NCBI RefSeq assembly: GCF_023115425.1
Contig: NZ_CP096032.1
Span: forward strand, 1,240,001 to 1,304,000
Length of the DNA stretch: 64,000 nt
DNA from: Synechococcus sp. A10-1-5-1
GTDB lineage: Bacteria; Cyanobacteriota; Cyanobacteriia; PCC-6307; Cyanobiaceae
Direction of reading: 5' to 3'
The translations under genes were made by a program, and so were the position numbers. Shown here in pieces: positions 1 through 64,000 of this stretch (positions within the stretch are counted from its first letter, which is position 1; each line of letters starts with the position of its first letter). Below the pieces are notes generated by a model. It searched no databases and was not told where the DNA came from. It worked only from the letters and a program-made list of their open reading frames with translations.

Positions 1-883
1 CCGGACGGGTCAGCATCCCCGGCTGGCAGAAGCGGCAGCCGCGGGTGCAGCCGCGACGGATCTCGACGGTGAGGCGATCGTGCACCGTCTCGATGTGGGG
101 AACCAGGCCCATGGCGTAGTGAGGCATGGGCGTGGCGGTGCGGCGCATGACCCGCTTGGGCACCCCCGGATGCAGCGGCTGCTGACTGACCCCATCGGGA
201 CCCGGGCCATACAAGGACGGGACATAGACCCCGGGCACCTGGGAGAGATCCCGCAACAAAGCGCTGCGGCTCAGGCCCGCAGCCTTGGCCTCTGCCACAA
301 CGAGACCCAACTCTGGGAGCACCTCTTCACCGTCCCCCAGAACGATGAAGTCGAAGAAGGCGGCGAAGGGCTCTGGGTTGCTGGTGGCGGTGGGACCGCC
401 GGCAAAGATCAGTGGAGGGGCGTCTGGATCCGCAAGAGGCAGATCGCCGCGATCAGCGGCCCGCACGGGGACATGGGCCAACTCCAACATCGCCAGGATG
501 TTGGTCGCCCCCAACTCGTAACTCAGGGAGAAGCCAAGGATGTCGAAGGCGGGAAGCGGCCGACGGCTCTCCACGGCAAAGAGGGGCTGACCCCGCTCAC
601 GCAAGCGCTCCGAAAGATCAGGGCCTGGCAGATAACTGCGATCACACAACTGGCCTGGAACGCTGTTGAGGATCGAATAAAGAATGATGTGACCGGTATT
701 GCTGGAGCCGACCTCGTAGATCTCGGGGTAGGTCAGGGCCCAGCGCACGGCAGCGGCGGGCCAGACCTGATCCCAGTCGCGCTCTTGAACCCCGAGTTCG
801 TTGCCCAGATAGCGGCCCGGCTTGGCAATGCTGCGATCCACCAAGGCATCGAAATCCACCGGTGCGTCGAAAACGGCGGTCAC
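1..883 (-). CDS. B12-binding-type radical SAM protein (TIGR03960-like), 5' part only
   Basis: The reading frame enters from the left edge and has no stop, so only about 294 N-terminal residues are visible. Translated, it begins near a VFDAPVDFDALVD sequence, contains a PGRYLGNELG stretch, a GGPTATSNPEPFA stretch typical of the cobalamin-binding-like domain of these proteins, and reaches the radical SAM cluster motif RRGCTRGCRFCQ (Cys-x3-Cys-x2-Cys) at about positions 30-65. That order matches the large cyanobacterial TIGR03960 family, usually more than 800 aa. The function is unknown. GTG at 883 is my start choice; GTG at 901 is in frame and possible. It is divergent from dapL. Confidence 0.8.
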   Translation of the reverse strand, partial: MTAVFDAPVDFDALVDRSIAKPGRYLGNELGVQERDWDQVWPAAAVRWALTYPEIYEVGSSNTGHIILYSILNSVPGQLCDRSYLPGPDLSERLRERGQPLFAVESRRPLPAFDILGFSLSYELGATNILAMLELAHVPVRAADRGDLPLADPDAPPLIFAGGPTATSNPEPFAAFFDFIVLGDGEEVLPELGLVVAEAKAAGLSRSALLRDLSQVPGVYVPSLYGPGPDGVSQQPLHPGVPKRVMRRTATPMPHYAMGLVPHIETVHDRLTVEIRRGCTRGCRFCQPGMLTRP

Positions 884-994
884 AGCAGCAGGCCTTGGCA
901 CTGACTTGATCGTATGCAGAGGCACCCCCAGGCGGCCCCCTCCGCATAGGACAATCCGGCCAGTACAACCGGGCCCGCGCGGCCCCTCGGTGAG

Positions 995-2245
995 ATGGCC
1001 CAGGTCAACGGCAACTATCTGAAGCTCAAAGCGGGCTACCTCTTCCCTGAAATCGCCCGCCGCGTCAAGGCGTTCAGCGAAGCCAATCCCAACGCTCCGA
1101 TCATTCGCCTGGGCATTGGCGATGTCACCGAGCCCCTACCTGAGGCCTGCCGCAACGCCATGAAGTCGGCCATCGATGAGATGGGGACCCGTGAAGGCTT
1201 CCATGGTTATGGCCCCGAGCAGGGCTACGCCTGGCTGCGCGAGAAGATCGCGGCCAACGATTTCCAGGCCCGCGGCTGCACCATCAGCGCCGAGGAGATC
1301 TTTGTCTCCGACGGCTCGAAGTGCGATAGCTCCAACATCCTCGACATCCTGGGTGCCGGCAACCGGATCGCCGTCACCGACCCCGTCTACCCGGTGTACG
1401 TCGACAGCAACGTCATGGCGGGCCGCACGGGCGATGCCGATGACGCCGGCCAGTACGGCGGTCTGACCTACCTGCCCATTAGCGCCGAGAACGGCTTCAC
1501 CGCCCAGATCCCATCCGAGAAGGTGGATCTGATCTACCTCTGCTTCCCCAACAACCCCACCGGTGCGGTGGCCTCCAAGGAGCAGCTCAAGGCCTGGGTG
1601 GACTACGCCCGTGCCAACGACGCCTTGATCCTGTTTGACGCGGCCTACGAGGCCTTCATTCAGGACCCCTCGCTGCCCCACTCCATCTATGAGATCGAAG
1701 GTGCCCGGGACTGCGCCATCGAGTTCCGCTCCTTCTCCAAGAATGCCGGTTTCACCGGCACCCGCTGCGCCCTGACCGTGGTGCCCCGTGGACTGATGGG
1801 CACCGCCGCCAATGGCGAGAAGGTGGAACTCTGGGGCCTGTGGAACCGCCGTCAGTGCACCAAGTTCAACGGTGTCAGCTACATCGTTCAACGCGGCGCC
1901 GAAGCGGTTTATTCCGCTGAAGGTCAGGCCCAGGTGAAGGGGCTGATCAGCTTCTACATGGAGAACGCCGCCATCATTCGCCGCGAACTCAGCGGTGCGG
2001 GTCTGACGGTCTACGGCGGCGAGCAGGCCCCCTATGTCTGGATCACAACCCCCGCAGGCGTTGACTCCTGGGGCTTCTTCGATCTGCTCCTGAGCCAAGC
2101 CAACGTGGTCGGCACCCCCGGCAGTGGTTTTGGTGCCGCCGGCGAGGGCTATTTCCGTCTTTCGGCCTTCAACAGCCGCGAGAACGTCAACGAAGCCATG
2201 CGCCGGATCAAGGAAGCCCTGGCCCCTTCTGCTGCTGCGGCCTGA
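995..2245 (+). CDS. dapL: LL-diaminopimelate aminotransferase
   Basis: A cytosolic PLP enzyme that converts tetrahydrodipicolinate and glutamate directly to LL-diaminopimelate, the precursor of lysine and peptidoglycan cross-bridges. It belongs to the short plant, cyanobacterial and chlamydial pathway. The 416-aa length fits the family. Visible landmarks are the N-terminal [16 protein letters not shown], the CFPNNPTG motif near residues 183-190, the [10 protein letters not shown] strand near 213-222, and the PLP lysine in [13 protein letters not shown] at Lys249. The start ATG lies about 110 bp from the divergent radical SAM start. clpS follows after 27 bp on the same strand, so co-transcription is possible. 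Confidence 0.95.
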
Positions 2246-2272
2246 ACAGCTGACTAAAGTCCCTACCTCGTC

Positions 2273-2611
2273 ATGCCGGAGCTGATCAGGATGATCCGAT
2301 CAACTCAGACGCCCAGCCGCGAGAGCGGCGGCGCCGCTGTGATGGAGAAAGCGCCGGAGCGGGTGCGCAAACCCTCGCCCCGCTACAAGGTGCTGCTCCA
2401 CAACGACCCGGTGAACACCATGGAGTATGTGGTGACCACCCTGCGGCAGGTGGTGCCCTCCCTCAGTGAGCAGGACGCCATTGCCGTGATGATGGAAGCC
2501 CACAACACCGGGGTGGGTCTGGTGATCGTCTGCGACATCGAGCCGGCGGAGTTTTACAGCGAAACCCTCAAGGCCAAGGGCCTGAGCAGCACGATCGAAC
2601 CCGAAGAGTGA
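2273..2611 (+). CDS. clpS: ATP-dependent Clp protease adaptor ClpS
   Basis: This adaptor delivers N-degron substrates to ClpC/ClpP. The ClpS core is clear: PRYKVLLHNDPVNTMEYVV followed by MMEAHNTGVGLVIVCDIEPAEFY and the C-terminal LKAKGLSSTIEPEE. The Asn-Asp pair and the His of the MMEAH helix are the conserved N-terminus-binding residues of the family. The sequence resembles the cyanobacterial ClpS1 type. ATG at 2291 and ATG at 2342 are alternative starts; the first ~35 residues look like a variable tail. The stop overlaps the ATG of the next gene (TGATG), suggesting translational coupling. Confidence 0.93.
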   Translation: MPELIRMIRSTQTPSRESGGAAVMEKAPERVRKPSPRYKVLLHNDPVNTMEYVVTTLRQVVPSLSEQDAIAVMMEAHNTGVGLVIVCDIEPAEFYSETLKAKGLSSTIEPEE

Positions 2612-3426
2612 TGCAGGCCCCCACCAGATCAACCTTGCACTGGTGGGGAACGCTCCTCTATGTCCCCGTGCTCTACGGGCTGGGTTGGCTGAGCGCAAGG
2701 CCGCTGGCGTTGGTCTTTCCGCAATGGCGTCCCGACCAGGTGGACCTTGCTGGGGTTGTCGTGGCACTGCTATTGCTGCTGCTCACCCTCCCTTGGCGCC
2801 TACGCCGGAGCTGGGGCATCGAGCATCCCTGGCAAGATCTCGGGGTTGTCGTCCCTGCCGCTTCGGGCCTACGAGCCTTCCTTCGTGGGTTGCTGAAGGC
2901 CACTGCACTTCTTTTTGGCGTGGTGGTGGTCCTGCTGCTCAGCGGCAAGAGCGAATGGCAGGGACAACTCACGGCGGGACAACTTCTCAATGCCATCGCC
3001 CTGCTGCTGGGGGTGGGCTTTGCCGAGGAGTTGCTCTTTCGGGGTTGGCTCTGGGGTGAGCTGGAACTGCTCGGGGGCCGGCAGCGGGCCATCGGTCTGC
3101 AGGCCGCCTTCTTTGCCCTGGTGCATCCCTGGTATCAGCTCCCCGGCTTCGATGCCATCGGCTTGCTGGTGGGGCTAGTGCTCCTGGGGCTTGCCCTGGC
3201 CCTGCAACGGCGGGCCGACAACGGTGCGCTCTGGGGATCGGTTGGGCTCCACGGCGGTCTGGTCGGGGGCTGGTTTGCCCTGCAAGCCGGCCTGATCAGC
3301 GTTCCGGCGATGGGCCCCGCTTGGCTCCTGGGTCCCGGCGGGGCCAATCCCAACCCGATCGGAGGCCTCCTGGGCTGGGCCGGGCTGGCGGGGTTAATCC
3401 TGGTGCGTCGCCGCTGGTGGCGCTGA
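2611..3426 (+). CDS. CPBP family intramembrane glutamic endopeptidase (CAAX/Abi type)
   Basis: A multi-pass membrane protein of about 271 aa with hydrophobic stretches near the N-terminus, around residues 50-60, 95-110, 125-140, 175-195 and at the C-terminus. The protease motif EELLFRGWLWGE (Glu-Glu-x3-Arg) follows a GVGFAEE helix, and a downstream FFALVHPWY supplies the conserved His, both hallmarks of the CPBP family. The substrate cannot be inferred. A GTG at 2608 precedes the ATG used here by one codon. Convergent with the next gene, separated by one base. Confidence 0.85.
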   Translation: MQAPTRSTLHWWGTLLYVPVLYGLGWLSARPLALVFPQWRPDQVDLAGVVVALLLLLLTLPWRLRRSWGIEHPWQDLGVVVPAASGLRAFLRGLLKATALLFGVVVVLLLSGKSEWQGQLTAGQLLNAIALLLGVGFAEELLFRGWLWGELELLGGRQRAIGLQAAFFALVHPWYQLPGFDAIGLLVGLVLLGLALALQRRADNGALWGSVGLHGGLVGGWFALQAGLISVPAMGPAWLLGPGGANPNPIGGLLGWAGLAGLILVRRRWWR

Positions 3427-3427
3427 G

Positions 3428-4984
3428 CTAGCGGGTCGCCGTCGCCAAGGCCTTGCGGCCTTCAACTGGTGCACGCAGTGCTTCTTCGAGTGGAGCTGCG
3501 CCGTAGTCACGCTCAAGCAGTTCCATCACGGTGCGACCGAAGTCGGCGGGATTGCGCTCAAAGGCCTCCAGACAGATCCGGCCAAACGTGCTGCCCATCG
3601 GTTCGGGATTCCAAAGCAGTTGCCGTGCCGTCCAGGGGAGCATGCTCATCGGGTTGTAGCCGGGCTTGATCAGGCCCTGATCGAAGCCGTACTGCTCCAG
3701 ATGGGTGTGGGGCTGCAGACCGATGAAAAAGATCGCCGGCTCCACCTTGTCGGCACCAAAAATGCGCTCCAGTTCGCGGTGGTAAGCGACGGTTTGGCGA
3801 ATCGTCTCCGGACGCTCGTCAATGACATTGAACGAGTAGTTGACCGAGACGTGTTCCCGGAAGCCCGCCTCAGCGAGCAGACGGCAGTTCTCGAGAACCG
3901 TGCGCAGGTTGTAGCCCATCCGCATCTTGCGCACGAGCTCCTGGGAGCCGGAGGTGATGCCGATCTCGAAGTAGTCCATACCGGTCTCGACCATCAACTG
4001 GGCGAGCTCGGCATCGAGGTTGTCGGCTCGGATGTAGGCCGCCCAGCGGATATCGGTCCAGCCTTGGGCCTTCACCGCCCGCAGCAGCTCCTTGGCATCG
4101 TCGATGTAGCGGCGAGCCGGGATGAATTGGGCATCGGTGAACCAGAACCCGCGTACCCCACGGCGATAGAGCTGATGCATCTCAGCAATCACCTCATCGA
4201 CTGGATTGACCCGGACTGCCTTGCCTTCCACCACCGTGTAGACGCAGTAGCAGCAGTTGTGGGGGCAGCCCCGCTTGGTCTGAACGCCGACGTAGAAGTC
4301 ACCCCCGTCGAGGTACCAATCGAGCTGCGGCCAAATTGAGGCGATGTAGTCGTAGTCGCAGGCCGTCTTCTCCATCCCGGAGGGCTGCTCGTGGATCAGG
4401 CCCGGACGGGGCGGTTCCCCCGCCAGGAAACAGCGCTCATTCGCCAGAGACTCCCCGCGCAGGAGCTTGTCCAGCAACGGTTCGCCTTCACCGACAGAAA
4501 CGACGGTCCCCCTGGGGAGACGTTTGCCGAGCTGCTCATAAAAAACGCTGACCGCACCACCGCCTAGAACGGCTTGCGCCTCAGGGTGATGACGCCGCGC
4601 CCGCTTGAGACCATGACGCACCAGGCGCAAATTGCGCCAGAGCTCCCCATAGAACGAAGCCATCAGGCGTAAACCGCCCAAGGCGCCGCGCAACCGGCGA
4701 ACAGGATTCAGGGCGTAGAAGACCTCAAACGAGTTTTGAAGGGGATTGCCTCCGCGGCCATCCACTGGGGCATAGATCTGGATGTCGCGCCAGGAGAAGA
4801 CCAGCACCGTGGGCTGGAAATTCTCAATGCGCTCCAGCAACACCGCCTCGACATCCAGCAAGGGGACCGCCGCCAGATCAAGGATCTGCTGCGGCAGCGC
4901 GGGAAATTGCTTGTGCAGGTGATCGGCCAGATACACCGGGCCGATCGGGAAAATCGGATTGCACGGGAGCCGCACGAGCAACAC
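3428..4984 (-). CDS. Radical SAM protein of the cyanobacterial photosystem II high-light acclimation type
   Basis: Numbered from GTG 4984 (518 aa), the protein starts VLLVRLPCNPIFPIGPVYLADHL, resembling the N-terminal strand of B12-binding radical SAM enzymes, and carries the Fe-S/SAM motif RGCPHNCCYC with Cys240, Cys244 and Cys247. Downstream segments such as FTDAQFIPARRYIDDA and YFEIGITSGSQELVRKM are typical of the radical SAM barrel. From memory, relatives are annotated as photosystem II high light acclimation radical SAM proteins; the biochemical reaction is not established. The open frame extends to 5203 into cofG, but that part looks non-coding; TTG 5014 is another candidate start. Probably co-transcribed with cofG, 58 bp upstream, in divergent orientation to psbA. 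Confidence 0.8.
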   Translation of the reverse strand: MLLVRLPCNPIFPIGPVYLADHLHKQFPALPQQILDLAAVPLLDVEAVLLERIENFQPTVLVFSWRDIQIYAPVDGRGGNPLQNSFEVFYALNPVRRLRGALGGLRLMASFYGELWRNLRLVRHGLKRARRHHPEAQAVLGGGAVSVFYEQLGKRLPRGTVVSVGEGEPLLDKLLRGESLANERCFLAGEPPRPGLIHEQPSGMEKTACDYDYIASIWPQLDWYLDGGDFYVGVQTKRGCPHNCCYCVYTVVEGKAVRVNPVDEVIAEMHQLYRRGVRGFWFTDAQFIPARRYIDDAKELLRAVKAQGWTDIRWAAYIRADNLDAELAQLMVETGMDYFEIGITSGSQELVRKMRMGYNLRTVLENCRLLAEAGFREHVSVNYSFNVIDERPETIRQTVAYHRELERIFGADKVEPAIFFIGLQPHTHLEQYGFDQGLIKPGYNPMSMLPWTARQLLWNPEPMGSTFGRICLEAFERNPADFGRTVMELLERDYGAAPLEEALRAPVEGRKALATATR

Positions 4985-5042
4985 CCGCTGATCAGCTGGC
5001 GGTAGTGGTCTCAAGCTGCGACGCCCATGGCGAAGTTGGACG

Positions 5043-6029
5043 CTAACAAGCAGCTGTTGCCCAACGTTGCTGGAGCTTTTGGTCGATCCGCTCGACTCTC
5101 GTCCGTAGGACAATGGGCAAACGCTGCCACCAGCGGCGATGAACACAGGTGCGGGGCCTGAGTTGCCGGCCAGACGCTTCAACCACCGCCTGAAGCTCGC
5201 CAATGGTCGGTTGTGGATAGGCCGGATTGATCACATCGGCAAGATCGATCCCGCCCAGGTCATCGATGCCTGCGGCCAGGGCGGAGGGAAGCGCCGCTAA
5301 AGGCCAGAGGTTGGGAGGCGTCTGCAGATGAACCTCCGGCGGGAGCAACTCGCGGGCCACCGCGATCAATTCCAAAAGATCTGCCTGCTCTTCAGAAGAG
5401 AGCGCAACGGCTGAAACGCCATCAGGGCGCCAGGGCTGAAGAATCACCTCCTGCAGATGACCCCAACGCAGCTGCAAATCCCTCAAGAGCTCGAGGGCCT
5501 CGATCCGACTGGCGCGGGTTTCGCCAACTCCAAGAAGCAGTCCTGTGGTGAAGGGAATGCCCAGACGACCGGCCTGCTCGAGCTGAGCGACTCGAACCTC
5601 GAGTCGCTTGCTGGGGGCATGGGCATGCCATGGGACATAGGCCGGCCCGAGGCCTTCGAGCATCAATCCGAGGGATGGATTGCAGCGGCCGAGGCGTGCC
5701 ATCTCCCTCGAACTGAGAGGACCAGCATTGGTGTGTGGCAGCCGCCCCTGGTGAAGAGCGAGCTGACTGAACTGCAGCAAACGAGCAAACCAAGCGGAAC
5801 GGCCCGGTGAGCCAGGCGCCTCCTCGCCGCTCAAGAGCAACACCTCAGCGGCAGCGGTGCGCTGGCTGAGCTGCTGCTGGGCCTGCTCAACCGTCAGGGG
5901 GACAGCCAGCTCCGGAGAAACACGGAAACTGCAGTAGCCGCACTGGTTGAAGCAGCCGTGGGTCGGCACCAACGTGACGCTGGGGCTCCAGGTAACAGCA
6001 GCGTCAGGCAGCACAGGGGGGCGGAGCAA
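5043..6029 (-). CDS. cofG: 7,8-didemethyl-8-hydroxy-5-deazariboflavin synthase subunit CofG
   Basis: CofG, together with CofH, makes the deazaflavin FO, used in cyanobacteria as the antenna chromophore of some DNA photolyases. The 328-aa protein shows the radical SAM cluster CFNQCGYCSFR with Cys26, Cys30 and Cys33, then LLLSGEEAP, a GLMLEGLGP strand and the IPFTTGLLLGVGETRASR stretch characteristic of CofG. C-terminal DDLGGIDLADVINPAYPQPTI supports the assignment. cofH is not in the window. The gene is read divergently from psbA and precedes another radical SAM gene. Confidence 0.9.
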   Translation of the reverse strand: MLRPPVLPDAAVTWSPSVTLVPTHGCFNQCGYCSFRVSPELAVPLTVEQAQQQLSQRTAAAEVLLLSGEEAPGSPGRSAWFARLLQFSQLALHQGRLPHTNAGPLSSREMARLGRCNPSLGLMLEGLGPAYVPWHAHAPSKRLEVRVAQLEQAGRLGIPFTTGLLLGVGETRASRIEALELLRDLQLRWGHLQEVILQPWRPDGVSAVALSSEEQADLLELIAVARELLPPEVHLQTPPNLWPLAALPSALAAGIDDLGGIDLADVINPAYPQPTIGELQAVVEASGRQLRPRTCVHRRWWQRLPIVLRTRVERIDQKLQQRWATAAC

Positions 6030-6117
6030 GCAGCAGAACTAATGCCACCGATTAGCAGGGATGGGGGCGCGGCGAGCCTGAGAAAGCGTTACGCGTCGCA
6101 ATGTGGCGCAAGAATCC

Positions 6118-6203
6118 GTTACATTGGTGTTGGCAGGGCGGGTTACCGACCTGTCCTTCCCTGACCGCCAAGCGTTCGCGCAAGGCCTTTCTTTCCCGTA
6201 CTC
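6118..6203 (+). promoter_or_regulatory. psbA upstream region with an HLR1-like half-site
   Basis: The 174 bp between cofG and psbA must contain both promoters. GTTACATT at 6118-6125 matches the published half-site pattern (G/T)TTACA(T/A)(T/A) of HLR1 elements bound by the response regulator RpaB. A second repeat at the expected 2-nt spacing is only a poor match (6128-6135). The segment down to 6203 would form a leader of several tens of bases. The transcription start is not determinable by eye. Confidence 0.4.
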
Positions 6204-7283
6204 ATGACGACCACCATCCAGCAGCGCCAAGGCGCTTCTGCGTGGAACCAGTTCTGCGAGTGGGTCACCAGCACCGACAACCGCCTCTATGTGGGTTGGT
6301 TCGGCGTTCTGATGATTCCCTGCCTGCTGGCCGCCACCATCTGCTTCATCGTTGCCTTCGTGGCAGCACCCCCCGTCGACATCGACGGCATCCGTGAGCC
6401 TGTTGCCGGCTCCCTGATCTACGGCAACAACATCATCTCTGGCGCTGTGATCCCCAGCAGCAACGCCATTGGTCTGCACTTCTATCCCATCTGGGAAGCT
6501 GCCAGCCTCGACGAGTGGCTGTACAACGGCGGTCCTTTCCAGCTGGTTGTTTTCCACTTCCTCATCGGCATCTACGCCTACATGGGTCGTGAGTGGGAAC
6601 TCTCCTACCGCCTCGGCATGCGCCCCTGGATCTGCGTTGCTTACAGCGCACCCGTGGCTGCTGCTTCCGCTGTGTTCCTGGTGTATCCCTTCGGTCAGGG
6701 CTCCTTCTCGGACGCCATGCCCCTCGGCATCTCCGGCACCTTCAACTACATGTTGGTGTTCCAGGCTGAGCACAACATCCTGATGCACCCCTTCCACATG
6801 CTTGGTGTGGCTGGTGTCTTCGGTGGTTCCCTGTTCTCCGCCATGCACGGCTCCCTGGTGACCTCCTCCCTGGTGCGTGAAACCACCGAGAGCGAGTCCC
6901 AGAACTACGGCTACAAGTTCGGCCAAGAGGAAGAGACCTACAACATCGTGGCTGCCCACGGTTACTTCGGTCGCCTGATCTTCCAATACGCCTCCTTCAA
7001 CAACAGCCGCAGCCTGCACTTCTTCCTGGCTGCCTGGCCTGTGGTTGGCATCTGGTTCACCGCCCTGGGCGTGAGCACCATGGCGTTCAACCTGAACGGC
7101 TTCAACTTCAACCAGTCGATCCTGGATTCCCAGGGTCGTGTGCTGAACACCTGGGCTGACGTGCTGAACCGCGCCAACCTCGGTATGGAAGTGATGCACG
7201 AGCGCAACGCTCACAACTTCCCCCTCGACCTGGCTGCTGCTGAGTCCACTCCTGTGGCTCTGCAAGCTCCCGCCATCGGCTGA
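6204..7283 (+). CDS. psbA: Photosystem II D1 protein, high-light (Glu130) form
   Basis: D1 is the reaction-centre core subunit of photosystem II in the thylakoid membrane. The 359-aa product has all landmarks at canonical numbering: Tyr161 (YZ), Asp170 and Glu189 (Mn cluster), His198 (P680 ligand), the quinone-pocket segment ending in [11 protein letters not shown], and a C-terminal extension of 15 aa after Ala344 that CtpA would remove. Residue 130 is Glu ([10 protein letters not shown]), the type that in cyanobacteria marks the D1:2 high-light form, whereas Gln130 marks D1:1. A strong terminator follows, so the gene is probably monocistronic. Other psbA copies are likely elsewhere in the genome. 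Confidence 0.98.
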
Positions 7284-7341
7284 GGCTGAACCCAACCAAC
7301 GATTCAGCTTCTTCTCGAACCTCGAGGACGGTTGAATCAGA

Positions 7342-7369
7342 AGCCCCCACCGAAAGGTGGGGGCTTTTT
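7342..7369 (+). terminator. Intrinsic terminator of psbA
   Basis: A perfect 10-bp stem (7342-7351 with 7356-7365) closed by a GAAA tetraloop is followed by a T run ending at 7369. It lies 58 bp after the psbA stop codon and points in the psbA direction; the opposite strand has no T run. Confidence 0.92.
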
Positions 7370-7393
7370 GTTGTTGCCAATGGGCCAGGAGCG

Positions 7394-8047
7394 CTACGCC
7401 TTATTCCAGTGAACGGGCTTACGGCGGTTGGGATAAAGCTCTTGGCACAAGGGGCAGACACGTCCATCACAACCGCGGGCCGTGCAGAACTCCCGCCCGT
7501 AAAAAATGATCTGCAGGTGCAGCTTGTTCCAGGCGGATTTGGGGAAGAGACGCTTGAGGTCCGTTTCGGTGCGGGCAACGCTATGGCCACTGCTCAAGCC
7601 CCAGCGCTGCGCCAAACGATGGATATGGGTATCAACAGGAAAGGCCGGCACACCAAAGGCTTGGGCCATGACCACACTGGCGGTCTTGTGGCCAACGCCA
7701 GGGAGGGCTTCAAGGGCCTGAAAACTGCTGGGCACCTCACCGTCATGGCGATCCAGGAGCAACTCAGCGAGGCGCTTGACATTCTTTGCCTTGGTTTTGG
7801 CTAACCCCAGCTGACGAATACAACCAAGGATCTCTTGCTCTTCCAGCTGCGCCATCGCCGCAGGATTGGGTCCTGCGGCAAAGAGAGCAGGAGTGACTTC
7901 ATTGACCTTTTTGTCGGTGCACTGGGCACTGAGAAGCACCGCGATCAACAGCGTGAAGGCATCGCTGTGATCCAGGGGGACGGGAGTTTCGGGGTAGTAC
8001 TCCTCGAGGCGCTGCATGATCAGCGCCGCTCGCTCCTCTTTTCTCAC
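7394..8047 (-). CDS. nth: Endonuclease III (base-excision DNA glycosylase/AP lyase)
   Basis: Removes oxidised pyrimidines and nicks abasic sites. The 217-aa protein has the helix-hairpin-helix LPGVGHKTASVV with the catalytic Lys121 and the acidic partner Asp139 in FPVDTHIHRLA. The C-terminal iron-sulphur region is unusual: cysteines at 188, 193, 198 and 201 give C-x4-C-x4-C-x2-C instead of the usual C-x6-C-x2-C-x5-C, so cluster binding is uncertain. The stop lies just past the psbA terminator, in convergent orientation. Confidence 0.92.
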   Translation of the reverse strand: MRKEERAALIMQRLEEYYPETPVPLDHSDAFTLLIAVLLSAQCTDKKVNEVTPALFAAGPNPAAMAQLEEQEILGCIRQLGLAKTKAKNVKRLAELLLDRHDGEVPSSFQALEALPGVGHKTASVVMAQAFGVPAFPVDTHIHRLAQRWGLSSGHSVARTETDLKRLFPKSAWNKLHLQIIFYGREFCTARGCDGRVCPLCQELYPNRRKPVHWNKA

Positions 8048-8135
8048 CCAATCGGTCTCTTGAAGGCCGCGACGCTAATCCGTGGCGATGCAGCGCTGCC
8101 GCCTCCTGCAAGCAGACCAGAAAAGGCAGAAGGAT

Positions 8136-9056
8136 TTAACCGGCAAACGATCTTGCGAGGACACCGGAAACCCCCGGCTCTGCAACAAACAGACTCCCCG
8201 CCAAGGGCTGCTGCCTTAGTTCTGCTTCCGTCAAATTGCGGCGGGCCGTGGTGATGAACAGCTGATCCATCGCTGGGCCACCAAAACAACACGACGTGAC
8301 CTGCTGGCAGGGCAACCGCAAGGTGGCGAGATGTTCGCCACTACCAGGATTCCAACGGGTTACGGCACCACCGCCAAAGAGAGCGATCCACAGCATTCCC
8401 TGGTCGTCAATGGTCATGCCGTCTGGCAAGCAGTTCCACAAAGCAGGGATCTCAATGCAACATGACGCGGCTCCAGCGAGCTGCCCATCAGGCGCCAACG
8501 GAATGCGCATGACCTGAAGGGTGGGGGAGTCGATCAGGTACAACCAACGGCGATCCAAGCTCCATGCCAATCCGTTGGAGATGCTGAGATTGTCCAAAGC
8601 ACAGTGGCTATGGCCAGACGTTCCCAAACGCCATAACGCTCCAGCTCCAGCTGAAAAGTCGTAGGCCATCGTGCCTGCCCAGAAGTGACCCCAGGGATCG
8701 CACTTGCCATCGTTAAAACGATTCCCAGGCTTGTGCTGCTCAGGGTGATGCAGGGGAGTCAAGTCGCCGTTGCTGGGATCAACGCGCAAGAACCCTGTCG
8801 CCGTGGCCGCCAGAAGATCCCCGCCGGCCGTTGGGACCGCGCATCCCACATGACTACCGATGAACAGGTCACGATTGCGGCCTGTGGTGGGATCCAACAA
8901 GCCGATGGTGGAAGCCTCAATATCAACCCAAACGAGTCGATGCTTCTTCTGCCACCAGTGGGGGCCCTCTGCCAAGCCAGCACGAGCCTGAAGAAAAGGA
9001 CGGACTTCTATCTCGAGGTCAGCCCCATCCAGGGAAGGCGGAGCCATCCACGCCAC
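8136..9056 (-). CDS. SMP-30/gluconolactonase/LRE family protein
   Basis: A six-bladed beta-propeller hydrolase family that opens sugar lactones in a metal-dependent manner. In 306 aa I see the opening LAEGPHWW (metal-ligand Glu), [19 protein letters not shown], and [11 protein letters not shown] followed by [11 protein letters not shown], which place the conserved Asn and Asp ligands. The particular sugar acid is not predictable. ATG at 9047 is a second possible start. The 88 bp downstream to nth hold no recognised feature. aroC starts 61 bp away in the opposite direction. Confidence 0.85.
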
Positions 9057-9117
9057 TGCTTTTGGTCAGTATGGGCCTGCCTTCGACTCTTTACGCTCGT
9101 GGGATCTTGAGCTTGTT

Positions 9118-10206
9118 ATGGGCAGCAGCTTCGGCGACCTCTTCCGCATCAGCACCTTCGGGGAATCCCATGGTGGTGGTGTTGGCGTGATCGTGGAGGG
9201 CTGTCCGCCGCGATTGGAACTCGACCTGGAGGCGATCCAGAGCGACTTGGATCGGCGCAAGCCAGGCCAAAGCAAAATCACCACCCCCCGCAAGGAAGAC
9301 GACCGGGTCGAAATCCTGAGTGGTCTGCTCGATGGGGTCACCCTCGGCACCCCGATCGCCATGGTGGTGCGCAACAAGGATCAGCGGCCGCAGGACTACA
9401 AGGAGATGGAGGTGGCTTTCCGCCCCTCCCACGCCGACGCCACCTACCAAGCCAAATACGGGATCCAGGCCCGCAGCGGCGGTGGACGCGCCTCCGCCAG
9501 GGAGACGATTGGCCGCGTGGCCGCCGGTGCCATTGCCAAACAGCTCCTGAGCAAAGCCCACGGCACCGAAGTCGTGGCTTGGGTCAAGCGGATTCATGAC
9601 ATCGAGGCGCAAGTCGATCCCGCCGCAGTGACCCTGGATGCCGTGGAACGCAACATCGTGCGCTGCCCCGATCCCGCTGTGGCAGAGCAGATGATCGAGC
9701 GCATCGAAGCGATTGGCCGCGAAGGGGATTCCTGCGGCGGAGTCATCGAGTGTGTGGTCCGCGGTGTTCCCGCCGGGTTGGGGATGCCCGTCTTCGACAA
9801 ACTCGAGGCGGATCTGGCGAAAGCGGTGATGTCACTGCCGGCCACCAAGGGCTTTGAGATTGGCTCTGGTTTTGCCGGAACCTTGCTGAAGGGCAGCGAA
9901 CACAACGATGCATTCCTGCCCACCGGTGATGGCACCCTGCACACCGCCACAAACAACTCCGGTGGGATTCAAGGGGGAATCAGCAACGGCGAAGCCATCG
10001 TGATTCGCGTGGCCTTCAAGCCGACAGCGACGATTCGAAAGGCTCAGCAAACGATCAACGCTCTCGGTGAAGCCACGACCCTGGAAGCAAAAGGTCGGCA
10101 CGACCCCTGCGTATTGCCCAGGGCCGTGCCGATGGTTGAAGCGATGGTCGCCCTCGTACTGGCTGACCACCTCCTGCGGCAGCAGGGTCAGTGCAGCCTC
10201 TGGTGA
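9118..10206 (+). CDS. aroC: Chorismate synthase
   Basis: Catalyses the last shikimate-pathway step, 5-enolpyruvylshikimate-3-phosphate to chorismate, using reduced FMN. Family signatures are all present in 362 aa: [15 protein letters not shown] near the N-terminus, the [15 protein letters not shown] segment around residue 120, and [13 protein letters not shown] near residue 280. The length is normal. It converges on the histone-like gene with 7 bp between stops, so there is no room for a separate terminator. Confidence 0.97.
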
Positions 10207-10213
10207 GAACGAG

Positions 10214-10882
10214 TCAACGCAAGCTGGTCAGCTGAGCGGCTCCGTTACTGCCATTGGTGGAGGGTGCCCCGCCCAAACGGCCGACCGCTTTCGCCATCCG
10301 CTTTGCCACTGAACCGCCAGCTCGGGTCACTCCGGTCTTCTTCACCGGGTTGCGTGCAGCTTTCTTCGCCACTGGCTTGGCCTTCGGCGCAACCTTGGGT
10401 TTAGCTGCTGCTGCCGGCTTGGCCTTCGCCTTAGCCGCAGTACTCGCTGCTTTCTTGGGGGCAGCTTTCTTGACAGCTGTGGTCTTGGCGGCTGGCTTGG
10501 CCTTCACGGCGGCCCGCTTGGTGGTGGTTGGCGATGTTTTTTTAGCTGAGGCCTTCTTGGGGGCCGCTTTCTTCGGAGCTGCCTTGCTGATGCTGCTGCG
10601 GCTGCGATGGCTCAGGATCAGTGCCCATTCCGCATCCGAGAGATTCGCAGGCTTGGCGCCATGGGCGTTGGCGAGCTTGGCCGCTTTCTCAATATCGGAA
10701 ATGAGGTTTTTCCAGGAGGTCGCGAAGCGCTTGTCGGATTGCGACTTGGCACCGCTTTCAACCAGGGTCTCGACAACCCCGGCTGCGGTGACTTTCTTGC
10801 GGCGGCGATTGAAGATCTCCTTTTGGAGCTGAGCGATCAGAGCATCAGCTTTATCGCTCAACTTGATGGTGAGTTGAGACAT
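10214..10882 (-). CDS. Lys/Ala-rich histone-H1-like protein with a small N-terminal domain
   Basis: The first ~95 of 222 residues form a compact, charged helical domain beginning SQLTIKLSDKADALIAQLQ, with a VVETLVESG helix that recalls ribbon-helix-helix-like folds (weak impression). From about residue 96 to 205 the sequence is almost entirely Ala, Lys and Pro with repeated KKAAPKK-type units, as in eukaryotic H1 tails and bacterial AlgP/HctB-type DNA-binding proteins. It probably binds nucleic acid, as nucleoid protein or RNA-associated factor; this is inference. The tail DNA is low-complexity and prone to length change between strains. Alternatives are a ribosome-associated or purely structural protein. 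Confidence 0.7.
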   Translation of the reverse strand: MSQLTIKLSDKADALIAQLQKEIFNRRRKKVTAAGVVETLVESGAKSQSDKRFATSWKNLISDIEKAAKLANAHGAKPANLSDAEWALILSHRSRSSISKAAPKKAAPKKASAKKTSPTTTKRAAVKAKPAAKTTAVKKAAPKKAASTAAKAKAKPAAAAKPKVAPKAKPVAKKAARNPVKKTGVTRAGGSVAKRMAKAVGRLGGAPSTNGSNGAAQLTSLR

Positions 10883-10921
10883 AGATCGAAAGACGTCTAT
10901 CTCATGAGTAACACTCTGGTC

Positions 10922-11620
10922 TCAATCTGACAACAAGCGGCCATCGGCTCGCTCTTCGAGCCATGCGAGCAATGCGGTCAATCCAGGGCGCAATCGAGGC
11001 GGTTCGTGCGGAGCCAGAGACGTCTCAAACAAGCTGCCCCCCAGGGCAACTGCATCCACACCGGACTCAAACCAGAGGCGTGCATCCATGGCTGACAACC
11101 CACCAGCCGCAATGCAGTAAGGCAATGGCGACAGGGGGCCTGCAAGCGAAGACCAATAGCTCGGGCCCACACTGCTGGCCGGGAAGAGCTTCACCGCTGG
11201 CGCTCCGAGAGCCTGGGCCTTCGCCACTTCCGATGGGGTGTACACACCGGGGACCAGGGTGATGCCGTCCTGCTGGGCTTGAGCCAAAAGTTGAGGCTCA
11301 AGGATCGGGGACACCACGTAGTCCAGACCGGCTTCTTCTGCTGCGGCCAAGCCCTGGAGACAACGGACCGAGGCAGCACCGAGGCGAAGCGCGGGAAAGC
11401 GCTGACGCAGGTCAACCGCAAGCTCCACCCAGGCGGGTGTCAGGGTCACGGCCAACTCGACGTGGCGCAGCCCGGCATCAACCAGTTGGCTCAGCTGCTC
11501 TTGAGCCGAACGGAGCTCAGACACACGAAGCACCGCCAGCACAGGCTGGCGGTGCAATCCCTTCAGGAGACCAGAAGGATCTGAGGGGAGGACCTCAGAC
11601 GTATTCGGCGACGCGAACAT
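10922..11620 (-). CDS. KDPG/KHG aldolase family protein (Eda-like)
   Basis: A class I aldolase fold of 232 aa. It has the PVLAVLRV strand with Arg32, HVELAVTL with the catalytic-type Glu55, VPGVYTPSE, and the Schiff-base Lys144 in AVKLFPASS, so it should cleave or form a 2-keto-3-deoxy acid phosphate. The usual EVTLR pattern, with Arg four residues after the Glu, is replaced here (Thr59), so the substrate may not be KDPG itself. The start overlaps the end of ftsH by 26 bp on the same strand, implying translational coupling. Confidence 0.75.
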   Translation of the reverse strand: MFASPNTSEVLPSDPSGLLKGLHRQPVLAVLRVSELRSAQEQLSQLVDAGLRHVELAVTLTPAWVELAVDLRQRFPALRLGAASVRCLQGLAAAEEAGLDYVVSPILEPQLLAQAQQDGITLVPGVYTPSEVAKAQALGAPAVKLFPASSVGPSYWSSLAGPLSPLPYCIAAGGLSAMDARLWFESGVDAVALGGSLFETSLAPHEPPRLRPGLTALLAWLEERADGRLLSD

Positions 11621-13439
11621 CGCTTCGGATCAACAGCTCTTGAAGATCCTCAGCATCGACGGTCTCGCGCTCCACCAGCATCTCGGCGAGCTCATCGAGC
11701 ACGCTGCGATTGCCGTTGAGAACCGCAGTCGCCCGCTTGTAGGCCTCGGCCACCAGCAGACTCACCTCTTCATCGATGGCGGCGGCGGTGTCCTCGGAGA
11801 AATCACGCTCCGAGGCGATGTCACGACCGAGGAACATTCCGCCTTGGCTGCGACCCAGGGCGACCGGACCGAGACGATCACTCATGCCAAAGCGAGTCAC
11901 CATTTGACGGGCGACTCGAGCGACCTGCTGGAGGTCGTTGGAGGCACCCGTGGTGACTTCGTCTTCGCCGTAGACGATTTCTTCGGCAACTCGGCCGCCA
12001 AGAGCAACGGCCATCTGGTTGTGCAGATAGGCACGGGAGTACAGGCCCGATTCCATGCGCTCTTCACTGGGGGTGAAGAAGGTCAGACCACCGGCGTTGC
12101 CGCGGGGGATGATCGAAATCTTCTGCACGGGGTCGTAGTCGGGCATCAAGGCACCGACCAGAGCATGTCCCGCTTCGTGATAAGCCACGAGGCGCTTGCG
12201 CTTCTCACTCATCACCCGATCCTTCTTCTCAGGACCAGCCATGACCCGCTCAATCGCATCATTCACTTCGTCCATCGAGACTTCGGTGAGCTGACGGCGA
12301 GCGGCAAGGATTGCGGCCTCGTTCAGAAGGTTGGCGAGATCAGCACCGGTGTAACCGGGGGTACGGCGAGCGATCTTGTCGAGATCGACGTCCTTGGAGA
12401 GCGTTTTGCCGCGGGCATGGACGCCAAGGATCTGAAGACGACCGGCGTAATCGGGGCGATCCACCACCACCTGGCGATCAAATCGGCCGGGACGCATCAG
12501 CGCCGCATCCAACACGTCAGGGCGGTTGGTTGCCGCAACGATGATGATTCCGGTATTGCCCTCAAAGCCATCCATCTCCGTGAGGAGCTGGTTGAGGGTT
12601 TGCTCGCGCTCGTCATTGCCGCCGCCGAGGCCAGCGCCGCGCTGACGACCCACGGCGTCGATCTCGTCAATGAAGACGATGCAAGGGGCGTTCTTCTTGG
12701 CCTGCTCAAACAGGTCACGGACGCGGCTGGCGCCCACACCGACGAACATTTCGACGAACTCCGAACCGGAGATCGAGAAGAAGGGAACCCCAGCTTCGCC
12801 TGCAACAGCCTTGGCCAGCAGGGTTTTACCGGTACCCGGAGGGCCCACTAACAGAACACCCTTGGGGATCTTGGCGCCGACTGCGGTGAAGCGATCGGGG
12901 TTCTTGAGGAAGTCGACGACCTCGGTCAACTCGAGCTTGGCGCCTTCGATGCCGGCAACATCACCAAAGGTGACTTGGGTCTCGGGCTCCATCTGAACCC
13001 GGGCCTTGCTCTTGCCGAAGTTCATGGCGGGGTTCCCGCCACCGCCCTGGGCACGGCGGAGCAGGAAGAAGAGGCCACCCAGCAGAAGCAGGGGGAAAAT
13101 CAGGGAACCCACGGCTTGCTGCCAAGCCTGGGGCTGACGGGAAGGCTCAACAGCGATGTCGACCTTATGGCCTTCCAGGAGCTTGAGCAGATCCTTGTCA
13201 GGGGCAAGGTTGACAACGGCACGCTGACCGTCGTTTTCCACGACTTGGGCGGTGCCCCGATCAGGAGCAATCAGGACCCGGGACACCTCATTGGCTTCAA
13301 CGGCTTCAACGAAGTCGCTGTAGCGCAGGGTGCGTGGCGCATTGGCGGGATCTGGACGATCCAGGAACGCCGTACCCACGGCGATCACCACTACGGCTAA
13401 AAGGACGTAAAGCCCTGCATTGCGCCAGCGCTTCTTCAC
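11595..13439 (-). CDS. ftsH: ATP-dependent zinc metalloprotease FtsH (FtsH3-like)
   Basis: A membrane AAA+ protease; thylakoid FtsH complexes degrade photodamaged D1. The 614-aa protein has TM1 around residues 10-25, a lumenal/periplasmic domain, TM2 around 112-127, Walker A GPPGTGKT at 199-206, Walker [10 protein letters not shown] near 254-262, an arginine-finger region RPGRFDRQ, and the zinc motif HEAGH at 421-425. The N-terminus [14 protein letters not shown] resembles the Synechocystis FtsH3 (slr1604) group from memory, rather than FtsH2. It is followed on the same strand by the Eda-like gene. Confidence 0.95.
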
Positions 13440-13488
13440 TTGGTTCTCCGCTCGATCGAGGACAGTGATTAAGGAATGTTAACCGGAC

Positions 13489-14658
13489 TCAGGCAGCTGA
13501 GCGCAGAACCTCGACAACGCTCTTGAAAGCGAACCATTCGGGAATTTCTTCGCCACCGCGCAGCATCTGGCGGAACTGGGTGCCACTCAGCTTCCTGACG
13601 TGCAGGCCGCGGGCGTCAGCATGCTCGGCGGTCACGTAGCCCTCTTCCTCGGTGTAGACGAGGTTCAAGGACGGAACGGTCTCCATCCCCAGTTCAGGAG
13701 CGTTCTCGCGGGCGAAGTCCTGAGCCTGGTATGCGCCGTAAAAGTCTTCACCGCTGATGGAGGACTTACAGCCGGCCATGTCGCGGCCAATGATGAAGTG
13801 GGTGCAGCCGTAGTTCTTGCGGATGATCATGTGCTGCAACGCCTCACGGGGTCCAGCCATGTGCATCGAGTAGGGGAGATACGCCCAGCGGATGCGGGGG
13901 TTGTTCACTTCAGCGGCCAGGCGCTCATAGGTCTGGAAGCGAACAGCGCCGGGGATGTCGTCGTCCTGGGTGGGGCCGCAGGTGGGGTGCACCAACACGA
14001 CACCTTGGTCGCTCACATTGGTGGCATCCAGGGCCCGGGTGAAGAGCTCGTAGTGCGCACGGTGGATGGGGTTGCGGCACTGGAAGGCCACCACGTCCTG
14101 GCCCTCGGGCAGGTTCGCGCGCACCTCAGCGGGGGTCTTACAGGGGAAGACGCGCTCGGGCAGCTCCAGGCCTTGAATCGAACCGCCCAGGTAGAAGCGA
14201 CCGCGCTCGGTGGCGATCATCTTCACCGCCGGGTGCTCCAGAGAGGACGTGCCGTAGCAGCCCACGGCCTCACGGGCCTTGTCGGGCTCCCACTTGCTCT
14301 CAACGGTCATCACGGCCAGCTCTTGACCGCGGTAGGTCAGCAGCAGCTTCTGGCCGACGGCGATGTCGTCGCGATCGGTGTCCATCACGATCGGTAGACC
14401 GAAAAGGAGGCCGCTAGTGGTGCGGTTCTTCTCGACCACCGAAAGGTAGTCGTCCTGGTGCATGAAGCCGCGCAGGGGCGAGAAGCCACCCACCATCAGC
14501 AGCTCAACGTCACAGGCATTGCGGTCGGAGCACTCGACCACGTGGTCCACGCCGGCCTTGACCGCCTCGCGCTGCTCCTCAGGCACCCGCAGGTCCACGA
14601 GGGTGCCGCCGTGGGGAGCGATCAAACCCTGACGGGGTGCTGCAGCTGCGGTGGTCAT
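13489..14658 (-). CDS. sat: Sulfate adenylyltransferase (ATP sulfurylase)
   Basis: Activates sulfate to adenosine 5'-phosphosulfate, the first step of assimilation. Monofunctional ATP-sulfurylase signatures are clear: FSPLRGFM, the ATP-binding FQCRNPIHRAHYEL, VHPTCGPTQDDDIPGAVR, and GRDMAGCKSS near the C-terminus. About 389 aa, normal for the homo-oligomeric type. ATG 14658 (MTTAAAAPRQG) is preferred; an in-frame ATG at 14679 would add seven residues. It lies downstream of psbO and its terminator on the same strand. Confidence 0.94.
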   Translation of the reverse strand: MTTAAAAPRQGLIAPHGGTLVDLRVPEEQREAVKAGVDHVVECSDRNACDVELLMVGGFSPLRGFMHQDDYLSVVEKNRTTSGLLFGLPIVMDTDRDDIAVGQKLLLTYRGQELAVMTVESKWEPDKAREAVGCYGTSSLEHPAVKMIATERGRFYLGGSIQGLELPERVFPCKTPAEVRANLPEGQDVVAFQCRNPIHRAHYELFTRALDATNVSDQGVVLVHPTCGPTQDDDIPGAVRFQTYERLAAEVNNPRIRWAYLPYSMHMAGPREALQHMIIRKNYGCTHFIIGRDMAGCKSSISGEDFYGAYQAQDFARENAPELGMETVPSLNLVYTEEEGYVTAEHADARGLHVRKLSGTQFRQMLRGGEEIPEWFAFKSVVEVLRSAA

Positions 14659-14713
14659 GGCGGCGCGGAGTGGATCCAATGCCGGCGATTCTCCCAGAGC
14701 ACTCGAGAAGCCA

Positions 14714-14740
14714 TAAAAAAGAGGGCTCCGAAGAGCCCCC
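14714..14740 (-). terminator. Intrinsic terminator of psbO
   Basis: Read on the reverse strand, an 8-bp stem (14733-14740 with 14721-14728) with a TTCG loop is followed by a run of six Ts (14715-14720). It sits about 30 bp after the psbO stop codon and before sat. Confidence 0.88.
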
Positions 14741-14769
14741 TAATCAAGCGTTCTGAGTCCGGAGAGGGA

Positions 14770-15588
14770 TCAGGCCTTCTCGAGGCGGCCGTAGAGCTGG
14801 CCAACGATCTTGACGTCGACGGGGTCATGGCTGCCCATGTCGGTGTCAGAGGGCTGAACAGCGGTGAAGACGCCGGCGAACTCACCGGTGGAAGCATCCA
14901 CCTTGGTGATCGAGAGGTTCATCTCACCGGTGCCGTCGATGTAGCGCTTGCTGTTCTCGCGGGCCAGCTCGTCGTCCTGACCGTTCAGAGCGATCAGGCC
15001 TTGGGCGTACTGAACGCCGGTGGTCAGCGCACGGCCCTTGGGATCAAGGAAGTTGGAGGTGCGGTAGCTGGGGACGCGATAGGCGCCATTGAGGTCGGTG
15101 CTGGTGCTGATGGCGGTGCCGTCAGCGGTGGCGTCGAGCTCCTTTGAGGAGAAGGTGAAGGGCACCTCCTCACCACCGGGCAGCAGCACGGTGACGATCT
15201 GGAAGTCGATGCCGCCCATCTCCTTGAAATTGATGCCGTTGCCGGTCACCGCCAGGTCGCCATAGACCTGATCAAGGCTGGTGGTGAAGCGAGTCAGAAT
15301 CTTGGTGGCCACAAACTGGGCCTCCTGACGCTTGTTGGCGGGCTCGCCCTTCACATACACCTCAGCGGGGTGCATGCAGACCTCGCGCAGCTGGTACTTG
15401 GTGTTGCTGTCGAGGGGGATGGAGCCGCGGGCGGAATCCGGGAGGGTCGGGCAATCGTTAGCCAGACCGGTGTTGTGGATGTCGTCGTAGGTCAGATCGG
15501 CCCGATCAACAGCCTTTGCGCCGCTGCAAGCAGTCACAAGGGTCAAACAAAGGGCCAGCACGACGGCCAGCAAAGGACGGAAACGCAT
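14770..15588 (-). CDS. psbO: Photosystem II manganese-stabilizing protein PsbO
   Basis: The extrinsic lumenal 33-kDa protein that stabilises the oxygen-evolving Mn cluster. The 272-aa precursor has a hydrophobic signal segment over residues 5-21 and a mature start expected around VDRADLTYDDI. Family motifs TYDDIHNTGLAN, GGIDFQIVTVLLPGGEEVPF, VPSYRTSNFLDPKGR and TGEFAGVFTAVQPSDTDMG are present, as are the two mature Cys residues of the conserved disulphide. The signal ends in LVTACSGAKA, which also fits a lipobox. In the 142-bp upstream space a reverse-strand TAGTAT around 15645-15650 could be a -10 element. Confidence 0.96.
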   Translation of the reverse strand: MRFRPLLAVVLALCLTLVTACSGAKAVDRADLTYDDIHNTGLANDCPTLPDSARGSIPLDSNTKYQLREVCMHPAEVYVKGEPANKRQEAQFVATKILTRFTTSLDQVYGDLAVTGNGINFKEMGGIDFQIVTVLLPGGEEVPFTFSSKELDATADGTAISTSTDLNGAYRVPSYRTSNFLDPKGRALTTGVQYAQGLIALNGQDDELARENSKRYIDGTGEMNLSITKVDASTGEFAGVFTAVQPSDTDMGSHDPVDVKIVGQLYGRLEKA

Positions 15589-15730
15589 GGGGGAGAAACC
15601 GGTCTGGCGGGGAAAACCTCAGGGATGGGGTACGCCCGATCGGGATACTACCGGTGCAAAACGCCCATTCCGCGTACCATGTCGCGGCTCTCAACAACCT
15701 GTATGCGAGAGCGGCTGAATTAATCCCTGT

Positions 15731-16069
15731 ATGAGCGACGCCAGCACCACCTCCCAGATCGACGACAGCTTGGTCCGAGGCGACTGGGAGGCCCGGCTGA
15801 GTTCAGAGCTGGAGAGCCTGGAGGAGCTGGCCGCCGAGGTTGATGGAGAAGCCCAGGCCCTGCTGCTGCTGCTCCGTCGCCTGGAGGAACTGCATCGGAC
15901 GATCCAGGACGGCGCCTTCCGCTCAAGCCTCCCGTCCGATCGCGGAGAGCTCTTCAATTTGTTGAAAGGCATGGAGAAGAGCGGCGGCTGGCCCTACATC
16001 CCCAGGCTTCAGCTGAGGACCTTCATGGACCTGCTGCAGAACGACGACGACTCAGCCCTGGCCGCCTGA
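15731..16069 (+). CDS. Conserved cyanobacterial protein of unknown function
   Basis: The 112-aa protein is not one I can name. Residues 20-60 are Glu/Leu-rich and likely form a coiled-coil or helical hairpin; the C-terminal half contains LPSDRGELFNLLKGM and GGWPYIPRLQLRTFMDLLQ, which look conserved and globular. No membrane segment or signal peptide. It is divergent from psbO and converges on coaBC, overlapping its 3' end by 18 bp. Confidence 0.7.
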   Translation: MSDASTTSQIDDSLVRGDWEARLSSELESLEELAAEVDGEAQALLLLLRRLEELHRTIQDGAFRSSLPSDRGELFNLLKGMEKSGGWPYIPRLQLRTFMDLLQNDDDSALAA

Positions 16070-17305
16070 AGAGGCAGCCAGTGCACTGAGCAGCCGATGG
16101 GCCAGGGCGAGCTTGCTGGCCAGCTCAACACGCTCGACTGCCGCACCGGGGCCGAGGATCCAACCCTCGTTGGAGAGGCTGCCAAAACCGGCCCCTGGCG
16201 CATCAATCGGGTTGGCAAAGAGCAAATCACAACCTTTGCGCGCCAGCTTGGCTTGCGCCTGCGGGAACACATCACCGGTGTGGGCTGCGAAACCCAGGAT
16301 CACCTGGCCTGCGGGGCGACGATCCACCAGAGCACGCAGGAGATCGGGCACAGGCTCCCAGCCCGCCTCCATCGCGAGCGCGAGGGCCTGCTTATCGGGC
16401 TTGTGACTGAAGCGCTGCTTGGGACGGTGGTCAGCGACTGCCGCGGACATGGCAATGGCACTGGCCTGGGGCTGGAGCTCCTCAAGACACTCCTGAAGCT
16501 CGGCTCCGGTCTCAATCGGATGGCAGTGCACACCCTCAAGCCAGGCCGGCTCGACCTGGAGGGGCCCATGCACCAAATCCACCTCAGCGCCGCGTAGACG
16601 CGCAGCCTGAGCGAGTAAGACCCCCATGCGCCCGGTACTGGGATTACTCACGCAGCGGGCTGGATCCAACCACTCCCGCGTCGGCCCAGCGCTCACCAGC
16701 AGGCGGCGTCCTGTCCAATCGCGCTGCCACCCCCAGGTCGCGAGGGACTCCAGCGCGAGCAGTAACGACGCGGGCTCGGCCATGCGCCCGGCCCCTTCCC
16801 GGTCACAGGCCAGCAGACCTTCAGCGGGCCCCAAAGGCAACACCCGCTCGAAATGCTGAAGGGTTTGCCAATTGCGGAGAACCCCAGGGGAACTCCACAT
16901 GGCGGTGTTCATGGCCGCAGCCGCCAACACCGGAGCTTCGGTGGCCAGCAACACTGATGCCAAGAGGGTGTCCCCGAGCCCATAGACCCAACGCCCCAGG
17001 CTGGTGGCCGAGAGCGGAGCCAACAGCACCAGCTCTGCCCACTCCGCCAGTTCCACATGCAGTGGGCGAGCGGCGGTGTGGCTCCACTGGTCCGCGTCGA
17101 GGTAGCAGCGCTGACGACTCAGGCTCGCAAGCGCCACCGGACTGACCAGCTGCGCGGCGCTGGGGGTCAAGACGCAACGCACCTCTGCTCCGCGCTTCGC
17201 CAGAGCACTGACCACCAGTGGGAGCTTGACCGCAGCAATGCTGCCGCTGATCCCCACCAGCACACGACGTCCCTTGAGGGGATCGGCCAGGGGCTCAGTC
17301 CTCAT
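16052..17305 (-). CDS. coaBC: Bifunctional phosphopantothenoylcysteine decarboxylase/phosphopantothenate-cysteine ligase
   Basis: Two consecutive steps of coenzyme A synthesis. The N-terminal CoaC flavoprotein half shows RRVLVGISGSIAAVK, a conserved His-containing LHVELAEWAE, and LAAAAMNTAMWSSP (substrate-clamp motif). The CoaB half begins near RRLLVSAGPTREWLDPARCVSNPSTGRMG and contains AAVADHRPKQ and an NPI segment late in the protein. ATG 17305 (about 417 aa) overlaps the end of the DUF2555 gene by 11 bp; the frame remains open upstream to 17368 but that part overlaps the DUF2555 gene. Confidence 0.93.
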   Translation of the reverse strand: MRTEPLADPLKGRRVLVGISGSIAAVKLPLVVSALAKRGAEVRCVLTPSAAQLVSPVALASLSRQRCYLDADQWSHTAARPLHVELAEWAELVLLAPLSATSLGRWVYGLGDTLLASVLLATEAPVLAAAAMNTAMWSSPGVLRNWQTLQHFERVLPLGPAEGLLACDREGAGRMAEPASLLLALESLATWGWQRDWTGRRLLVSAGPTREWLDPARCVSNPSTGRMGVLLAQAARLRGAEVDLVHGPLQVEPAWLEGVHCHPIETGAELQECLEELQPQASAIAMSAAVADHRPKQRFSHKPDKQALALAMEAGWEPVPDLLRALVDRRPAGQVILGFAAHTGDVFPQAQAKLARKGCDLLFANPIDAPGAGFGSLSNEGWILGPGAAVERVELASKLALAHRLLSALAASSGGQG

Positions 17306-17516
17306 CAAAAGGTTCTTGATCGACCAAATGCACGTAGGGACGCGCCAGCTCCGGACGGTGAATGGCAATCGCCCGCAGCAGGTGCCAATCGTTCAACGCC
17401 GCAAAGGGGGTGGAGTAGTCATCGTCATCCAGACGACGCCCCAATTCCTCCATCGAGGCCTCGGTCTGCGCAGCGATCAACTCAGGGGTAATGGAGGCGG
17501 AATCGGTCATGGCCAT
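17295..17516 (-). CDS. DUF2555 family protein
   Basis: A 73-aa acidic soluble protein. The stretch EELGRRLDDDDYSTPF followed by LNDWHLLRAIAIHRPELARPYVHL matches what I remember of the cyanobacteria-specific DUF2555. Function unknown. Translationally coupled to coaBC by an 11-bp overlap. The alternative start ATG at 17510 would shorten it by two residues. Confidence 0.8.
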   Translation of the reverse strand: MAMTDSASITPELIAAQTEASMEELGRRLDDDDYSTPFAALNDWHLLRAIAIHRPELARPYVHLVDQEPFDED

Positions 17517-17565
17517 TGAGGACTGATAAGTTCTGGCCAGGACAAGGATCCTTCCTGGTCTTTGG

Positions 17566-17638
17566 GGGGAATTAGCTCAGCTGGTAGAGCGCTGCGATCG
17601 CACCGCAGAGGTCAGGGGTTCGAGTCCCCTATTCTCCA
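17566..17638 (+). tRNA. tRNA-Ala(CGC)
   Basis: A 73-nt cloverleaf. The acceptor GGGGAAT pairs with ATTCTCC (one G-U), the D arm carries AGCTCAGCTGGTAGAGC, the anticodon stem CTGCG/CGCAG encloses the loop ATCGCAC with anticodon CGC, and the T arm is GGGGTTCGAGTCCCC. The discriminator is A and CCA is not encoded. It reads alanine GCG codons. Confidence 0.95.
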
Positions 17639-17670
17639 TCCACCCTTGAAATCCCTGCACGGATCTGGCC

Positions 17671-17832
17671 ATGAACTGGAAACCAGAAGCAGAGGTCAAA
17701 CTCAAGGAGATCCCTTTTTTTGTGCGTCCCGCCGTACGCAAGCGCATCGAAGCAATGGCCACTGAGGCCGGCTTAGATCTGATCGACGAAGCCTTTTTCG
17801 ACGACGCCAAGGCCAAATTCGGCCAGAAGTAA
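17671..17832 (+). CDS. Stand-alone PCP_red domain mini-protein
   Basis: A 53-aa frame starting MNWKPEAEVKLKEIPFFVRP and ending in DEAFFDDAKAKFGQK. It resembles the small C-terminal PCP_red domain of ChlB/BchB, the light-independent protochlorophyllide reductase subunit, including the IPFFVRP-x-VRKRIE core, but here it stands alone. The presence of such single-domain proteins in cyanobacteria is known to me; their role is not. It lies 32 bp after tRNA-Ala and is followed by a weak hairpin. Confidence 0.8.
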   Translation: MNWKPEAEVKLKEIPFFVRPAVRKRIEAMATEAGLDLIDEAFFDDAKAKFGQK

Positions 17833-17842
17833 GCCGCCCTTG

Positions 17843-17859
17843 AACCCTTGTGGGGTTTT
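17843..17859 (+). terminator. Weak possible terminator after the PCP_red mini-gene
   Basis: A 5-bp stem AACCC/GGGTT (17843-17847 with 17853-17857) is followed by Ts. It is short, so termination efficiency is doubtful. Confidence 0.35.
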
Positions 17860-17935
17860 GCGTGCTGGCTGCGGCCCGGTCTCTGCTAAAGGGCGATGGG
17901 GTAAAAGGGTTTAGCTTTCGAGACCTTTCCCGCTC

Positions 17936-18136
17936 ATGTCGCAGTCGAAGCGCGAGCAAGTGGTGAGCCACCTGCGTTACATCCGCCAAGAACTGCGCGA
18001 GATGCATCAAGGCGTCATGGAAGACGGTCTGCTCCCTGAAGCAGGCGAGGTGCGTGGGGTGATGGCCCAGATGGAAGCGCTGCTGGAATTGCTGGAAGGT
18101 AAGGGCAGCCGCAAAGCCAAAGACGCCGATAGCTGA
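17936..18136 (+). CDS. Small conserved helical protein of unknown function
   Basis: The 66-aa product is hydrophilic and probably two helices: KREQVVSHLRYIRQELREM and VRGVMAQMEALLELLEG, with a basic C-terminal tail. I do not recognise a family with certainty. The frame is bounded by a clear terminator 18 bp downstream, and the upstream 100 bp could hold its own promoter. Confidence 0.65.
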   Translation: MSQSKREQVVSHLRYIRQELREMHQGVMEDGLLPEAGEVRGVMAQMEALLELLEGKGSRKAKDADS

Positions 18137-18153
18137 AATCAGCTGATCTGCTC

Positions 18154-18178
18154 AGCCCGGGGAAACCCGGGCTTTTTT
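18154..18178 (+). terminator. Intrinsic terminator
   Basis: An 8-bp GC-rich stem (18154-18161 with 18166-18173) with GAAA loop is followed by a T run to 18178. It closes the 66-aa gene 18 bp after its stop. Confidence 0.9.
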
Positions 18179-18230
18179 AATGCCCCTGCGGTAAACCTCA
18201 ACCAACCTGCTGAAGGCGCCTCCCCTGACC

Positions 18231-18572
18231 CTGCTGCCCCCACCCCAACGCACAAGGCTGCAGCGCAACCTTGGTGGCGCCTGGCCGCGCCTGGAGCGCT
18301 GGGCGAGCAACCCCTGGCGGCGGCTCTCGGTGCTGCTGATCGTGCTGCTGAGCACCTTTTTCCTGGGAAACGCCATCGCGACTCTCACGGGCGCGCGTTC
18401 GTTTCTCGACCCCCCAGCCGCCCTGCTCTGCGTCTTGGCCATCGAAGCGGCCATTCGTCTGCGGGGCCCACTGCTGCGAAACACCAGCAATCGCCTGGGG
18501 TTGCAACTGCTGGATATGAGCCGGATGGGTTTTTGCTATGGCCTTCTGCTGGAGGGCTTCAAGCTGCTCTGA
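18231..18572 (+). CDS. ycf20: Ycf20-like protein (DUF565)
   Basis: A small membrane protein conserved in cyanobacteria and plastids. The recognisable region reads ASNPWRRLSVLLIVLLSTFF, then FLGNAIATLTGA, a second hydrophobic segment PPAALLCVLAIEAAIRL and the end GFCYGLLLEGFKLL, matching Ycf20. The conserved NPWRRLS lies upstream of the first usable GTG (18330), and from the in-frame stop at 18192 to that GTG there is no ATG, GTG or TTG. The start given here is a CTG and is a guess; translation from GTG 18330 would give only 80 aa. The pyrB stop lies immediately downstream on the other strand. Confidence 0.7.
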   Translation: MLPPPQRTRLQRNLGGAWPRLERWASNPWRRLSVLLIVLLSTFFLGNAIATLTGARSFLDPPAALLCVLAIEAAIRLRGPLLRNTSNRLGLQLLDMSRMGFCYGLLLEGFKLL

Positions 18573-18573
18573 G

Positions 18574-19575
18574 CTAACTGGCCGCCAAGAGATAGAGCAG
18601 AGCCATCCGAATCGGAATGCCGTTGGTGACCTGCTCCTCCACCAAGCAGAGGGACGGGTCATCGAGCAGTGCTCCGCTCATCTCGACCCCACGGTTCACC
18701 GGGCCGGGATGAAGCACCGGGATCTTGCCTGGAAGGCGCTCATGGGTGAGACCGAAACGCCGGTGGTAGCTCTCCAAGCTGGTGAGCAGATTTTGGTTCA
18801 TCCGCTCCTTCTGCAGGCGCAGGGTCATCACGGCATCGGCTCCGACCAAGGCCTGATCGAGATTGCGCTCGATGCTGATGCGGCCGCGCTTGGCCACAGG
18901 ATCACTGGCCTGCCCCGGCGGTGGGGCTTCAACAAAACTCTCGAAGGCCTGCGGCAGCAGGGTGGCTGAAGCGCAAAGGACCACATCGGCGCCGCACCCG
19001 GTCAGGGCCCAGAGATTGGAGCGGGCCACGCGGGAGTGGAGGATGTCGCCAACAATCACGATCCGCCGGCCCCGCAGCGCTTCTGGGGTTGGGCTCTCAG
19101 GGTTGAACTGACGCGCCAGGGAAAACAGGTCCAGCAGGCCTTGGCTCGGGTGGCTGTGCAAGCCATCCCCCCCATTGAGGACCGCGACGCGCTCGCCGCC
19201 GAGGTCGAGGTCGTTGGCCAAGGACGCCGGAATCCCCGTGCAGCGGTGGCGGACGACCAGCAAGTCGGCGCCCATGGCCACGTAGGTGCGCACCGTGTCG
19301 AGAAGGCTCTCGCCTTTGCTCAGGGAACTGGAGGAGGGAGAGAAGCTCTGAACATCCGCCGACAACCGCTTGGCCGCCAGCTCAAAGCTGCTGCGAGTGC
19401 GGGTGCTGGGCTCAAAAAAGAGGGTGGTGACGAGCTTGCCCTGCAGGGCCGGCAACTTGCGGGCACCACTGGTGGGCATAGCCCGAAACCGCTGGGCCAG
19501 CTCTAAAACAGTGGTGTAATCCTCAAGCGAGAAGGCCGCCAGATCCAGCACATGGCGGTGGGTCCAGTCGCTCAA
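18574..19575 (-). CDS. pyrB: Aspartate carbamoyltransferase catalytic subunit
   Basis: Condenses carbamoyl phosphate with aspartate in pyrimidine synthesis. The carbamoyl-phosphate motif [13 protein letters not shown] is near residues 53-65; [33 protein letters not shown] and the C-terminal [11 protein letters not shown] are also present. The 333-aa length is normal for the catalytic chain; no regulatory chain gene is adjacent. Its stop is one base from the ycf20 stop, and mpg follows upstream on the same strand after 26 bp. Confidence 0.96.
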
Positions 19576-19601
19576 GGTCTGCGGCAGTCGTCAACTGCAG
19601 G

Positions 19602-20228
19602 CTAGAAGCCCGAGGGACAAGAGGCCACGTCCCAGGCTTCAGCGACCGCAGGGGTGCGGTCCCCCTTGGCGCGGCGACTAATGCTGCGGCTGCTGCGCAG
19701 GTACCAGCGCCAAGGGGTGTCCTGGCCCTGGCTGATGCCGATGCGGCTGGTTTGAACCAGGTCATCCGCTGGAAACGCGGCGTGCCGTGGGGCGAGCCAA
19801 AGCCCCTGCTCCGGGTGGCTCGGGCAGCGGTCATGGCCGCGGTCGAGGCCAAAACGGCGCGCAAGCAGGGCTGGACCCGCTGCAATCCGCTCCGGCTCGC
19901 CCGGCATGACCAGGGCCCTGAGCAGAACGCCGTTAGCCCATTCGGCCCTGTGGGTCACCACGTTGACGCAGTGGTGAATGCCATAGCTCACATAGACGTA
20001 AAAACGCCCTGGCTCACCAAAGAGCGTTTCGTTGCTGGGGGAGCGGCGGCGGTAGCCGTGGCAGGCGGGGTCGTCCTGGGAATACGCCTCCGTTTCCACC
20101 ACCACACCCCAGAGCAGGCTGCCGTCTGTTTGGCGTTTCACCAACCGGCAGCCAATCAGCGCAGGGGCAACAACCTCTGCGGGGCGGGCGAAGAAGGCGA
20201 GGGGCAGGGCTGGGAGGTGCTTCTCCAT
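19602..20228 (-). CDS. DNA-3-methyladenine glycosylase (AAG/Mpg family)
   Basis: Excises alkylated purines. In 208 aa the AAG core is plain: [15 protein letters not shown] with the catalytic Glu, [31 protein letters not shown], and VLLRALVMP. Residues 15-110 hold most of the active site. The C-terminus is basic. It is probably co-transcribed with pyrB downstream. Confidence 0.9.
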
Positions 20229-20323
20229 CAGATCCGCGCGACCTGCAGATCACAGTTAACCGAGCCGCCGCTGCAAGCCCCAGCCGCGGACGCCAGAATC
20301 AATCCATCGGCTCCGCCACTGCG

Positions 20324-20461
20324 ATGCATTCCGACGGCTTCACCCTTGCCACGGTCCTGATTGGCGGCAGCGGTCTTTTCGTGCTGGCCACTTTGTTCTT
20401 CGGGACCAAGGGCGGCTACTACGACACCGACAAGTACGACGGCAACGGCACCGCCCACTAG
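20324..20461 (+). CDS. 45-aa single-span membrane peptide
   Basis: The frame encodes MHSDGFTLATVLIGGSGLFV and a Tyr/Asp/Gly-rich tail KGGYYDTDKYDGNGTAH. Residues 6-26 form one transmembrane helix with a short N-terminal segment, the design of small photosystem or NDH-1 subunits. I cannot match it to a named subunit (it is not PsbY, Psb30, PetN or PsbX by eye). It is divergent from mpg with 95 bp between and ends 6 bp from the convergent next gene. Confidence 0.65.
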   Translation: MHSDGFTLATVLIGGSGLFVLATLFFGTKGGYYDTDKYDGNGTAH

Positions 20462-20467
20462 AGCCGC

Positions 20468-20767
20468 CTAGGTCTCACTGGAGAGCCGCTCCGACTGAGG
20501 ACAGTCCGAGGTGGTCTCGAGATCGTCCGGCAACGCGGAGCGACTGAAGTACGCCAGGCGGGTGCTGACCGCTCCAATGGAATCAAGGCGGACGGTTTCC
20601 TCCCAGCTGTGGAGTTCGTCGTCGTCTTCAGCGTCGTAGCGAAGGGTCACGAGGTCGCCTTCAAGCTCAACGACCAGTGCCTCTTCGATCCAGCGCTGCT
20701 GGTCGCGCAAGAACACCCAGATGGGCCGTTTCTCGCACTGATAGCGGTAAAGGCGTCGCTGAAGCAT
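20468..20767 (-). CDS. Conserved cyanobacterial protein, probably DUF6679 family
   Basis: 99 aa. The segment VFLRDQQRWIEEALVVELEGDLVTLRYDAEDDDELHSWEE followed by VRLDSIGAVSTRLA suggests a small beta-rich domain similar to the DUF6679 proteins I recall from cyanobacteria. Soluble, acidic C-terminus. Function unknown. The start is 58 bp from the creatininase-family start on the other strand. Confidence 0.7.
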   Translation of the reverse strand: MLQRRLYRYQCEKRPIWVFLRDQQRWIEEALVVELEGDLVTLRYDAEDDDELHSWEETVRLDSIGAVSTRLAYFSRSALPDDLETTSDCPQSERLSSET

Positions 20768-20825
20768 GGGCCGCCGCCGGATACCTAATCCTAGGGATAC
20801 TGAACCAATCTCACGCCGCAGCTCC

Positions 20826-21602
20826 GTGGTTGCTCACTGCACCGAAGACATCCGACTGCAGCTGCGGAGCTGGCCGGAAGTGGAGGCCTATCTCCAGCAG
20901 AACAAGGGAGTGATCATTCCCCTGGGGTCTACCGAGCAGCACGGACCCACCGGGGCCATCGGCACCGATGCCCTGACCGCTGAAGCGGTGGCCCTTGAAG
21001 TCGGTCGGCGCCTGGGGGTGCTGGTGACCCCCGCCCAGGCCTTCGGCATGGCAGAGCACCATCTGGGGTTTGCGGGGACCATGAGTCTGCAGCCCTCCAC
21101 CCTGCTGGCGGTCCTGCACGACCTGATCCTGTCCTTGGCCCGCCATGGTTTTGAGCGGATCTATGTGATCAATGGCCACGGCGGGAACATCGCCACCTGC
21201 AAAGCCGCCTTCGCCCAGGCCTACGGCACTGCCGCGGCCCGCGGCCTTCCGAATGCCGGGCGGCTGCGCTGCAAGCTCGCCAACTGGTTCATGACCTCAG
21301 AAGCCATGGGCCTGGCCAGGGAGCTCTACGGGGACAAGGAAGGACACCACGCCACCCCCAGTGAAATCGCCATCACCCTGGCACTGGAGCCCAGCCTGGA
21401 GAGCAAGCAGCAACCCCTGCCCGACCCAGCCCCGGCCGGGCCAATTCACAGCCCCGAGGACTTCCGCCGCCGCCACCCGGATGGCCGCATGGGATCCCAT
21501 CCCTCCTTGGCCACCGCCGAAGACGGTCGCCGCTTTTTGGATGTGGCCGCGACGGGGCTGGTCACTGATCTGGAGCGCTTTTTGAGCGAGTCGGCCAGCT
21601 AG
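20826..21602 (+). CDS. Creatininase family metal-dependent amidohydrolase
   Basis: About 258 aa. Metal-site motifs GSTEQHGPTGAIGTD near residue 35, VINGHGGN near 115 and KEGHHATPSEIA near 175 define the creatininase/MftE superfamily. Substrate unknown; relatives act on cyclic amides, formamidopyrimidines or peptides. GTG 20826 is preferred over ATG 20766 because the latter overlaps the divergent gene start, and a promoter-like GATACT lies at 20796-20801. Confidence 0.83.
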   Translation: MVAHCTEDIRLQLRSWPEVEAYLQQNKGVIIPLGSTEQHGPTGAIGTDALTAEAVALEVGRRLGVLVTPAQAFGMAEHHLGFAGTMSLQPSTLLAVLHDLILSLARHGFERIYVINGHGGNIATCKAAFAQAYGTAAARGLPNAGRLRCKLANWFMTSEAMGLARELYGDKEGHHATPSEIAITLALEPSLESKQQPLPDPAPAGPIHSPEDFRRRHPDGRMGSHPSLATAEDGRRFLDVAATGLVTDLERFLSESAS

Positions 21603-21611
21603 GTTCACCCC

Positions 21612-21905
21612 ATGAGCAACATCAGCGCCGACGACGTCCGCAAGGTGGCCAAGCTGGCTCGCCTGGAACTGCCCGAAGAGAAAATCGCGACCTACACCGG
21701 TCAACTCGAGCGGATCCTCGACTACGTCGACCAGCTGCAAGCAGTCGATACCGATGGCGTTCCCGCCACCACCCGCGCCGTTGAAGTGGTCAATGTGACC
21801 CGCGAAGACACCGTGGTGCCGACCGAGGTGCGCGAGCAGTTGCTGGATGAGGCGCCCCTACGGGAAGGCGACTTCTTCCGCGTTCCCAAAATCCTGGCGG
21901 ACTGA
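21612..21905 (+). CDS. gatC: Aspartyl/glutamyl-tRNA amidotransferase subunit C
   Basis: Small chaperone-like subunit of GatCAB, which converts Glu-tRNA(Gln) to Gln-tRNA(Gln). The 97-aa sequence has the expected start [17 protein letters not shown], followed by the helix around [18 protein letters not shown] and the C-terminal [15 protein letters not shown]. It follows the creatininase gene by 9 bp. gatA and gatB are not in the window. Confidence 0.94.
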
Positions 21906-21950
21906 CCAAGCTCAAGCTGACGGCAGCGCTCGATCTGGAGAACCAGTTCC

Positions 21951-22976
21951 TCAGCGGCGGGGCGAAACCGCCGTACGGTGCAGGAGAGCGACCACATGGC
22001 GGCGGGCCCTGAACGAGGGCAGCAGGCCAGCGATCGGACGGAGTTTGCTGCGGCGGCGGCGGTGGCTGCGCACCCCCAGGACGATGTCGTAAATGAAATT
22101 GGTTAAATCACCCTTGGTCTCGAACAATCCGAGGCGCTGAGGAGAACCCTTGGCATCAAGGATTGGCTTGGTTGCGTGATACGCGGGGCGGTATTCAAAC
22201 CAGGGAATCGACGGCCAAAGGTGATGAACCAGGTGATAGTTCTGGCCCATGATCAGCCAGTTCATCAGACGCCCGGGATAGACCCTCGCGTTGTGCCAAC
22301 GATTCCTTGAAGAGAAGGGGCGGTGCGGCAGGTAATCGAAGAACAACCCAAGGGTCACCCCAACCATCAGGGCTGGAGCAAACCAGACATTAAAGATGAA
22401 ATCAATGAAGCCGTATTTGATCCCAGCCAGCACAATCGCGAAGAAGATGCCCCTCCCTAGTCCCCATTCAAGAAGTTCATGTCCGCGCCAAAGCTTGCGC
22501 TGGAAGAAGAAGTACTCGTGATAGAAAAATCGAGGTGCAATCAGCCAGAGCGGACCGAAGGTGCTGACAATGTGATCGGGATCGTTCTTCGGATCGTTCA
22601 CATGGGCGTGATGCTGCAGGTGCACGCGGGTGAAGACCGGGAAGCTGAAGCCCAACAGCAACGCCGCTCCATGCCCCATAAAGGCATTCCAGAAACGGCT
22701 GGGATGCGCCGCGTTGTGGCAGGCGTCATGGATGACCGTGCCCTCCAGATGCAAAGCCAGAAAACCCGTGGCCAGCAGGACCGGCAGCGGCCAGCCCCAG
22801 AGGAACCAGCCCGCAATGCTTAGAGCCGCGAGGACATAGCCGCCGAGGAACAATCCCACCGTCGGGTTCCAGGGAGCCGGGGGATCGAGGTATTGCCTCG
22901 GCACAGCACTCACCGACGCACGCACCTCTTGGCGTCCAAGCTCTCTCGACTCAGCTGGGGCCAAGGTTTGCGTCAT
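21951..22976 (-). CDS. crtR: Beta-carotene hydroxylase CrtR
   Basis: Di-iron membrane hydroxylase that makes zeaxanthin from beta-carotene. The 341-aa protein has the fatty-acid-desaturase-like histidine boxes HDACHNAAH, HLQHHAH and YHLVHHLWP, with hydrophobic segments around residues 40-75, 100-115 and 180-210. A basic tail follows residue ~310. The gene lies directly downstream of tRNA-Leu on the same strand. Zeaxanthin is the main photoprotective carotenoid of picocyanobacteria. Confidence 0.92.
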   Translation of the reverse strand: MTQTLAPAESRELGRQEVRASVSAVPRQYLDPPAPWNPTVGLFLGGYVLAALSIAGWFLWGWPLPVLLATGFLALHLEGTVIHDACHNAAHPSRFWNAFMGHGAALLLGFSFPVFTRVHLQHHAHVNDPKNDPDHIVSTFGPLWLIAPRFFYHEYFFFQRKLWRGHELLEWGLGRGIFFAIVLAGIKYGFIDFIFNVWFAPALMVGVTLGLFFDYLPHRPFSSRNRWHNARVYPGRLMNWLIMGQNYHLVHHLWPSIPWFEYRPAYHATKPILDAKGSPQRLGLFETKGDLTNFIYDIVLGVRSHRRRRSKLRPIAGLLPSFRARRHVVALLHRTAVSPRR

Positions 22977-23023
22977 TCCAACTGAATAAGGAGCAGCTTA
23001 GAAAAGCTGACGTCTCGAACGGA

Positions 23024-23105
23024 TGCCCACCGGGGGACTTGAACCCCCACGACCGAAGCCACTGGTACCTAAAACCAGCGCGTCTACCAATTCCGCCAGG
23101 TGGGC
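23024..23105 (-). tRNA. tRNA-Leu(TAG)
   Basis: An 82-nt class II tRNA on the reverse strand. The acceptor GCCCACC pairs with GGTGGGC, the D arm is TGGCGGAATTGGTAGACGC, the anticodon stem CTGGT/ACCAG encloses TTTAGGT with anticodon TAG, a short variable arm follows, and the T arm is GGGGGTTCAAGTCCCCC. The discriminator is A and CCA is not encoded. Confidence 0.95.
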
Positions 23106-23156
23106 AGGGCACGACTGTAGAGAGCGGCCCAATATGGGGTCAACGCCTCAATTCCA

Positions 23157-23744
23157 ATGCTGGCCACCCTTGGCGGATCCCTTGCCCTGCTGGTGGGCCT
23201 GACGGTGATGCTGCTGCCGCTGCTCGCAACAGAGCTGAGCCGCCCTCGCGATGCCGCATGGGGAGCTGTGGTGCTCCTGCTGGGCCTGACCCTGGTCACT
23301 AGTGCAGACCGGCTCACTGGCTCTCCGATGCTGGCCGTGCTCTGCGGAGGCCTACTGATCGCTCGCCTGGGCAGCGAGGTGCTTCAAAGCCGCTGGCGCA
23401 TGCTCAGCCCCGAGGAGCAACAGCGCATCGCGTCCCTGGAGCGCTGGCAAACCAGCCTGAGCGAGCTGTTCAGCAGCAGCTCCCAGGCCGCTTCGGTGTT
23501 GAGCTCAACCGGCGGCTCCCTGCTGAGCACGTTGAAAGGTGGCCCCAAACCGGGCAAGACCAGCAAACGCTGGGTTCGCGCTGAAGCCCAGAGCGAAGCC
23601 AAAGGACCCAGCGAAACCACTGTTGAGGCAAACGACGAAAGCGAAAGCGAACCTGCAGTGAAAGCAGCTGTTGCACCCACCTTGGTGAGCTCCTTCGAGG
23701 AGGTGGACGCGCTGATCGAGGCATCCAGCCCCCAAGCGGGATAA
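23157..23744 (+). CDS. Ycf66 family protein
   Basis: 195 aa with three hydrophobic segments in the first ~75 residues, including the start LATLGGSLALLVGLTVMLLP and MLAVLCGGLLIARLGSEVLQSRW, typical of Ycf66 (annotated in cyanobacteria and plastids, function unknown). The C-terminal ~100 residues are hydrophilic and Ser/Glu-rich, probably disordered. ileS starts 25 bp later on the same strand. Confidence 0.85.
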   Translation: MLATLGGSLALLVGLTVMLLPLLATELSRPRDAAWGAVVLLLGLTLVTSADRLTGSPMLAVLCGGLLIARLGSEVLQSRWRMLSPEEQQRIASLERWQTSLSELFSSSSQAASVLSSTGGSLLSTLKGGPKPGKTSKRWVRAEAQSEAKGPSETTVEANDESESEPAVKAAVAPTLVSSFEEVDALIEASSPQAG

Positions 23745-23768
23745 TCGACCCTTGCTGCCCCAAGCGCT

Positions 23769-26723
23769 GTGACCGCCAGCACTGCTTCCGAGTCCTCCGC
23801 CAACGCCGGGCAGATCTCCTACAAGGACACCCTGAACCTGCTGAAAACGCCCTTCAACATGCGGGCGAATTCACAGGTGCGCGAGCCTGAGATCCAGGCC
23901 TTTTGGGCTGAGCGGAGGCTCTACGAACGTCTCAGCGAAGAGAACACGGGACCCTGTTTCACGCTCCACGACGGGCCGCCCTACGCCAACGGCGCCCTGC
24001 ACGTTGGGCACGCGCTGAACAAGATCCTTAAGGACATCATTAATAAGACCGCCCTGCTGCAGGGCAAACGGGCTCGCTTTATCCCCGGATGGGACTGCCA
24101 CGGTCTGCCGATTGAGCTCAAGGTGCTGCAGGGGCTCAAGAGCAGCGAGCGGGCTGAGCTCACCCCCGTCAGCCTGCGCAAGAAAGCCCACACCTACGCG
24201 CTCGAGCAGGTGGAAGGCCAAAAGGCCGGCTTCCGCCGCTGGGGCATCTGGGCGGACTGGGAACAGCCCTACCTGACCCTGCAGAAGGACTACGAGGCCG
24301 CCCAGATCGGAGTGTTCGGCGCCATGGTGCTAGCCGGCCACATCTACCGGGGCCTCAAGCCAGTCCATTGGAGCCCCAGCTCCCGCACGGCCCTCGCGGA
24401 AGCTGAACTCGAATATCCCGACGGCCACAGCTCACCCAGCGTGTTTGCGGCCTTCCCCGCGGTCGAGCTCCCCAGCGGCCTGGCGATCACCCTCGAGCAA
24501 GCGGGTCTGGGCCCCGATCAAGCGACGGCCCAAGGCGGTCTGGCAGTGGCCATCTGGACCACGACCCCCTGGACGCTGCCCGCCAACCTGGCGGTATCCG
24601 TTAATGAACGGCTCGACTACGCCATCTGCGCCCTCGAGGCCCAGGGTGACAACCCCGCCCCTGCCGCCAGCCACCTGGTGGTCGCCGCAGAACTGCGCGA
24701 AAGCCTCGAAACCAGCCTGGGCCTGACCCTCAACCCCCTGGTCAGTGTCAAAGGGAGTGCCCTTGAAGGCCTGCAATACCGCCATCCACTGCTGGAGCGC
24801 ACCAGTCCGGTCGTGATCGGCGGGGACTACATCACCACCGAAGCAGGCACCGGCCTGGTCCACACCGCACCGGGCCATGGCGTCGATGACTTCAACACCG
24901 GGCGCAAGTACAAACTCCCCGTGCTCTGCCCGGTCGATGAAGCCGGAAACCTGACGGCCGAGGCCGGGCCTTTCGCCGGCACGAACGTGCTGAAGGATGC
25001 CAACCCCACGATCATCAGCGCCCTTGAAGAGACCGGCCTGCTGCTGAAGCAGGAGCGCTACGAGCACCGCTACCCCTACGACTGGCGCACCAAAAAACCG
25101 ACCATCTTCCGGGCCACGGAGCAGTGGTTCGCCTCCGTGGAGGGTTTCCGTCAGGCCGCCCTCGATGCCATCGCCCAGGTGGAGTGGCTACCCGCCAGCG
25201 GCCGCAACCGCATCGAAGCGATGGTCAGCGAGCGGGGGGACTGGTGCATCAGCCGTCAGCGCACCTGGGGTGTGCCGATTCCCGTCTTCTATCACCGTGA
25301 AACCGGCGAGGTGCTGCTCAATGAAGCCACCCTCAGCCACATCCAAGGCCTGATCGCTGAGCAAGGCGCCGATGTCTGGTGGGAGCGCGACGAAGCGGGA
25401 CTGCTGCCTGAGGCCTATGCCGCCGAAGCCAGCCAATGGCGCAAGGGCACCGACACGATGGATGTCTGGTTTGACTCCGGCTCCTCCTGGGCCGGCGTGC
25501 TCGGTGGAATCGAGGGCACCAGCAGCCGGGCGCCCCAATTGCACTACCCCGCCGATCTGTACCTCGAGGGCAGCGATCAACACCGGGGCTGGTTCCAAAG
25601 CAGCCTGCTCACCTCCGTAGCGGTCAACGGACACGCCCCTTACAAGCGGGTGCTCACCCACGGCTTCACCCTCGATGAGAAGGGCCGGAAGATGAGCAAA
25701 TCGCTGGGGAACGTCGTCGATCCAGCGGTGCTGGTCTCGGGCGGCAAGAACCAGAAGCAGGAACCGCCCTACGGCGCCGATGTGCTGCGCCTCTGGGTGA
25801 GCTCGGTCGACTACTCCGCCGATGTCCCCTTGGGGCCTGGGATCGTCAAACAGCTGGCGGACGTCTACCGCAAGGTGCGCAACACCGCGCGCTACCTGCT
25901 GGGCAACCTCCACGACTTTGATCCCAGCCAAGACGCCGTTCCCTACGAAGAACTGCCGCTTCTGGATCAGTGGATGCTGCAGCGCACCGCCTCCTTGATT
26001 GACAGCGTCAGCGGTGATTTCGAGCGATTTGAGTTCTATCGCTTCTTCCAGGCCCTGCAGAACTTCTGCGTGGTGGACCTCTCCAACGTCTACCTCGACA
26101 TCGCCAAGGACCGCCTCTATGTCAGCGGTGCCGACGACTTCCGCCGCCGCAGCTGCCAAACGGTGTTGGCGCTCGTTGTGGAACGGCTCGCCGGCCTGAT
26201 CGCGCCAGTCCTATGCCACATGGCCGAGGACATCTGGCAGAACTTGCCCTACTCCGTCGCGGAGACCTCGGTGTTCGAGCGGGGCTGGCCCACGGCTCCA
26301 GAGCCGTGGCGTCAGAGCGTCCTTGAGCAACCGATGAACCAGATCCTGGAACTGCGGGCCCTGGTCAATCGGCAACTGGAAAGCTGCCGCAGCGCAGCCA
26401 AGCTCGGGGCCTCCCTGGAAGCGCAGGTTCAACTCAACTTGGGCGAGGGAAGCGCAGCAACCCAAGCCGCCCTCCACTGGTTGAGCGAAAGCGCCCATCC
26501 GGAGGTCGACAACCTGGCGGATTGGCTCCTGGTCTCGGCCCTTCAGATCGGCGGCTCAAGCCCCGACGCCGTGCTGGCCGAAGCGAGTGAAAACGGAATC
26601 ACCGTTCAGATCAGCAAAGCGGACGGTCACAAGTGTGAGCGCTGCTGGCACTACGAAAGCGACATTGGCGAGCACGCCGCACATCCAACCCTCTGCGGCC
26701 GCTGCGTCGGGGTTCTGACTTAA
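23769..26723 (+). CDS. ileS: Isoleucyl-tRNA synthetase
   Basis: Class I synthetase of 984 aa starting at GTG. The HIGH-type motif NGALHVGHALNKILKD is at residues ~73-88, the CP1 editing domain spans the middle (TTTPWTLPANLAVSV), and KMSKSLGN is near residues 641-648. The C-terminus carries a zinc finger with cysteines in CERCWHYESDIG and LCGRC, as in the bacterial ileS1 type. Cytosolic. The stop overlaps the convergent next gene by 4 bp. Confidence 0.97.
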   Translation: MTASTASESSANAGQISYKDTLNLLKTPFNMRANSQVREPEIQAFWAERRLYERLSEENTGPCFTLHDGPPYANGALHVGHALNKILKDIINKTALLQGKRARFIPGWDCHGLPIELKVLQGLKSSERAELTPVSLRKKAHTYALEQVEGQKAGFRRWGIWADWEQPYLTLQKDYEAAQIGVFGAMVLAGHIYRGLKPVHWSPSSRTALAEAELEYPDGHSSPSVFAAFPAVELPSGLAITLEQAGLGPDQATAQGGLAVAIWTTTPWTLPANLAVSVNERLDYAICALEAQGDNPAPAASHLVVAAELRESLETSLGLTLNPLVSVKGSALEGLQYRHPLLERTSPVVIGGDYITTEAGTGLVHTAPGHGVDDFNTGRKYKLPVLCPVDEAGNLTAEAGPFAGTNVLKDANPTIISALEETGLLLKQERYEHRYPYDWRTKKPTIFRATEQWFASVEGFRQAALDAIAQVEWLPASGRNRIEAMVSERGDWCISRQRTWGVPIPVFYHRETGEVLLNEATLSHIQGLIAEQGADVWWERDEAGLLPEAYAAEASQWRKGTDTMDVWFDSGSSWAGVLGGIEGTSSRAPQLHYPADLYLEGSDQHRGWFQSSLLTSVAVNGHAPYKRVLTHGFTLDEKGRKMSKSLGNVVDPAVLVSGGKNQKQEPPYGADVLRLWVSSVDYSADVPLGPGIVKQLADVYRKVRNTARYLLGNLHDFDPSQDAVPYEELPLLDQWMLQRTASLIDSVSGDFERFEFYRFFQALQNFCVVDLSNVYLDIAKDRLYVSGADDFRRRSCQTVLALVVERLAGLIAPVLCHMAEDIWQNLPYSVAETSVFERGWPTAPEPWRQSVLEQPMNQILELRALVNRQLESCRSAAKLGASLEAQVQLNLGEGSAATQAALHWLSESAHPEVDNLADWLLVSALQIGGSSPDAVLAEASENGITVQISKADGHKCERCWHYESDIGEHAAHPTLCGRCVGVLT

Positions 26724-27034
26724 AGCCAGGCGGCTAGCTCGAGGAAGGCCTGAGCCCCTGAAGCACTGGAGAGGCACTGCTCAGCCTGGGGGTTGAGCGG
26801 GCCCTGCAAGAGCTCGGCCTGCTCGATCCTGGCCGCTTCAGGCAGCAGTGGCTGATCGGGATCAAAACCCGTGGGGTGGGAGACGCTGCTGGAGAAGCCC
26901 CGAAAGATCAGCAACTCAAAGGGCTCCAAACCATCAGCAACCGGTAAGGAACCCCGCAGACGCAGGACCCGATCAGGACGACTTCGGCTGATCTCCTCCA
27001 ACTGCAGCAGCAGCTCAGCAACGTTCAACGCCAT
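26720..27034 (-). CDS. Conserved cyanobacterial protein (possibly DUF7734)
   Basis: 104 aa. The core FELLIFRGFSSSVSHPTGFDPDQPLLPEAARI is the distinctive part and resembles a cyanobacterial and plant plastid family I remember as DUF7734; this name is uncertain. No membrane segment. It follows the DUF3177 gene by 9 bp on the same strand. Confidence 0.65.
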   Translation of the reverse strand: MALNVAELLLQLEEISRSRPDRVLRLRGSLPVADGLEPFELLIFRGFSSSVSHPTGFDPDQPLLPEAARIEQAELLQGPLNPQAEQCLSSASGAQAFLELAAWL

Positions 27035-27043
27035 GGCCGTGCC

Positions 27044-27679
27044 CTAGAAACCACCGGCCACCCTGCCCTGCTTGGGCAAGCGGACAATCAGCCACTGCAG
27101 CAGGCCGACGCAGTAGGCGACCAGGGACACGTACCCAACAAAGGCAGCAATTGCAGCGGTCCAACTCCCGCCAAAGACGAAATCAAAGAAGCCGGCCACA
27201 CCGCCATGCAAGTCATCGGGGGCCTCAAGCCACACCTGGCAGATCGGCCTGGTCAATCCACCGCCGACACAGTTCAAGGCCACGGCACTCAAGGCAGCGC
27301 CCAGAAGGCCGAACACACTCAGCCCCCAGCGCCAGGCGCGCACCACGAACGGTAAGGGGCGCCAGGGCGGCAAGTCCGCCAACTCCTCATTGAGATCCAC
27401 CCAGAACCAGACGCTGATGACCACCAGCAGCTGAGACAAAACCGCCAGCAAGTAGCCCAGGGGTCGGTTGTCGGTCAGCAGCAGCACGGTGATCAGCAGC
27501 AGGCTGGCCACCTTCCAATAGATGCCCATCAAGCGGGTTAACGCTTGCTCGCGCTTCAAGGCCGACCAGATCAGCAGCACCAGGGGCAACCCCAGGGCGA
27601 AGACCGCAGCCAGGCGGTAATCCAGCCAGACGAGGGTGCGATAGAGCAGCAGATCTGGCACGCAGCAACACGCAGTCAA
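27044..27679 (-). CDS. DUF3177 family membrane protein
   Basis: 211 aa with about five transmembrane helices (around residues 22-38, 55-68, 74-92, 112-130 and 175-198). The beginning LLLYRTLVWLDYRLAAVFALGLPLVLLIW matches the cyanobacterial DUF3177 family from memory. Function unknown. Probably co-transcribed with the 104-aa gene downstream; divergent from the FIST gene. Confidence 0.75.
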   Translation of the reverse strand: MTACCCVPDLLLYRTLVWLDYRLAAVFALGLPLVLLIWSALKREQALTRLMGIYWKVASLLLITVLLLTDNRPLGYLLAVLSQLLVVISVWFWVDLNEELADLPPWRPLPFVVRAWRWGLSVFGLLGAALSAVALNCVGGGLTRPICQVWLEAPDDLHGGVAGFFDFVFGGSWTAAIAAFVGYVSLVAYCVGLLQWLIVRLPKQGRVAGGF

Positions 27680-27731
27680 CGGCCATTATCTGCAGCCCTG
27701 CCGCGAAAGGAAGCGGCTGTAAGGTCCGCCG

Positions 27732-29006
27732 ATGGCCTGGACCGCTCGCCTCTCCCCATTTTTGCCCTGGCGAACAGCGCCGCAGCAGGCGCAGTGCACG
27801 ACGGCGCTGAGCCGTGAGCCAGCCCTGGAAACCGCCATCGCCGATCTGGCTCAACAGCTCAAACAAGCCGGTCAGCGCAGCCAGGCTGACCTTGGGCTGG
27901 TGTTTTGCTCCAGCGCCTACGCCACCGACCTCCAGCGGTTCATGCCGCTGCTGCAGCAAGCGATTGGCGCGAAGCACTGGCTGGGCTGCTGTGGCGGCGG
28001 GGTCGTCGGCACCAACACCGAGGGCTCGGCCCAAGAGCTCGAAAACGAGCCCGCCATCAGCGTCACGTTGCTCTCTCTGCCCGAGACAGAGATCGAGCTC
28101 TTCATGCTCAAAAGCGATGCCTTGCCCGATCTCGATGGGTCACGGCAGAGCTGGATCGACTGGGCGGGAGTCGTCCCAGACGGCGGGCATTCCATGCTCC
28201 TGTTCATTGATCCGACCTGCACGGCGATCAACGACGTCATCAGCGGCTTGGACTTCGCCTATCCCGAAGCCCAGAAGATCGGGGGCATCGCCGCGCAACA
28301 CAACGCCCAACATGGCTCCCTGTTGCTCGGGGACAGGGTGGTGGACGGCGCCATCGGCTGCCTGATCAAAGGGGCCTGGCGCATTGATCCGGTGGTCGCC
28401 CAGGGCTGCAAGCCGATCGGTCCGGTCTTTGAGATTGAGCAGGCTGAGCGCAATGTGCTGCTGCGCCTGAGTCATGACGGAGACGCAGACACCCCCGTGG
28501 CCTGCCTGCAGACAATCCTTCAGGGCCTCTCTCCAGAGGAGAAGGAGCTGGTACGCCACTCACTGTTTCTTGGAGTCGCGAAAACCAACTTCCAGCTACC
28601 CAGCGATGGATCCCCTGCTCCTGGACCCGCGGTTCTGGTGCGCAACCTGCTTGGCGTCGACCCCCGCACCGGATCAGTCGCGGTGGCCGAGCGGCTGCGG
28701 GTCGGGCAACAGGTGCAGTTTCAACTGCGTGACGCCGAGACCTCACGGCAAGAACAACAGCAACTGCTTGGGCGGCAGCAAACCCGCAACGCCGACCCGC
28801 TGGCGGCACTTCTGTTTGCCTGCCTTGGCCGTGGCGAAGGCCTGTACGGCAGCCCCAATGGGGATGTGGAAGGGTGCCGGCAACAGTTCCCGGCCGTGCC
28901 CATCAGCGGTGCCTTCTGCAATGGCGAAATCGGCCCCGTCGCTGGTGCGACCCACTTGCATGGCTACACCGCCAGCTGGGGCTTTCTGGTGCCGAACACC
29001 CCCTGA
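27732..29006 (+). CDS. FIST domain signal-transduction-type protein
   Basis: 424 aa. The FIST_N half starts around residue 45 with LGLVFCSSAYATDL and LGCCGGGVVGTNTEG; the FIST_C half contains VRNLLGVDPRTGSVAVAERLRVGQQVQFQLRD and ends in VSGAFCNGEI-like and GATHLHGYTASWGFL sequences. FIST domains are thought to sense small ligands such as amino acids, usually next to chemotaxis or GGDEF genes; here the neighbours are housekeeping genes. trmB follows after 6 bp. Confidence 0.85.
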   Translation: MAWTARLSPFLPWRTAPQQAQCTTALSREPALETAIADLAQQLKQAGQRSQADLGLVFCSSAYATDLQRFMPLLQQAIGAKHWLGCCGGGVVGTNTEGSAQELENEPAISVTLLSLPETEIELFMLKSDALPDLDGSRQSWIDWAGVVPDGGHSMLLFIDPTCTAINDVISGLDFAYPEAQKIGGIAAQHNAQHGSLLLGDRVVDGAIGCLIKGAWRIDPVVAQGCKPIGPVFEIEQAERNVLLRLSHDGDADTPVACLQTILQGLSPEEKELVRHSLFLGVAKTNFQLPSDGSPAPGPAVLVRNLLGVDPRTGSVAVAERLRVGQQVQFQLRDAETSRQEQQQLLGRQQTRNADPLAALLFACLGRGEGLYGSPNGDVEGCRQQFPAVPISGAFCNGEIGPVAGATHLHGYTASWGFLVPNTP

Positions 29007-29012
29007 TTTCCG

Positions 29013-29726
29013 ATGGTGCGCCAACACGTCAACCCGCTGAGCCGCTTCTTCCAGTTGCCGCTGGAGCTGCCCCCACCGCAGGAGCTCTTCGCCGATCCCG
29101 GCCTACCGGTGCATCTCGACATCGGCTGCGCCCGGGGGCGCTTTCTCCTAGAGCTCGCCCAGCAGCAGCCCCAGGTCAACCACCTCGGAATTGAGATCCG
29201 GCGTCCCATGGTCACCGCCGCGGAAGCCGACCGTCAACAGCTCGGCCTGGGCAACCTGCACTATCTGTTCTGCAACGCCAACATCAGCACCAGCGCCTGG
29301 CTGCAGGCCTTGGCACCCGGTCAATTGGATCTGGTCTCCATCCAATTCCCCGATCCCTGGTTCAAAAAGAGGCACCACAAGCGCCGGGTGCTGCAACCGG
29401 CACTGCTGCTTGCGATCGCCGCGGCCCTGCAACCGGGCAAGCGCCTCTTTCTGCAGAGCGACATCCTGGACGTCATCGAACCCATGGTCGCCGTCACCGA
29501 AGCCAGCGGTTGCTTCAAGCGACCGGCGGACGACGCCAAACCCTGGCGCGAAGGCAACCCCCTACCGGTGCCAACCGAACGGGAGACCTACGTCCTCGGC
29601 CAAGACCTGCCGGTGTATCGGGTGCTCTACGAACGCAACGAAACGCCGTTACCCAGCCTGGAAGCACTGGAGCAACGGCTGGAAGCCGCCGATAATCCCG
29701 AGACATCAACCCACCCCTCGGCATGA
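29013..29726 (+). CDS. trmB: tRNA (guanine-N7)-methyltransferase
   Basis: SAM-dependent enzyme that forms m7G46 in tRNA. In 237 aa the SAM site [17 protein letters not shown] lies near residues 32-48, followed by [12 protein letters not shown], and the signature [18 protein letters not shown] near 110-127. The stop overlaps the ictB start (ATGA), indicating coupling. Confidence 0.95.
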
Positions 29727-31042
29727 GCGCAGGATCGGCGCCATCCACCCCCTGGCTGTTGCGATGGCAGGGGACGTTGGGCAGTGCCAGCGAGGGGCCC
29801 CTCGGATCAAGGCTCAGCCTGGTCGCCGGAATCGTGCTCTGCATGCTGATGGCGGCGATGCCCTTTGTCACGCGGGCGGGCCTGAGCCTGTTGATCCTCT
29901 CCTCGGGGTTGCTTTGGCTGATGTGGTCGCTCGTTCTCCCCGCCGGTCGCATTGGCCGCATCAGCGGTTGGCTCCTGCTGATGCTGGGCATCGCCGTTTT
30001 GGCGACCGGGTTCTCGCCGGTCACCCCTGCCGCGTTCAAAGGCCTGCTGAAGCTGATCAGCTACCTGGGGGTCTACGCCCTAATGCGGCAACTGCTTGAG
30101 CAGGCACCCCGGTGGTGGGATCGGCTGGTGGCGGCCCTGTTGGGAGGTGAACTGCTCAGCAGCGTCCTCGCCATTCGGCAGCTCTACGGCGACACCAGTG
30201 AGCTGGCCCGCTGGGCGGATCCCAACTCCGTCGCCGATGGAACGATCCGGGTCTACGGACCACTGGAGAACCCAAATCTGCTGGCGGGATACCTGATCCC
30301 GATCCTGCCCATTGCCTTGATTGCTCTGTTGCGCTGGCGTTCTTGGCCGCAACGCCTGTTTGCCGCCAGTGCCCTGATGCTCGGCAGCAGTGCCCTCTTC
30401 CTCAGCTACAGCCGGGGTGGCTGGCTTGGGATGTTGGGAGCCCTTGGGGCCACGGTCCTGCTGCTGGTGTTGCGGCAGACGCGCCACTGGCCGCCCCTTT
30501 GGCGCCGCCTCTTCCCGCTGCTGCTGATCGCGGCGGCGGTCGGCGTGCTTGTGGTCGCCGTCACCCAAATCGAGCCCCTGCGGATCCGAGTCATGAGCCT
30601 GGCGGCCGGCCGCGGGGATAGCTCCAACAACTTCCGCATCAACGTCTGGCTCGCGGCCATCGAGATGATCCAGGAGCGGCCTTGGCTTGGGATCGGGCCC
30701 GGCAACAGCGCCTTCAACCTGATCTACCCCCTCTATCAACAGCCCAAGTTCAATGCCCTGAGCGCCTACTCCGTGCCGCTCGAGCTGCTGGTTGAAGGGG
30801 GTATCCCCAATCTGCTCGCCGCGTTGGGCTTGCTCTTCGCCAGCATGCGGGCTGGTCTTAGCCAACTCAAAGGTGAGTCGATTTGGGCTCTGCCTGCCCT
30901 CGCCGCCATTGCCGCCATTGCTGGGCTCTGCGTTCAAGGCGCGACCGACACGATCTTCTTCCGGCCGGAAGTCCAACTCACAGGCTGGTTCTGCCTGGCC
31001 ACATTGAGCGCCAGCCAAAACGCCAGCAGCAGTGATGGCTGA
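29723..31042 (+). CDS. ictB: IctB-type membrane protein (O-antigen ligase superfamily)
   Basis: 439 aa with roughly ten transmembrane helices. [16 protein letters not shown] and [19 protein letters not shown] are the signatures shared by IctB and the Wzy/WaaL O-antigen polymerase/ligase superfamily. In cyanobacteria the protein was named for a role in inorganic carbon accumulation, but direct bicarbonate transport is disputed. The overlap with trmB and with the kinase gene (8 bp) suggests one transcript, which would also fit a polysaccharide role. Confidence 0.85.
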
Positions 31043-31991
31043 AGGTCCCCTGCTGGCTGGCTTTGACGCTGGACAAACCCACACCAGCTGCAAGCTGGCT
31101 TGGCTCAAGAGCAATGGAGAGCTGAACCCCATCGGCCAGGGATATGGACCGGGAGTTCGCCATCTGGCCGCCCCAGGCGGCGAAGCCTGTTTCCGGGAGG
31201 CCCTGCAGCAGAGCCTTCGCGATGCACTCCAGCAAGCCGGACTGCCTGACGATCAGCCCTTCGCCGCCGGTGTGGGCGCCAGCGGCATTGAGCGGGGCAG
31301 CGCAATCCAGAGCCAAGGGGAAGCCTTGGCGGCCGATGCTCTCCACCTGCCCAAGGCCTCTGTTGCGGTCAGCGGCGATGAACACACCGCCCTCATTGGT
31401 GCCCTGGACAACGATCCGGGCGTTCTGGTGATCAGTGGCACCGGCTGCATCGCCCTCGGCCAAAACGGCTCAGGACGCTGGCATCGCAGCGGCGGCTGGG
31501 GCTGGCTTCTGGATGGAGCGGGCTCAGCAATGGATCTTGGCCGCGACGGATTAGCGATCAGCGTCCAAATGGCCGATGGCCGGCTGAGCGAAACCGCGCT
31601 GAAAGACCAGCTCTGGCAAGCCCTGGGAGTCAGCACTGCCCAGGAGCTGAAGGCCGCGGTCATCGCCGAAGGATTTGGTGCCGCAGGCTTTGCCCGGCTC
31701 GCTCCGGTCGTGGACGCGAGTGCCAGCAGCGGCGATCCCCATGCCCGCGTGATCATCGAGCGCTCAGCACTTGCCCTCAGCCAGATGGTCAGCACCATCG
31801 CCTCCACGCTGGAACTGCAAGCTCCACGGGTGTGTTGCAGCGGCGGTGCGCTTACGCACCTGAAGACGCTGCGTGAGGCCTTTGCCGCGGACCTCGCGCA
31901 ACGCTGCCCAGGCGCAACCTTGGTGGGACCCAAGGGCGATGCCTGTGATGGAGCCCTACGGCTCGCCGTTCAGGCAGCGTTGAGGTGCTGA
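31035..31991 (+). CDS. BadF/BadG/NagK-type sugar kinase
   Basis: 318 aa of the ASKHA ATPase fold. The phosphate-1 loop LAGFDAGQTHTSCKLAW, VLVISGTGCIALGQN (phosphate-2-like), WHRSGGWGWLLDGAGSAMDLG and the adenosine motif VCCSGGALTHL match the N-acetylglucosamine/N-acetylmuramic kinase branch. Substrate not certain. Starts at ATG 31035, inside the end of ictB, and overlaps the convergent glmM end by 22 bp. Its placement beside glmM suggests amino-sugar salvage. Confidence 0.82.
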   Translation: MAEGPLLAGFDAGQTHTSCKLAWLKSNGELNPIGQGYGPGVRHLAAPGGEACFREALQQSLRDALQQAGLPDDQPFAAGVGASGIERGSAIQSQGEALAADALHLPKASVAVSGDEHTALIGALDNDPGVLVISGTGCIALGQNGSGRWHRSGGWGWLLDGAGSAMDLGRDGLAISVQMADGRLSETALKDQLWQALGVSTAQELKAAVIAEGFGAAGFARLAPVVDASASSGDPHARVIIERSALALSQMVSTIASTLELQAPRVCCSGGALTHLKTLREAFAADLAQRCPGATLVGPKGDACDGALRLAVQAALRC

Positions 31992-33346
31992 TCGGCGAGT
32001 TCCGCGAGATGGCGACTCCAATGGTCGACATCCGCCTGCTGAGCCGCCTCCACCATCACCCGCAGCAACGGCTCGGTGCCACTGGCCCGCACCAACACGC
32101 GCCCGCTGCCGGCCATCGCTGCTTCGGCGGCCTGAACCTCCTTCAGCAGGGGCAGGCAGTTCTCCCATCCGGTGCGCTTGCTGCGATCTGGGACGGTGAC
32201 ATTCACCAATTTCTGTGGATAGGGCTGGAAGCTGCCATCGAGCCAATCACTCAGGGAGCCCCCCTGGGCCTGGATCAAGCTCGCCACCTGCAACGCCGTC
32301 AGCAGTCCATCACCGCTCATGCCGTGGCGGGCCGAAAGGATGTGACCGGACTGTTCACCGCCTAAAGACGCCCCGAGCTCCTCCATGGCGGCATGCACAT
32401 ATTGATCGCCGACCGCGGTGCGCTCAAGCACGCCGCCTTGGGCTTGCCAGGCGCGCTCAAACCCCAGATTGCTCATCACCGTCGCGACAATCCGGTTCTC
32501 GGGCAGAGCGCCCTCAGCCATCAGGGCCTGGCCCCAGAGGTAGAGGATCTGATCACCATCGACGACCCGGCCGCGGCCATCGACCGCGAGCATCCGATCG
32601 GCATCGCCATCGAAGGCAAAGCCCATGGCCGCACCTTGCGCGATCACCTTTGCCTGGAGGGCCGCGAGATGGGTGCTGCCGCAGCCCTGGTTAATCCGCG
32701 TCCCATCGGGCTGGCCGTGGAGCACCGTGACATCGGCGCCCAACTCACGAAAGACGCTTTCACCGCAGCTCGTCGCCGAACCCCAGCAGAGATCGAGGAC
32801 CACCTTGGCGCCATCGAGCCGGGCTGAACCCACGCTCTCGAGCAGGCGCTGGCGGTAGTCGTTCAGCAAATCCGGTCGCTGCTCGAGCCGTCCGTTGGCA
32901 CGGAAACCGCTCAGGACATTGCCGCTGCCATGCAAGCCCGCTTCGATCTGGACCTGCTGTTGCTTGGCCAACTTGGCACCGCAGGCCCCAAAGACTTTGA
33001 TGCCGTTGTCATGGGGGGGGTTGTGGCTGGCCGAAACCATCAGACCGCCACTGGCACCGAGCTGACGGATGGCCCCAGGAACAGCAGGGGTTGGACACAG
33101 ACCGATATCCAGCACATCTCGGCCAGCCGCGGTCAGACCCGCGGCCAGGGCGGCCACCAACATCGGGCCACTGCTGCGGGAGTCCATCCCCAGCACGATG
33201 GGACCACCGTCGGGCAAAACCAGGCCGCACCAGTAGCCAACCTGGAGCGCCAGGGCCGGAGTAATCACCTGACCGACGCGGCCGCGGATGCCGTCGGTTC
33301 CAAAACTCGCCGTACCAGAAGGGAATGGCGCCCCAAGCGGAGACAT
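31970..33346 (-). CDS. glmM: Phosphoglucosamine mutase
   Basis: Interconverts glucosamine-6-phosphate and glucosamine-1-phosphate on the way to UDP-GlcNAc. The 458-aa protein begins with ASFGTDGIRGRVG; the catalytic phosphoserine is Ser107 in MVSASHNPPHDNG; the Mg loop is FAFDGDADRM; the sugar loop is GGEQSGHI; the phosphate site is VRASGTEPLLRVM. ATG 33361 is an alternative start. The open frame extends to 33529 but the extension does not look coding. Confidence 0.95.
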   Translation of the reverse strand: MSPLGAPFPSGTASFGTDGIRGRVGQVITPALALQVGYWCGLVLPDGGPIVLGMDSRSSGPMLVAALAAGLTAAGRDVLDIGLCPTPAVPGAIRQLGASGGLMVSASHNPPHDNGIKVFGACGAKLAKQQQVQIEAGLHGSGNVLSGFRANGRLEQRPDLLNDYRQRLLESVGSARLDGAKVVLDLCWGSATSCGESVFRELGADVTVLHGQPDGTRINQGCGSTHLAALQAKVIAQGAAMGFAFDGDADRMLAVDGRGRVVDGDQILYLWGQALMAEGALPENRIVATVMSNLGFERAWQAQGGVLERTAVGDQYVHAAMEELGASLGGEQSGHILSARHGMSGDGLLTALQVASLIQAQGGSLSDWLDGSFQPYPQKLVNVTVPDRSKRTGWENCLPLLKEVQAAEAAMAGSGRVLVRASGTEPLLRVMVEAAQQADVDHWSRHLAELADQHLNAA

Positions 33347-33443
33347 GACGAGCCACTGCATCAACGCTGGCGGCAGGCTAGGTCGTGTTTGGCATGCAGG
33401 CGGAGCCCATCTCACCAAGAATGCGCGCAGTGATTGCACCGCT

Positions 33444-35459
33444 TTGGCCCAGCGCCCCCTCTCCGCTGAACAACGCCAAAGCCTTCTTGGCACCGCGCTG
33501 ATTGGTCTCTGCTGCCTTGGAACAGGCATTGCCCTGGCAGCCGGACGTCAGTGGCTGGTGCAACTGGCTCCTCCCCTAACCCCCAACAACAGCGCGGCCG
33601 AGCTGGCACGCAACCGAAGGCAAAGCCTGGATCCAGACCGGAGACGTGATGCGGCACTCCTGCTGAGTGCCCAGCCCAAGAGCACGCCCGAAGAGCGCCG
33701 GTATTGGCTCCAGGGCCAGGGCTGGGGCAATCACGGAGGCAATCGGGTACTGGCCGCCATCAGCCTCAAGCGCGCGGCCCAGGCTGCCCAAGCCAGCGGA
33801 CGCCCCCAGGAAGCCCAGGTGCTCTGGGGGGAATTGCTGCGCCGCTTCCCGCAGGAGCCCGCCAGTGCTGATGCCCTGTATGCCCTGGGCCGGAGGCAAC
33901 CCAAGCTGCGGCGCACCCTGCTGAAGCGCTTTGCCCCCCACCCAGCAGCCCTGGCGGCAGCGCTGGAAGCAGGCGATGCGCTGCATCTGGCTCGTTGGGG
34001 AGCCCGCTGGCCCGGCGCTGAAACGCTCCTGCTCCAAACCTGCGAAGAGCAACAGGCCGCGCTCAGCGCTGAAGACAAACAGCTGCTGGCCGCGGGTCTC
34101 GTGCAACTGGGGCGCGGCCAGCAGGCCCTGAACTGCCTGGGGGAGACGGCCCCCACCGCTGAACTGCAGCTTCGACTCGCCCAAATCCTGCTGCGTGGGA
34201 GCCGCGCGCAACAAACGCAGGCCGAAGAGTTACTGGTGCGCCTTGCCAACCGCGAGGGCCCGGAGGGATTCGAAGCAGCGCGCCTGTTGGCGCAGTCCCC
34301 TGCTCCCAGAGCGGTTGAACAGCTCCAGCAACTGCCGCCGTCGCTCCAGGACAGCGCCCCGGTGCAGGCACGTCTCGCCGAAGCCGGGCAAGTTGACCCA
34401 GCCGCGGTGCTGAGCCGCTGGCCCAACGATCCCGCCAGCTGGGAGCTGCAGTGGAGCGAGGCCCGCCAGGCGCTACTGCAGCGTGACTGGAGCCAAGCCA
34501 GCCGCTGGCTCAGCCAACTGGACAGCGCAACCCTGCCAGCCCCCCTGGCGGCGCGCCAATTGTTCTGGCAAGGCTGGAGTGCCCAGCAACAGGGGGACCA
34601 GGCGAGCGCCGAGCAGTTCTGGCGGCGAACCCAACGCAGCCAGCCGCTGGGCTACTACAGCTGGCGGGCCAAAGAACGTCTGGGTGAGACCAGCAACAGC
34701 GAGCACAGCGCAGAGGCGCTTCAGTTCTGGCAACCCCTGGCCAGTGGTGATCCACGCATCGATGCCCTCTGGCAGCGGGGCCAAGCGCTAGAGGCTTGGG
34801 AAAGCTGGCGCACCAAGCAAGGGGGAAAGCCCCCCCTCCATCCAGAGGAGTTCCTGATCGAAGGTCGCCTGCGCACGGCGATCGGGGATGACTGGACGGG
34901 CCTGGGACAACTCGAGCGCGCCAGCTTCCGCCTCCCCCAGATCGGCTGCAGGGGACAACTGGAGCGTGAGCGCCAGCTCCACCCGAGGCGCTTCTCAGCG
35001 GAGCTGAATGCTGCCAGCCAAGCCAACGCTGTCGATCTGGCTCTCTTGCTGGCAGTCGCAAAACAGGAATCGCGCTTCAGCCCAACCGTGCGCTCAGGGG
35101 CCGGAGCCAGTGGGCTGCTGCAACTGATGCCGGCCACCGCCAGCGAACTGGCAGGAGAATCCTTGGACCATGAGGCCCTCAGCGACCCCGAACGCAACGG
35201 AGCCCTAGGAGCGGCCTACCTCAAGCAACTCCTCAGGGGCGCCGCGGGGAATCTTTTCCAAGCGATCGCCAGCTACAACGCCGGCCCCGGTGCCGTCGGC
35301 GGATGGCTCAAACGTGAAGGCTTCGATCTGCAGCGCGAACCTGAGCTCTGGACTGAAGCCATCCCCTATCCCGAAACCCGGCTGTACACCAAAAAAGTGC
35401 TGGGGAATTACTGGAGCTACCGGCAGCTTGGCCAGCGGGCAGAAGACCTTTGCCGCTGA
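33444..35459 (+). CDS. Soluble lytic transglycosylase (Slt-type)
   Basis: A murein-cleaving enzyme of about 671 aa. A hydrophobic signal/anchor segment (TALIGLCCLGTGIALAAG) near the N-terminus is followed by a long Ala/Gln/Leu-rich helical repeat region, then a C-terminal SLT domain: AKQESRFSPTVRSGAGASGLLQLMP with the catalytic Glu in KQES and IASYNAGPGAV. TTG 33444 keeps it clear of the divergent glmM start; ATG 33345 is in frame and would overlap glmM. Exported, periplasmic action expected. Confidence 0.88.
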   Translation: MAQRPLSAEQRQSLLGTALIGLCCLGTGIALAAGRQWLVQLAPPLTPNNSAAELARNRRQSLDPDRRRDAALLLSAQPKSTPEERRYWLQGQGWGNHGGNRVLAAISLKRAAQAAQASGRPQEAQVLWGELLRRFPQEPASADALYALGRRQPKLRRTLLKRFAPHPAALAAALEAGDALHLARWGARWPGAETLLLQTCEEQQAALSAEDKQLLAAGLVQLGRGQQALNCLGETAPTAELQLRLAQILLRGSRAQQTQAEELLVRLANREGPEGFEAARLLAQSPAPRAVEQLQQLPPSLQDSAPVQARLAEAGQVDPAAVLSRWPNDPASWELQWSEARQALLQRDWSQASRWLSQLDSATLPAPLAARQLFWQGWSAQQQGDQASAEQFWRRTQRSQPLGYYSWRAKERLGETSNSEHSAEALQFWQPLASGDPRIDALWQRGQALEAWESWRTKQGGKPPLHPEEFLIEGRLRTAIGDDWTGLGQLERASFRLPQIGCRGQLERERQLHPRRFSAELNAASQANAVDLALLLAVAKQESRFSPTVRSGAGASGLLQLMPATASELAGESLDHEALSDPERNGALGAAYLKQLLRGAAGNLFQAIASYNAGPGAVGGWLKREGFDLQREPELWTEAIPYPETRLYTKKVLGNYWSYRQLGQRAEDLCR

Positions 35460-35468
35460 CCTCAGCGA

Positions 35469-35999
35469 TTAACCGAAAACGAAGCCCAGATGGGCATAGA
35501 GGGAGCGACCCACCAGGATCCCGGACAGGACCCAACCGCACAGCACAAACGCGCTGAGCAAGGGAGCCGGGGCAATCCTCAGCCGCGTGAGATCCAGCCG
35601 GGCGAGCAAGACAGCAGAGGCCAACACCAGCACTTCAGAGAGCACCGCCAGGTGCAGCAGATACAGGCCCCCAGTGATCACCACCAGAAGGGTGACCACC
35701 AAGGTCAGGGCCTTACTGGCGGCCATCAGCTGCGAGAGCTCCCGCAGAAGCAGATCGGGCATGGTGCAAAGCACCACCACCAGAAGGGCCTGCATGCACT
35801 GCAGGGGCCAGAACCAGGGGCCCGCGAACTCCATCTGCAAGGGGGTGCTGGCCTGGTCGACCAACTGCGGAGCCACATCGGCCCAATGCAGGCCCATGAA
35901 AGCGCTGACAGCAAACAGCACCAACAACATCGGTGCCCGCAGCGGCAGGACCAACAGGCCAAGAACAGCAGTCACAGGGCGCATGAACGGGCGCATCAC
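35469..35999 (-). CDS. Polytopic membrane protein of unknown function
   Basis: 176 aa, about five hydrophobic helices (around residues 8-35, 62-82, 97-112, 114-133 and 150-170). No motif that I recognise. It overlaps the upstream NIL-ferredoxin gene by 4 bp on the same strand, so a coupled pair is likely, and lies 9 bp from the stop of the convergent lytic transglycosylase gene. Confidence 0.65.
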   Translation of the reverse strand: MMRPFMRPVTAVLGLLVLPLRAPMLLVLFAVSAFMGLHWADVAPQLVDQASTPLQMEFAGPWFWPLQCMQALLVVVLCTMPDLLLRELSQLMAASKALTLVVTLLVVITGGLYLLHLAVLSEVLVLASAVLLARLDLTRLRIAPAPLLSAFVLCGWVLSGILVGRSLYAHLGFVFG

Positions 36000-36424
36000 T
36001 GGTCAGCGGTCACAGCTTGATCCAACACCAGGGCGATGGCTTCAAACGGACATGAGGGGATGCATTGCTCGCAGACCAGACAGCGCTGCGCGTTGAACGT
36101 CAGCCGCCAACTGGGGGCGGTGCAACTCAGGGCTCCACTTGGGCAGACGCTGGTGCAAATCCCGCAGTCCACGCAACGCTGCGGATCAATCGCAATCTCA
36201 CCGGAGGCCCGGTTCAGGCCCAGACCCTGCCCCTCCAACCACTGCTCGGCCGCATCCAGATCGTCGATGTCGCCCGAGAGCTCCACCACCATCGTCCCGC
36301 TCTGGTTGGGCGCGATCTGAGCCCGAAGGATTTTGGCGGCGATATCAAATTCAACCGCCAGGCGATAGGTAATCGGCTGATGCACCGCCTCCCGCGGAAA
36401 GTGAAGGGTGATGCGGCGTTTCAA
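35996..36424 (-). CDS. NIL domain-containing 2[4Fe-4S] ferredoxin
   Basis: 142 aa. The N-terminal ~75 residues form an ACT-like NIL domain (ITYRLAVEFDIAAKILRAQIAPNQSG); the C-terminal part has two cluster motifs, CVDCGICTSVCP and CLVCEQCIPSCP, each of C-x2-C-x2-C-x3-C type. NIL domains occur in methionine transporters; with ferredoxins they appear in cyanobacteria and in sulphur-related redox proteins. The substrate or partner is not known. It faces the thioredoxin-like gene. Confidence 0.85.
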   Translation of the reverse strand: MKRRITLHFPREAVHQPITYRLAVEFDIAAKILRAQIAPNQSGTMVVELSGDIDDLDAAEQWLEGQGLGLNRASGEIAIDPQRCVDCGICTSVCPSGALSCTAPSWRLTFNAQRCLVCEQCIPSCPFEAIALVLDQAVTADQ

Positions 36425-36508
36425 GGGCGCAACTCAGCCACCGTCAGGGTATCGACGCGGAACGCGAACAGCCCTGGCAGATTGGCCCAAAGCACGAACA
36501 CACCTCCT

Positions 36509-37048
36509 GTGGACAGCAACACAGCAGCCCTGGGACGGCGCGAGCGGATGCTGCTCGCCGCGGTGGCAGCCCTGCTGGCCCTGGGGCTCTTCCTTCTGCG
36601 CGGGGGGCTCTCGCCGGCAGCCCCGTTGGAAAAACTGGCACGCCAATCGCTCGAACCCGCCGTCGCGCTCAGCAACGGCCGGCCGAGCCTGATCGAGTTC
36701 TACGCCGACTGGTGCGAGGCCTGCCAAGCCATGGCCCCAGCGATGGAGCGGGTGGAGGGCGAACACCACGAGCAACTCGATGTTGTGCTGCTCAATGTCG
36801 ACAACCCCCGCTGGCAACCGGAGGTGGATCGCTACGACGTGAATGGCATCCCGCAGCTGGAGTTCTTCGATGCCAGTGGCGCCCCCATTGGCCGCGCCGT
36901 TGGGGCCCGCAATCAAGGCGAATTGGAGGCCCTGAGCGCCGCCCTGATCAGCGGTTCCCCCTTACCGGCCATGGCTGGAGTCGCCGAGACCAGCGTTTTA
37001 CCGAAAGCAGAGACCACCGCCATGGCAGGTCCCCGCAGCCACAGCTGA
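36509..37048 (+). CDS. Membrane-anchored thioredoxin-like protein (TxlA/HCF164 type)
   Basis: About 179 aa. One N-terminal transmembrane helix (MLLAAVAALLALGLFLL) is followed by a thioredoxin domain with FYADWCEACQAMAP (active-site C-E-A-C) and a cis-Pro segment NGIPQLEFFDASG. HCF164 and TxlA transfer reducing power across the thylakoid membrane for cytochrome maturation. GTG 36509 is my start; ATG 36548 is possible. The open frame extends upstream to 36065 but overlaps the NIL-ferredoxin gene on the opposite strand. Confidence 0.85.
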   Translation: MDSNTAALGRRERMLLAAVAALLALGLFLLRGGLSPAAPLEKLARQSLEPAVALSNGRPSLIEFYADWCEACQAMAPAMERVEGEHHEQLDVVLLNVDNPRWQPEVDRYDVNGIPQLEFFDASGAPIGRAVGARNQGELEALSAALISGSPLPAMAGVAETSVLPKAETTAMAGPRSHS

Positions 37049-37102
37049 GTCCCGCAAAGCCCGTTACCCTGCAGCACCAGCTCCCAACTCCATCGCCCGC
37101 CC

Positions 37103-37825
37103 ATGAAACGCTTTCGGGTTGAGCTGATTGCAGCGACCCCCAACCCCCAGCAGTGCGTCTACGCGGGGATGCACCAGGACTACAGCGAAGGGTTTGTGGC
37201 CGCTGATCGGGGGGAATGGCCTGATGAGACCCGCGCCGGAGAGATCTGCGTCAAACGTCTACTGGCCGGCGAGCGCGGTCACTACGGACCGCTCGAGCAC
37301 GCCCAGATCGTTCTGAATGTCGGCTGGTTCCCCCACTCTGTGATGCAGCAGGCCCGCACCCACAGGGTGGGCGTGAGCTTTGACGTCCAATCGATGCGCT
37401 ACACGGGCGATCGGATCTGCCGTGCCGCCAACGGGGAACTCGAACTGGAAGAGGTCTTCTACCTCCGGCCGGAAGGGCAGTACAGCGATCGACAAGGCAA
37501 GAAGTACACCTACACGGCTGAAGAGCGGCAGAAGGATCTCGCCCTCTGCCAAGTGGCCGCTGAGCGCTACCGCGACATGCTGGCGGCCGGCTTCGCGGAA
37601 GAACACGCCCGCGGAATCTTGCCCTTCGATTACCGCCAGCACTTTGTGGTGAGCTTCTCGCTGCGGGCGTTCCTGCACTTCATGGACCTGCGCGCCAAGC
37701 TCGACGCCCAGGAAGAGATCCGGGTGCTCTGTGACCTGATGTGGCCACACCTCCAGGCCTGGGCCCCAGAGTTTGCGGCTTGGTACGAAAAGAGCCGCCT
37801 ACACAAGGCGCGTTTGGCTCCCTGA
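37103..37825 (+). CDS. thyX: FAD-dependent thymidylate synthase
   Basis: Makes dTMP from dUMP using methylenetetrahydrofolate and FAD. In 240 aa I see GHYGPLEHAQIV, QQARTHRVGVSFDVQSMRYTGDR (the cyanobacterial version of the ThyX motif), and LPFDYRQHFVVSFSLRAFLHFMDLR. thyX is adjacent to dcd in convergent orientation, with 3 bp between stops; Dcd helps provide dUMP. Confidence 0.96.
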   Translation: MKRFRVELIAATPNPQQCVYAGMHQDYSEGFVAADRGEWPDETRAGEICVKRLLAGERGHYGPLEHAQIVLNVGWFPHSVMQQARTHRVGVSFDVQSMRYTGDRICRAANGELELEEVFYLRPEGQYSDRQGKKYTYTAEERQKDLALCQVAAERYRDMLAAGFAEEHARGILPFDYRQHFVVSFSLRAFLHFMDLRAKLDAQEEIRVLCDLMWPHLQAWAPEFAAWYEKSRLHKARLAP

Positions 37826-37828
37826 GCC

Positions 37829-38422
37829 TCAGATTCGCGCCAGGGTGACCCGCTCGGGCTGGTGCTGGTACTTCCCGGCCCGGTCCTTGTAGGTCGTCTC
37901 GCAGGGGTCTCCTTCAAAAAAGAGCAGCTGGCAGATGCCCTCATTGGCATAAATCCGGCAGTCCGCACCGGAGGAGTTGCTGAACTCCAAGGTCAGGTGA
38001 CCTTCCCAGCTGGCCTCAGCTGGAGTGGTGTTGACGATGATTCCCAGGCGGGCATAGGTGCTCTTGCCCAGGCAGATCACGGTGATGTTGGGTGGCACAC
38101 GCATCTTCTCGAGCGCCACACCCAACCCATAGGAATGGGCCGGGAGGATGAAGTACGAGCCGTCTTCGTCCTCGTGCAAAGGCACGGGCTCCAAGTTGGC
38201 TGGATTGAAGCGCTTGGGGTTCATGATCGTGCCAGGCACGTGCCGGAAGATCAGGAACTCCTGGGGGGACAGGCGCAGGTCGTAGCCATAGGACGAGCAG
38301 CCAAAGCTCAGAACCGGCTTTTCACTGTTCTCAGGATCGAGATGACGAACCAGCTGCGGCTGAAACGGCTCGAGCATGCCCGCAGCGGCCTGCTCATTGA
38401 TCCAACGGTCGTTTTTGAGCAT
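37829..38422 (-). CDS. dcd: dCTP deaminase
   Basis: Converts dCTP to dUTP. 197 aa with CSSYGYDLRLSP, LGKSTYARLGIIVNTTPAEASWEGHLTLEFSN (active-site Glu in the latter part) and an ending rich in GKYQHQ. It overlaps the upstream CobO-like gene by one base (TAATG), so the two should be co-translated. Confidence 0.95.
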   Translation of the reverse strand: MLKNDRWINEQAAAGMLEPFQPQLVRHLDPENSEKPVLSFGCSSYGYDLRLSPQEFLIFRHVPGTIMNPKRFNPANLEPVPLHEDEDGSYFILPAHSYGLGVALEKMRVPPNITVICLGKSTYARLGIIVNTTPAEASWEGHLTLEFSNSSGADCRIYANEGICQLLFFEGDPCETTYKDRAGKYQHQPERVTLARI

Positions 38423-39021
38423 TAGAAACCTCGGCGCAGCTGGGTGACCTGATCAGCCATGGCCAACAAAGCCGTGGGCATGGACGGCCCAGTCAGGATC
38501 ACATCCAGGTGAGAGGGCCGCTGCTCCAGAGCAGAGACCACTTCCACCTCAGTCAGATAGCCCAACTCCACCGCCAGACCGAGCTCATCAAGCACGAGCT
38601 GATCGAGCTGACCACCCAGGAACTGCTCCCGGGTGTACTCCCAGATCTCCCTCACGGCCTCCACATCCGCCTGCGACGCAGGCGTGGGCTCCGCCAAGCA
38701 ACCCGCCACCGCTGGCCTGAGCCACTGCAGACGGCCACAGAGCCAGACGCTGCGCTCGAGGCCTTGATCGACGCCACCTTTGAGAAACTGGCTGACCAGG
38801 ACACGGCTGCCCAGTCCTGCACTGCGCAAGGCCTGACTGAACACCCCGCTGAAGCTGCCGCGGAACGGCGCTGTGTGCACCTGGAGTTGCCCCTCCTGCT
38901 GGGCCGCCAGACGAACGCTGCGGGAAGGAGCAGACGCTGGAATCGAGGCCAGCGGGCGCAGGTGTCCAGCACGGGGCGTAGCGCTGGGAGTGGCTGCAAG
39001 GCTGGCCGTCATCGATTGCAT
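38422..39021 (-). CDS. CobO-like P-loop fold protein with a degenerate nucleotide motif
   Basis: About 199 aa. LRSAGLGSRVLVSQFLKGG, WEYTREQFLGGQLDQLVLDELGLAVELGYL, LEQRPSHLDVILTGPSMP and VTQLRRGF align by eye with cob(I)yrinic acid a,c-diamide adenosyltransferase (CobO/CobA). The Walker A region, normally G-x-G-K-T, reads HTAPFRGSFSGVFSQAL without the Lys-Thr pair, so ATP use is doubtful. ATG 39012 is another possible start; the frame is open to 39144. A palindrome lies in the divergent upstream region. Confidence 0.75.
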   Translation of the reverse strand: MQSMTASLAATPSATPRAGHLRPLASIPASAPSRSVRLAAQQEGQLQVHTAPFRGSFSGVFSQALRSAGLGSRVLVSQFLKGGVDQGLERSVWLCGRLQWLRPAVAGCLAEPTPASQADVEAVREIWEYTREQFLGGQLDQLVLDELGLAVELGYLTEVEVVSALEQRPSHLDVILTGPSMPTALLAMADQVTQLRRGF

Positions 39022-39076
39022 GGCTGCCGCTTGGGATCCTGAATGTAGCGGCGTTAGGCCGTCCGGCAAGCAACAA

Positions 39077-39092
39077 GCACTACCTGTAGTGC
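39077..39092. promoter_or_regulatory. Perfect 7+7 palindrome between the CobO-like gene and rph
   Basis: GCACTAC-CT-GTAGTGC is a perfect inverted repeat with a 2-nt centre, located 38 bp upstream of rph and 55 bp upstream of the CobO-like start. CACTA-N4-TAGTG resembles the arms of NrdR boxes. No second box was found nearby. An operator role is inference. Confidence 0.35.
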
Positions 39093-39129
39093 AAACACCC
39101 GTACCATCAAGACACTGAGTCAGCCCGCA

Positions 39130-39864
39130 ATGAGCAGCACCCAACCTCGGCGGGACGGCCGCGGCGCCATGGATCTGCGCAGCACTCGCTTCGACTGGGA
39201 TCCGATGGGGTTTGCCCTGAGCTCAGTCACGGTTCACACGGGTCGAACCGCCGTGATCTGCAGCGTTTGCCTCGAGGAAGGCGTCCCGAAATGGCGAAAA
39301 GGCTCAGGCAAAGGCTGGCTAAGTGCCGACTACAGACTGCTGCCGGCCAGCACCCCCAGCCGCCAGCCAAGGGAGCTGATGAAGCTGAGCGGCCGCACCC
39401 AGGAAATTCAACGCCTGATTGGCCGCAGCCTCAGGGCCTGCCTCGATCTCGAGGCTCTGGGCGAGAGGACGCTGCAGGTCGATTGCGACGTTCTGCAGGC
39501 AGACGCCGGGACCCGCACGGCCTCCATTACTGGAGCCTGGGCCGCCTTGGCCCTGGGACTGCGCCGGCTCGAGCAGCGGGGGGTACTGGAGCGCTCTCCC
39601 CTAATCGGCCAGGTGGCAGCGGTCTCGGTTGGCCTGGTCGATGGGAACGCGCTACTGGATCTGGACTACAGCGAAGACAGCCGAGCCGAGGTGGATTTGA
39701 ACGTGGTGATGAATCAAGAGCAGCATTTGCTCGAAATTCAGGGCACCGCAGAGGGCGCACCCTTCAGTCGCCAACAGCTTTCTACCCTGGTTGACCTGGC
39801 CGAAGCTGGAATCCAGCGCCTTCTGAGCGCTCAGAGCCAGGCCTTGGCAGAAGCCCCGAATTAG
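39130..39864 (+). CDS. rph: Ribonuclease PH
   Basis: Phosphorolytic exoribonuclease that trims tRNA 3' ends. 244 aa with [15 protein letters not shown] near the start, [34 protein letters not shown], a [19 protein letters not shown] segment and [18 protein letters not shown]. All are standard RNase PH motifs. Divergent from the CobO-like gene; ntcA follows after 65 bp. Confidence 0.96.
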
Positions 39865-39929
39865 TTTCAATGGCTACATGGCTGCCCTGGACTGATCCGT
39901 AGGTTCCAAAACACATCAGTCGCGCTGAC

Positions 39930-40670
39930 ATGGTTGTGGCCACGCAAGGATTCAGCCGCTACTCCCCTAGCCCCACTACCGGTACGTCCGTGATCGCACC
40001 GATCGCGGGCAGTCCGCTACCGCCTAATGCAACGCTCCTGGATGTGATCCGGGGCCTCAGCGGCAGCACGACGGAAATCGTCGAGCGCGGCAAAACGATC
40101 TTTTTCCCTGGGGATCCAGCCGAGAAGGTCTACCTCCTCAAACGCGGAGCAGTCCGCCTCTCCCGCGTGTACGAATCGGGCGAGGAGATCACGGTGGCGC
40201 TCCTGAGGGAAAACAGCCTGTTCGGGGTGCTCTCCCTGCTGACCGGCCAGCGCTCGGATCGCTTCTATCACTCCATTGCTTTCACCCGCGTCGAGCTGGT
40301 GACAGCCCCCGCCACCTCGGTGCGGAAGGCCATTGAGCAAGACCCCGCGGTGGGCCTGCTGCTGCTGCAGGGCCTGTCCTCTCGGATCCTGCAAACCGAG
40401 ACCATGATCGAAACCCTCACCCACCGCGACATGTCCTCGCGACTGGTGAGTTTCCTGCTGGTGCTCTGCCGCGACTTTGGGGTTCCCAGCAGCGAAGGCA
40501 TCACGATCGACCTGCGTCTCTCCCACCAGGCCATCGCCGAAGCGATTGGATCCACCCGGGTCACCATCACACGCCTGCTGGGTGACTTACGCAACGACGG
40601 TCTGGTGCAAATCGATCGCAAGAAAATCACCGTTTTCGATCCCTTGGCCCTCGCCAAACGCTTCAGCTAA
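39930..40670 (+). CDS. ntcA: Global nitrogen regulator NtcA
   Basis: CRP-family transcription factor that senses 2-oxoglutarate and binds GTA-N8-TAC sites. 246 aa: a ~40-residue variable N-terminus, the cNMP-binding-like domain ([31 protein letters not shown]), dimer helix, and the helix-turn-helix [25 protein letters not shown] near the C-terminus, the typical NtcA sequence. I found no clean NtcA site in the 65-bp upstream space, so autoregulation is not visible here. Confidence 0.95.
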
Positions 40671-40745
40671 ACGGCTGAACTGGTGGCTGATCCCAGCTGA
40701 TTTCCCACCGCCTGCAACCGATACTGACCGTCGTCGCCCAACGTC

Positions 40746-41903
40746 GTGTCCGGCTGGATCCTCATCCTGGCGCTGCTCATCCTCGGGGGAGTGCTCTCCA
40801 CCCTGGGAGATCGCTTGGGATCCAAGGTCGGCAAGGCGCGTCTGAGCTTGTTTCGGCTGCGGCCCAAGAAGACGGCCGTGGTCATCACGGTCCTGACCGG
40901 CAGCTTGATCAGCGCGATCTCGCTCGGTCTGATGCTGCTCGTCAGTGATCGCCTGCGCACGGGGCTGTTCGAACTCGATCAGATCGAGCAGCGCTTGCGG
41001 GACAGCCGCAACGACTTGGCACAGAGCCGCACTGCCCTTCTCAGTGCAGAGAAGGAACGCAGCGAGGCCCAAAGCCAACTCAAGGTGGTGGCCCAGCAGG
41101 CCAGCCGACTCCAACGGGAACTGGCCCCGCTGATGGAGCAACGCCGGCAACTGGAAGCCGAGCGCGATCGCCTCAGCCGCGACATCGCGGCCAAGGATGC
41201 AGACCTGCAACGCAACCGCTCTGAGCTCGCCAAGCTGAACAGCAAGATCAAGAGCAGCAGCCAAGAACTGGAGCGCCTCGAGCGCAATCTGATTGCCCTA
41301 CGGCAAGGCGATGTGGTGATCAGCAGCGGCCAACTCCTCGAGGTCGCCAAGGTGCGAATCGAGAAACCCAGCCAGGCCAGGGAGGTGATTCACGCGCTGC
41401 TGCAACGCACGAATCTGAACGTCTACCAACGGGTGCTGCCCGGGGAGACACCCAACCGCCAAATCCTCCTGGTCCCGCGCAGCGACATCAGCAAATTGGA
41501 GACGACCCTCAGCAAGAGAGGTGAGTGGGTGGTCAGTCTGATCTCGGCCGCCAACGTGCTCAAGGGCGAGCGTCAGGTGGTGGCTTTCCCGGATGTCAGG
41601 CCCAACAAGCGGGTCGTTCGCAGCGGTGAGCAACTGGCCACCACCGTCCTGGAGATCGATGAACGATCACCAGATCAGGTGCGCAGCCGCCTCAACCTGC
41701 TCCTAGCCGCGGCCTTCACCCGCGCCCAACGCCAAGGGGCTCTAGCCAATGGCCTCCAATTCGACCCGGCGCGCCTCAGCCAACTGGCCGACGCCCTGGT
41801 GAACCGTCCCCAGGGAAAGACGGCGAAACTCGAGGCCGTCTCCAGAGCCAACAGCGATCTGGCCGACCCCATTGCCGTGGCCATCCGCTGGCAAAGCCCA
41901 TGA
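40746..41903 (+). CDS. DUF3084 family protein
   Basis: 385 aa starting at GTG. Two N-terminal transmembrane helices (WILILALLILGGVLSTLGD and VVITVLTGSLISAISLGLML) precede a long coiled coil (residues ~80-190, heptads of Leu/Glu/Arg/Gln), then a globular C-terminus with GDVVISSGQLLEVAKV. This is the layout of cyanobacterial DUF3084; function unknown, possibly envelope or cytoskeletal. It overlaps the next gene by 4 bp. Confidence 0.82.
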   Translation: MSGWILILALLILGGVLSTLGDRLGSKVGKARLSLFRLRPKKTAVVITVLTGSLISAISLGLMLLVSDRLRTGLFELDQIEQRLRDSRNDLAQSRTALLSAEKERSEAQSQLKVVAQQASRLQRELAPLMEQRRQLEAERDRLSRDIAAKDADLQRNRSELAKLNSKIKSSSQELERLERNLIALRQGDVVISSGQLLEVAKVRIEKPSQAREVIHALLQRTNLNVYQRVLPGETPNRQILLVPRSDISKLETTLSKRGEWVVSLISAANVLKGERQVVAFPDVRPNKRVVRSGEQLATTVLEIDERSPDQVRSRLNLLLAAAFTRAQRQGALANGLQFDPARLSQLADALVNRPQGKTAKLEAVSRANSDLADPIAVAIRWQSP

Positions 41904-42349
41904 GCACTTGGCTCGGCCTGGACCCAGGCCTCAGCAAATGTGGATTGGCCTTGTGTGACCAGGTCGCCGGGATGGTCAACGTCGCCGCAGTGCTCTCTCC
42001 TGAGGACTGCCTGGCTCAAATTCAGATCTGGCAGGTTGACCCTGGCCTCGAAGCGGTGGTGCTCGGCAACGGAACGGGCAGCAAACACTGGCAACAACAG
42101 CTCATCGCCCTCGGCCTCAGCGTCCACGTGACCCCTGAAGCTGGAACCACCCTGGCCGCACGCTCACGCTACTGGCAGCTGGAACCGCCTCAAGGCTGGC
42201 GGCGATTACTGCCGGAGGGCCTCAGGCTGCCCCCACGGGACTACGACGATGTGGTCGCGCAGCTGCTGCTGGAACGCCATTGGGGCACTGAACTCAGACG
42301 TTCTCCTGGCTTGCCCCTGCTGCGCCTCAAAACTTCGCGCGAACGTTGA
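41900..42349 (+). CDS. RuvC-fold resolvase-like protein
   Basis: 149 aa. The start TWLGLDPGLSKCGLALCD is the RNase H-like first strand with the catalytic-type Asp and DPG motif, as in YqgF/RuvX. VVLGNGTGSKHWQQQL and LPPRDYDDVVAQLLLERHW follow, the second Asp pair lying near the C-terminus. It is a divergent cyanobacterial member; ruvX and ruvC proper are likely elsewhere. Overlaps DUF3084 (ATGA) upstream and the DUF3146 gene at its 3' end. Confidence 0.75.
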   Translation: MSTWLGLDPGLSKCGLALCDQVAGMVNVAAVLSPEDCLAQIQIWQVDPGLEAVVLGNGTGSKHWQQQLIALGLSVHVTPEAGTTLAARSRYWQLEPPQGWRRLLPEGLRLPPRDYDDVVAQLLLERHWGTELRRSPGLPLLRLKTSRER

Positions 42350-42584
42350 AGGCGTAGTCCCCACCAGCCTCCAGCTGGTAGTCGGTTTTCAGCAGGAAGC
42401 GCAGCAACGCGTCCTGAATCAAAGCCCGGCCCAGGGAGGGCTCCACCTGCAGCTCGCCGCGATCAAAGAACCAGGCGAAGGTCCACTGAAATCCACCAGC
42501 ACTGACCTCACCCTCGAGCACCCGCTGGCTAAAGCTTTGGCGCAGCACCCGCAATTGCGCCGTCGTGGTGGGGAGGCGACTCAC
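42327..42584 (-). CDS. DUF3146 family protein
   Basis: 85 aa, compact and soluble. GGFQWTFAWFFDRGELQVEPSLGRALIQDALLRFLLK is the main recognisable part, matching cyanobacterial DUF3146 from memory. Function unknown. Its 3' end overlaps the RuvC-fold gene by 23 bp and its start is 6 bp after the pth stop on the same strand. Confidence 0.72.
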   Translation of the reverse strand: MSRLPTTTAQLRVLRQSFSQRVLEGEVSAGGFQWTFAWFFDRGELQVEPSLGRALIQDALLRFLLKTDYQLEAGGDYAFNVRAKF

Positions 42585-42590
42585 GCGGAC

Positions 42591-43223
42591 TCAGGCAGTG
42601 GGTTGCTCGACCAGCTTGGCTGCAGAGGGAGCAACAAAACCGTTGAGCCTGTTACCAGCCCGCTCAAACCCCAGGCGTTGAATCAGATCGAGGCCAGACA
42701 AGACCTCATCAATGACTTCCCCAAGAACCGGCTGTTCGGCGACTGCAAAGCGGCCGAGCACGTGGCCAACGGTGCGCTGTTTGCGCTCAACTGGGTTCAG
42801 TGCAGGGGCACCAATCCCAATCCGAAGGCGAGGAAACTCTTGACTCCCGAGATGGGAAATGGTGCTGCGCAAGCCGTTGTGTCCCCCAGCACCACCCGAG
42901 AGCCTCAAGCGCAATCGACCAAGGGGAAGATCCATGTCATCCACAAGGATCAGCATCTGAGCCGGTTCAAACCCAAACCAATCGAGAGCCGCCCGAATCG
43001 AGCGACCGCTGTCGTTCATGTAGGTCTGGGGCATCAACAAACGCAAACGCTCTGCACCTTGCCCCACTTCAGCCAGCAAGCCATGCAACTTGGACTGCTG
43101 CTTAAAGCTGCTGTTTTGACGCTTCGCCAACTGCTCAAGCGCCATGAAACCGACGTTGTGGCGGGTGCCTGCGTACTTCTCGCCCGGGTTACCCAAACCA
43201 ACAACAAGACTCAAAGGAGTCAT
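42591..43223 (-). CDS. pth: Peptidyl-tRNA hydrolase
   Basis: Recycles peptidyl-tRNA released from stalled ribosomes. The protein (210 aa from ATG 43223) contains VVGLGNPGEKYAGTRHNVGF with the catalytic His, LLMPQTYMNDSG, LVDDMDLPLGRLRLR and GGHNGLRSTISHLG. The frame is open back to 43340 but the extension overlaps tatA, so the internal ATG is preferred. Confidence 0.95.
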   Translation of the reverse strand: MTPLSLVVGLGNPGEKYAGTRHNVGFMALEQLAKRQNSSFKQQSKLHGLLAEVGQGAERLRLLMPQTYMNDSGRSIRAALDWFGFEPAQMLILVDDMDLPLGRLRLRLSGGAGGHNGLRSTISHLGSQEFPRLRIGIGAPALNPVERKQRTVGHVLGRFAVAEQPVLGEVIDEVLSGLDLIQRLGFERAGNRLNGFVAPSAAKLVEQPTA

Positions 43224-43230
43224 GAATGCC

Positions 43231-43482
43231 TCAACCGGCCGCTTGCTCGTCTTCGGCCTTGAGTTGAGGCTGCGAATCGGGAGTTGCCTGAGTGACTTCA
43301 GCTTCCACGGTGTCGACGGCCTTACGGAACTCCTGCTCAAATTCCTTCGAGGCGGACTGGAAGCCCTTCAAGGTTTTCCCAAGGGTGCGACCCAATTCAG
43401 GGAGGCGCTTGGGACCAAACACCAAAAGACCAACGGCGGCAATCACCGCCATCTCAGGAAGTCCGATCCCAAACACGTTCAT
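43231..43482 (-). CDS. tatA: Twin-arginine translocase subunit TatA/B
   Basis: 83 aa. One N-terminal helix (PEMAVIAAVGLLVFGPKRLPELGR), the FGPKRLPELGRTLG hinge, an amphipathic helix (TLGKTLKGFQSASKEF) and an acidic tail, the usual TatA/E layout. It lies between psbH (upstream, 4 bp) and pth (downstream, 7 bp) on the same strand, as often seen in cyanobacteria. Confidence 0.93.
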   Translation of the reverse strand: MNVFGIGLPEMAVIAAVGLLVFGPKRLPELGRTLGKTLKGFQSASKEFEQEFRKAVDTVEAEVTQATPDSQPQLKAEDEQAAG

Positions 43483-43486
43483 CGAA

Positions 43487-43687
43487 TCAGCCGATGCCGT
43501 TCCAGTTCACGGTGATGCCGTCGAGGATCAGCGACTTGTTGTACAGCTGGAGGATCACCAGCAGGAACACCAGGAACAGGGCCATGAACACGCCCATCAC
43601 TGGAGTGGTACCCCAGCCAGGCACAACCTTGCCGTACTCGGAGTTCAGGGGACGCAGCAGATCTCCCAGGCGGGTGCGTTGAGCCAT
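43487..43687 (-). CDS. psbH: Photosystem II reaction center protein PsbH
   Basis: 66 aa with a hydrophilic N-terminus ([23 protein letters not shown]) and one transmembrane helix around residues 28-48 ([21 protein letters not shown]). The ending NGIG is typical. A likely -10 (TATAGT, reverse strand 43730-43725) lies 38 bp upstream of the ATG. It is divergent from psbN, the arrangement conserved in cyanobacteria and plastids. Confidence 0.97.
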
Positions 43688-43773
43688 GACGGGCTGTGCT
43701 CTCTGGCAAGGAGTAGGTCTCGTTACTATAAGGGGCCTGGCTGCTCGAGCGGCCGGCCCCGTCGAGAGTTGTG

Positions 43774-43914
43774 ATGGAAACCACCTCCCCAGCCATGTCA
43801 GTGGCACTGGCCGTCTTGGTCGTGCTGCTGGGCCTGACCGGCTTCGGGATCTACACCGCTTTTGGACCACCGTCGAAGCAGCTCAGCGACCCCTTCGACG
43901 ACCACGAGGACTAG
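43774..43914 (+). CDS. psbN: Photosystem II assembly protein PsbN
   Basis: 46 aa: [20 protein letters not shown] start, a single N-terminal transmembrane helix, then the conserved [23 protein letters not shown] tail. PsbN is needed for assembly and repair of photosystem II rather than being a subunit. The stop codon overlaps the convergent mannosidase stop in a shared CTAG. Confidence 0.95.
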
Positions 43915-46907
43915 TCGCATTCCAACTCCAGAGCCAGCAGCTGCCACGGCTTGAGCACAAGGCCTCCGCGCGTCCATGTCTCACTGTCTCCCCGACGCCA
44001 GCGCCAGTTGGAGACCAGGGTCCATCGCTGTCGCTGGGGACTCAGGTTCTGCAGCCGCAGCGCTAGTCGCCCTGGGCGAGACCCCGGCCTGCAACTGAGA
44101 ACCCGTACCTGGGCATGGGCCCAGTCGACGCCCTCCAACAGGTCGATTGAACCGGCGATCTCGTCCTGACCATTGACCTCCTGGGCGCGATGTGGAGCAG
44201 GCCGAATCCAAAGGGGCTCGCGAAAACGTCCTGCCAAACGGGGCACTCCAGCCGAACTCCAGCCGTGCCGAGAGGGGTACAACGCGAGGCGAAGGCGCTG
44301 GATGCCGTTATCGCCAGAGGGATCCGGCCAGGTGGGAGCCCGCAGCAAAGAGACGCCCAGCTGATCTGAAGTCACGGAGACCCCCTGGGGACCATCCAGC
44401 AAGACCGCCAGACCTCCCGCACCCGCTTTGGACTGGCTGGCCACCCAGCTGATCGCCGTCACTTCCCAGCGGGCTTGCTCCCTCTGCGTCAAGGCGTGGG
44501 CCGGCCGCTCGAGGACCCCAGCGGAGGTATCAGCGGCGTAGCGCTCGGCCCCTTGCGCCAACGGCAACTCCAGCCGCAGGAGCTCATGGCGCTGGCGCCA
44601 ATCGACCGTCAAGGTCAACTCCACATACGGAGAAGCAGCCCGCAGCTGAATGTCGAGCCGAAGCGAGCTTTGCCCGCAGCGGCCTCGAGCCACAAACCGG
44701 CAGCAGAGCGGTCCTTGCTCCACCAGCTCTGGAGCCCCCTGCCATGAGAGGGGCAAGGGGTGATCGCGGTAGTCCGCCGCGATGTCCCAGGCATCCCAAA
44801 ACTCCCCCTGATCGCGCCAACGGCGCCATTGGATGGGCCCTGAGAGTTGCGGCACACCATCGCCCCCCCAGAGCTGCTGGATGCCGTCCGCCCCGATCTC
44901 CACCTGCACCAACCCGTTGCCCAATCGCCAGGTCTCACCGGTGGCCTCCAGGGCAACCGGATGCGTGATGTCCGCAGTGGGCTGCACGAGGCGATCGGCA
45001 CGCTCGAGGGGGATCGCCTGAAGGCCAGCGGGCAGGGGGAGTTGAACCCAGGTGCCGCCGGTCGTCCGCGCCTGGCTCGGGAGCTGGTCTTGGGCACCCT
45101 GGATGCACCACGAGCCGGCGGGCAGGCGCAGGGTGACCAGCTCAGCGGGCTGGGGCTGCAACTGCACCAGCCACCAGGGCTGATCGCCGCCGCGGGCTGG
45201 AAGTCGGTCCTGCAGAAGGCGATCCCGCTGACTGGAGGCCTGGCGGCGCGCCTGCCGCCATTGGGGTTCTGCCTGCTCAAAAACCTCGGGAATCGAGGTG
45301 CCAGGAAGGATGTCATGGAACTGCTGAAACAGCAGCGGCCGCCAATCAGCGCCAGGCTGGCCCGCGCCCCCGAGGTGGAGCAGGGCCGAGGTCCAGTCGA
45401 GCTCCCTCAGCAAGCGCTCCAGGGTCCGGTTGTGGCGCTTTTGATCGGGGCGGGTCGTGGCACAGCCCTGATGCAGCTCGAGATAAAGCTCATCGCGCCA
45501 AACCGGCAGACCGCTCGCCAGCGGCTCCAAGCCCTCGAGGTAGCTGCGCAAGGTTCCGTGCTGCTGCGGGCAGGCCACGGGCTGGTGCTGCCAGAGGGCC
45601 AACTGCTCGAGCATCTCCGCGGTCGGACCACCACCGTGGTCGCCCACCCCCGGGAGCCAAAGGGCCTGATCCACGCCCGTCGCCGCCTGCCACTGCTGCC
45701 GGTAGGTCTCCATCCCCTGGGGATCGCCTCCAGTGCCAATCGGAGCCGTCGCCAACGCCAACAGCTCTGAGCCATCGGCACTACGCCAGCGGAACAAGCG
45801 ATGGGGGAAGGCGTTGGTGCTGTTCCAGGCCAACTTGTGGGTGCAGAACCAGCGCACCCCGCTCAGCTGCGCAACGGCAGGCAACCCGGCGGCGAAGCCA
45901 AAACTGTCGGGCAACCAGCACAGCTCGTGTGACCACTGGGGAAAGCGGCTACGGCTGTAGGCCTGCCCCTCCTCGAACTGCCGCAGCAGCGATGGGACAC
46001 CCACCAAGACGCAATCGCTTTCAACCCAAGGGCCATTGATCGGCTCAAAGCGGCCCTGCTCCATCGCCGCTTGAAGTCGGGCAAAAAGAGCCGGCCGGTG
46101 CTGCTCAATCCAGGCGTACAGCGCCGGGGTGGAGTGGGCGAAATGAAGCGATGGATCCCGATCCATCAGACCCAGCGCCGACTCAAAGGTGCGAATCGCC
46201 GCCTGCCAGGTGTCCGCCACCGGCCACAGCCACGCCAGATCCAGATGGGCATGGCCCAGCAGATGAAAACCGCCAGGAGGACGGGCCTGGGCGAATTGCC
46301 TCAAGATGCTGGAGACACCCCCAGCTTCCAGTTCAGGCTGCAAGGCAGCCAAGGCCTCCGGCGCCAGACGTGAGGCCCCAAGAGCCAAAGCCTCGGCGGC
46401 AAGCACCCCAGCGGGGTCGCCGAGACCAGTGGGCTCCTGATCGACCCGGCTATAGATCAAGGCGCCGTCGTCATGCAGGGGAGAGCGCAGCCGCAATTCC
46501 AACGGCAAGGGCTCCCCGTCCCACCAGGAGGACGGCAATTCCCAGCGGCAGGCGCTGTCGAACAGGTCACCTTGGTGGACCAAGACGCCGCCGGCCCAAA
46601 GCTCCGCGGCATCTGCCCACCAGCAGAGGGCCAAACGGGCGCGCCTGTCCACCTGCTGAATCGCCTGCCAGGGCTCTGGGCAAACCAAGTCCAACCGCAG
46701 GCTCAGCCAACGCCCACCGCGCGGCCAACTCAACAGTCCGCGTCGATGCCAGTCAGGGCGGTGGCACGCACCCCAGGGGTCGTCCAAGGCCAAACGACTG
46801 TCCCCACCTGGACTTTGCACGCTCCAGAGAGGCAGCAGGTCCCAACGGGTTTGTGCCTGAAACGTTTCAATCCAGGAGCGAACAGCGCCCTCTGGCCCCT
46901 CTGTCAT
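43911..46907 (-). CDS. Glycoside hydrolase family 38 alpha-mannosidase
   Basis: 998 aa with no signal peptide, so probably cytosolic. The GH38 site is complete by eye: GHAHLDLAWLWP with zinc ligands near His219/His221/Asp223, the nucleophile-type Asp333 in LPDSFGFAAGLP, and an HGGGPTAEML-like metal segment (GDHGGGPT) further on. The C-terminal half is a beta-sandwich typical of the family. The natural substrate in a cyanobacterium is unclear, possibly a mannose-containing storage or cell-surface glycan, or a compatible solute derivative. Confidence 0.92.
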   Translation of the reverse strand: MTEGPEGAVRSWIETFQAQTRWDLLPLWSVQSPGGDSRLALDDPWGACHRPDWHRRGLLSWPRGGRWLSLRLDLVCPEPWQAIQQVDRRARLALCWWADAAELWAGGVLVHQGDLFDSACRWELPSSWWDGEPLPLELRLRSPLHDDGALIYSRVDQEPTGLGDPAGVLAAEALALGASRLAPEALAALQPELEAGGVSSILRQFAQARPPGGFHLLGHAHLDLAWLWPVADTWQAAIRTFESALGLMDRDPSLHFAHSTPALYAWIEQHRPALFARLQAAMEQGRFEPINGPWVESDCVLVGVPSLLRQFEEGQAYSRSRFPQWSHELCWLPDSFGFAAGLPAVAQLSGVRWFCTHKLAWNSTNAFPHRLFRWRSADGSELLALATAPIGTGGDPQGMETYRQQWQAATGVDQALWLPGVGDHGGGPTAEMLEQLALWQHQPVACPQQHGTLRSYLEGLEPLASGLPVWRDELYLELHQGCATTRPDQKRHNRTLERLLRELDWTSALLHLGGAGQPGADWRPLLFQQFHDILPGTSIPEVFEQAEPQWRQARRQASSQRDRLLQDRLPARGGDQPWWLVQLQPQPAELVTLRLPAGSWCIQGAQDQLPSQARTTGGTWVQLPLPAGLQAIPLERADRLVQPTADITHPVALEATGETWRLGNGLVQVEIGADGIQQLWGGDGVPQLSGPIQWRRWRDQGEFWDAWDIAADYRDHPLPLSWQGAPELVEQGPLCCRFVARGRCGQSSLRLDIQLRAASPYVELTLTVDWRQRHELLRLELPLAQGAERYAADTSAGVLERPAHALTQREQARWEVTAISWVASQSKAGAGGLAVLLDGPQGVSVTSDQLGVSLLRAPTWPDPSGDNGIQRLRLALYPSRHGWSSAGVPRLAGRFREPLWIRPAPHRAQEVNGQDEIAGSIDLLEGVDWAHAQVRVLSCRPGSRPGRLALRLQNLSPQRQRWTLVSNWRWRRGDSETWTRGGLVLKPWQLLALELECD

Positions 46908-47007
46908 CAGTCAGCGTGTTCACGACCCATAGGATGATGCGGCTGCCGCCGGCTCGTTTAGGGCCCATTTGGCGCTTGTCACTCCCTGTCACCCGCCGGA
47001 CAGACCC

Positions 47008-47127
47008 ATGCTTGCCCTCAAGATCTCGGTTTACTCGGTCGTTTTCTTCTTTATCGGGATCTTCGTGTTCGGCTTCCTGGCCAGCGATCCCAGCCGCACC
47101 CCAAGCCGCAAGGACCTGGAGGAGTGA
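47008..47127 (+). CDS. psbI: Photosystem II reaction center protein PsbI
   Basis: 39 aa: [20 protein letters not shown] forms the single transmembrane helix, followed by [19 protein letters not shown], the usual PsbI sequence. It contacts D1 in photosystem II. Divergent from the mannosidase with 100 bp between. A 6-bp hairpin (47129-47145) lies right after the stop but lacks a T run. Confidence 0.96.
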
Positions 47128-47222
47128 TCCTCAGATCCCCTGAGGTGGGCTGAGCAACCGGCACGACCTCATCCGTTTGACCAGATGGCCGTGGCAGTAT
47201 CACGGCCTTGCGCGACCCCTTG

Positions 47223-50200
47223 GTGACTCAGCTCCGGAAGAGACTGATCCAAGGGGTTTCTGCATGTTCGATTGCGGCCATCAACCTGGCGCCCGTGGGT
47301 GCTGCTTGGGCGGCACAGCCGGCAGCGGCGCCCTCTGTTTCAGCGCTCACCAAAGCCAGCGCTGATCAGTCCCCGCCGGTTGTGATCAATCTGCTTGCGA
47401 ACGAGCAGGGGTTCGATCAACGCATCAATCGGTTTGTCGCCAAGGGCGACGTTCAAATTGATCTAGCCGGCGGCCGCATCCTGGCTGATCGACTCGAGTA
47501 CGAGACCGCAACACGCACCCTGCTGCTGACCGGGCGCGTTCGCTTCCAACGCGGTGAGCAGTACTTCCAGGCCAACAGCCTCCGCTACAGCCTGATCGAA
47601 AACAGCGGTGATGCCGATGCGGTTTACGGGGTCATCGACTTCGACACCAGCGAGGTCGACTTCGACCTCAAGGCCTACCCCTCCGTTGCGCTGCCGTCGC
47701 TGAGCTACTGGCCCACCTCCAGCTCCTACGAAAGGCCGTCCTTTGGAACCGCATCGCCAGAGCTAATTCGAAGAGGCCCCCGGGGTCAGGTTCTGGTGAG
47801 CGCCAACTGGAGCAATCAAGCCACCACCGCCGAGCTGGCCCTCGCCCAATCCCCCCTACAACACTCCGGCGAAGCACTGATGCCGGGATTAGCTCTCAAC
47901 GGGGTCACCAGCTCAGAGCAACTCCTGGGGCTACCGGAGCCAGCACAACTCGCGGATTGGCGGGTTCCACCGATTGCTGTGGCACCCGCGGCCCAATCCA
48001 TGGTCTGCGCGCCACTCATCCCTCCTGTTCCGGATTGGCATCCCTATCCCCTTGCCGTGACCGCCTGGGGCTACGGACAAGCGATCGATGCCAGCTTCGG
48101 TGACTCCTTCACCTTCAACGGACGCTGGCGACCCGAAAACGTCTGGGGCCTGAACTTCAACAAACGGCTCGTGGACGCCGGCCCCCTGGCCCTGGAATTC
48201 GATTCCAACGCCTTGCTGCACAAAACCAGCTGGCAGCCCGGCGGCGAGTTCAACAACAGCGAACCCTTCGCACCGCTTCCCCCCCAAACCTTCGGTGAAT
48301 TCACCGCGGCCCTCGGCCTAAGGGCTTGGCTGCAGCCCTGGCTGAGCCTGGGGTTCTTCGAAGGCGTGAGCTTGCTCACTAGCAACAGCCTGTACGAGCA
48401 GACCTTCCGGCAGAACTACCAAACGTTCCTCAACTATCTGGGTTTTGAAGTCGAAGCCCTGGTCAAACCCCAGTGGTCCGTGGTCGGTCGCCTGCACCAT
48501 CGCTCCGGTGCCTATGGCACCTACGGCGGCGTGAGCGAAGGCAGCAATGCCTACTTGGTCGGCGTTCGCTACCGCTATGGCCAATCCACCCCCCCGCGGA
48601 TTGCGCCACTGATGCCCCCTGCAGCCGGCTGCCCTGGCGCACCCAGCCCCGACGAAGAGCAGAGGCAGAAGCCCCTTGCTGATCAGCTGAACGCTGTCGC
48701 CGAAGCCAAGCCTTCGCAGGCCACCAGTGCCAGCCAACCACCGGTCGCTCCAGCGCTTTCGACTGTCCCTGCGGCTGAACTGGAGGCTGAACGACACGAA
48801 GCGATCGAGGCCATCGTCGATCAACGCATCAGCGACCTCTATTACGTCCGCAGCCTCAAAGTTGAGCGGCGTGCGGGTACGCAATTTGTCAGCCGAGCGC
48901 AAGAAGAGGACGACTTCGGCACCGTGCGGCCTAACCAGTTGATGAATCCCAATGGCGATCAAAAACTGATCGAGGGATTTGTCAGCCGCTGGCGTTTTCA
49001 GGCTGCCCGCATCTTGATCACACCCAAGGGGTGGACTGCCAATCGCGCCGCCTTCAGCAACGACCCAATTACCCCGGCACAGTCCTGGATCGACCTGGAA
49101 GACGTGGTCGCCGTTCAAGAAAGCGAGGAACGCACCAAGATCAGCGCCAAGCGCAGCCGCTTGATTCTTGAAAACCGTCTTCCGATTCCGATGCGAAACA
49201 ACATCGCCCTGGAGAAGGATCAACCCGCCGACAACGCTTGGGTGATTGCTGATGACGGGGTGGATCGCAGCGGCATCTACTTCGGGTACAACCTCAAAGA
49301 AATCGAACTGATCAAAGGGCGCTCCTTCACCAAACCCAACGGCGTCCGCGTTGAAGAGCAGCCCCTCAAGTTAAAAGTTCAACCGCAATTCATGGTGGCC
49401 CGGGCCCTCAATGGTCAGGTCAATAGCTTTGTGTTGCCTGGTGATCCAGTCGGTGGGCCCACGGGCTCACAACCCGCACAAATCGGCGACCTCTTCGGTG
49501 CCCTGATCAAGCTTGAGGGATCGGTCTTTGGTTATTCAACGAGTGACTTCACCGTCAGTCTGCCAACCTTGAATCCCCAAAACATGGCCAATGGCACCCG
49601 CAGTTGGGGCGACTTCTCGAGGCAGATCTTTATCCCCAAAATTGGTTTGATTCCAGGCGGTACCTACACCACGCGACTCTTCGGCGCCTACCGCTACAAG
49701 ACCTACAACGGATCGCTCGGCCAACAGGATGTCTACTCAGCACTCGGCGCTTCGATTGAGCGCCAAGGCGACCTGAAACCCTGGGGAAAGATCAACCACA
49801 ACTATTACTGGCGTGCCGCCTTCGGCAACTTCCAAGGCAGCGAGTTCAACAGCTCCAACCTCATCGACAGCACCCGCGGCAGTTTCTACGGGGCTGTGAA
49901 CAGCAGCTTGCAGCTCTGGCGGGGCAAAGCGGGCGACCGAGACAACCCCAGGACCACGCAAAACACCCCCAGACCGATTGAACCCGGACTCCGGCTAAAC
50001 ACCAACACCAACGTCCGTCTCGATTACTACGGGGATGGGACGAGCCAAAACACCGTCACGCTGACCGGTGGACCGACGCTGACCTTGGGCCGGCTGGAGA
50101 AAAACTTCTTCGACTTCACAGAGATTTCCATCTCCGGTGGCGGCAGCCTGCAGCAGGGCCAAAGCCCCTTCAGCTTTGACCGAAACGTCGATCTCGCCAC

Positions 50201-50486
50201 CTTGGCGTTCGGCTGGAAGCAGCAGCTGATTGGCCCATTGCTCTTCAGCGGTGGCATCGGCTTCAACGTCGATGGCAATTCGGGCTACTACGGCGACATC
50301 ACCGGCTCCTTCGCCGAGCTGATCTGGCAGCGCCGCAGCTACGAATTCGCGATTTACTACAGCCCCTACGAGCAAGTCGGTGGCATCCGCGTGAAGCTCA
50401 ACGACTTCAACTACAGGGGTACGGGTCTGCCATTCGTGCCTTACACCCCAACCGATTTCACCAAGAAACGCCAGGGCCTCTATTGA
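47223..50486 (+). CDS. DUF3769/LptD-like outer-membrane protein
   Basis: About 1087 aa with an N-terminal signal segment (IAAINLAPVGAAWA-AQ). Residues ~60-140 form an OstA/LptA-like region (FVAKGDVQIDLAGGRILADRLEYE), and the C-terminal ~450 residues are rich in alternating aromatic/polar strands typical of a beta-barrel (IRLDYYGDGTSQN-like strands, ending FTKKRQGLY). This fits the cyanobacterial DUF3769 proteins regarded as LptD counterparts for lipopolysaccharide insertion; the role is inferred from that family. TTG 47208 is the other start candidate. It overlaps the convergent pentapeptide gene by 7 bp. Confidence 0.82.
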   Translation: MTQLRKRLIQGVSACSIAAINLAPVGAAWAAQPAAAPSVSALTKASADQSPPVVINLLANEQGFDQRINRFVAKGDVQIDLAGGRILADRLEYETATRTLLLTGRVRFQRGEQYFQANSLRYSLIENSGDADAVYGVIDFDTSEVDFDLKAYPSVALPSLSYWPTSSSYERPSFGTASPELIRRGPRGQVLVSANWSNQATTAELALAQSPLQHSGEALMPGLALNGVTSSEQLLGLPEPAQLADWRVPPIAVAPAAQSMVCAPLIPPVPDWHPYPLAVTAWGYGQAIDASFGDSFTFNGRWRPENVWGLNFNKRLVDAGPLALEFDSNALLHKTSWQPGGEFNNSEPFAPLPPQTFGEFTAALGLRAWLQPWLSLGFFEGVSLLTSNSLYEQTFRQNYQTFLNYLGFEVEALVKPQWSVVGRLHHRSGAYGTYGGVSEGSNAYLVGVRYRYGQSTPPRIAPLMPPAAGCPGAPSPDEEQRQKPLADQLNAVAEAKPSQATSASQPPVAPALSTVPAAELEAERHEAIEAIVDQRISDLYYVRSLKVERRAGTQFVSRAQEEDDFGTVRPNQLMNPNGDQKLIEGFVSRWRFQAARILITPKGWTANRAAFSNDPITPAQSWIDLEDVVAVQESEERTKISAKRSRLILENRLPIPMRNNIALEKDQPADNAWVIADDGVDRSGIYFGYNLKEIELIKGRSFTKPNGVRVEEQPLKLKVQPQFMVARALNGQVNSFVLPGDPVGGPTGSQPAQIGDLFGALIKLEGSVFGYSTSDFTVSLPTLNPQNMANGTRSWGDFSRQIFIPKIGLIPGGTYTTRLFGAYRYKTYNGSLGQQDVYSALGASIERQGDLKPWGKINHNYYWRAAFGNFQGSEFNSSNLIDSTRGSFYGAVNSSLQLWRGKAGDRDNPRTTQNTPRPIEPGLRLNTNTNVRLDYYGDGTSQNTVTLTGGPTLTLGRLEKNFFDFTEISISGGGSLQQGQSPFSFDRNVDLATLAFGWKQQLIGPLLFSGGIGFNVDGNSGYYGDITGSFAELIWQRRSYEFAIYYSPYEQVGGIRVKLNDFNYRGTGLPFVPYTPTDFTKKRQGLY

Positions 50487-50983
50487 GGGGGTAACAGCGG
50501 CAATGGACTCGGTCCATCCAGCACTTCACCACCCACCATCAAGTGGCTCCCGGTGAAATCCACACCCACCAGGACCGTCTGATCGAGTTTCAACCCAGGG
50601 GTCAGGGCCTGAATCATCACCGCTCCGCTCAAGTTGGCGCGGCTCAAGTTGGCGTCACTCAGATCCGCATTGCTGAGCCGGGTGTCCTGCAGCAGTGCAC
50701 CCTCCAAGTTGGCGCCAGTGAGATCCGCTCCTTCCAAGTTGCTTTGGCGTAGATCCGCTCCGCGCAGGTCCGCCTCGCGCAGATCGATGCCGTTCAGCAT
50801 CAAGCCCCTCAGGTCAGCTCCGCGCAGATCACAGCCAGGGCAGCCCGGCCAAGCCGGGGCACGCAGCACCGGTGCCGCCGTAAACGGCTCGACAATCAGC
50901 GGAGCAGATTGCAGCGATCCCTGGCAGCAGAGCAAGGCCAGCGCAACCCCAGCCGATCCACTCCCAAGCCAGCCGATCGCCAT
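50480..50983 (-). CDS. Exported pentapeptide-repeat protein
   Basis: 167 aa. An N-terminal hydrophobic segment (GVALALLCCQGSLQSAP) suggests export. From residue ~52 there are about twelve A(D/N)LxG-type repeats (DLRGADLRG, NLEGADLTGANLEGALL), which fold as a right-handed quadrilateral beta-helix. The C-terminus (PSPLPLLPPQ) is proline-rich. Function unknown; the family is abundant in cyanobacteria. Confidence 0.85.
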   Translation of the reverse strand: MAIGWLGSGSAGVALALLCCQGSLQSAPLIVEPFTAAPVLRAPAWPGCPGCDLRGADLRGLMLNGIDLREADLRGADLRQSNLEGADLTGANLEGALLQDTRLSNADLSDANLSRANLSGAVMIQALTPGLKLDQTVLVGVDFTGSHLMVGGEVLDGPSPLPLLPPQ

Positions 50984-51037
50984 CGCCGTTGCGCCGCTAT
51001 CTCATTCATAGACAGTGGCGCAACTGTCCGCCACGGA

Positions 51038-51661
51038 TCAGGCGGCTTGGAACTGACGCAGATAGGGGAGCCCTTGGGCCGTGGCCTTGAGCGCATCGTC
51101 ATTGGCGAGCAACTGACCCGTGGCATCCCACTGCCCGCTGAGCAGCATCTGCTTGGGACCCGGCGCCAAGGTCAAGGGCCACTGCTGATCTCCGCTCGAG
51201 AGGGTCAAAGCATCAACATCGACCACGAAACCCGCGGTCGCATCGGCCTCAGCCGCCGCCTGAATCGCCAGCATGGTGTCGTGATCGGCTGTGAGGCAGG
51301 GAATCCCAAGCGCCAGGCAGTTCCCATAGAAAATCTCAGCGAAGCTCTCGCCGACCACCACCCGGATCCCCCAACGCATCAGGGCCTGCGGTGCATGCTC
51401 ACGGCTTGAGCCACACCCGAAATTGCGGTTCACCAGGAGCACGGACGCCTCTTGATGCTCCGGGCGATCAAAGGGATGCGCCCCAGCCAACTCGGCGCGG
51501 TCATCGGCGAAGGCCGCAGGGCCCAAAGCATCGAAGGTGACGCACTTGAGGAAGCGGGCCGGAATGATCCGGTCGGTGTCGATGTCATCGCCGCGCACCA
51601 CAACGCTGGTGCCAGAGACACGGCTGATCGAACCGGAAGGGAAAGGAGTGGAGCTAGCCAT
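51038..51661 (-). CDS. leuD: 3-isopropylmalate dehydratase small subunit
   Basis: With LeuC, isomerises 2- to 3-isopropylmalate in leucine synthesis. 207 aa with VVRGDDIDTDRIIPARFLK near the start, and NFGCGSSREHAPQALMRWGIRVVVGESFAEIFYGN. The length is normal for the small subunit. leuC precedes it by 37 bp on the same strand, forming a leuCD pair. Confidence 0.96.
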   Translation of the reverse strand: MASSTPFPSGSISRVSGTSVVVRGDDIDTDRIIPARFLKCVTFDALGPAAFADDRAELAGAHPFDRPEHQEASVLLVNRNFGCGSSREHAPQALMRWGIRVVVGESFAEIFYGNCLALGIPCLTADHDTMLAIQAAAEADATAGFVVDVDALTLSSGDQQWPLTLAPGPKQMLLSGQWDATGQLLANDDALKATAQGLPYLRQFQAA

Positions 51662-51698
51662 CGGTTGAGAAGAAAAACGCGGTCTGAAACCCGATCAA

Positions 51699-53108
51699 TC
51701 AGGCGTTGAGTAACGCGCGCACATCACTGACGCGGCCATGAATCGCTGCTGCAGCCACCATCGCTGGGCTCATCAACAGGGTGCGGCCGCTGGCCGAACC
51801 CTGGCGCCCCTTGAAGTTGCGGTTGCTGGAGCTCGCGCTGATCTGGCGGCCTTCCAAGCGGTCGGGATTCATCGCCAGGCACATCGAGCAGCCCGGCTCA
51901 CGCCACTCAAAGCCAGCGGCTTGAAAGACCTTGTCGAGGCCTTCGGCTTCCGCAGCGGCCGCCACCTGCTCACTGCCCGGGACCACAAAGGCCTTGATGC
52001 CCTCAGCCACGTGACGTCCCTTCGCCACCGCTGCCGCGGCCTGGAGGTCACTCAACCGGCCATTGGTGCAGCTGCCGATGAAGCAGACATCCACCGGCAG
52101 GCCGGCGATGGGGGCGCCGGGCTGCAAATCCATATAGCGATAGGCCTCCTCCGCGAGGGGACGCTCATCGGGCTCGGTTTGCTCCAGGGTGGGCACGGCC
52201 TCATCCACGCCGATCCCCTGGCCTGGGGTGATGCCCCAAGTGACTGTGGGTGCGATGGAGGCAGCGTCGAAACGCACCTCATCGTCAAAGACGGCATCAC
52301 TGCTGCTGGCCAACCCACTCCACCAGCGCACCGCCTCAGCCCAGGCCTCACCACTTGGAGCGAAGGGGCGGCCCTCGAGATAGTCGAAGGTGACTTGATC
52401 AGGATTGACGTAGCCGCAGCGGGCCCCACCCTCGATCGCCATGTTGCAGAGGGTCATCCGCTCCTCCATCGACAGGGCGTCAATCGCTGGCCCAGCGAAT
52501 TCGTACGCATAGCCCACCCCGCCCTTCACCCCCAGGGTGCGGATGACATGCAGCACCAGGTCCTTGGCATAGACCCCGCGCTGGAGCTGACCATCCACCC
52601 AGATCCGGCGCACCTTGAGCTTGCCCATCGCCAGGCTCTGGCTCGCCAGAACATCACGCACCTGACTGGTGCCAATGCCAAAGGCGATTGCCCCGAAGGC
52701 CCCGTGGGTGGAGGTGTGGGAATCACCGCAGGCCACGGTCATGCCCGGCTGGGTCAATCCCAGCTCAGGAGCAATCACGTGCACGATCCCTTGGCGACCA
52801 CTGCCGATGCCGTGCAGGGTGATGCCGTGCTCCGCGCAGTTGGCCTCCAGGGTCGCGAGCATTTCCTCCGCCAGAGGATCCGCGAAGGGGCGCGCCTGGG
52901 AAGTGGTCGGAACGATGTGATCCACAGTTGCGACCGTGCGCTCGGGATGGCGCACCGTTAAACCCAAGTCTTTCAAGCCTGCAAAGGCTTGGGGACTGGT
53001 GACCTCGTGGATCAGATGCAGGCCGATGAAGAGCTGGGTGGCCCCACCCGGCAGTTGGGAGACCTGATGCAGATCCCAAACCTTGTCGTAGAGGGTGCCG
53101 GAGCTCAC
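51699..53108 (-). CDS. leuC: 3-isopropylmalate dehydratase large subunit
   Basis: 469 aa of the aconitase superfamily. Landmarks: [13 protein letters not shown] at the start, [40 protein letters not shown] and [13 protein letters not shown], providing the Cys ligands of the [4Fe-4S] cluster. Pairs with leuD downstream. cinA begins upstream on the same strand with 32 bp between. Confidence 0.97.
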
Positions 53109-53140
53109 GCCGATGCCTGCAGCGGAATGGACGAGCCTAC

Positions 53141-54409
53141 TCAGGCCAACTGCAGCCTCAATCGGTTCAGGGCCTCACCGGCGCTCAAAGTCTGAATCCA
53201 ATGGCGGCCGCGACTGGCACCAAAGCGGATGCCCTCGCTGCTGCAACCGCTGGGACCGGCCACCGCGATATGGACCAAGCCCACGGGCTTCTGCTCGGTG
53301 CCGCCGCCCGGTCCGGCCACCCCCGTGATCGCCAGGGCCCAATCCGCTCCCGTCAACCGACGCGCCCCTTCGGCCATCGCTTCAGCAACTGGATCGCTGA
53401 CAGCACCGTGGGCTTCGAGCAACGCCTGGGGCACTCCGAGGACCTGCTGCTTGACGCGATTGGAGTAGGCGATCACCCCGCCGAGGAACACGTCGGAGGC
53501 CCCGGGGACTGCGGCCACGGACGCCCCCAGACCACCACCAGTGCAACTCTCCGCAACGGCGACGGTCTGGCCCCGCTCCCGCAAACGCTCCAGCACGACC
53601 GCAGCCAGGCTCTGCTCATCCACCCCAAAACAGCTCTGCCCAGTGCGGCTTCGGATCTCACGCTCCACAGGAAGGAGCAGGGCTTCGGCCTCCGCTTGAC
53701 GCTCTGCGCGAGCCGTGATCCGCAGCTTGACCTCGCCAGCACCGGCATAGGGAGCCACGGTCGGGTTGACCTGCTCGAGCAGATCGGCCATCTCCTCGGC
53801 CAAGGCCGATTCCGAGACACCCCAGAAGTGCAGCATTCGGCTCGCGAAAACCCCAGCGGCCAAGCCGGACTGGCGCAACCAAGGGGCAGCGGTCTGCTGC
53901 CACATCGCCTTCATCTCACTGGGAACCCCCGGGAAGGTCAGCACCGTGAAGCCCGGAGTCGGGCTCCAAATCATTCCGGGGGCCGTCCCGGTGGGATTCG
54001 GCAGCAGCTCAGCCCCCTTCGGCAACAACGCCTGGCGGCGATTGCTCGGGGAGCAAGTCCGCCCTCGGGCGGACAACCGCGCTTGGATCGCGGCCCAGAC
54101 CTCGGGGTGTTCGACCAAGGGCGTCTCAAACGCGGCGGCAATCGCCTCGGTGGTCAGGTCGTCGGGGGTGGGGCCCAGCCCCCCCGTTGTGATCAAAACG
54201 CGGCAGCGCCCAGCAGCCTGCCGAACCTCAGCCATCAAGCGCTCACGGTTATCCCCCACCACCATCTGGCGTTGATGCGGAACCCCAAGAGAGGCCAATT
54301 GCTCAGCAATCCAACGGGCATTGCCATTGGTGATGTTGCCCAGCAGCAATTCGCTGCCGATGCACAGGATCTCAGCCGTCAACGCCCTGGTCCTGGCGTG
54401 CCCGCTCAC
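53141..54409 (-). CDS. cinA: Competence/damage-inducible protein CinA
   Basis: 422 aa with both domains: the N-terminal MoeA-like (COG1058) part with [25 protein letters not shown] and [19 protein letters not shown], and the C-terminal NMN deamidase (PncC-like) part with [35 protein letters not shown] and [20 protein letters not shown]. The start ATG overlaps the WecA-like gene end by 38 bp; TTG 54382 would reduce this to 11 bp. Confidence 0.94.
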
Positions 54410-55469
54410 GGCTCAAGCTGCGGCGGCAGATTGTCACGGCGGCGATCAAGACTGCGGTGGCCAGCGTCAACCACAGGAAGCGCAACTCGGCTCCGGCGAA
54501 GACCAACGCCAGAGCAGCCAGCCACTGGGTGAAGGCATAGATCAAGAGCACCGTGCGGCGATGACTGAACCCCGCCCGAAGCAAGCGGTGATGCAAGTGC
54601 CGCCGATCGGGATAGAAGGGGGAATGCCCTTCGCTGACCCTGCCCATGATCACGGCGGACATGTCAGCCAAGGGCAGGGCCAGGATCAGTAGGGGGAAGA
54701 GCAAGCTGACGCTGGTCAAGCCCTTCGCCGGCCCAACGATGCTGATGGCCGCCAAGGCAAACCCCAAGAAGTAGGAGCCTCCATCGCCCATAAAAATCTG
54801 GGCTGGATTGAAGTTGTGGCGCAGGAACCCGAGGCAACTGCCCGCCAGCGCCGCGGCCAGGAGGCCAGGGGCCGGCTGAGAGAGGCTGTAGCTCACCGAG
54901 AGCAAGGCCACAGCTGCAATTCCACTGACACCGGCAGCCAAACCATCGAGCCCATCTAGCCAATTGATGGCGTTGGTGATCCCAACGAGCCAAATCACGG
55001 TGAACAGCAAGCTCAGCGATTCCGGCAATGGAATCACCCCTGAACCACCACCAAAGGGCAGATCAATCGCACCGATGCGAACCCCTTGGCTCCACACCGC
55101 CATGGCCACCGCCACCTGGCCGCCCAGGCGGGGCAAGGGGGGCAGGGCGAACAGGTCATCGGCCAGCCCAATGACGAAGTAGCAAAGCGATCCAGCCAGG
55201 GTGGTCCAAATCAGGGCATCCCGCTCAGGCGGCAGCGCCACAAAGCCGCCCAGCCGCCAGATGAGGAGTAGCGCCAGCACAAAGCCAGCCACAATTCCGA
55301 TGCCACCCAGACGAACCATCGGGGTGGTGTGCTGCTTTCTGGGATCAGGCTGATCAATCAATCCCCAACGCAGCCCTAACTGGCGCACCAGAGGAACGAT
55401 CAAGGCGGTCAGCACCGCAGCGCTCCCGAAAGCCAGTACAGCGGCAAGATCCGGCCGGCTGGAGATCAT
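54372..55469 (-). CDS. Undecaprenyl-phosphate GlcNAc-1-phosphate transferase (WecA/Rfe-like, MraY family)
   Basis: 365 aa, about ten transmembrane helices. Family motifs are [14 protein letters not shown] (Asp-Asp), [31 protein letters not shown] and [11 protein letters not shown], the last the HIHH-type element of GlcNAc-specific members. It would start lipid-linked polysaccharide synthesis at the inner membrane. Upstream lies glyA with its terminator; downstream it overlaps cinA. Confidence 0.88.
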
Positions 55470-55522
55470 CGAAGGCGGTGCTCAATGCAATGCGCAGTGA
55501 CCCGCGCGGATCGGCGCCAGGC

Positions 55523-55557
55523 AAAAGGCCCTGCCGGCCAAAGCTTAAGCAGGGCCT
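55523..55557 (-). terminator. Terminator after glyA
   Basis: On the reverse strand a 9-bp stem (55549-55557 with 55526-55534) with a 14-nt loop is followed by TTTT. It is 43 bp after the glyA stop and upstream of the WecA-like gene. Confidence 0.7.
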
Positions 55558-55599
55558 GGGAGTTCGGCGATAGCCAAGGCCCATTCAGGGGCCAGTCGC

Positions 55600-56889
55600 T
55601 CAAGCGGGCTGCAGCTCACGCTGATGGGCGTAAAGGGGGAAACGCTCACAAAGGGCAGCCACCCGCTCACGGCAGCGCTCCTCGATGGCCGAGTCCTCCG
55701 GATTAAGCAGGCGATCTGCGATCACATCCGCCACCTCACGGAAGGCCTCTTCATCAAAGCCACGGGTGGTGCAGGCAGCCGTTCCCAAACGCAGACCACT
55801 GGTCACGAAGGGGGACTCGGGGTCGAAGGGCACAGTGTTCTTGTTGGCCGTGATGTGCACATCGCTGACCAGCAGATCAGCCACCTTGCCGGTCATGCCA
55901 ATCCCCCGCAGGTCAAGCAGCACGATGTGGTTATCGGTGCCAGCACTCACCACATCGATGCCGCGCTCCTTGATGCGGGCCGCCAGGGCCTGTGCGTTGG
56001 CAACCACCTGCTGGGCATAGGACTTGAAGCTGGGCTGCAGGGCCTCGCCAAAGGCCACGGCCTTGGCCGCGATGACGTGCTCCAGTGGACCGCCTTGGCT
56101 ACCGGGGAAGACTGCTTTATCGAACTGCTTGGCGAACTCGGCGTCACGGCAGAGGATGAGACCGCCGCGGGGACCGCGCAGGGTCTTGTGGGTGGTGGTG
56201 GTGACCACATCACAGACGGGAACCGGATTGGGATGCACACCGGCGGCCACCAGGCCAGCGATGTGAGCCATATCGGCCAGCAGGAAAGCACCCACCTCAT
56301 CGGCGATGGCCCGGAACGCCTGGAAGTCGATCGTGCGGGGATAAGCGGAATACCCGCAGATGATCAACTTGGGCTTGTGCTCGAGCGCAAGCTTGCGGAT
56401 CGCCTCGAAGTTCAGCTGCTGGGTGGCTTCATCCACGCCGTACTGGACGACGTTGAACCACTTGCCGCTCACGTTGACCGGCGAACCATGGGTTAGGTGA
56501 CCGCCATGGCTCAAGTCCATACCCATGATCGTGTCGCCTGGCTTCAGCAGCGCCAGGAACACCGCAAAGTTGGCCTGCGCGCCGCTGTGGGGCTGGACGT
56601 TGGCCCAGGCCGCACCGAAGAGCTCTTTGGCCCGCTCAATCGCCAGCTCTTCGATCGCGTCGACGTGCTCGCAGCCGCCGTAGTAGCGCTTGGACGGCAG
56701 GCCCTCGGCGTACTTGTTGGTGAGGACCGAGCCTTGGGCTTCCATCACGGCCTGGGAAGCGAAGTTCTCCGAGGCGATCAGCTCCAGGTGCGTCTGCTGA
56801 CGCTGCAGCTCCCTGCCGATCAAGGCAGCGATGGCGGGATCGCTGGCAGCCAGGGGGCGATTGGTGGCTGCTGCGGTGGACTCCGCCAT
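55600..56889 (-). CDS. glyA: Serine hydroxymethyltransferase
   Basis: PLP enzyme converting serine and tetrahydrofolate to glycine and methylenetetrahydrofolate, which also feeds ThyX and PurH. 429 aa: [35 protein letters not shown], the PLP lysine in [18 protein letters not shown], and [18 protein letters not shown]. Preceded on the same strand by tRNA-Arg with its terminator. Confidence 0.97.
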
Positions 56890-56962
56890 GACAAATCAGG
56901 GCTCAGGTTGATCTGAATCGTAAGAAACCGCAGCACTGCACGCCGACCGGCGATCCAGCAAT

Positions 56963-56986
56963 AAAAAAGTCGCCCCGAAGGACGAC
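56963..56986 (-). terminator. Terminator after tRNA-Arg
   Basis: On the reverse strand a 7-bp stem (56980-56986 with 56969-56975) closed by TTCG is followed by six Ts. It lies 10 bp downstream of the tRNA 3' end. Confidence 0.85.
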
Positions 56987-56996
56987 TCTTTGAAAA

Positions 56997-57070
56997 CGCG
57001 CCTGGAGAGATTCGAACTCCCGACCCTCTGATCCGTAGTCAGATGCTCTAATCCGCTGAGCTACAAGCGC
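56997..57070 (-). tRNA. tRNA-Arg(ACG)
   Basis: A 74-nt cloverleaf on the reverse strand. Acceptor GCGCTTG pairs with CAGGCGC (one G-U), the D arm is TAGCTCAGCGGATTAGAGC, the anticodon stem TCTGA/TCAGA encloses CTACGGA (anticodon ACG), and the T arm is CGGGAGTTCGAATCTCTCC. Discriminator G; CCA not encoded. Confidence 0.95.
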
Positions 57071-57149
57071 TTGCGCCAAGACATTCTGCCCACATCGAGG
57101 GCCCACACGTCAACCAACCAAACTGGAGTCAACGAGAAGCAGCCCAGAC

Positions 57150-57389
57150 ATGCCGATCCGTTGGTACGGACCTGCCAACCCCGAGGACCCCACCTACCGG
57201 CACTTCAACCGGATCGTCAATCTGGTGCTGCACACCATGGTGTTCGCGGCCCTCAACAGCGGGCTGTGGTTTGTCCAAGAGATGCGGCACCCCTGGAGCC
57301 ACCTCAATTGGCTCACCAGCGCCTGGGCCGTCCTGCTGGCTGCCCACCTGATCAGCGTGGCCGTTCAGCGCCCAAAGGCGTCATCCTGA
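57150..57389 (+). CDS. Small two-helix membrane protein (2TM-like)
   Basis: 79 aa: RWYGPANPEDPTYRHFNRIVN followed by hydrophobic stretches LVLHTMVFAALNSGLWFV and LNWLTSAWAVLLAAHLISVAV. The layout, helix-Trp/His linker-helix, is that of the 2TM domain proteins common in cyanobacteria. Function unknown. The next gene starts 23 bp downstream on the same strand. Confidence 0.7.
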   Translation: MPIRWYGPANPEDPTYRHFNRIVNLVLHTMVFAALNSGLWFVQEMRHPWSHLNWLTSAWAVLLAAHLISVAVQRPKASS

Positions 57390-57412
57390 GCGCAGCTCTG
57401 AACGCGGTTGGC

Positions 57413-57700
57413 ATGGCCCTCTCTCCTAGCGAGATCCGCGACCTACAACTCGAGATCGCTGATCGCATCTATATCCAAATCGGGGGCTGGCACCTCTATC
57501 TCGGAGACGCCGGACTCGCTGAAGCATTGGCGATCGAGTGCGCCGCCAGGCTTGATCAAGGGGCTGGGGTCTGCGCCCGTCAGTCGCTCGAGGCCGTGCA
57601 GGTTCCGATTGGTGGCGGGAGCAGCAAGCTTCCCCTGGCCCGCCTCGTCCCGGCCGGACAACTGCAAGACCTAGAGGATCTTCTGAACAACCGCAGTTAG
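57413..57700 (+). CDS. DUF3181 family protein
   Basis: 95 aa: ALSPSEIRDLQLEIADRIYIQIGGWHLYLGDAGLAEALAIECAARL is characteristic of cyanobacterial DUF3181 as I remember it; the end VPAGQLQDLEDLL is conserved-looking. Soluble. The same frame is open upstream to 57071, but that part overlaps the 2TM gene in another frame and is not convincing. Confidence 0.75.
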   Translation: MALSPSEIRDLQLEIADRIYIQIGGWHLYLGDAGLAEALAIECAARLDQGAGVCARQSLEAVQVPIGGGSSKLPLARLVPAGQLQDLEDLLNNRS

Positions 57701-57725
57701 GGTTGCCCCCACCTGCCAGGGCCCC

Positions 57726-57980
57726 GTGCTGGTCATCGAGGTCACCAACGCTCGCGAGGTGGTGCGACAGCGCATCGGTCGTTTAGGGAGCCGCTTGATC
57801 GGCAAAGTCGTCGATGCGGAGGCCCAAGTGGAAAAGGCCCTGATCCAGGAAATGGAGACCGCCTTTCGCGACTTCGGCATCGAGGCTCGGATCTACTCCG
57901 TCGACGGTCCAGCGATGGTGGGCAAGAGCCACCTGGAGCTCCCGATCCAAGTCCGCGAAGAACGGGTCGTCGAGCTCTAA
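57726..57980 (+). CDS. Conserved cyanobacterial protein of unknown function
   Basis: 84 aa from a GTG start. VIEVTNAREVVRQRIGRLGSRLIGKVVDAEAQVEKALIQEM is a long amphipathic helical region with a beta-rich C-terminus (IEARIYSVDGPAMVGKSHLELPIQVREERVVEL). I do not recognise the family. It overlaps the convergent murJ stop by 4 bp and follows the DUF3181 gene by 25 bp. Confidence 0.6.
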   Translation: MLVIEVTNAREVVRQRIGRLGSRLIGKVVDAEAQVEKALIQEMETAFRDFGIEARIYSVDGPAMVGKSHLELPIQVREERVVEL

Positions 57981-59599
57981 CCAAGGCCGGGAAGACGCAG
58001 CCGCAGCTGACGGCCGATCTCCAAAGCCTCGGGCACCTTCGCTGCACCAGCGATCAAGCCATAGACCAATAGGCCAAGTCCACCGCTGAAGCTGCACTGC
58101 AGCAGCAAGCCGAGCAGATCCTGGGGCCAACCAATCCAGTGGGAAGTAGCCCAAGCGATCAGACCCGAAACCAGGGCCGCCAGCAGCAACAGCGCGCTGT
58201 CCCGTGCCCAAATCGCGAGCGGCATGCCAGAGACCCGACGCTGCAGGGCCAGCAGCAGACCAAAGCAGGTGATCAGATTCACGCCCACCGTGGCGAGCAC
58301 CAGCCCAGGCGCTCCGAAGTTCAACGCGGGAAGCTGCAGCCCCCAAGGCGTTGGGCCACCCACCAAGACCCAATCAAACAAGGCATTCAGCGCGATCCCC
58401 GCCATGGAGAAGCGGAATGGGGTCGTGCCGTCACCGAGGGCGTAGAAGACGCGCACCAACACGTCCCGACCGAGATAGGCCGGCATCCCCACGCCATAGG
58501 CCATCAGCAACCCGCCCACCAAGGCCGCCGCTCCGGCGTTGAAGGCCCCGCGTTCGTAGACCAAGGCGACGATGGGGCCAGCCAAGGCCACCATCAGCGC
58601 CCCCAGGGGAAGCATGGAGGCGTTGGAGAGCATCAAGCCCTGGCGAATCCGATCAATGAGCTCAGGGCGATCAGCCGGTGCCGTGAGACGGGCAAACACG
58701 GGCAGGAGTGGCACCAGCAAAGCGTTGGAGAGCAGACCCAGAGGGGTTTGCACCAGGAGGTTGGCGTAACCCAAACCAGCCGCCGCGCCAACGATCCCCG
58801 AGGCAAAAAAGAGATCGGTGAAAACGTTGATCTGCAACATTCCCGAGGAGAGCGTGGCCGGGCCCATCACCTGAAGCACCTCCTGAACGCCGGGGTGCTT
58901 CCAGTCCCAGACCAGCTGGAACTTGTTCAGCCCCTGCTTGGCCAAAGCCGGGAGCTGAATCAGCCACTGGAACACCGCCCCCAGCAAGGTCGTACCCGCC
59001 AGGACCGCACCACCCAAGAAGGCGTACTGGGGCAGAGCGATGTCGGAGCCCAGGTGCAGCCAGAGAATCCCAAGACCGGCGATCACCGCCACGCTGGAGA
59101 GCAGGGGACTGACTGAAGGCAGCCAGAACTCATCGGCGGCGTTCAGTGCTCCAAAGCCCAAGCCAATCAAGCCAGCGAAGAGCGCCATCGGCGCCATCCA
59201 GCGCAGCTCCAGCACCGCGATCGCGTGGCGCTCGGCATCCAATCCCGGTCCCACCAGATCAATCAGCGGATCAGCTGCCAAAAACAGCAGCAGGGTGACG
59301 CCGATCAGCGCCGCCCCAACCAAGGTGTTGATCGCAGCGAGCACATGGGCGCCCTCCTCGCGGGGACGGCGGGCCAACGCACTGACCATGGCGCTGTGAA
59401 ACGGTCCGTTAATCCCGCCAAGCAGGATCAGCAGAAAGCCCGGCAGCACATAGGCGTAGTTGTAGGCGTCGTAGGCCGCCCCAACGCCAAAGGCGGCGGC
59501 AATGGCCTGCTGGCGCACCAGGCCAGCCAACTTGCTGAGGGCGGTCGCCACCGCCACGATCAAGGCGATGCGGCGCAGCGAGCGGTTGGCTTGGCTCAT
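57977..59599 (-). CDS. murJ: Lipid II flippase MurJ
   Basis: 540 aa from ATG 59599, about 14 transmembrane helices of the MATE/MOP superfamily. The start SLRRIALIVAVATALSKLAGLVRQQAIAAAFG and GGINGPFHSAMVSAL are MurJ signatures. It flips lipid II across the plasma membrane for peptidoglycan synthesis. The frame remains open to 59782 but that extension overlaps sfsA on the opposite strand. Confidence 0.92.
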   Translation of the reverse strand: MSQANRSLRRIALIVAVATALSKLAGLVRQQAIAAAFGVGAAYDAYNYAYVLPGFLLILLGGINGPFHSAMVSALARRPREEGAHVLAAINTLVGAALIGVTLLLFLAADPLIDLVGPGLDAERHAIAVLELRWMAPMALFAGLIGLGFGALNAADEFWLPSVSPLLSSVAVIAGLGILWLHLGSDIALPQYAFLGGAVLAGTTLLGAVFQWLIQLPALAKQGLNKFQLVWDWKHPGVQEVLQVMGPATLSSGMLQINVFTDLFFASGIVGAAAGLGYANLLVQTPLGLLSNALLVPLLPVFARLTAPADRPELIDRIRQGLMLSNASMLPLGALMVALAGPIVALVYERGAFNAGAAALVGGLLMAYGVGMPAYLGRDVLVRVFYALGDGTTPFRFSMAGIALNALFDWVLVGGPTPWGLQLPALNFGAPGLVLATVGVNLITCFGLLLALQRRVSGMPLAIWARDSALLLLAALVSGLIAWATSHWIGWPQDLLGLLLQCSFSGGLGLLVYGLIAGAAKVPEALEIGRQLRLRLPGLG

Positions 59600-59644
59600 C
59601 GAGGCGCCTGCGGGCCCAAACTCGGGCGATTCTTGCCGCTTTAC

Positions 59645-60427
59645 ATGCCCGCTGCCGCATCCCCCACAGAACGTCTTCCGGTTCTGGCCCTCGAGGACCT
59701 GCATGAGGGGGTGCTGCTCAAGCGCTACAAGCGCTTTCTGGCGGACGTGGAACTCAGCAACGGCGAAGTCGTCACGGCCCACTGCGCCAACACCGGGCCG
59801 ATGACGGGGGTGCTGCAGATCGGCGGACGCGTCAGGCTGCGCTATGCCCCCTCGCCCACCCGCAAGCTCTCCTGGACCTGGGAGCAGGCTGAGGTGCCGG
59901 GTGCCGATGGCCAGCCGGTGTGGGTGGGCATCAACACAGCGCTCCCCAACCGACTGGTGCGCGCCACGATCGAAACCGGCTGCCTCGAGCCCTGGCTGGG
60001 ACCGATCGCCAGCATCCGTGCGGAGGTGACCTATGGCCTGAACCGCCGCAGCCGCATTGACCTACTGCTCACCCCAGCCAAGGGGGCTGAGGACCCGCGC
60101 CCGATCTACCTCGAGGTCAAAAACACCACCTGGTGCGACGGCGATCTCGCGCTCTTCCCAGACACGGTGACGGAACGGGGGCAGAAGCACCTGCAGGAGC
60201 TCATGGGCGTGCTGCCGGAGGCCCGGGCGGTGCTCGTCCCCTGCCTGAGCCGCTCGGATCTCCAGCGCTTCGCCCCCGGCGATCAGGCCGACCCGCGCTA
60301 CGGGGAACTCTTCCGCGAAGCCCTCGATGCAGGCGTGGAGGTCCTGCCCTGCCGATACAGCTTCAGTGAAAGCAGCATCGACTGGCTCGGGGTGGCCGGC
60401 GTCCAAGCCCAGAGCGGAGACTCATAG
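59645..60427 (+). CDS. sfsA: DNA/RNA nuclease SfsA
   Basis: 260 aa. [27 protein letters not shown] at the start, [10 protein letters not shown], the nuclease-like YLEVKNTTW segment and [17 protein letters not shown] define SfsA. First described in E. coli as affecting sugar fermentation; the fold belongs to the PD-(D/E)XK group. Start ATG 59645 is taken because it opens with [19 protein letters not shown]. ispH starts 25 bp later. Confidence 0.93.
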
Positions 60428-60452
60428 AGTTAGGAACCTCGAGCCAGCCGCT

Positions 60453-61673
60453 GTGGATACCCGCGCGTTTAAGCGATCGCTCCATCACTCCGATCGCTAC
60501 AACCGCCGCGGCTTTGGTCTGGGCGAAGAAGTGGCCGGCAGCCTGGAGCAGGCCTACCAAAGCAATCTGATCGCCAGCATCCGCGAGAACGGCTATCAGC
60601 TGGAGCATGGCCGCCTCCAGGTGAAATTGGCGGAAGCCTTTGGGTTCTGCTGGGGTGTCGAACGGGCTGTGGCCATGGCCTACGAGACCCGAAAGCACTA
60701 CCCAACCGAGCGGATCTGGATCACCAACGAGATCATTCACAACCCCTCGGTGAATGATCATCTGCGGGAGATGGACGTGCTGTTCATCGACGTGGAGAAC
60801 GGGGTCAAAGACTTCTCCAAAGTCGCCAGTGGCGACGTGGTGATCCTTCCCGCCTTTGGCGCCACCGTGCAGGAGATGCAACTCCTCAACGAGCGGGGGT
60901 GCCACATCGTCGACACGACTTGTCCCTGGGTCTCCAAGGTGTGGAACACCGTGGAGAAGCACAAGAAGCACGACATCACCTCGATCATTCACGGCAAGGT
61001 GAAGCACGAGGAAACCCTCGCCACCAGCTCCTTTGCCGGCACTTACTTGGTGGTCCTTGATCTGGCCGAGGCCCAGATGGTCTGCGATTACATCCTCGCC
61101 AGTGCGGGTGGCCAAAGCCCTAGCGCGGAACAGCACCAGGCCTTCATGGAGCGCTTCTCCAAAGCCTGCTCTCCAGGCTTTGACCCAGACCGGGATCTGG
61201 TGCGCGTGGGCGTGGCCAACCAGACCACGATGCTCAAAAGTGAAACCGAAGAAATCGGCCGGCTATTCGAGCGCACGATGCTCCAGCGCTTTGGCCCCGC
61301 TGAGCTCAACGACCACTTCGTGGCCTTCAACACCATCTGCGATGCCACCCAAGAGCGGCAGGACGCCATGTTCGCGCTGGTGGATGAGCCCCTCGATCTG
61401 ATGGTGGTCATTGGCGGGTACAACTCCTCCAACACCACCCACCTGCAAGAGATCGCCATCACCCGCGGGATTCGCTCTTTCCACATCGACACCCCCGAGC
61501 GAATTGGCCCCAACAACCGGATTGAGCACAAACCCCTGGGGGGCGATCTAGAGGTGGTGGAGCCGTTCCTTCCCGGCGGTCCATTGCGGGTTGGCATCAC
61601 CTCTGGCGCCTCCACCCCCGATCGCGTTGTGGAAGACGTCATTGACCGCTTGATCGCCTTGGCCGACGGCTAG
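60453..61673 (+). CDS. ispH: 4-hydroxy-3-methylbut-2-enyl diphosphate reductase
   Basis: Final step of the MEP isoprenoid pathway, making IPP and DMAPP. The 406-aa cyanobacterial form starts at GTG ([22 protein letters not shown]) and has a long N-terminus before [19 protein letters not shown] (first cluster Cys), then [24 protein letters not shown] (second Cys), and [15 protein letters not shown]. The third Cys is in the [10 protein letters not shown] segment. Downstream, a 6-bp hairpin (61697-61716) has only three Ts. Confidence 0.96.
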
Positions 61674-61780
61674 TCCAGCTGTCACAGACGCTGCAGAGCC
61701 CGGCCCCGAGCGGGCTTTACATTGATTCATCTGACCCAAAACCAGACCCTCCAACAGGGCCTTCTGCGTTGATCTCATCG

Positions 61781-62407
61781 GTGACCACACCTGAACCTGA
61801 GGTCGACGCCAGCGACCTGCCCCTTCGGCGTTGTCACGACACGCGGGTGCGCTGTTACAGCAGCCATTTCGCTGATGTGATGGAGATGCGTGCCCCAGCC
61901 AAAACCGTGGCGGCCTACCTGGATCGCCATGAAGGTTGGTTCCGGCGCTGCGCGGCTCCGATGGAGGTCGACAGCTTGGGACAAAACGGCTACCGGCTCA
62001 CCCTGGGACGCTTCGGCAACTTTGGCTTTGAAGTCGAACCGACGATTGGCTTAGAGCTCTTGCCGCAGAGCCAAGGGGTCTATCGAATTTGCACGGTGCC
62101 ACCTGAACAGTTCCAGCCAGGACTGCGGGACCTCTATGACGTGGAGTTCAACGCCGCACTGCGGCTGGAAGAGCAAAACGCTGAGACACCACACACCGAC
62201 GTGCGCTGGGAACTGGATCTCAGCGTCTGGATCAAGCTCCCAGCTGTGATTGGGCTTCTGCCCGAGAGCCTGGTGCAAAGCAGCGGTGATCACCTGCTGC
62301 GCCAAATCGTGCGCCAAATCTCGAGGCGCCTGACATGGAAGGTTCAAGAAGACTTCCACGCCACCCACAGCCTGGAGTGCCCGCCGAGGCGGCGGGCCCA
62401 GTTCTGA
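61781..62407 (+). CDS. DUF1997 family protein
   Basis: 208 aa from a GTG start. RCYSSHFADVMEMRAPAKTVAAYLDRHEGWFRRCAAPM, GRFGNFGFEVEPTIGLELLP and LPAVIGLLPESLVQSSGDHLLRQIVRQISRRLTWKVQEDFH match the DUF1997 pattern (a SRPBCC-like lipid-binding fold is suspected; inference). TTG 61769 is an alternative start. It ends immediately before the convergent DUF4079 gene. Confidence 0.78.
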   Translation: MTTPEPEVDASDLPLRRCHDTRVRCYSSHFADVMEMRAPAKTVAAYLDRHEGWFRRCAAPMEVDSLGQNGYRLTLGRFGNFGFEVEPTIGLELLPQSQGVYRICTVPPEQFQPGLRDLYDVEFNAALRLEEQNAETPHTDVRWELDLSVWIKLPAVIGLLPESLVQSSGDHLLRQIVRQISRRLTWKVQEDFHATHSLECPPRRRAQF

Positions 62408-62872
62408 TCAAGCGGGGCGGTTTTCCCAGATCTTGTTGAGGATCTGCATGCCGCTCACGGCTTGCCAAAGGAACAGGGTGAAAACGCCCATGTTCATCAT
62501 CACGTGCAGCTTGCGGGCGATCAGGTTGCCTTGCTGCATCAGCGGGGACATGGCTGCGGCCAAAGCCAGACCGCAGGTCATGGCGATACCGACCAAGAGG
62601 TGGGGACCCACGAAGAGCTTGCCGTTGTTCAAGTAGGTGACGGCCATGCCACCAAAGGTGCCCAGCACCATGACGGCCAAAACGGCACTGCCGTAGAGGT
62701 AATGGCGCTTGGCGAACTGCCCTTTGATCAGGGTCTTGCGCGCTTCAGCATCGGCGGTGCGGGTTTTCTTGGCCTTAATGCCAAGGAACATCGCGTAGCC
62801 ACTCAGGGCAAGCAGGCCCCACATCGCCAGCGGGTGCAGGAAGTTGAGATTGAAGGCGAGAGCTTCCGGCAT
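62408..62872 (-). CDS. DUF4079 family membrane protein
   Basis: 154 aa with four transmembrane helices (around residues 12-30, 58-75, 87-105 and 123-142). The beginning FLHPLAMWGLLALSGYAMFLGIKAKKTR and RHYLYGSAVLAVMVLGTFGGMAVTYLNNGKLFVGPHLLVGI match cyanobacterial and plastid DUF4079, which has cytochrome-b561-like histidines. Function unknown. Its start is 52 bp from the purH stop on the same strand. Confidence 0.78.
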   Translation of the reverse strand: MPEALAFNLNFLHPLAMWGLLALSGYAMFLGIKAKKTRTADAEARKTLIKGQFAKRHYLYGSAVLAVMVLGTFGGMAVTYLNNGKLFVGPHLLVGIAMTCGLALAAAMSPLMQQGNLIARKLHVMMNMGVFTLFLWQAVSGMQILNKIWENRPA

Positions 62873-62910
62873 GGAGCGCTGGCTTAGAGAACGGACCGCG
62901 CGACGCTAAG

Positions 62911-62936
62911 TCAGTGCAGGAAATCAGTGCAGGAAA
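62911..62936. repeat. Perfect 13-bp tandem duplication at the purH 3' end
   Basis: Two identical 13-bp copies lie side by side at 62911-62923 and 62924-62936. The second contains the purH stop codon and its last codons; the first lies just after the stop, giving a duplicated stop-codon sequence. Confidence 0.9.
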
Positions 62937-64000
62937 TGGCGGCGGCCTGTCACCACCATCACGAGGCCCAACGCATCGCAAGCGGCGATGGAGTCGGCAT
63001 CACGGACGCTGCCGCCGGGCTGGATCACAGCGGTGATCCCGTACTGCGCCGCCAAACGAACGGTGTCGTCAAAGGGGAAGAAGCCATCACTCGCCAAGAC
63101 GGCACCACGGGCCTTCTCACCAGCGGTCTCGAGGGCGATCTTGGCCGAGCCAACACGGTTCATCTGACCAGCACCGATCCCGAGGCTTTGTCCGCCGCGG
63201 GCCACGGTGATGGCGTTGGAGCGCACATGGCGCACCAAGCGCCAGCAGAAGGCCAAATCCGCAAGCTCCTCCGCGCTGGGCTGACGCTTGCTCACCACCT
63301 GCCAAGCGGTTTCATCAACGGGCTGATCGTCCAGGTCCTGAACCAGAAGACCGCCGAGGACACTGCGGAGCTGTTGACGACTGGCGCGCTCAATCGCCTC
63401 TGGAGCCAGCTCTAACAAGCGCAGATTGGCCTTCGCCGACAGCAGCTCGCGAGCTTCGGCGTTGAACGAGGGCGCGACCACACACTCCAGGAAAAGGCTG
63501 GTCAAATGCCCGGCGGTCGCCCCATCGACGGGGCCATTGATTGCCACGATGCCGCCAAACGCCGAGAGGCGGTCAGCATCGAGTGCCCGCTCAAGCGCAT
63601 TGGCACTACCCGTGCCAGTCGCCACGCCACAGGGGTTGGTGTGCTTCACGACCACCGCCGCCGGCTTGAAGGCGTTGCCGCCAGCGGGCTGGCCGCCGTA
63701 GCCGAACTCGCGCACCGTGGCGAGGGCGGCCTCGAGATCAAGGATGTTGTTGTAGCTGAGCTCCTTGCCCTGAAGCTGCTCGCCCGCACCCAGTCCCGCC
63801 CCAGGCTGGGCATACCAGGTGGCGCTTTGGTGGGGGTTCTCGCCGTAGCGCAAGCTTTGACGCGCGGGGAGTTCAAGGCTGAACGTGCCAGCACTCTGAG
63901 CCTCAAGCTGGGCACTCAGCCACTCGCTAATGGCCGTGTCGTACTCGGCGGTATGGCTGAACGCCTCCAAGGCCAGTCGACGTCGTAACTCAGGACTGAT
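62924..64000 (-). CDS. purH: Bifunctional AICAR formyltransferase/IMP cyclohydrolase, 3' part
   Basis: The frame continues past the right edge; about 358 C-terminal residues are visible, mostly the formyltransferase domain. [18 protein letters not shown] with the Lys/His-type catalytic site of the family, [50 protein letters not shown] and [18 protein letters not shown] are visible; the end is VTGRRHFLH. It performs the last two steps of IMP synthesis. The IMP cyclohydrolase domain lies outside the window. Confidence 0.96.

Follow-up and report, generated by a model that had tools for sequence, protein, structure and literature searches.

A clade of CobO-like proteins that lack the P-loop tracks the class II, adenosylcobalamin-dependent ribonucleotide reductase across cyanobacterial genomes, an association that is new here and that we consider well supported. 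One member of this clade is encoded in the window, that is, the whole stretch of 64,000 nucleotides from Synechococcus sp. A10-1-5-1 that was analyzed, and we put at roughly 0.5 the probability that this gene specifies a non-catalytic paralogue of CobO that serves the adenosylcobalamin supply of the class II reductase. The earlier note on this DNA had described a CobO-like protein with a degenerate P-loop; the present analysis reaches beyond it in that the loss spans the whole clade and in that a third paralogue, a tandem CobO, has a similar phylogenetic profile.

Loss of the ATP site in a clade of CobO-like proteins

The gene in question occupies positions 38422..39021 on the minus strand (open reading frame 39021..38422, with an ATG start and a TAA stop) and encodes a protein of 199 amino acids that belongs to the PRK07414 clade. 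Its identity as a CobO-like protein, claimed in the earlier note, is borne out by a match to the Pfam family PF02572 (CobA_CobO_BtuR; 5.2e-26, 92.3 bits, above the cut-off of 25.7), and so is the reported replacement of the GKT of Walker A, in the place of which the protein contains TAPFRGSF. Among the NCBIfam models, NF005648/PRK07414 ('P-loop NTPase family protein') fits best, with 180 bits, below its cut-off of 248; the window protein shares a clade with the members that exceed this cut-off but carries RGSF where those carry R(S/N)FF. The name of the model is misleading because none of the 146 aligned members of the clade has a P-loop at that place. Six of the many PRK07414 matches outside the class were fetched (five from family f43 and one from f51), and the GxGKGKT P-loop is present in all six, which therefore are ordinary CobO proteins.

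By sequence, the nearest solved chains are those of Salmonella CobA (PDB 1g64, 4hut), with which the window protein shares the fold, the Walker B DE, the QF(I/L)KG motif and about 30% identity, whereas the P-loop, Phe91, Trp93 and Arg161 of CobA are gone. An AlphaFold2 model built from 61 sequences of the window family (mean pLDDT 79.4 and pTM 0.72, with about 50 for the N-terminal 40 residues and 65 for the block 51-60) superimposes with CobA at a Z-score of 19.3 over 149 residues with an rmsd of 2.4; thymidine kinases and RecA come next as fold neighbours, with Z of about 11-12. Comparison with five relatives indicates that the gene evolves under purifying selection (dN/dS 0.038-0.151 at dS 0.75-0.89).

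The equivalent of CobA residues 35-43, TGNGKGKTT, is TAPFRGSFS (residues 50-58; 38848..38874, minus strand), so that the Walker A sequence GNGKGKTT (residues 36-43) has become APFRGSFS and Ser56 occupies the place of the catalytic Lys41. Gly107 and Leu109 are found in the places of Phe91 and Trp93, and the TGR motif of CobO reads TGP (residues 177-179; 38485..38493, minus strand), with the loss of Arg161. The motifs QFLKGG (residues 78-83; 38773..38790, minus strand) and the Walker B VLDE (residues 143-146; 38584..38595, minus strand), which includes D145 and E146, are kept. In CobA, Phe91 and Trp93 serve to displace the lower ligand.

The state of the P-loop was scored across 146 aligned rows of the clade, a subset of the profiled genomes that comprises all fetched rows (81 from picocyanobacteria and 65 from other families; 141 distinct sequences, five genomes having entered twice), along with 21 canonical CobO proteins from cyanobacterial genomes, 17 tandem CobO proteins and CobA. 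None of the 146 clade rows retains any of Lys41, Thr42, Phe91, Trp93 and Arg161 of CobA. The place of Lys41 is taken by Ser in 81 rows, Phe in 63, and Met and Leu in one each; that of Arg161 by Pro in 125, Ser in 12, Thr in seven, and Gln and Ala in one each; and that of Lys39 by an invariant Arg (Arg54; 146/146). Picocyanobacteria typically have TA(P/S/A)(F/Y)RGS(F/V/Y) as the replacement motif, and the other cyanobacteria T(S/A/C)x(H/Q)R(S/N)FF. Other residues of the old active site have been retained almost without exception, namely, Gln63 (146 rows), Lys66 (144), Gly67 (145), Asp127 (145) and Glu128 (146). Lys41, Phe91, Trp93 and Arg161 are present in all 21 canonical CobO rows, and both halves of all 17 tandem CobO rows contain Lys41 and Arg161 but neither Phe91 nor Trp93. 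Given that all 146 rows are devoid of Lys41, the loss of the P-loop is a property of the whole clade rather than a product of chance or local decay. A quick tree, which carries a long-branch warning, was built from 74 of the rows: 39 from the clade, 14 of the 21 CobO, 10 of 17 for each tandem half, and CobA. In this tree, a single branch with an SH-aLRT value of 99 sets all 39 clade rows apart.

Two apparent irregularities were discarded. The open frame of the clade row L078 contains a Walker-A-like string, which lies 116 residues upstream of the relevant place and probably precedes the start of the gene, and a suspected fusion with a second domain, a long frame in one genome of family f10 (G045), resembles a low-complexity tail.

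With Lys41, Thr42 and Arg161 lost, the grip on the phosphates would be gone, which makes CobO-type catalysis very unlikely; on the strength of these residues, the window protein very probably performs no ATP-dependent reaction of the CobO type. What is left of the pocket is conserved, which suggests that a ligand may still be bound.

Co-occurrence with the class II reductase

The source genome (99.98% complete, one contig) encodes, apart from the window gene, a canonical CobO with an intact P-loop (C1:67338), which is the second cobO that the earlier note had proposed to look for, and a tandem CobO (C1:1142616-1143722) in which the P-loops are likewise intact. The B12-dependent reductase on the same list of checks is there as well, in the form of a single class II, adenosylcobalamin-dependent RTPR (C1:530343; 927 bits) about 0.75 Mb from the CobO-like gene; no match to NrdB was detected in this genome. 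The tandem CobO frame, viewed at L185:6614-7813 (C1:1142613-1143812 of the source genome), has two intact P-loops and no Phe91 or Trp93. In a genome of the same genus with 68% completeness (G023), only CobO was found.

Phylogenetic profiles were compiled for two sets of genomes. Among the 165 genomes of the class Cyanobacteriia in the first set, 154 have the CobO-like gene (best PRK07414 E-value below 1e-36) and 11 lack it (best E-value above 1e-21); RTPR (E <1e-50) was detected in 148 genomes, in 145 of these above the curated cut-off, and its distribution is 142/154 with the gene and 6/11 without. The second set consists of 73 genomes, namely, all 42 class members that lacked the gene in another survey and 31 that have it, and RTPR is present in four and 31 of these, respectively. 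Six genomes are common to both sets, so the combined total is 185 with the gene and 47 without; 19 picocyanobacterial genomes with the gene were left out of the reductase counts. The gene was found in all 36 picocyanobacterial genomes of the survey, those of 1.6 Mb included. The Synechococcus elongatus genome, included as a control, matches both PRK07414 and RTPR; in either search, one control exceeds the cut-off.

A strict tie to RTPR alone was rejected, given that 12 of the 154 gene-bearing genomes lack this enzyme. Eleven of the 12 encode the B12-dependent NrdJ_Z (TIGR02504), which exceeds the cut-off in 10 of the 11, in six of these only when the pieces of a split frame are summed; among those checked as whole proteins, three are over the cut-off and one (G048) is just under it, with 394.7 versus 399.95 bits. 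The G048 protein (L277:314-5116) is an open frame of 1601 amino acids that contains intein-like inserts. When both of these families, which are unlike each other, are counted, a class II reductase (RTPR or NrdJ_Z) is present in 184 of the 185 genomes with the CobO-like gene versus 9 of the 47 without it; the link to B12-dependent ribonucleotide reductase that the earlier note had raised as a possibility is thus backed by phylogenetic profiles. NrdB, a subunit of the class I reductase, the iron-type enzyme that needs no B12, was sought in 80 chosen genomes; it was found in 38 of the 46 that lack the gene and in none of the 34 that have it. In both NrdB genomes in which it was checked (G258 and G248), the NrdJ_Z match below the cut-off is NrdA.

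These 80 genomes, chosen as informative, were placed on an rpoB tree made by a quick method, on which the CobO-like gene requires 11 changes, the presence of a class II reductase seven and NrdB six. Nine independent pairs differ in the gene; the class II reductase differs in the same direction in 4.3 of them on average, in the opposite direction in 0.1 and not at all in 4.6, so about half of the losses of the gene occurred without a change of reductase class. Five independent pairs differ in NrdB, with the gene differing in the opposite direction in 4.2 on average and in the same direction in none (sign test, median p 0.125, five pairs being too few to reach 0.05). Pagel's test of dependent versus independent evolution gives a likelihood ratio of 32.6 (p 1.4e-6, 4 degrees of freedom), which we treat as support rather than proof because some rates are at their bounds and the genomes were chosen as informative. 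The gene-bearing genomes with NrdJ_Z occupy two or three regions of the rpoB tree, and this scatter suggests a tie to the shared coenzyme, not to one particular reductase protein.

The association is not strict. A class II reductase alone, in the absence of the CobO-like gene, is found in seven genomes (G108, G172, G329, G346, the latter 87% complete, G367, G384 and G392), and the gene therefore is accessory, not essential. RTPR is also present without the gene in G363, which is 68% complete and outside the set tested for NrdB. One gene-bearing genome, G338 (8% contamination, 800 contigs), has no reductase of any tested kind. In G105 (rpoB L208; 99% complete), which lacks the CobO-like gene, there was no match to RTPR, NrdJ_Z or NrdB; its close sister of the same genus, G278 (rpoB branches of 0.002 and 0.0065), has both RTPR and the gene, and an unrecognized reductase or an assembly gap in G105 is possible. 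The genome G248 (L280, L281) combines RTPR with NrdAB, lacks the CobO-like gene and has the tandem CobO only as a fragment; it is perhaps an intermediate caught in the middle of a switch between the reductase classes.

The tandem CobO (NF005647/PRK07413) tracks the class II reductase across genomes in a pattern similar to that of the P-loop-less gene, from which it differs in having two domains, each with a GxGKGKS P-loop (17/17). Of the 31 genomes with the CobO-like gene in the 73-genome set, 30 have the tandem CobO, 29 over the cut-off; it is in two pieces in G125 and missing from G139. It exceeds the cut-off in G105, G108, G172 and G329, all without the CobO-like gene. No NrdB genome (0/38) has it at that level, and fragments occur in G248 and G222.

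A tandem CobO with two P-loops is encoded also by the cyanophage PSS2 (NC_013021; L269:2803-3837; 50.5% identity over 93%; 395 bits versus the family cut-off of 426), and elsewhere in the phage genome there is an RTPR with 56% identity; perhaps, the pair is useful in infection. The PSS2 authors count cobO and RNR as host-like genes and consider the role of cobO, together with those of five other genes, unclear (PMC2784084). An RTPR-like match is present in 32 phage records, of which only three also match the tandem CobO, and all three are PSS2, so this is a single case. Five phage records match the window protein itself, at 23-30% identity, three of them through the PSS2 tandem CobO, and among the viral contigs, 76 stretches fit a clade pattern but none encodes a relative.

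Association with dcd

Immediately downstream of the CobO-like gene, on the same strand, lies dcd, the gene for dCTP deaminase (37829..38422, minus strand; TIGR02274, 110.5 bits, cut-off 92.8), the ATG of which overlaps the TAA of the CobO-like gene by one base, an arrangement that suggests translational coupling. The gene for the FAD-dependent thymidylate synthase, thyX (37103..37825, plus strand), converges on dcd, and rph (ribonuclease PH; 39130..39864) and ntcA (the global nitrogen regulator; 39930..40670), both on the plus strand, are divergent from the CobO-like gene.

The neighbours were surveyed by tblastn, which replaced a clustering based on greedy ORF calling that had picked many antisense ORFs. 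Counting dcd when on the same strand, downstream and within 500 nt, at a limit of 40 bits, we found it next to the CobO-like gene at 82 of 83 picocyanobacterial loci and, in other cyanobacteria, at 18 of 35, so the conservation of the pair, the examination of which had been recommended in the earlier note, is confirmed; the 83rd picocyanobacterial locus has a dcd match below the limit. A divergent ntcA accompanies the gene at 82/83 picocyanobacterial and 1/35 other loci, and a divergent rph at 40/83 and 13/35; the commonest further neighbours in the other families, from the neighbour clustering, occur at six loci each. The stop and start codons overlap or abut at 50 of the 83 picocyanobacterial loci (35 with an overlap of 1 nt) and at none of the 18 others, where the gaps are 6-266 nt, all spacings being dependent on mechanically chosen starts.

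This conserved adjacency is an argument for a different, rather unlikely, interpretation, under which the protein acts together with dCTP deaminase or senses this enzyme or the dNTP level and the B12 link is indirect, via a dNTP metabolism of the class II type. The thymidine kinases among the next fold neighbours also could be cited in its favour, although they may reflect only the shared P-loop fold. However, 17 of the 35 loci of the other families gave no dcd match within the sequence retrieved (mostly about 12 kb), and dcd itself exceeds its cut-off in 20 of the 42 genomes that lack the CobO-like gene and in 17 of the 31 that have it. Since the presence of dcd thus shows no difference with the gene, the profile of the gene, which tracks the reductase type, is not that of its operon partner. 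We suspect that the gene pairs with dcd because both would act in deoxynucleotide supply.

A putative role in adenosylcobalamin supply

A functional link between the window gene and the class II reductase is likely, and the P-loop-less protein probably assists the B12-dependent synthesis of DNA precursors. The intact tandem CobO and the P-loop-less protein are gone from all 38 NrdB genomes, and at least one CobO-like match, intact or not, is present in 33 of these and none in five. Accordingly, both proteins most likely act where adenosylcobalamin is used and not in the biosynthesis of cobamides. The opposite possibility, that the P-loop-less protein assists the canonical CobO, as its partner, in making cobamides and has no relation to the reductase, could appeal to the shared fold, to the fact that CobA is a dimer and to the five NrdB genomes that lack any CobO-like match, in some of which the entire pathway to cobamides may have disappeared; we find it improbable given that biosynthesis seems to be independent of the gene in the 33 genomes that keep a CobO-like match. 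Still less credible is a retained adenosyltransferase activity by another route of ATP binding, with Arg54 substituting for the P-loop lysine: the Walker B Asp-Glu, Gln63 and Lys66 are kept in 144-146 of the 146 rows and Arg54 is invariant, but Lys41, Thr42, Phe91, Trp93 and Arg161 are gone in every row and the same genome encodes two CobO paralogues with intact P-loops.

The preferred reading, a non-catalytic CobO paralogue in the service of the class II reductase, can be developed into a tentative scheme. The P-loop-less protein would keep a pocket for a cobamide or a nucleotide and would hand adenosylcobalamin to the class II reductase, as a carrier or as a partner of the tandem CobO. That its part is specifically that of a carrier, or of a regulatory partner of the tandem CobO, is a conjecture to which we give somewhat less than even odds, and the same guarded assessment applies to the larger picture of a dedicated adenosylcobalamin line for the class II reductase, consisting of the tandem CobO and of the P-loop-less CobO as carrier or gate of the coenzyme. 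In this picture, lineages changing over to a class I reductase would discard both parts of this supply and, in most cases, retain the biosynthetic CobO.

Dedicated supply of a single adenosylcobalamin enzyme is not without parallels. The adenosyltransferases MMAB/ATR, EutT and PduO are catalytically active and hand adenosylcobalamin to client enzymes, which is the role proposed here; however, their folds are unrelated to that of the CobO-like protein, from which they differ also in being active enzymes. In the titles and the beginnings of abstracts of the open-licence PubMed Central literature, nothing was found on a P-loop-less CobO protein; the name PRK07414 is absent from that literature, and nothing was found there on the supply of adenosylcobalamin to the class II reductase in cyanobacteria.

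Annotation of the P-loop-less gene as cobO or as a P-loop NTPase is misleading. In Prochlorococcus and Synechococcus, DNA synthesis draws on the B12-dependent ribonucleotide reductase, which thereby contributes to the cobalt and B12 requirements of these organisms. A conserved pseudo-enzyme, kept even in genomes of 1.6 Mb, and the tandem CobO are two candidate genes for the supply of the coenzyme of this reductase.
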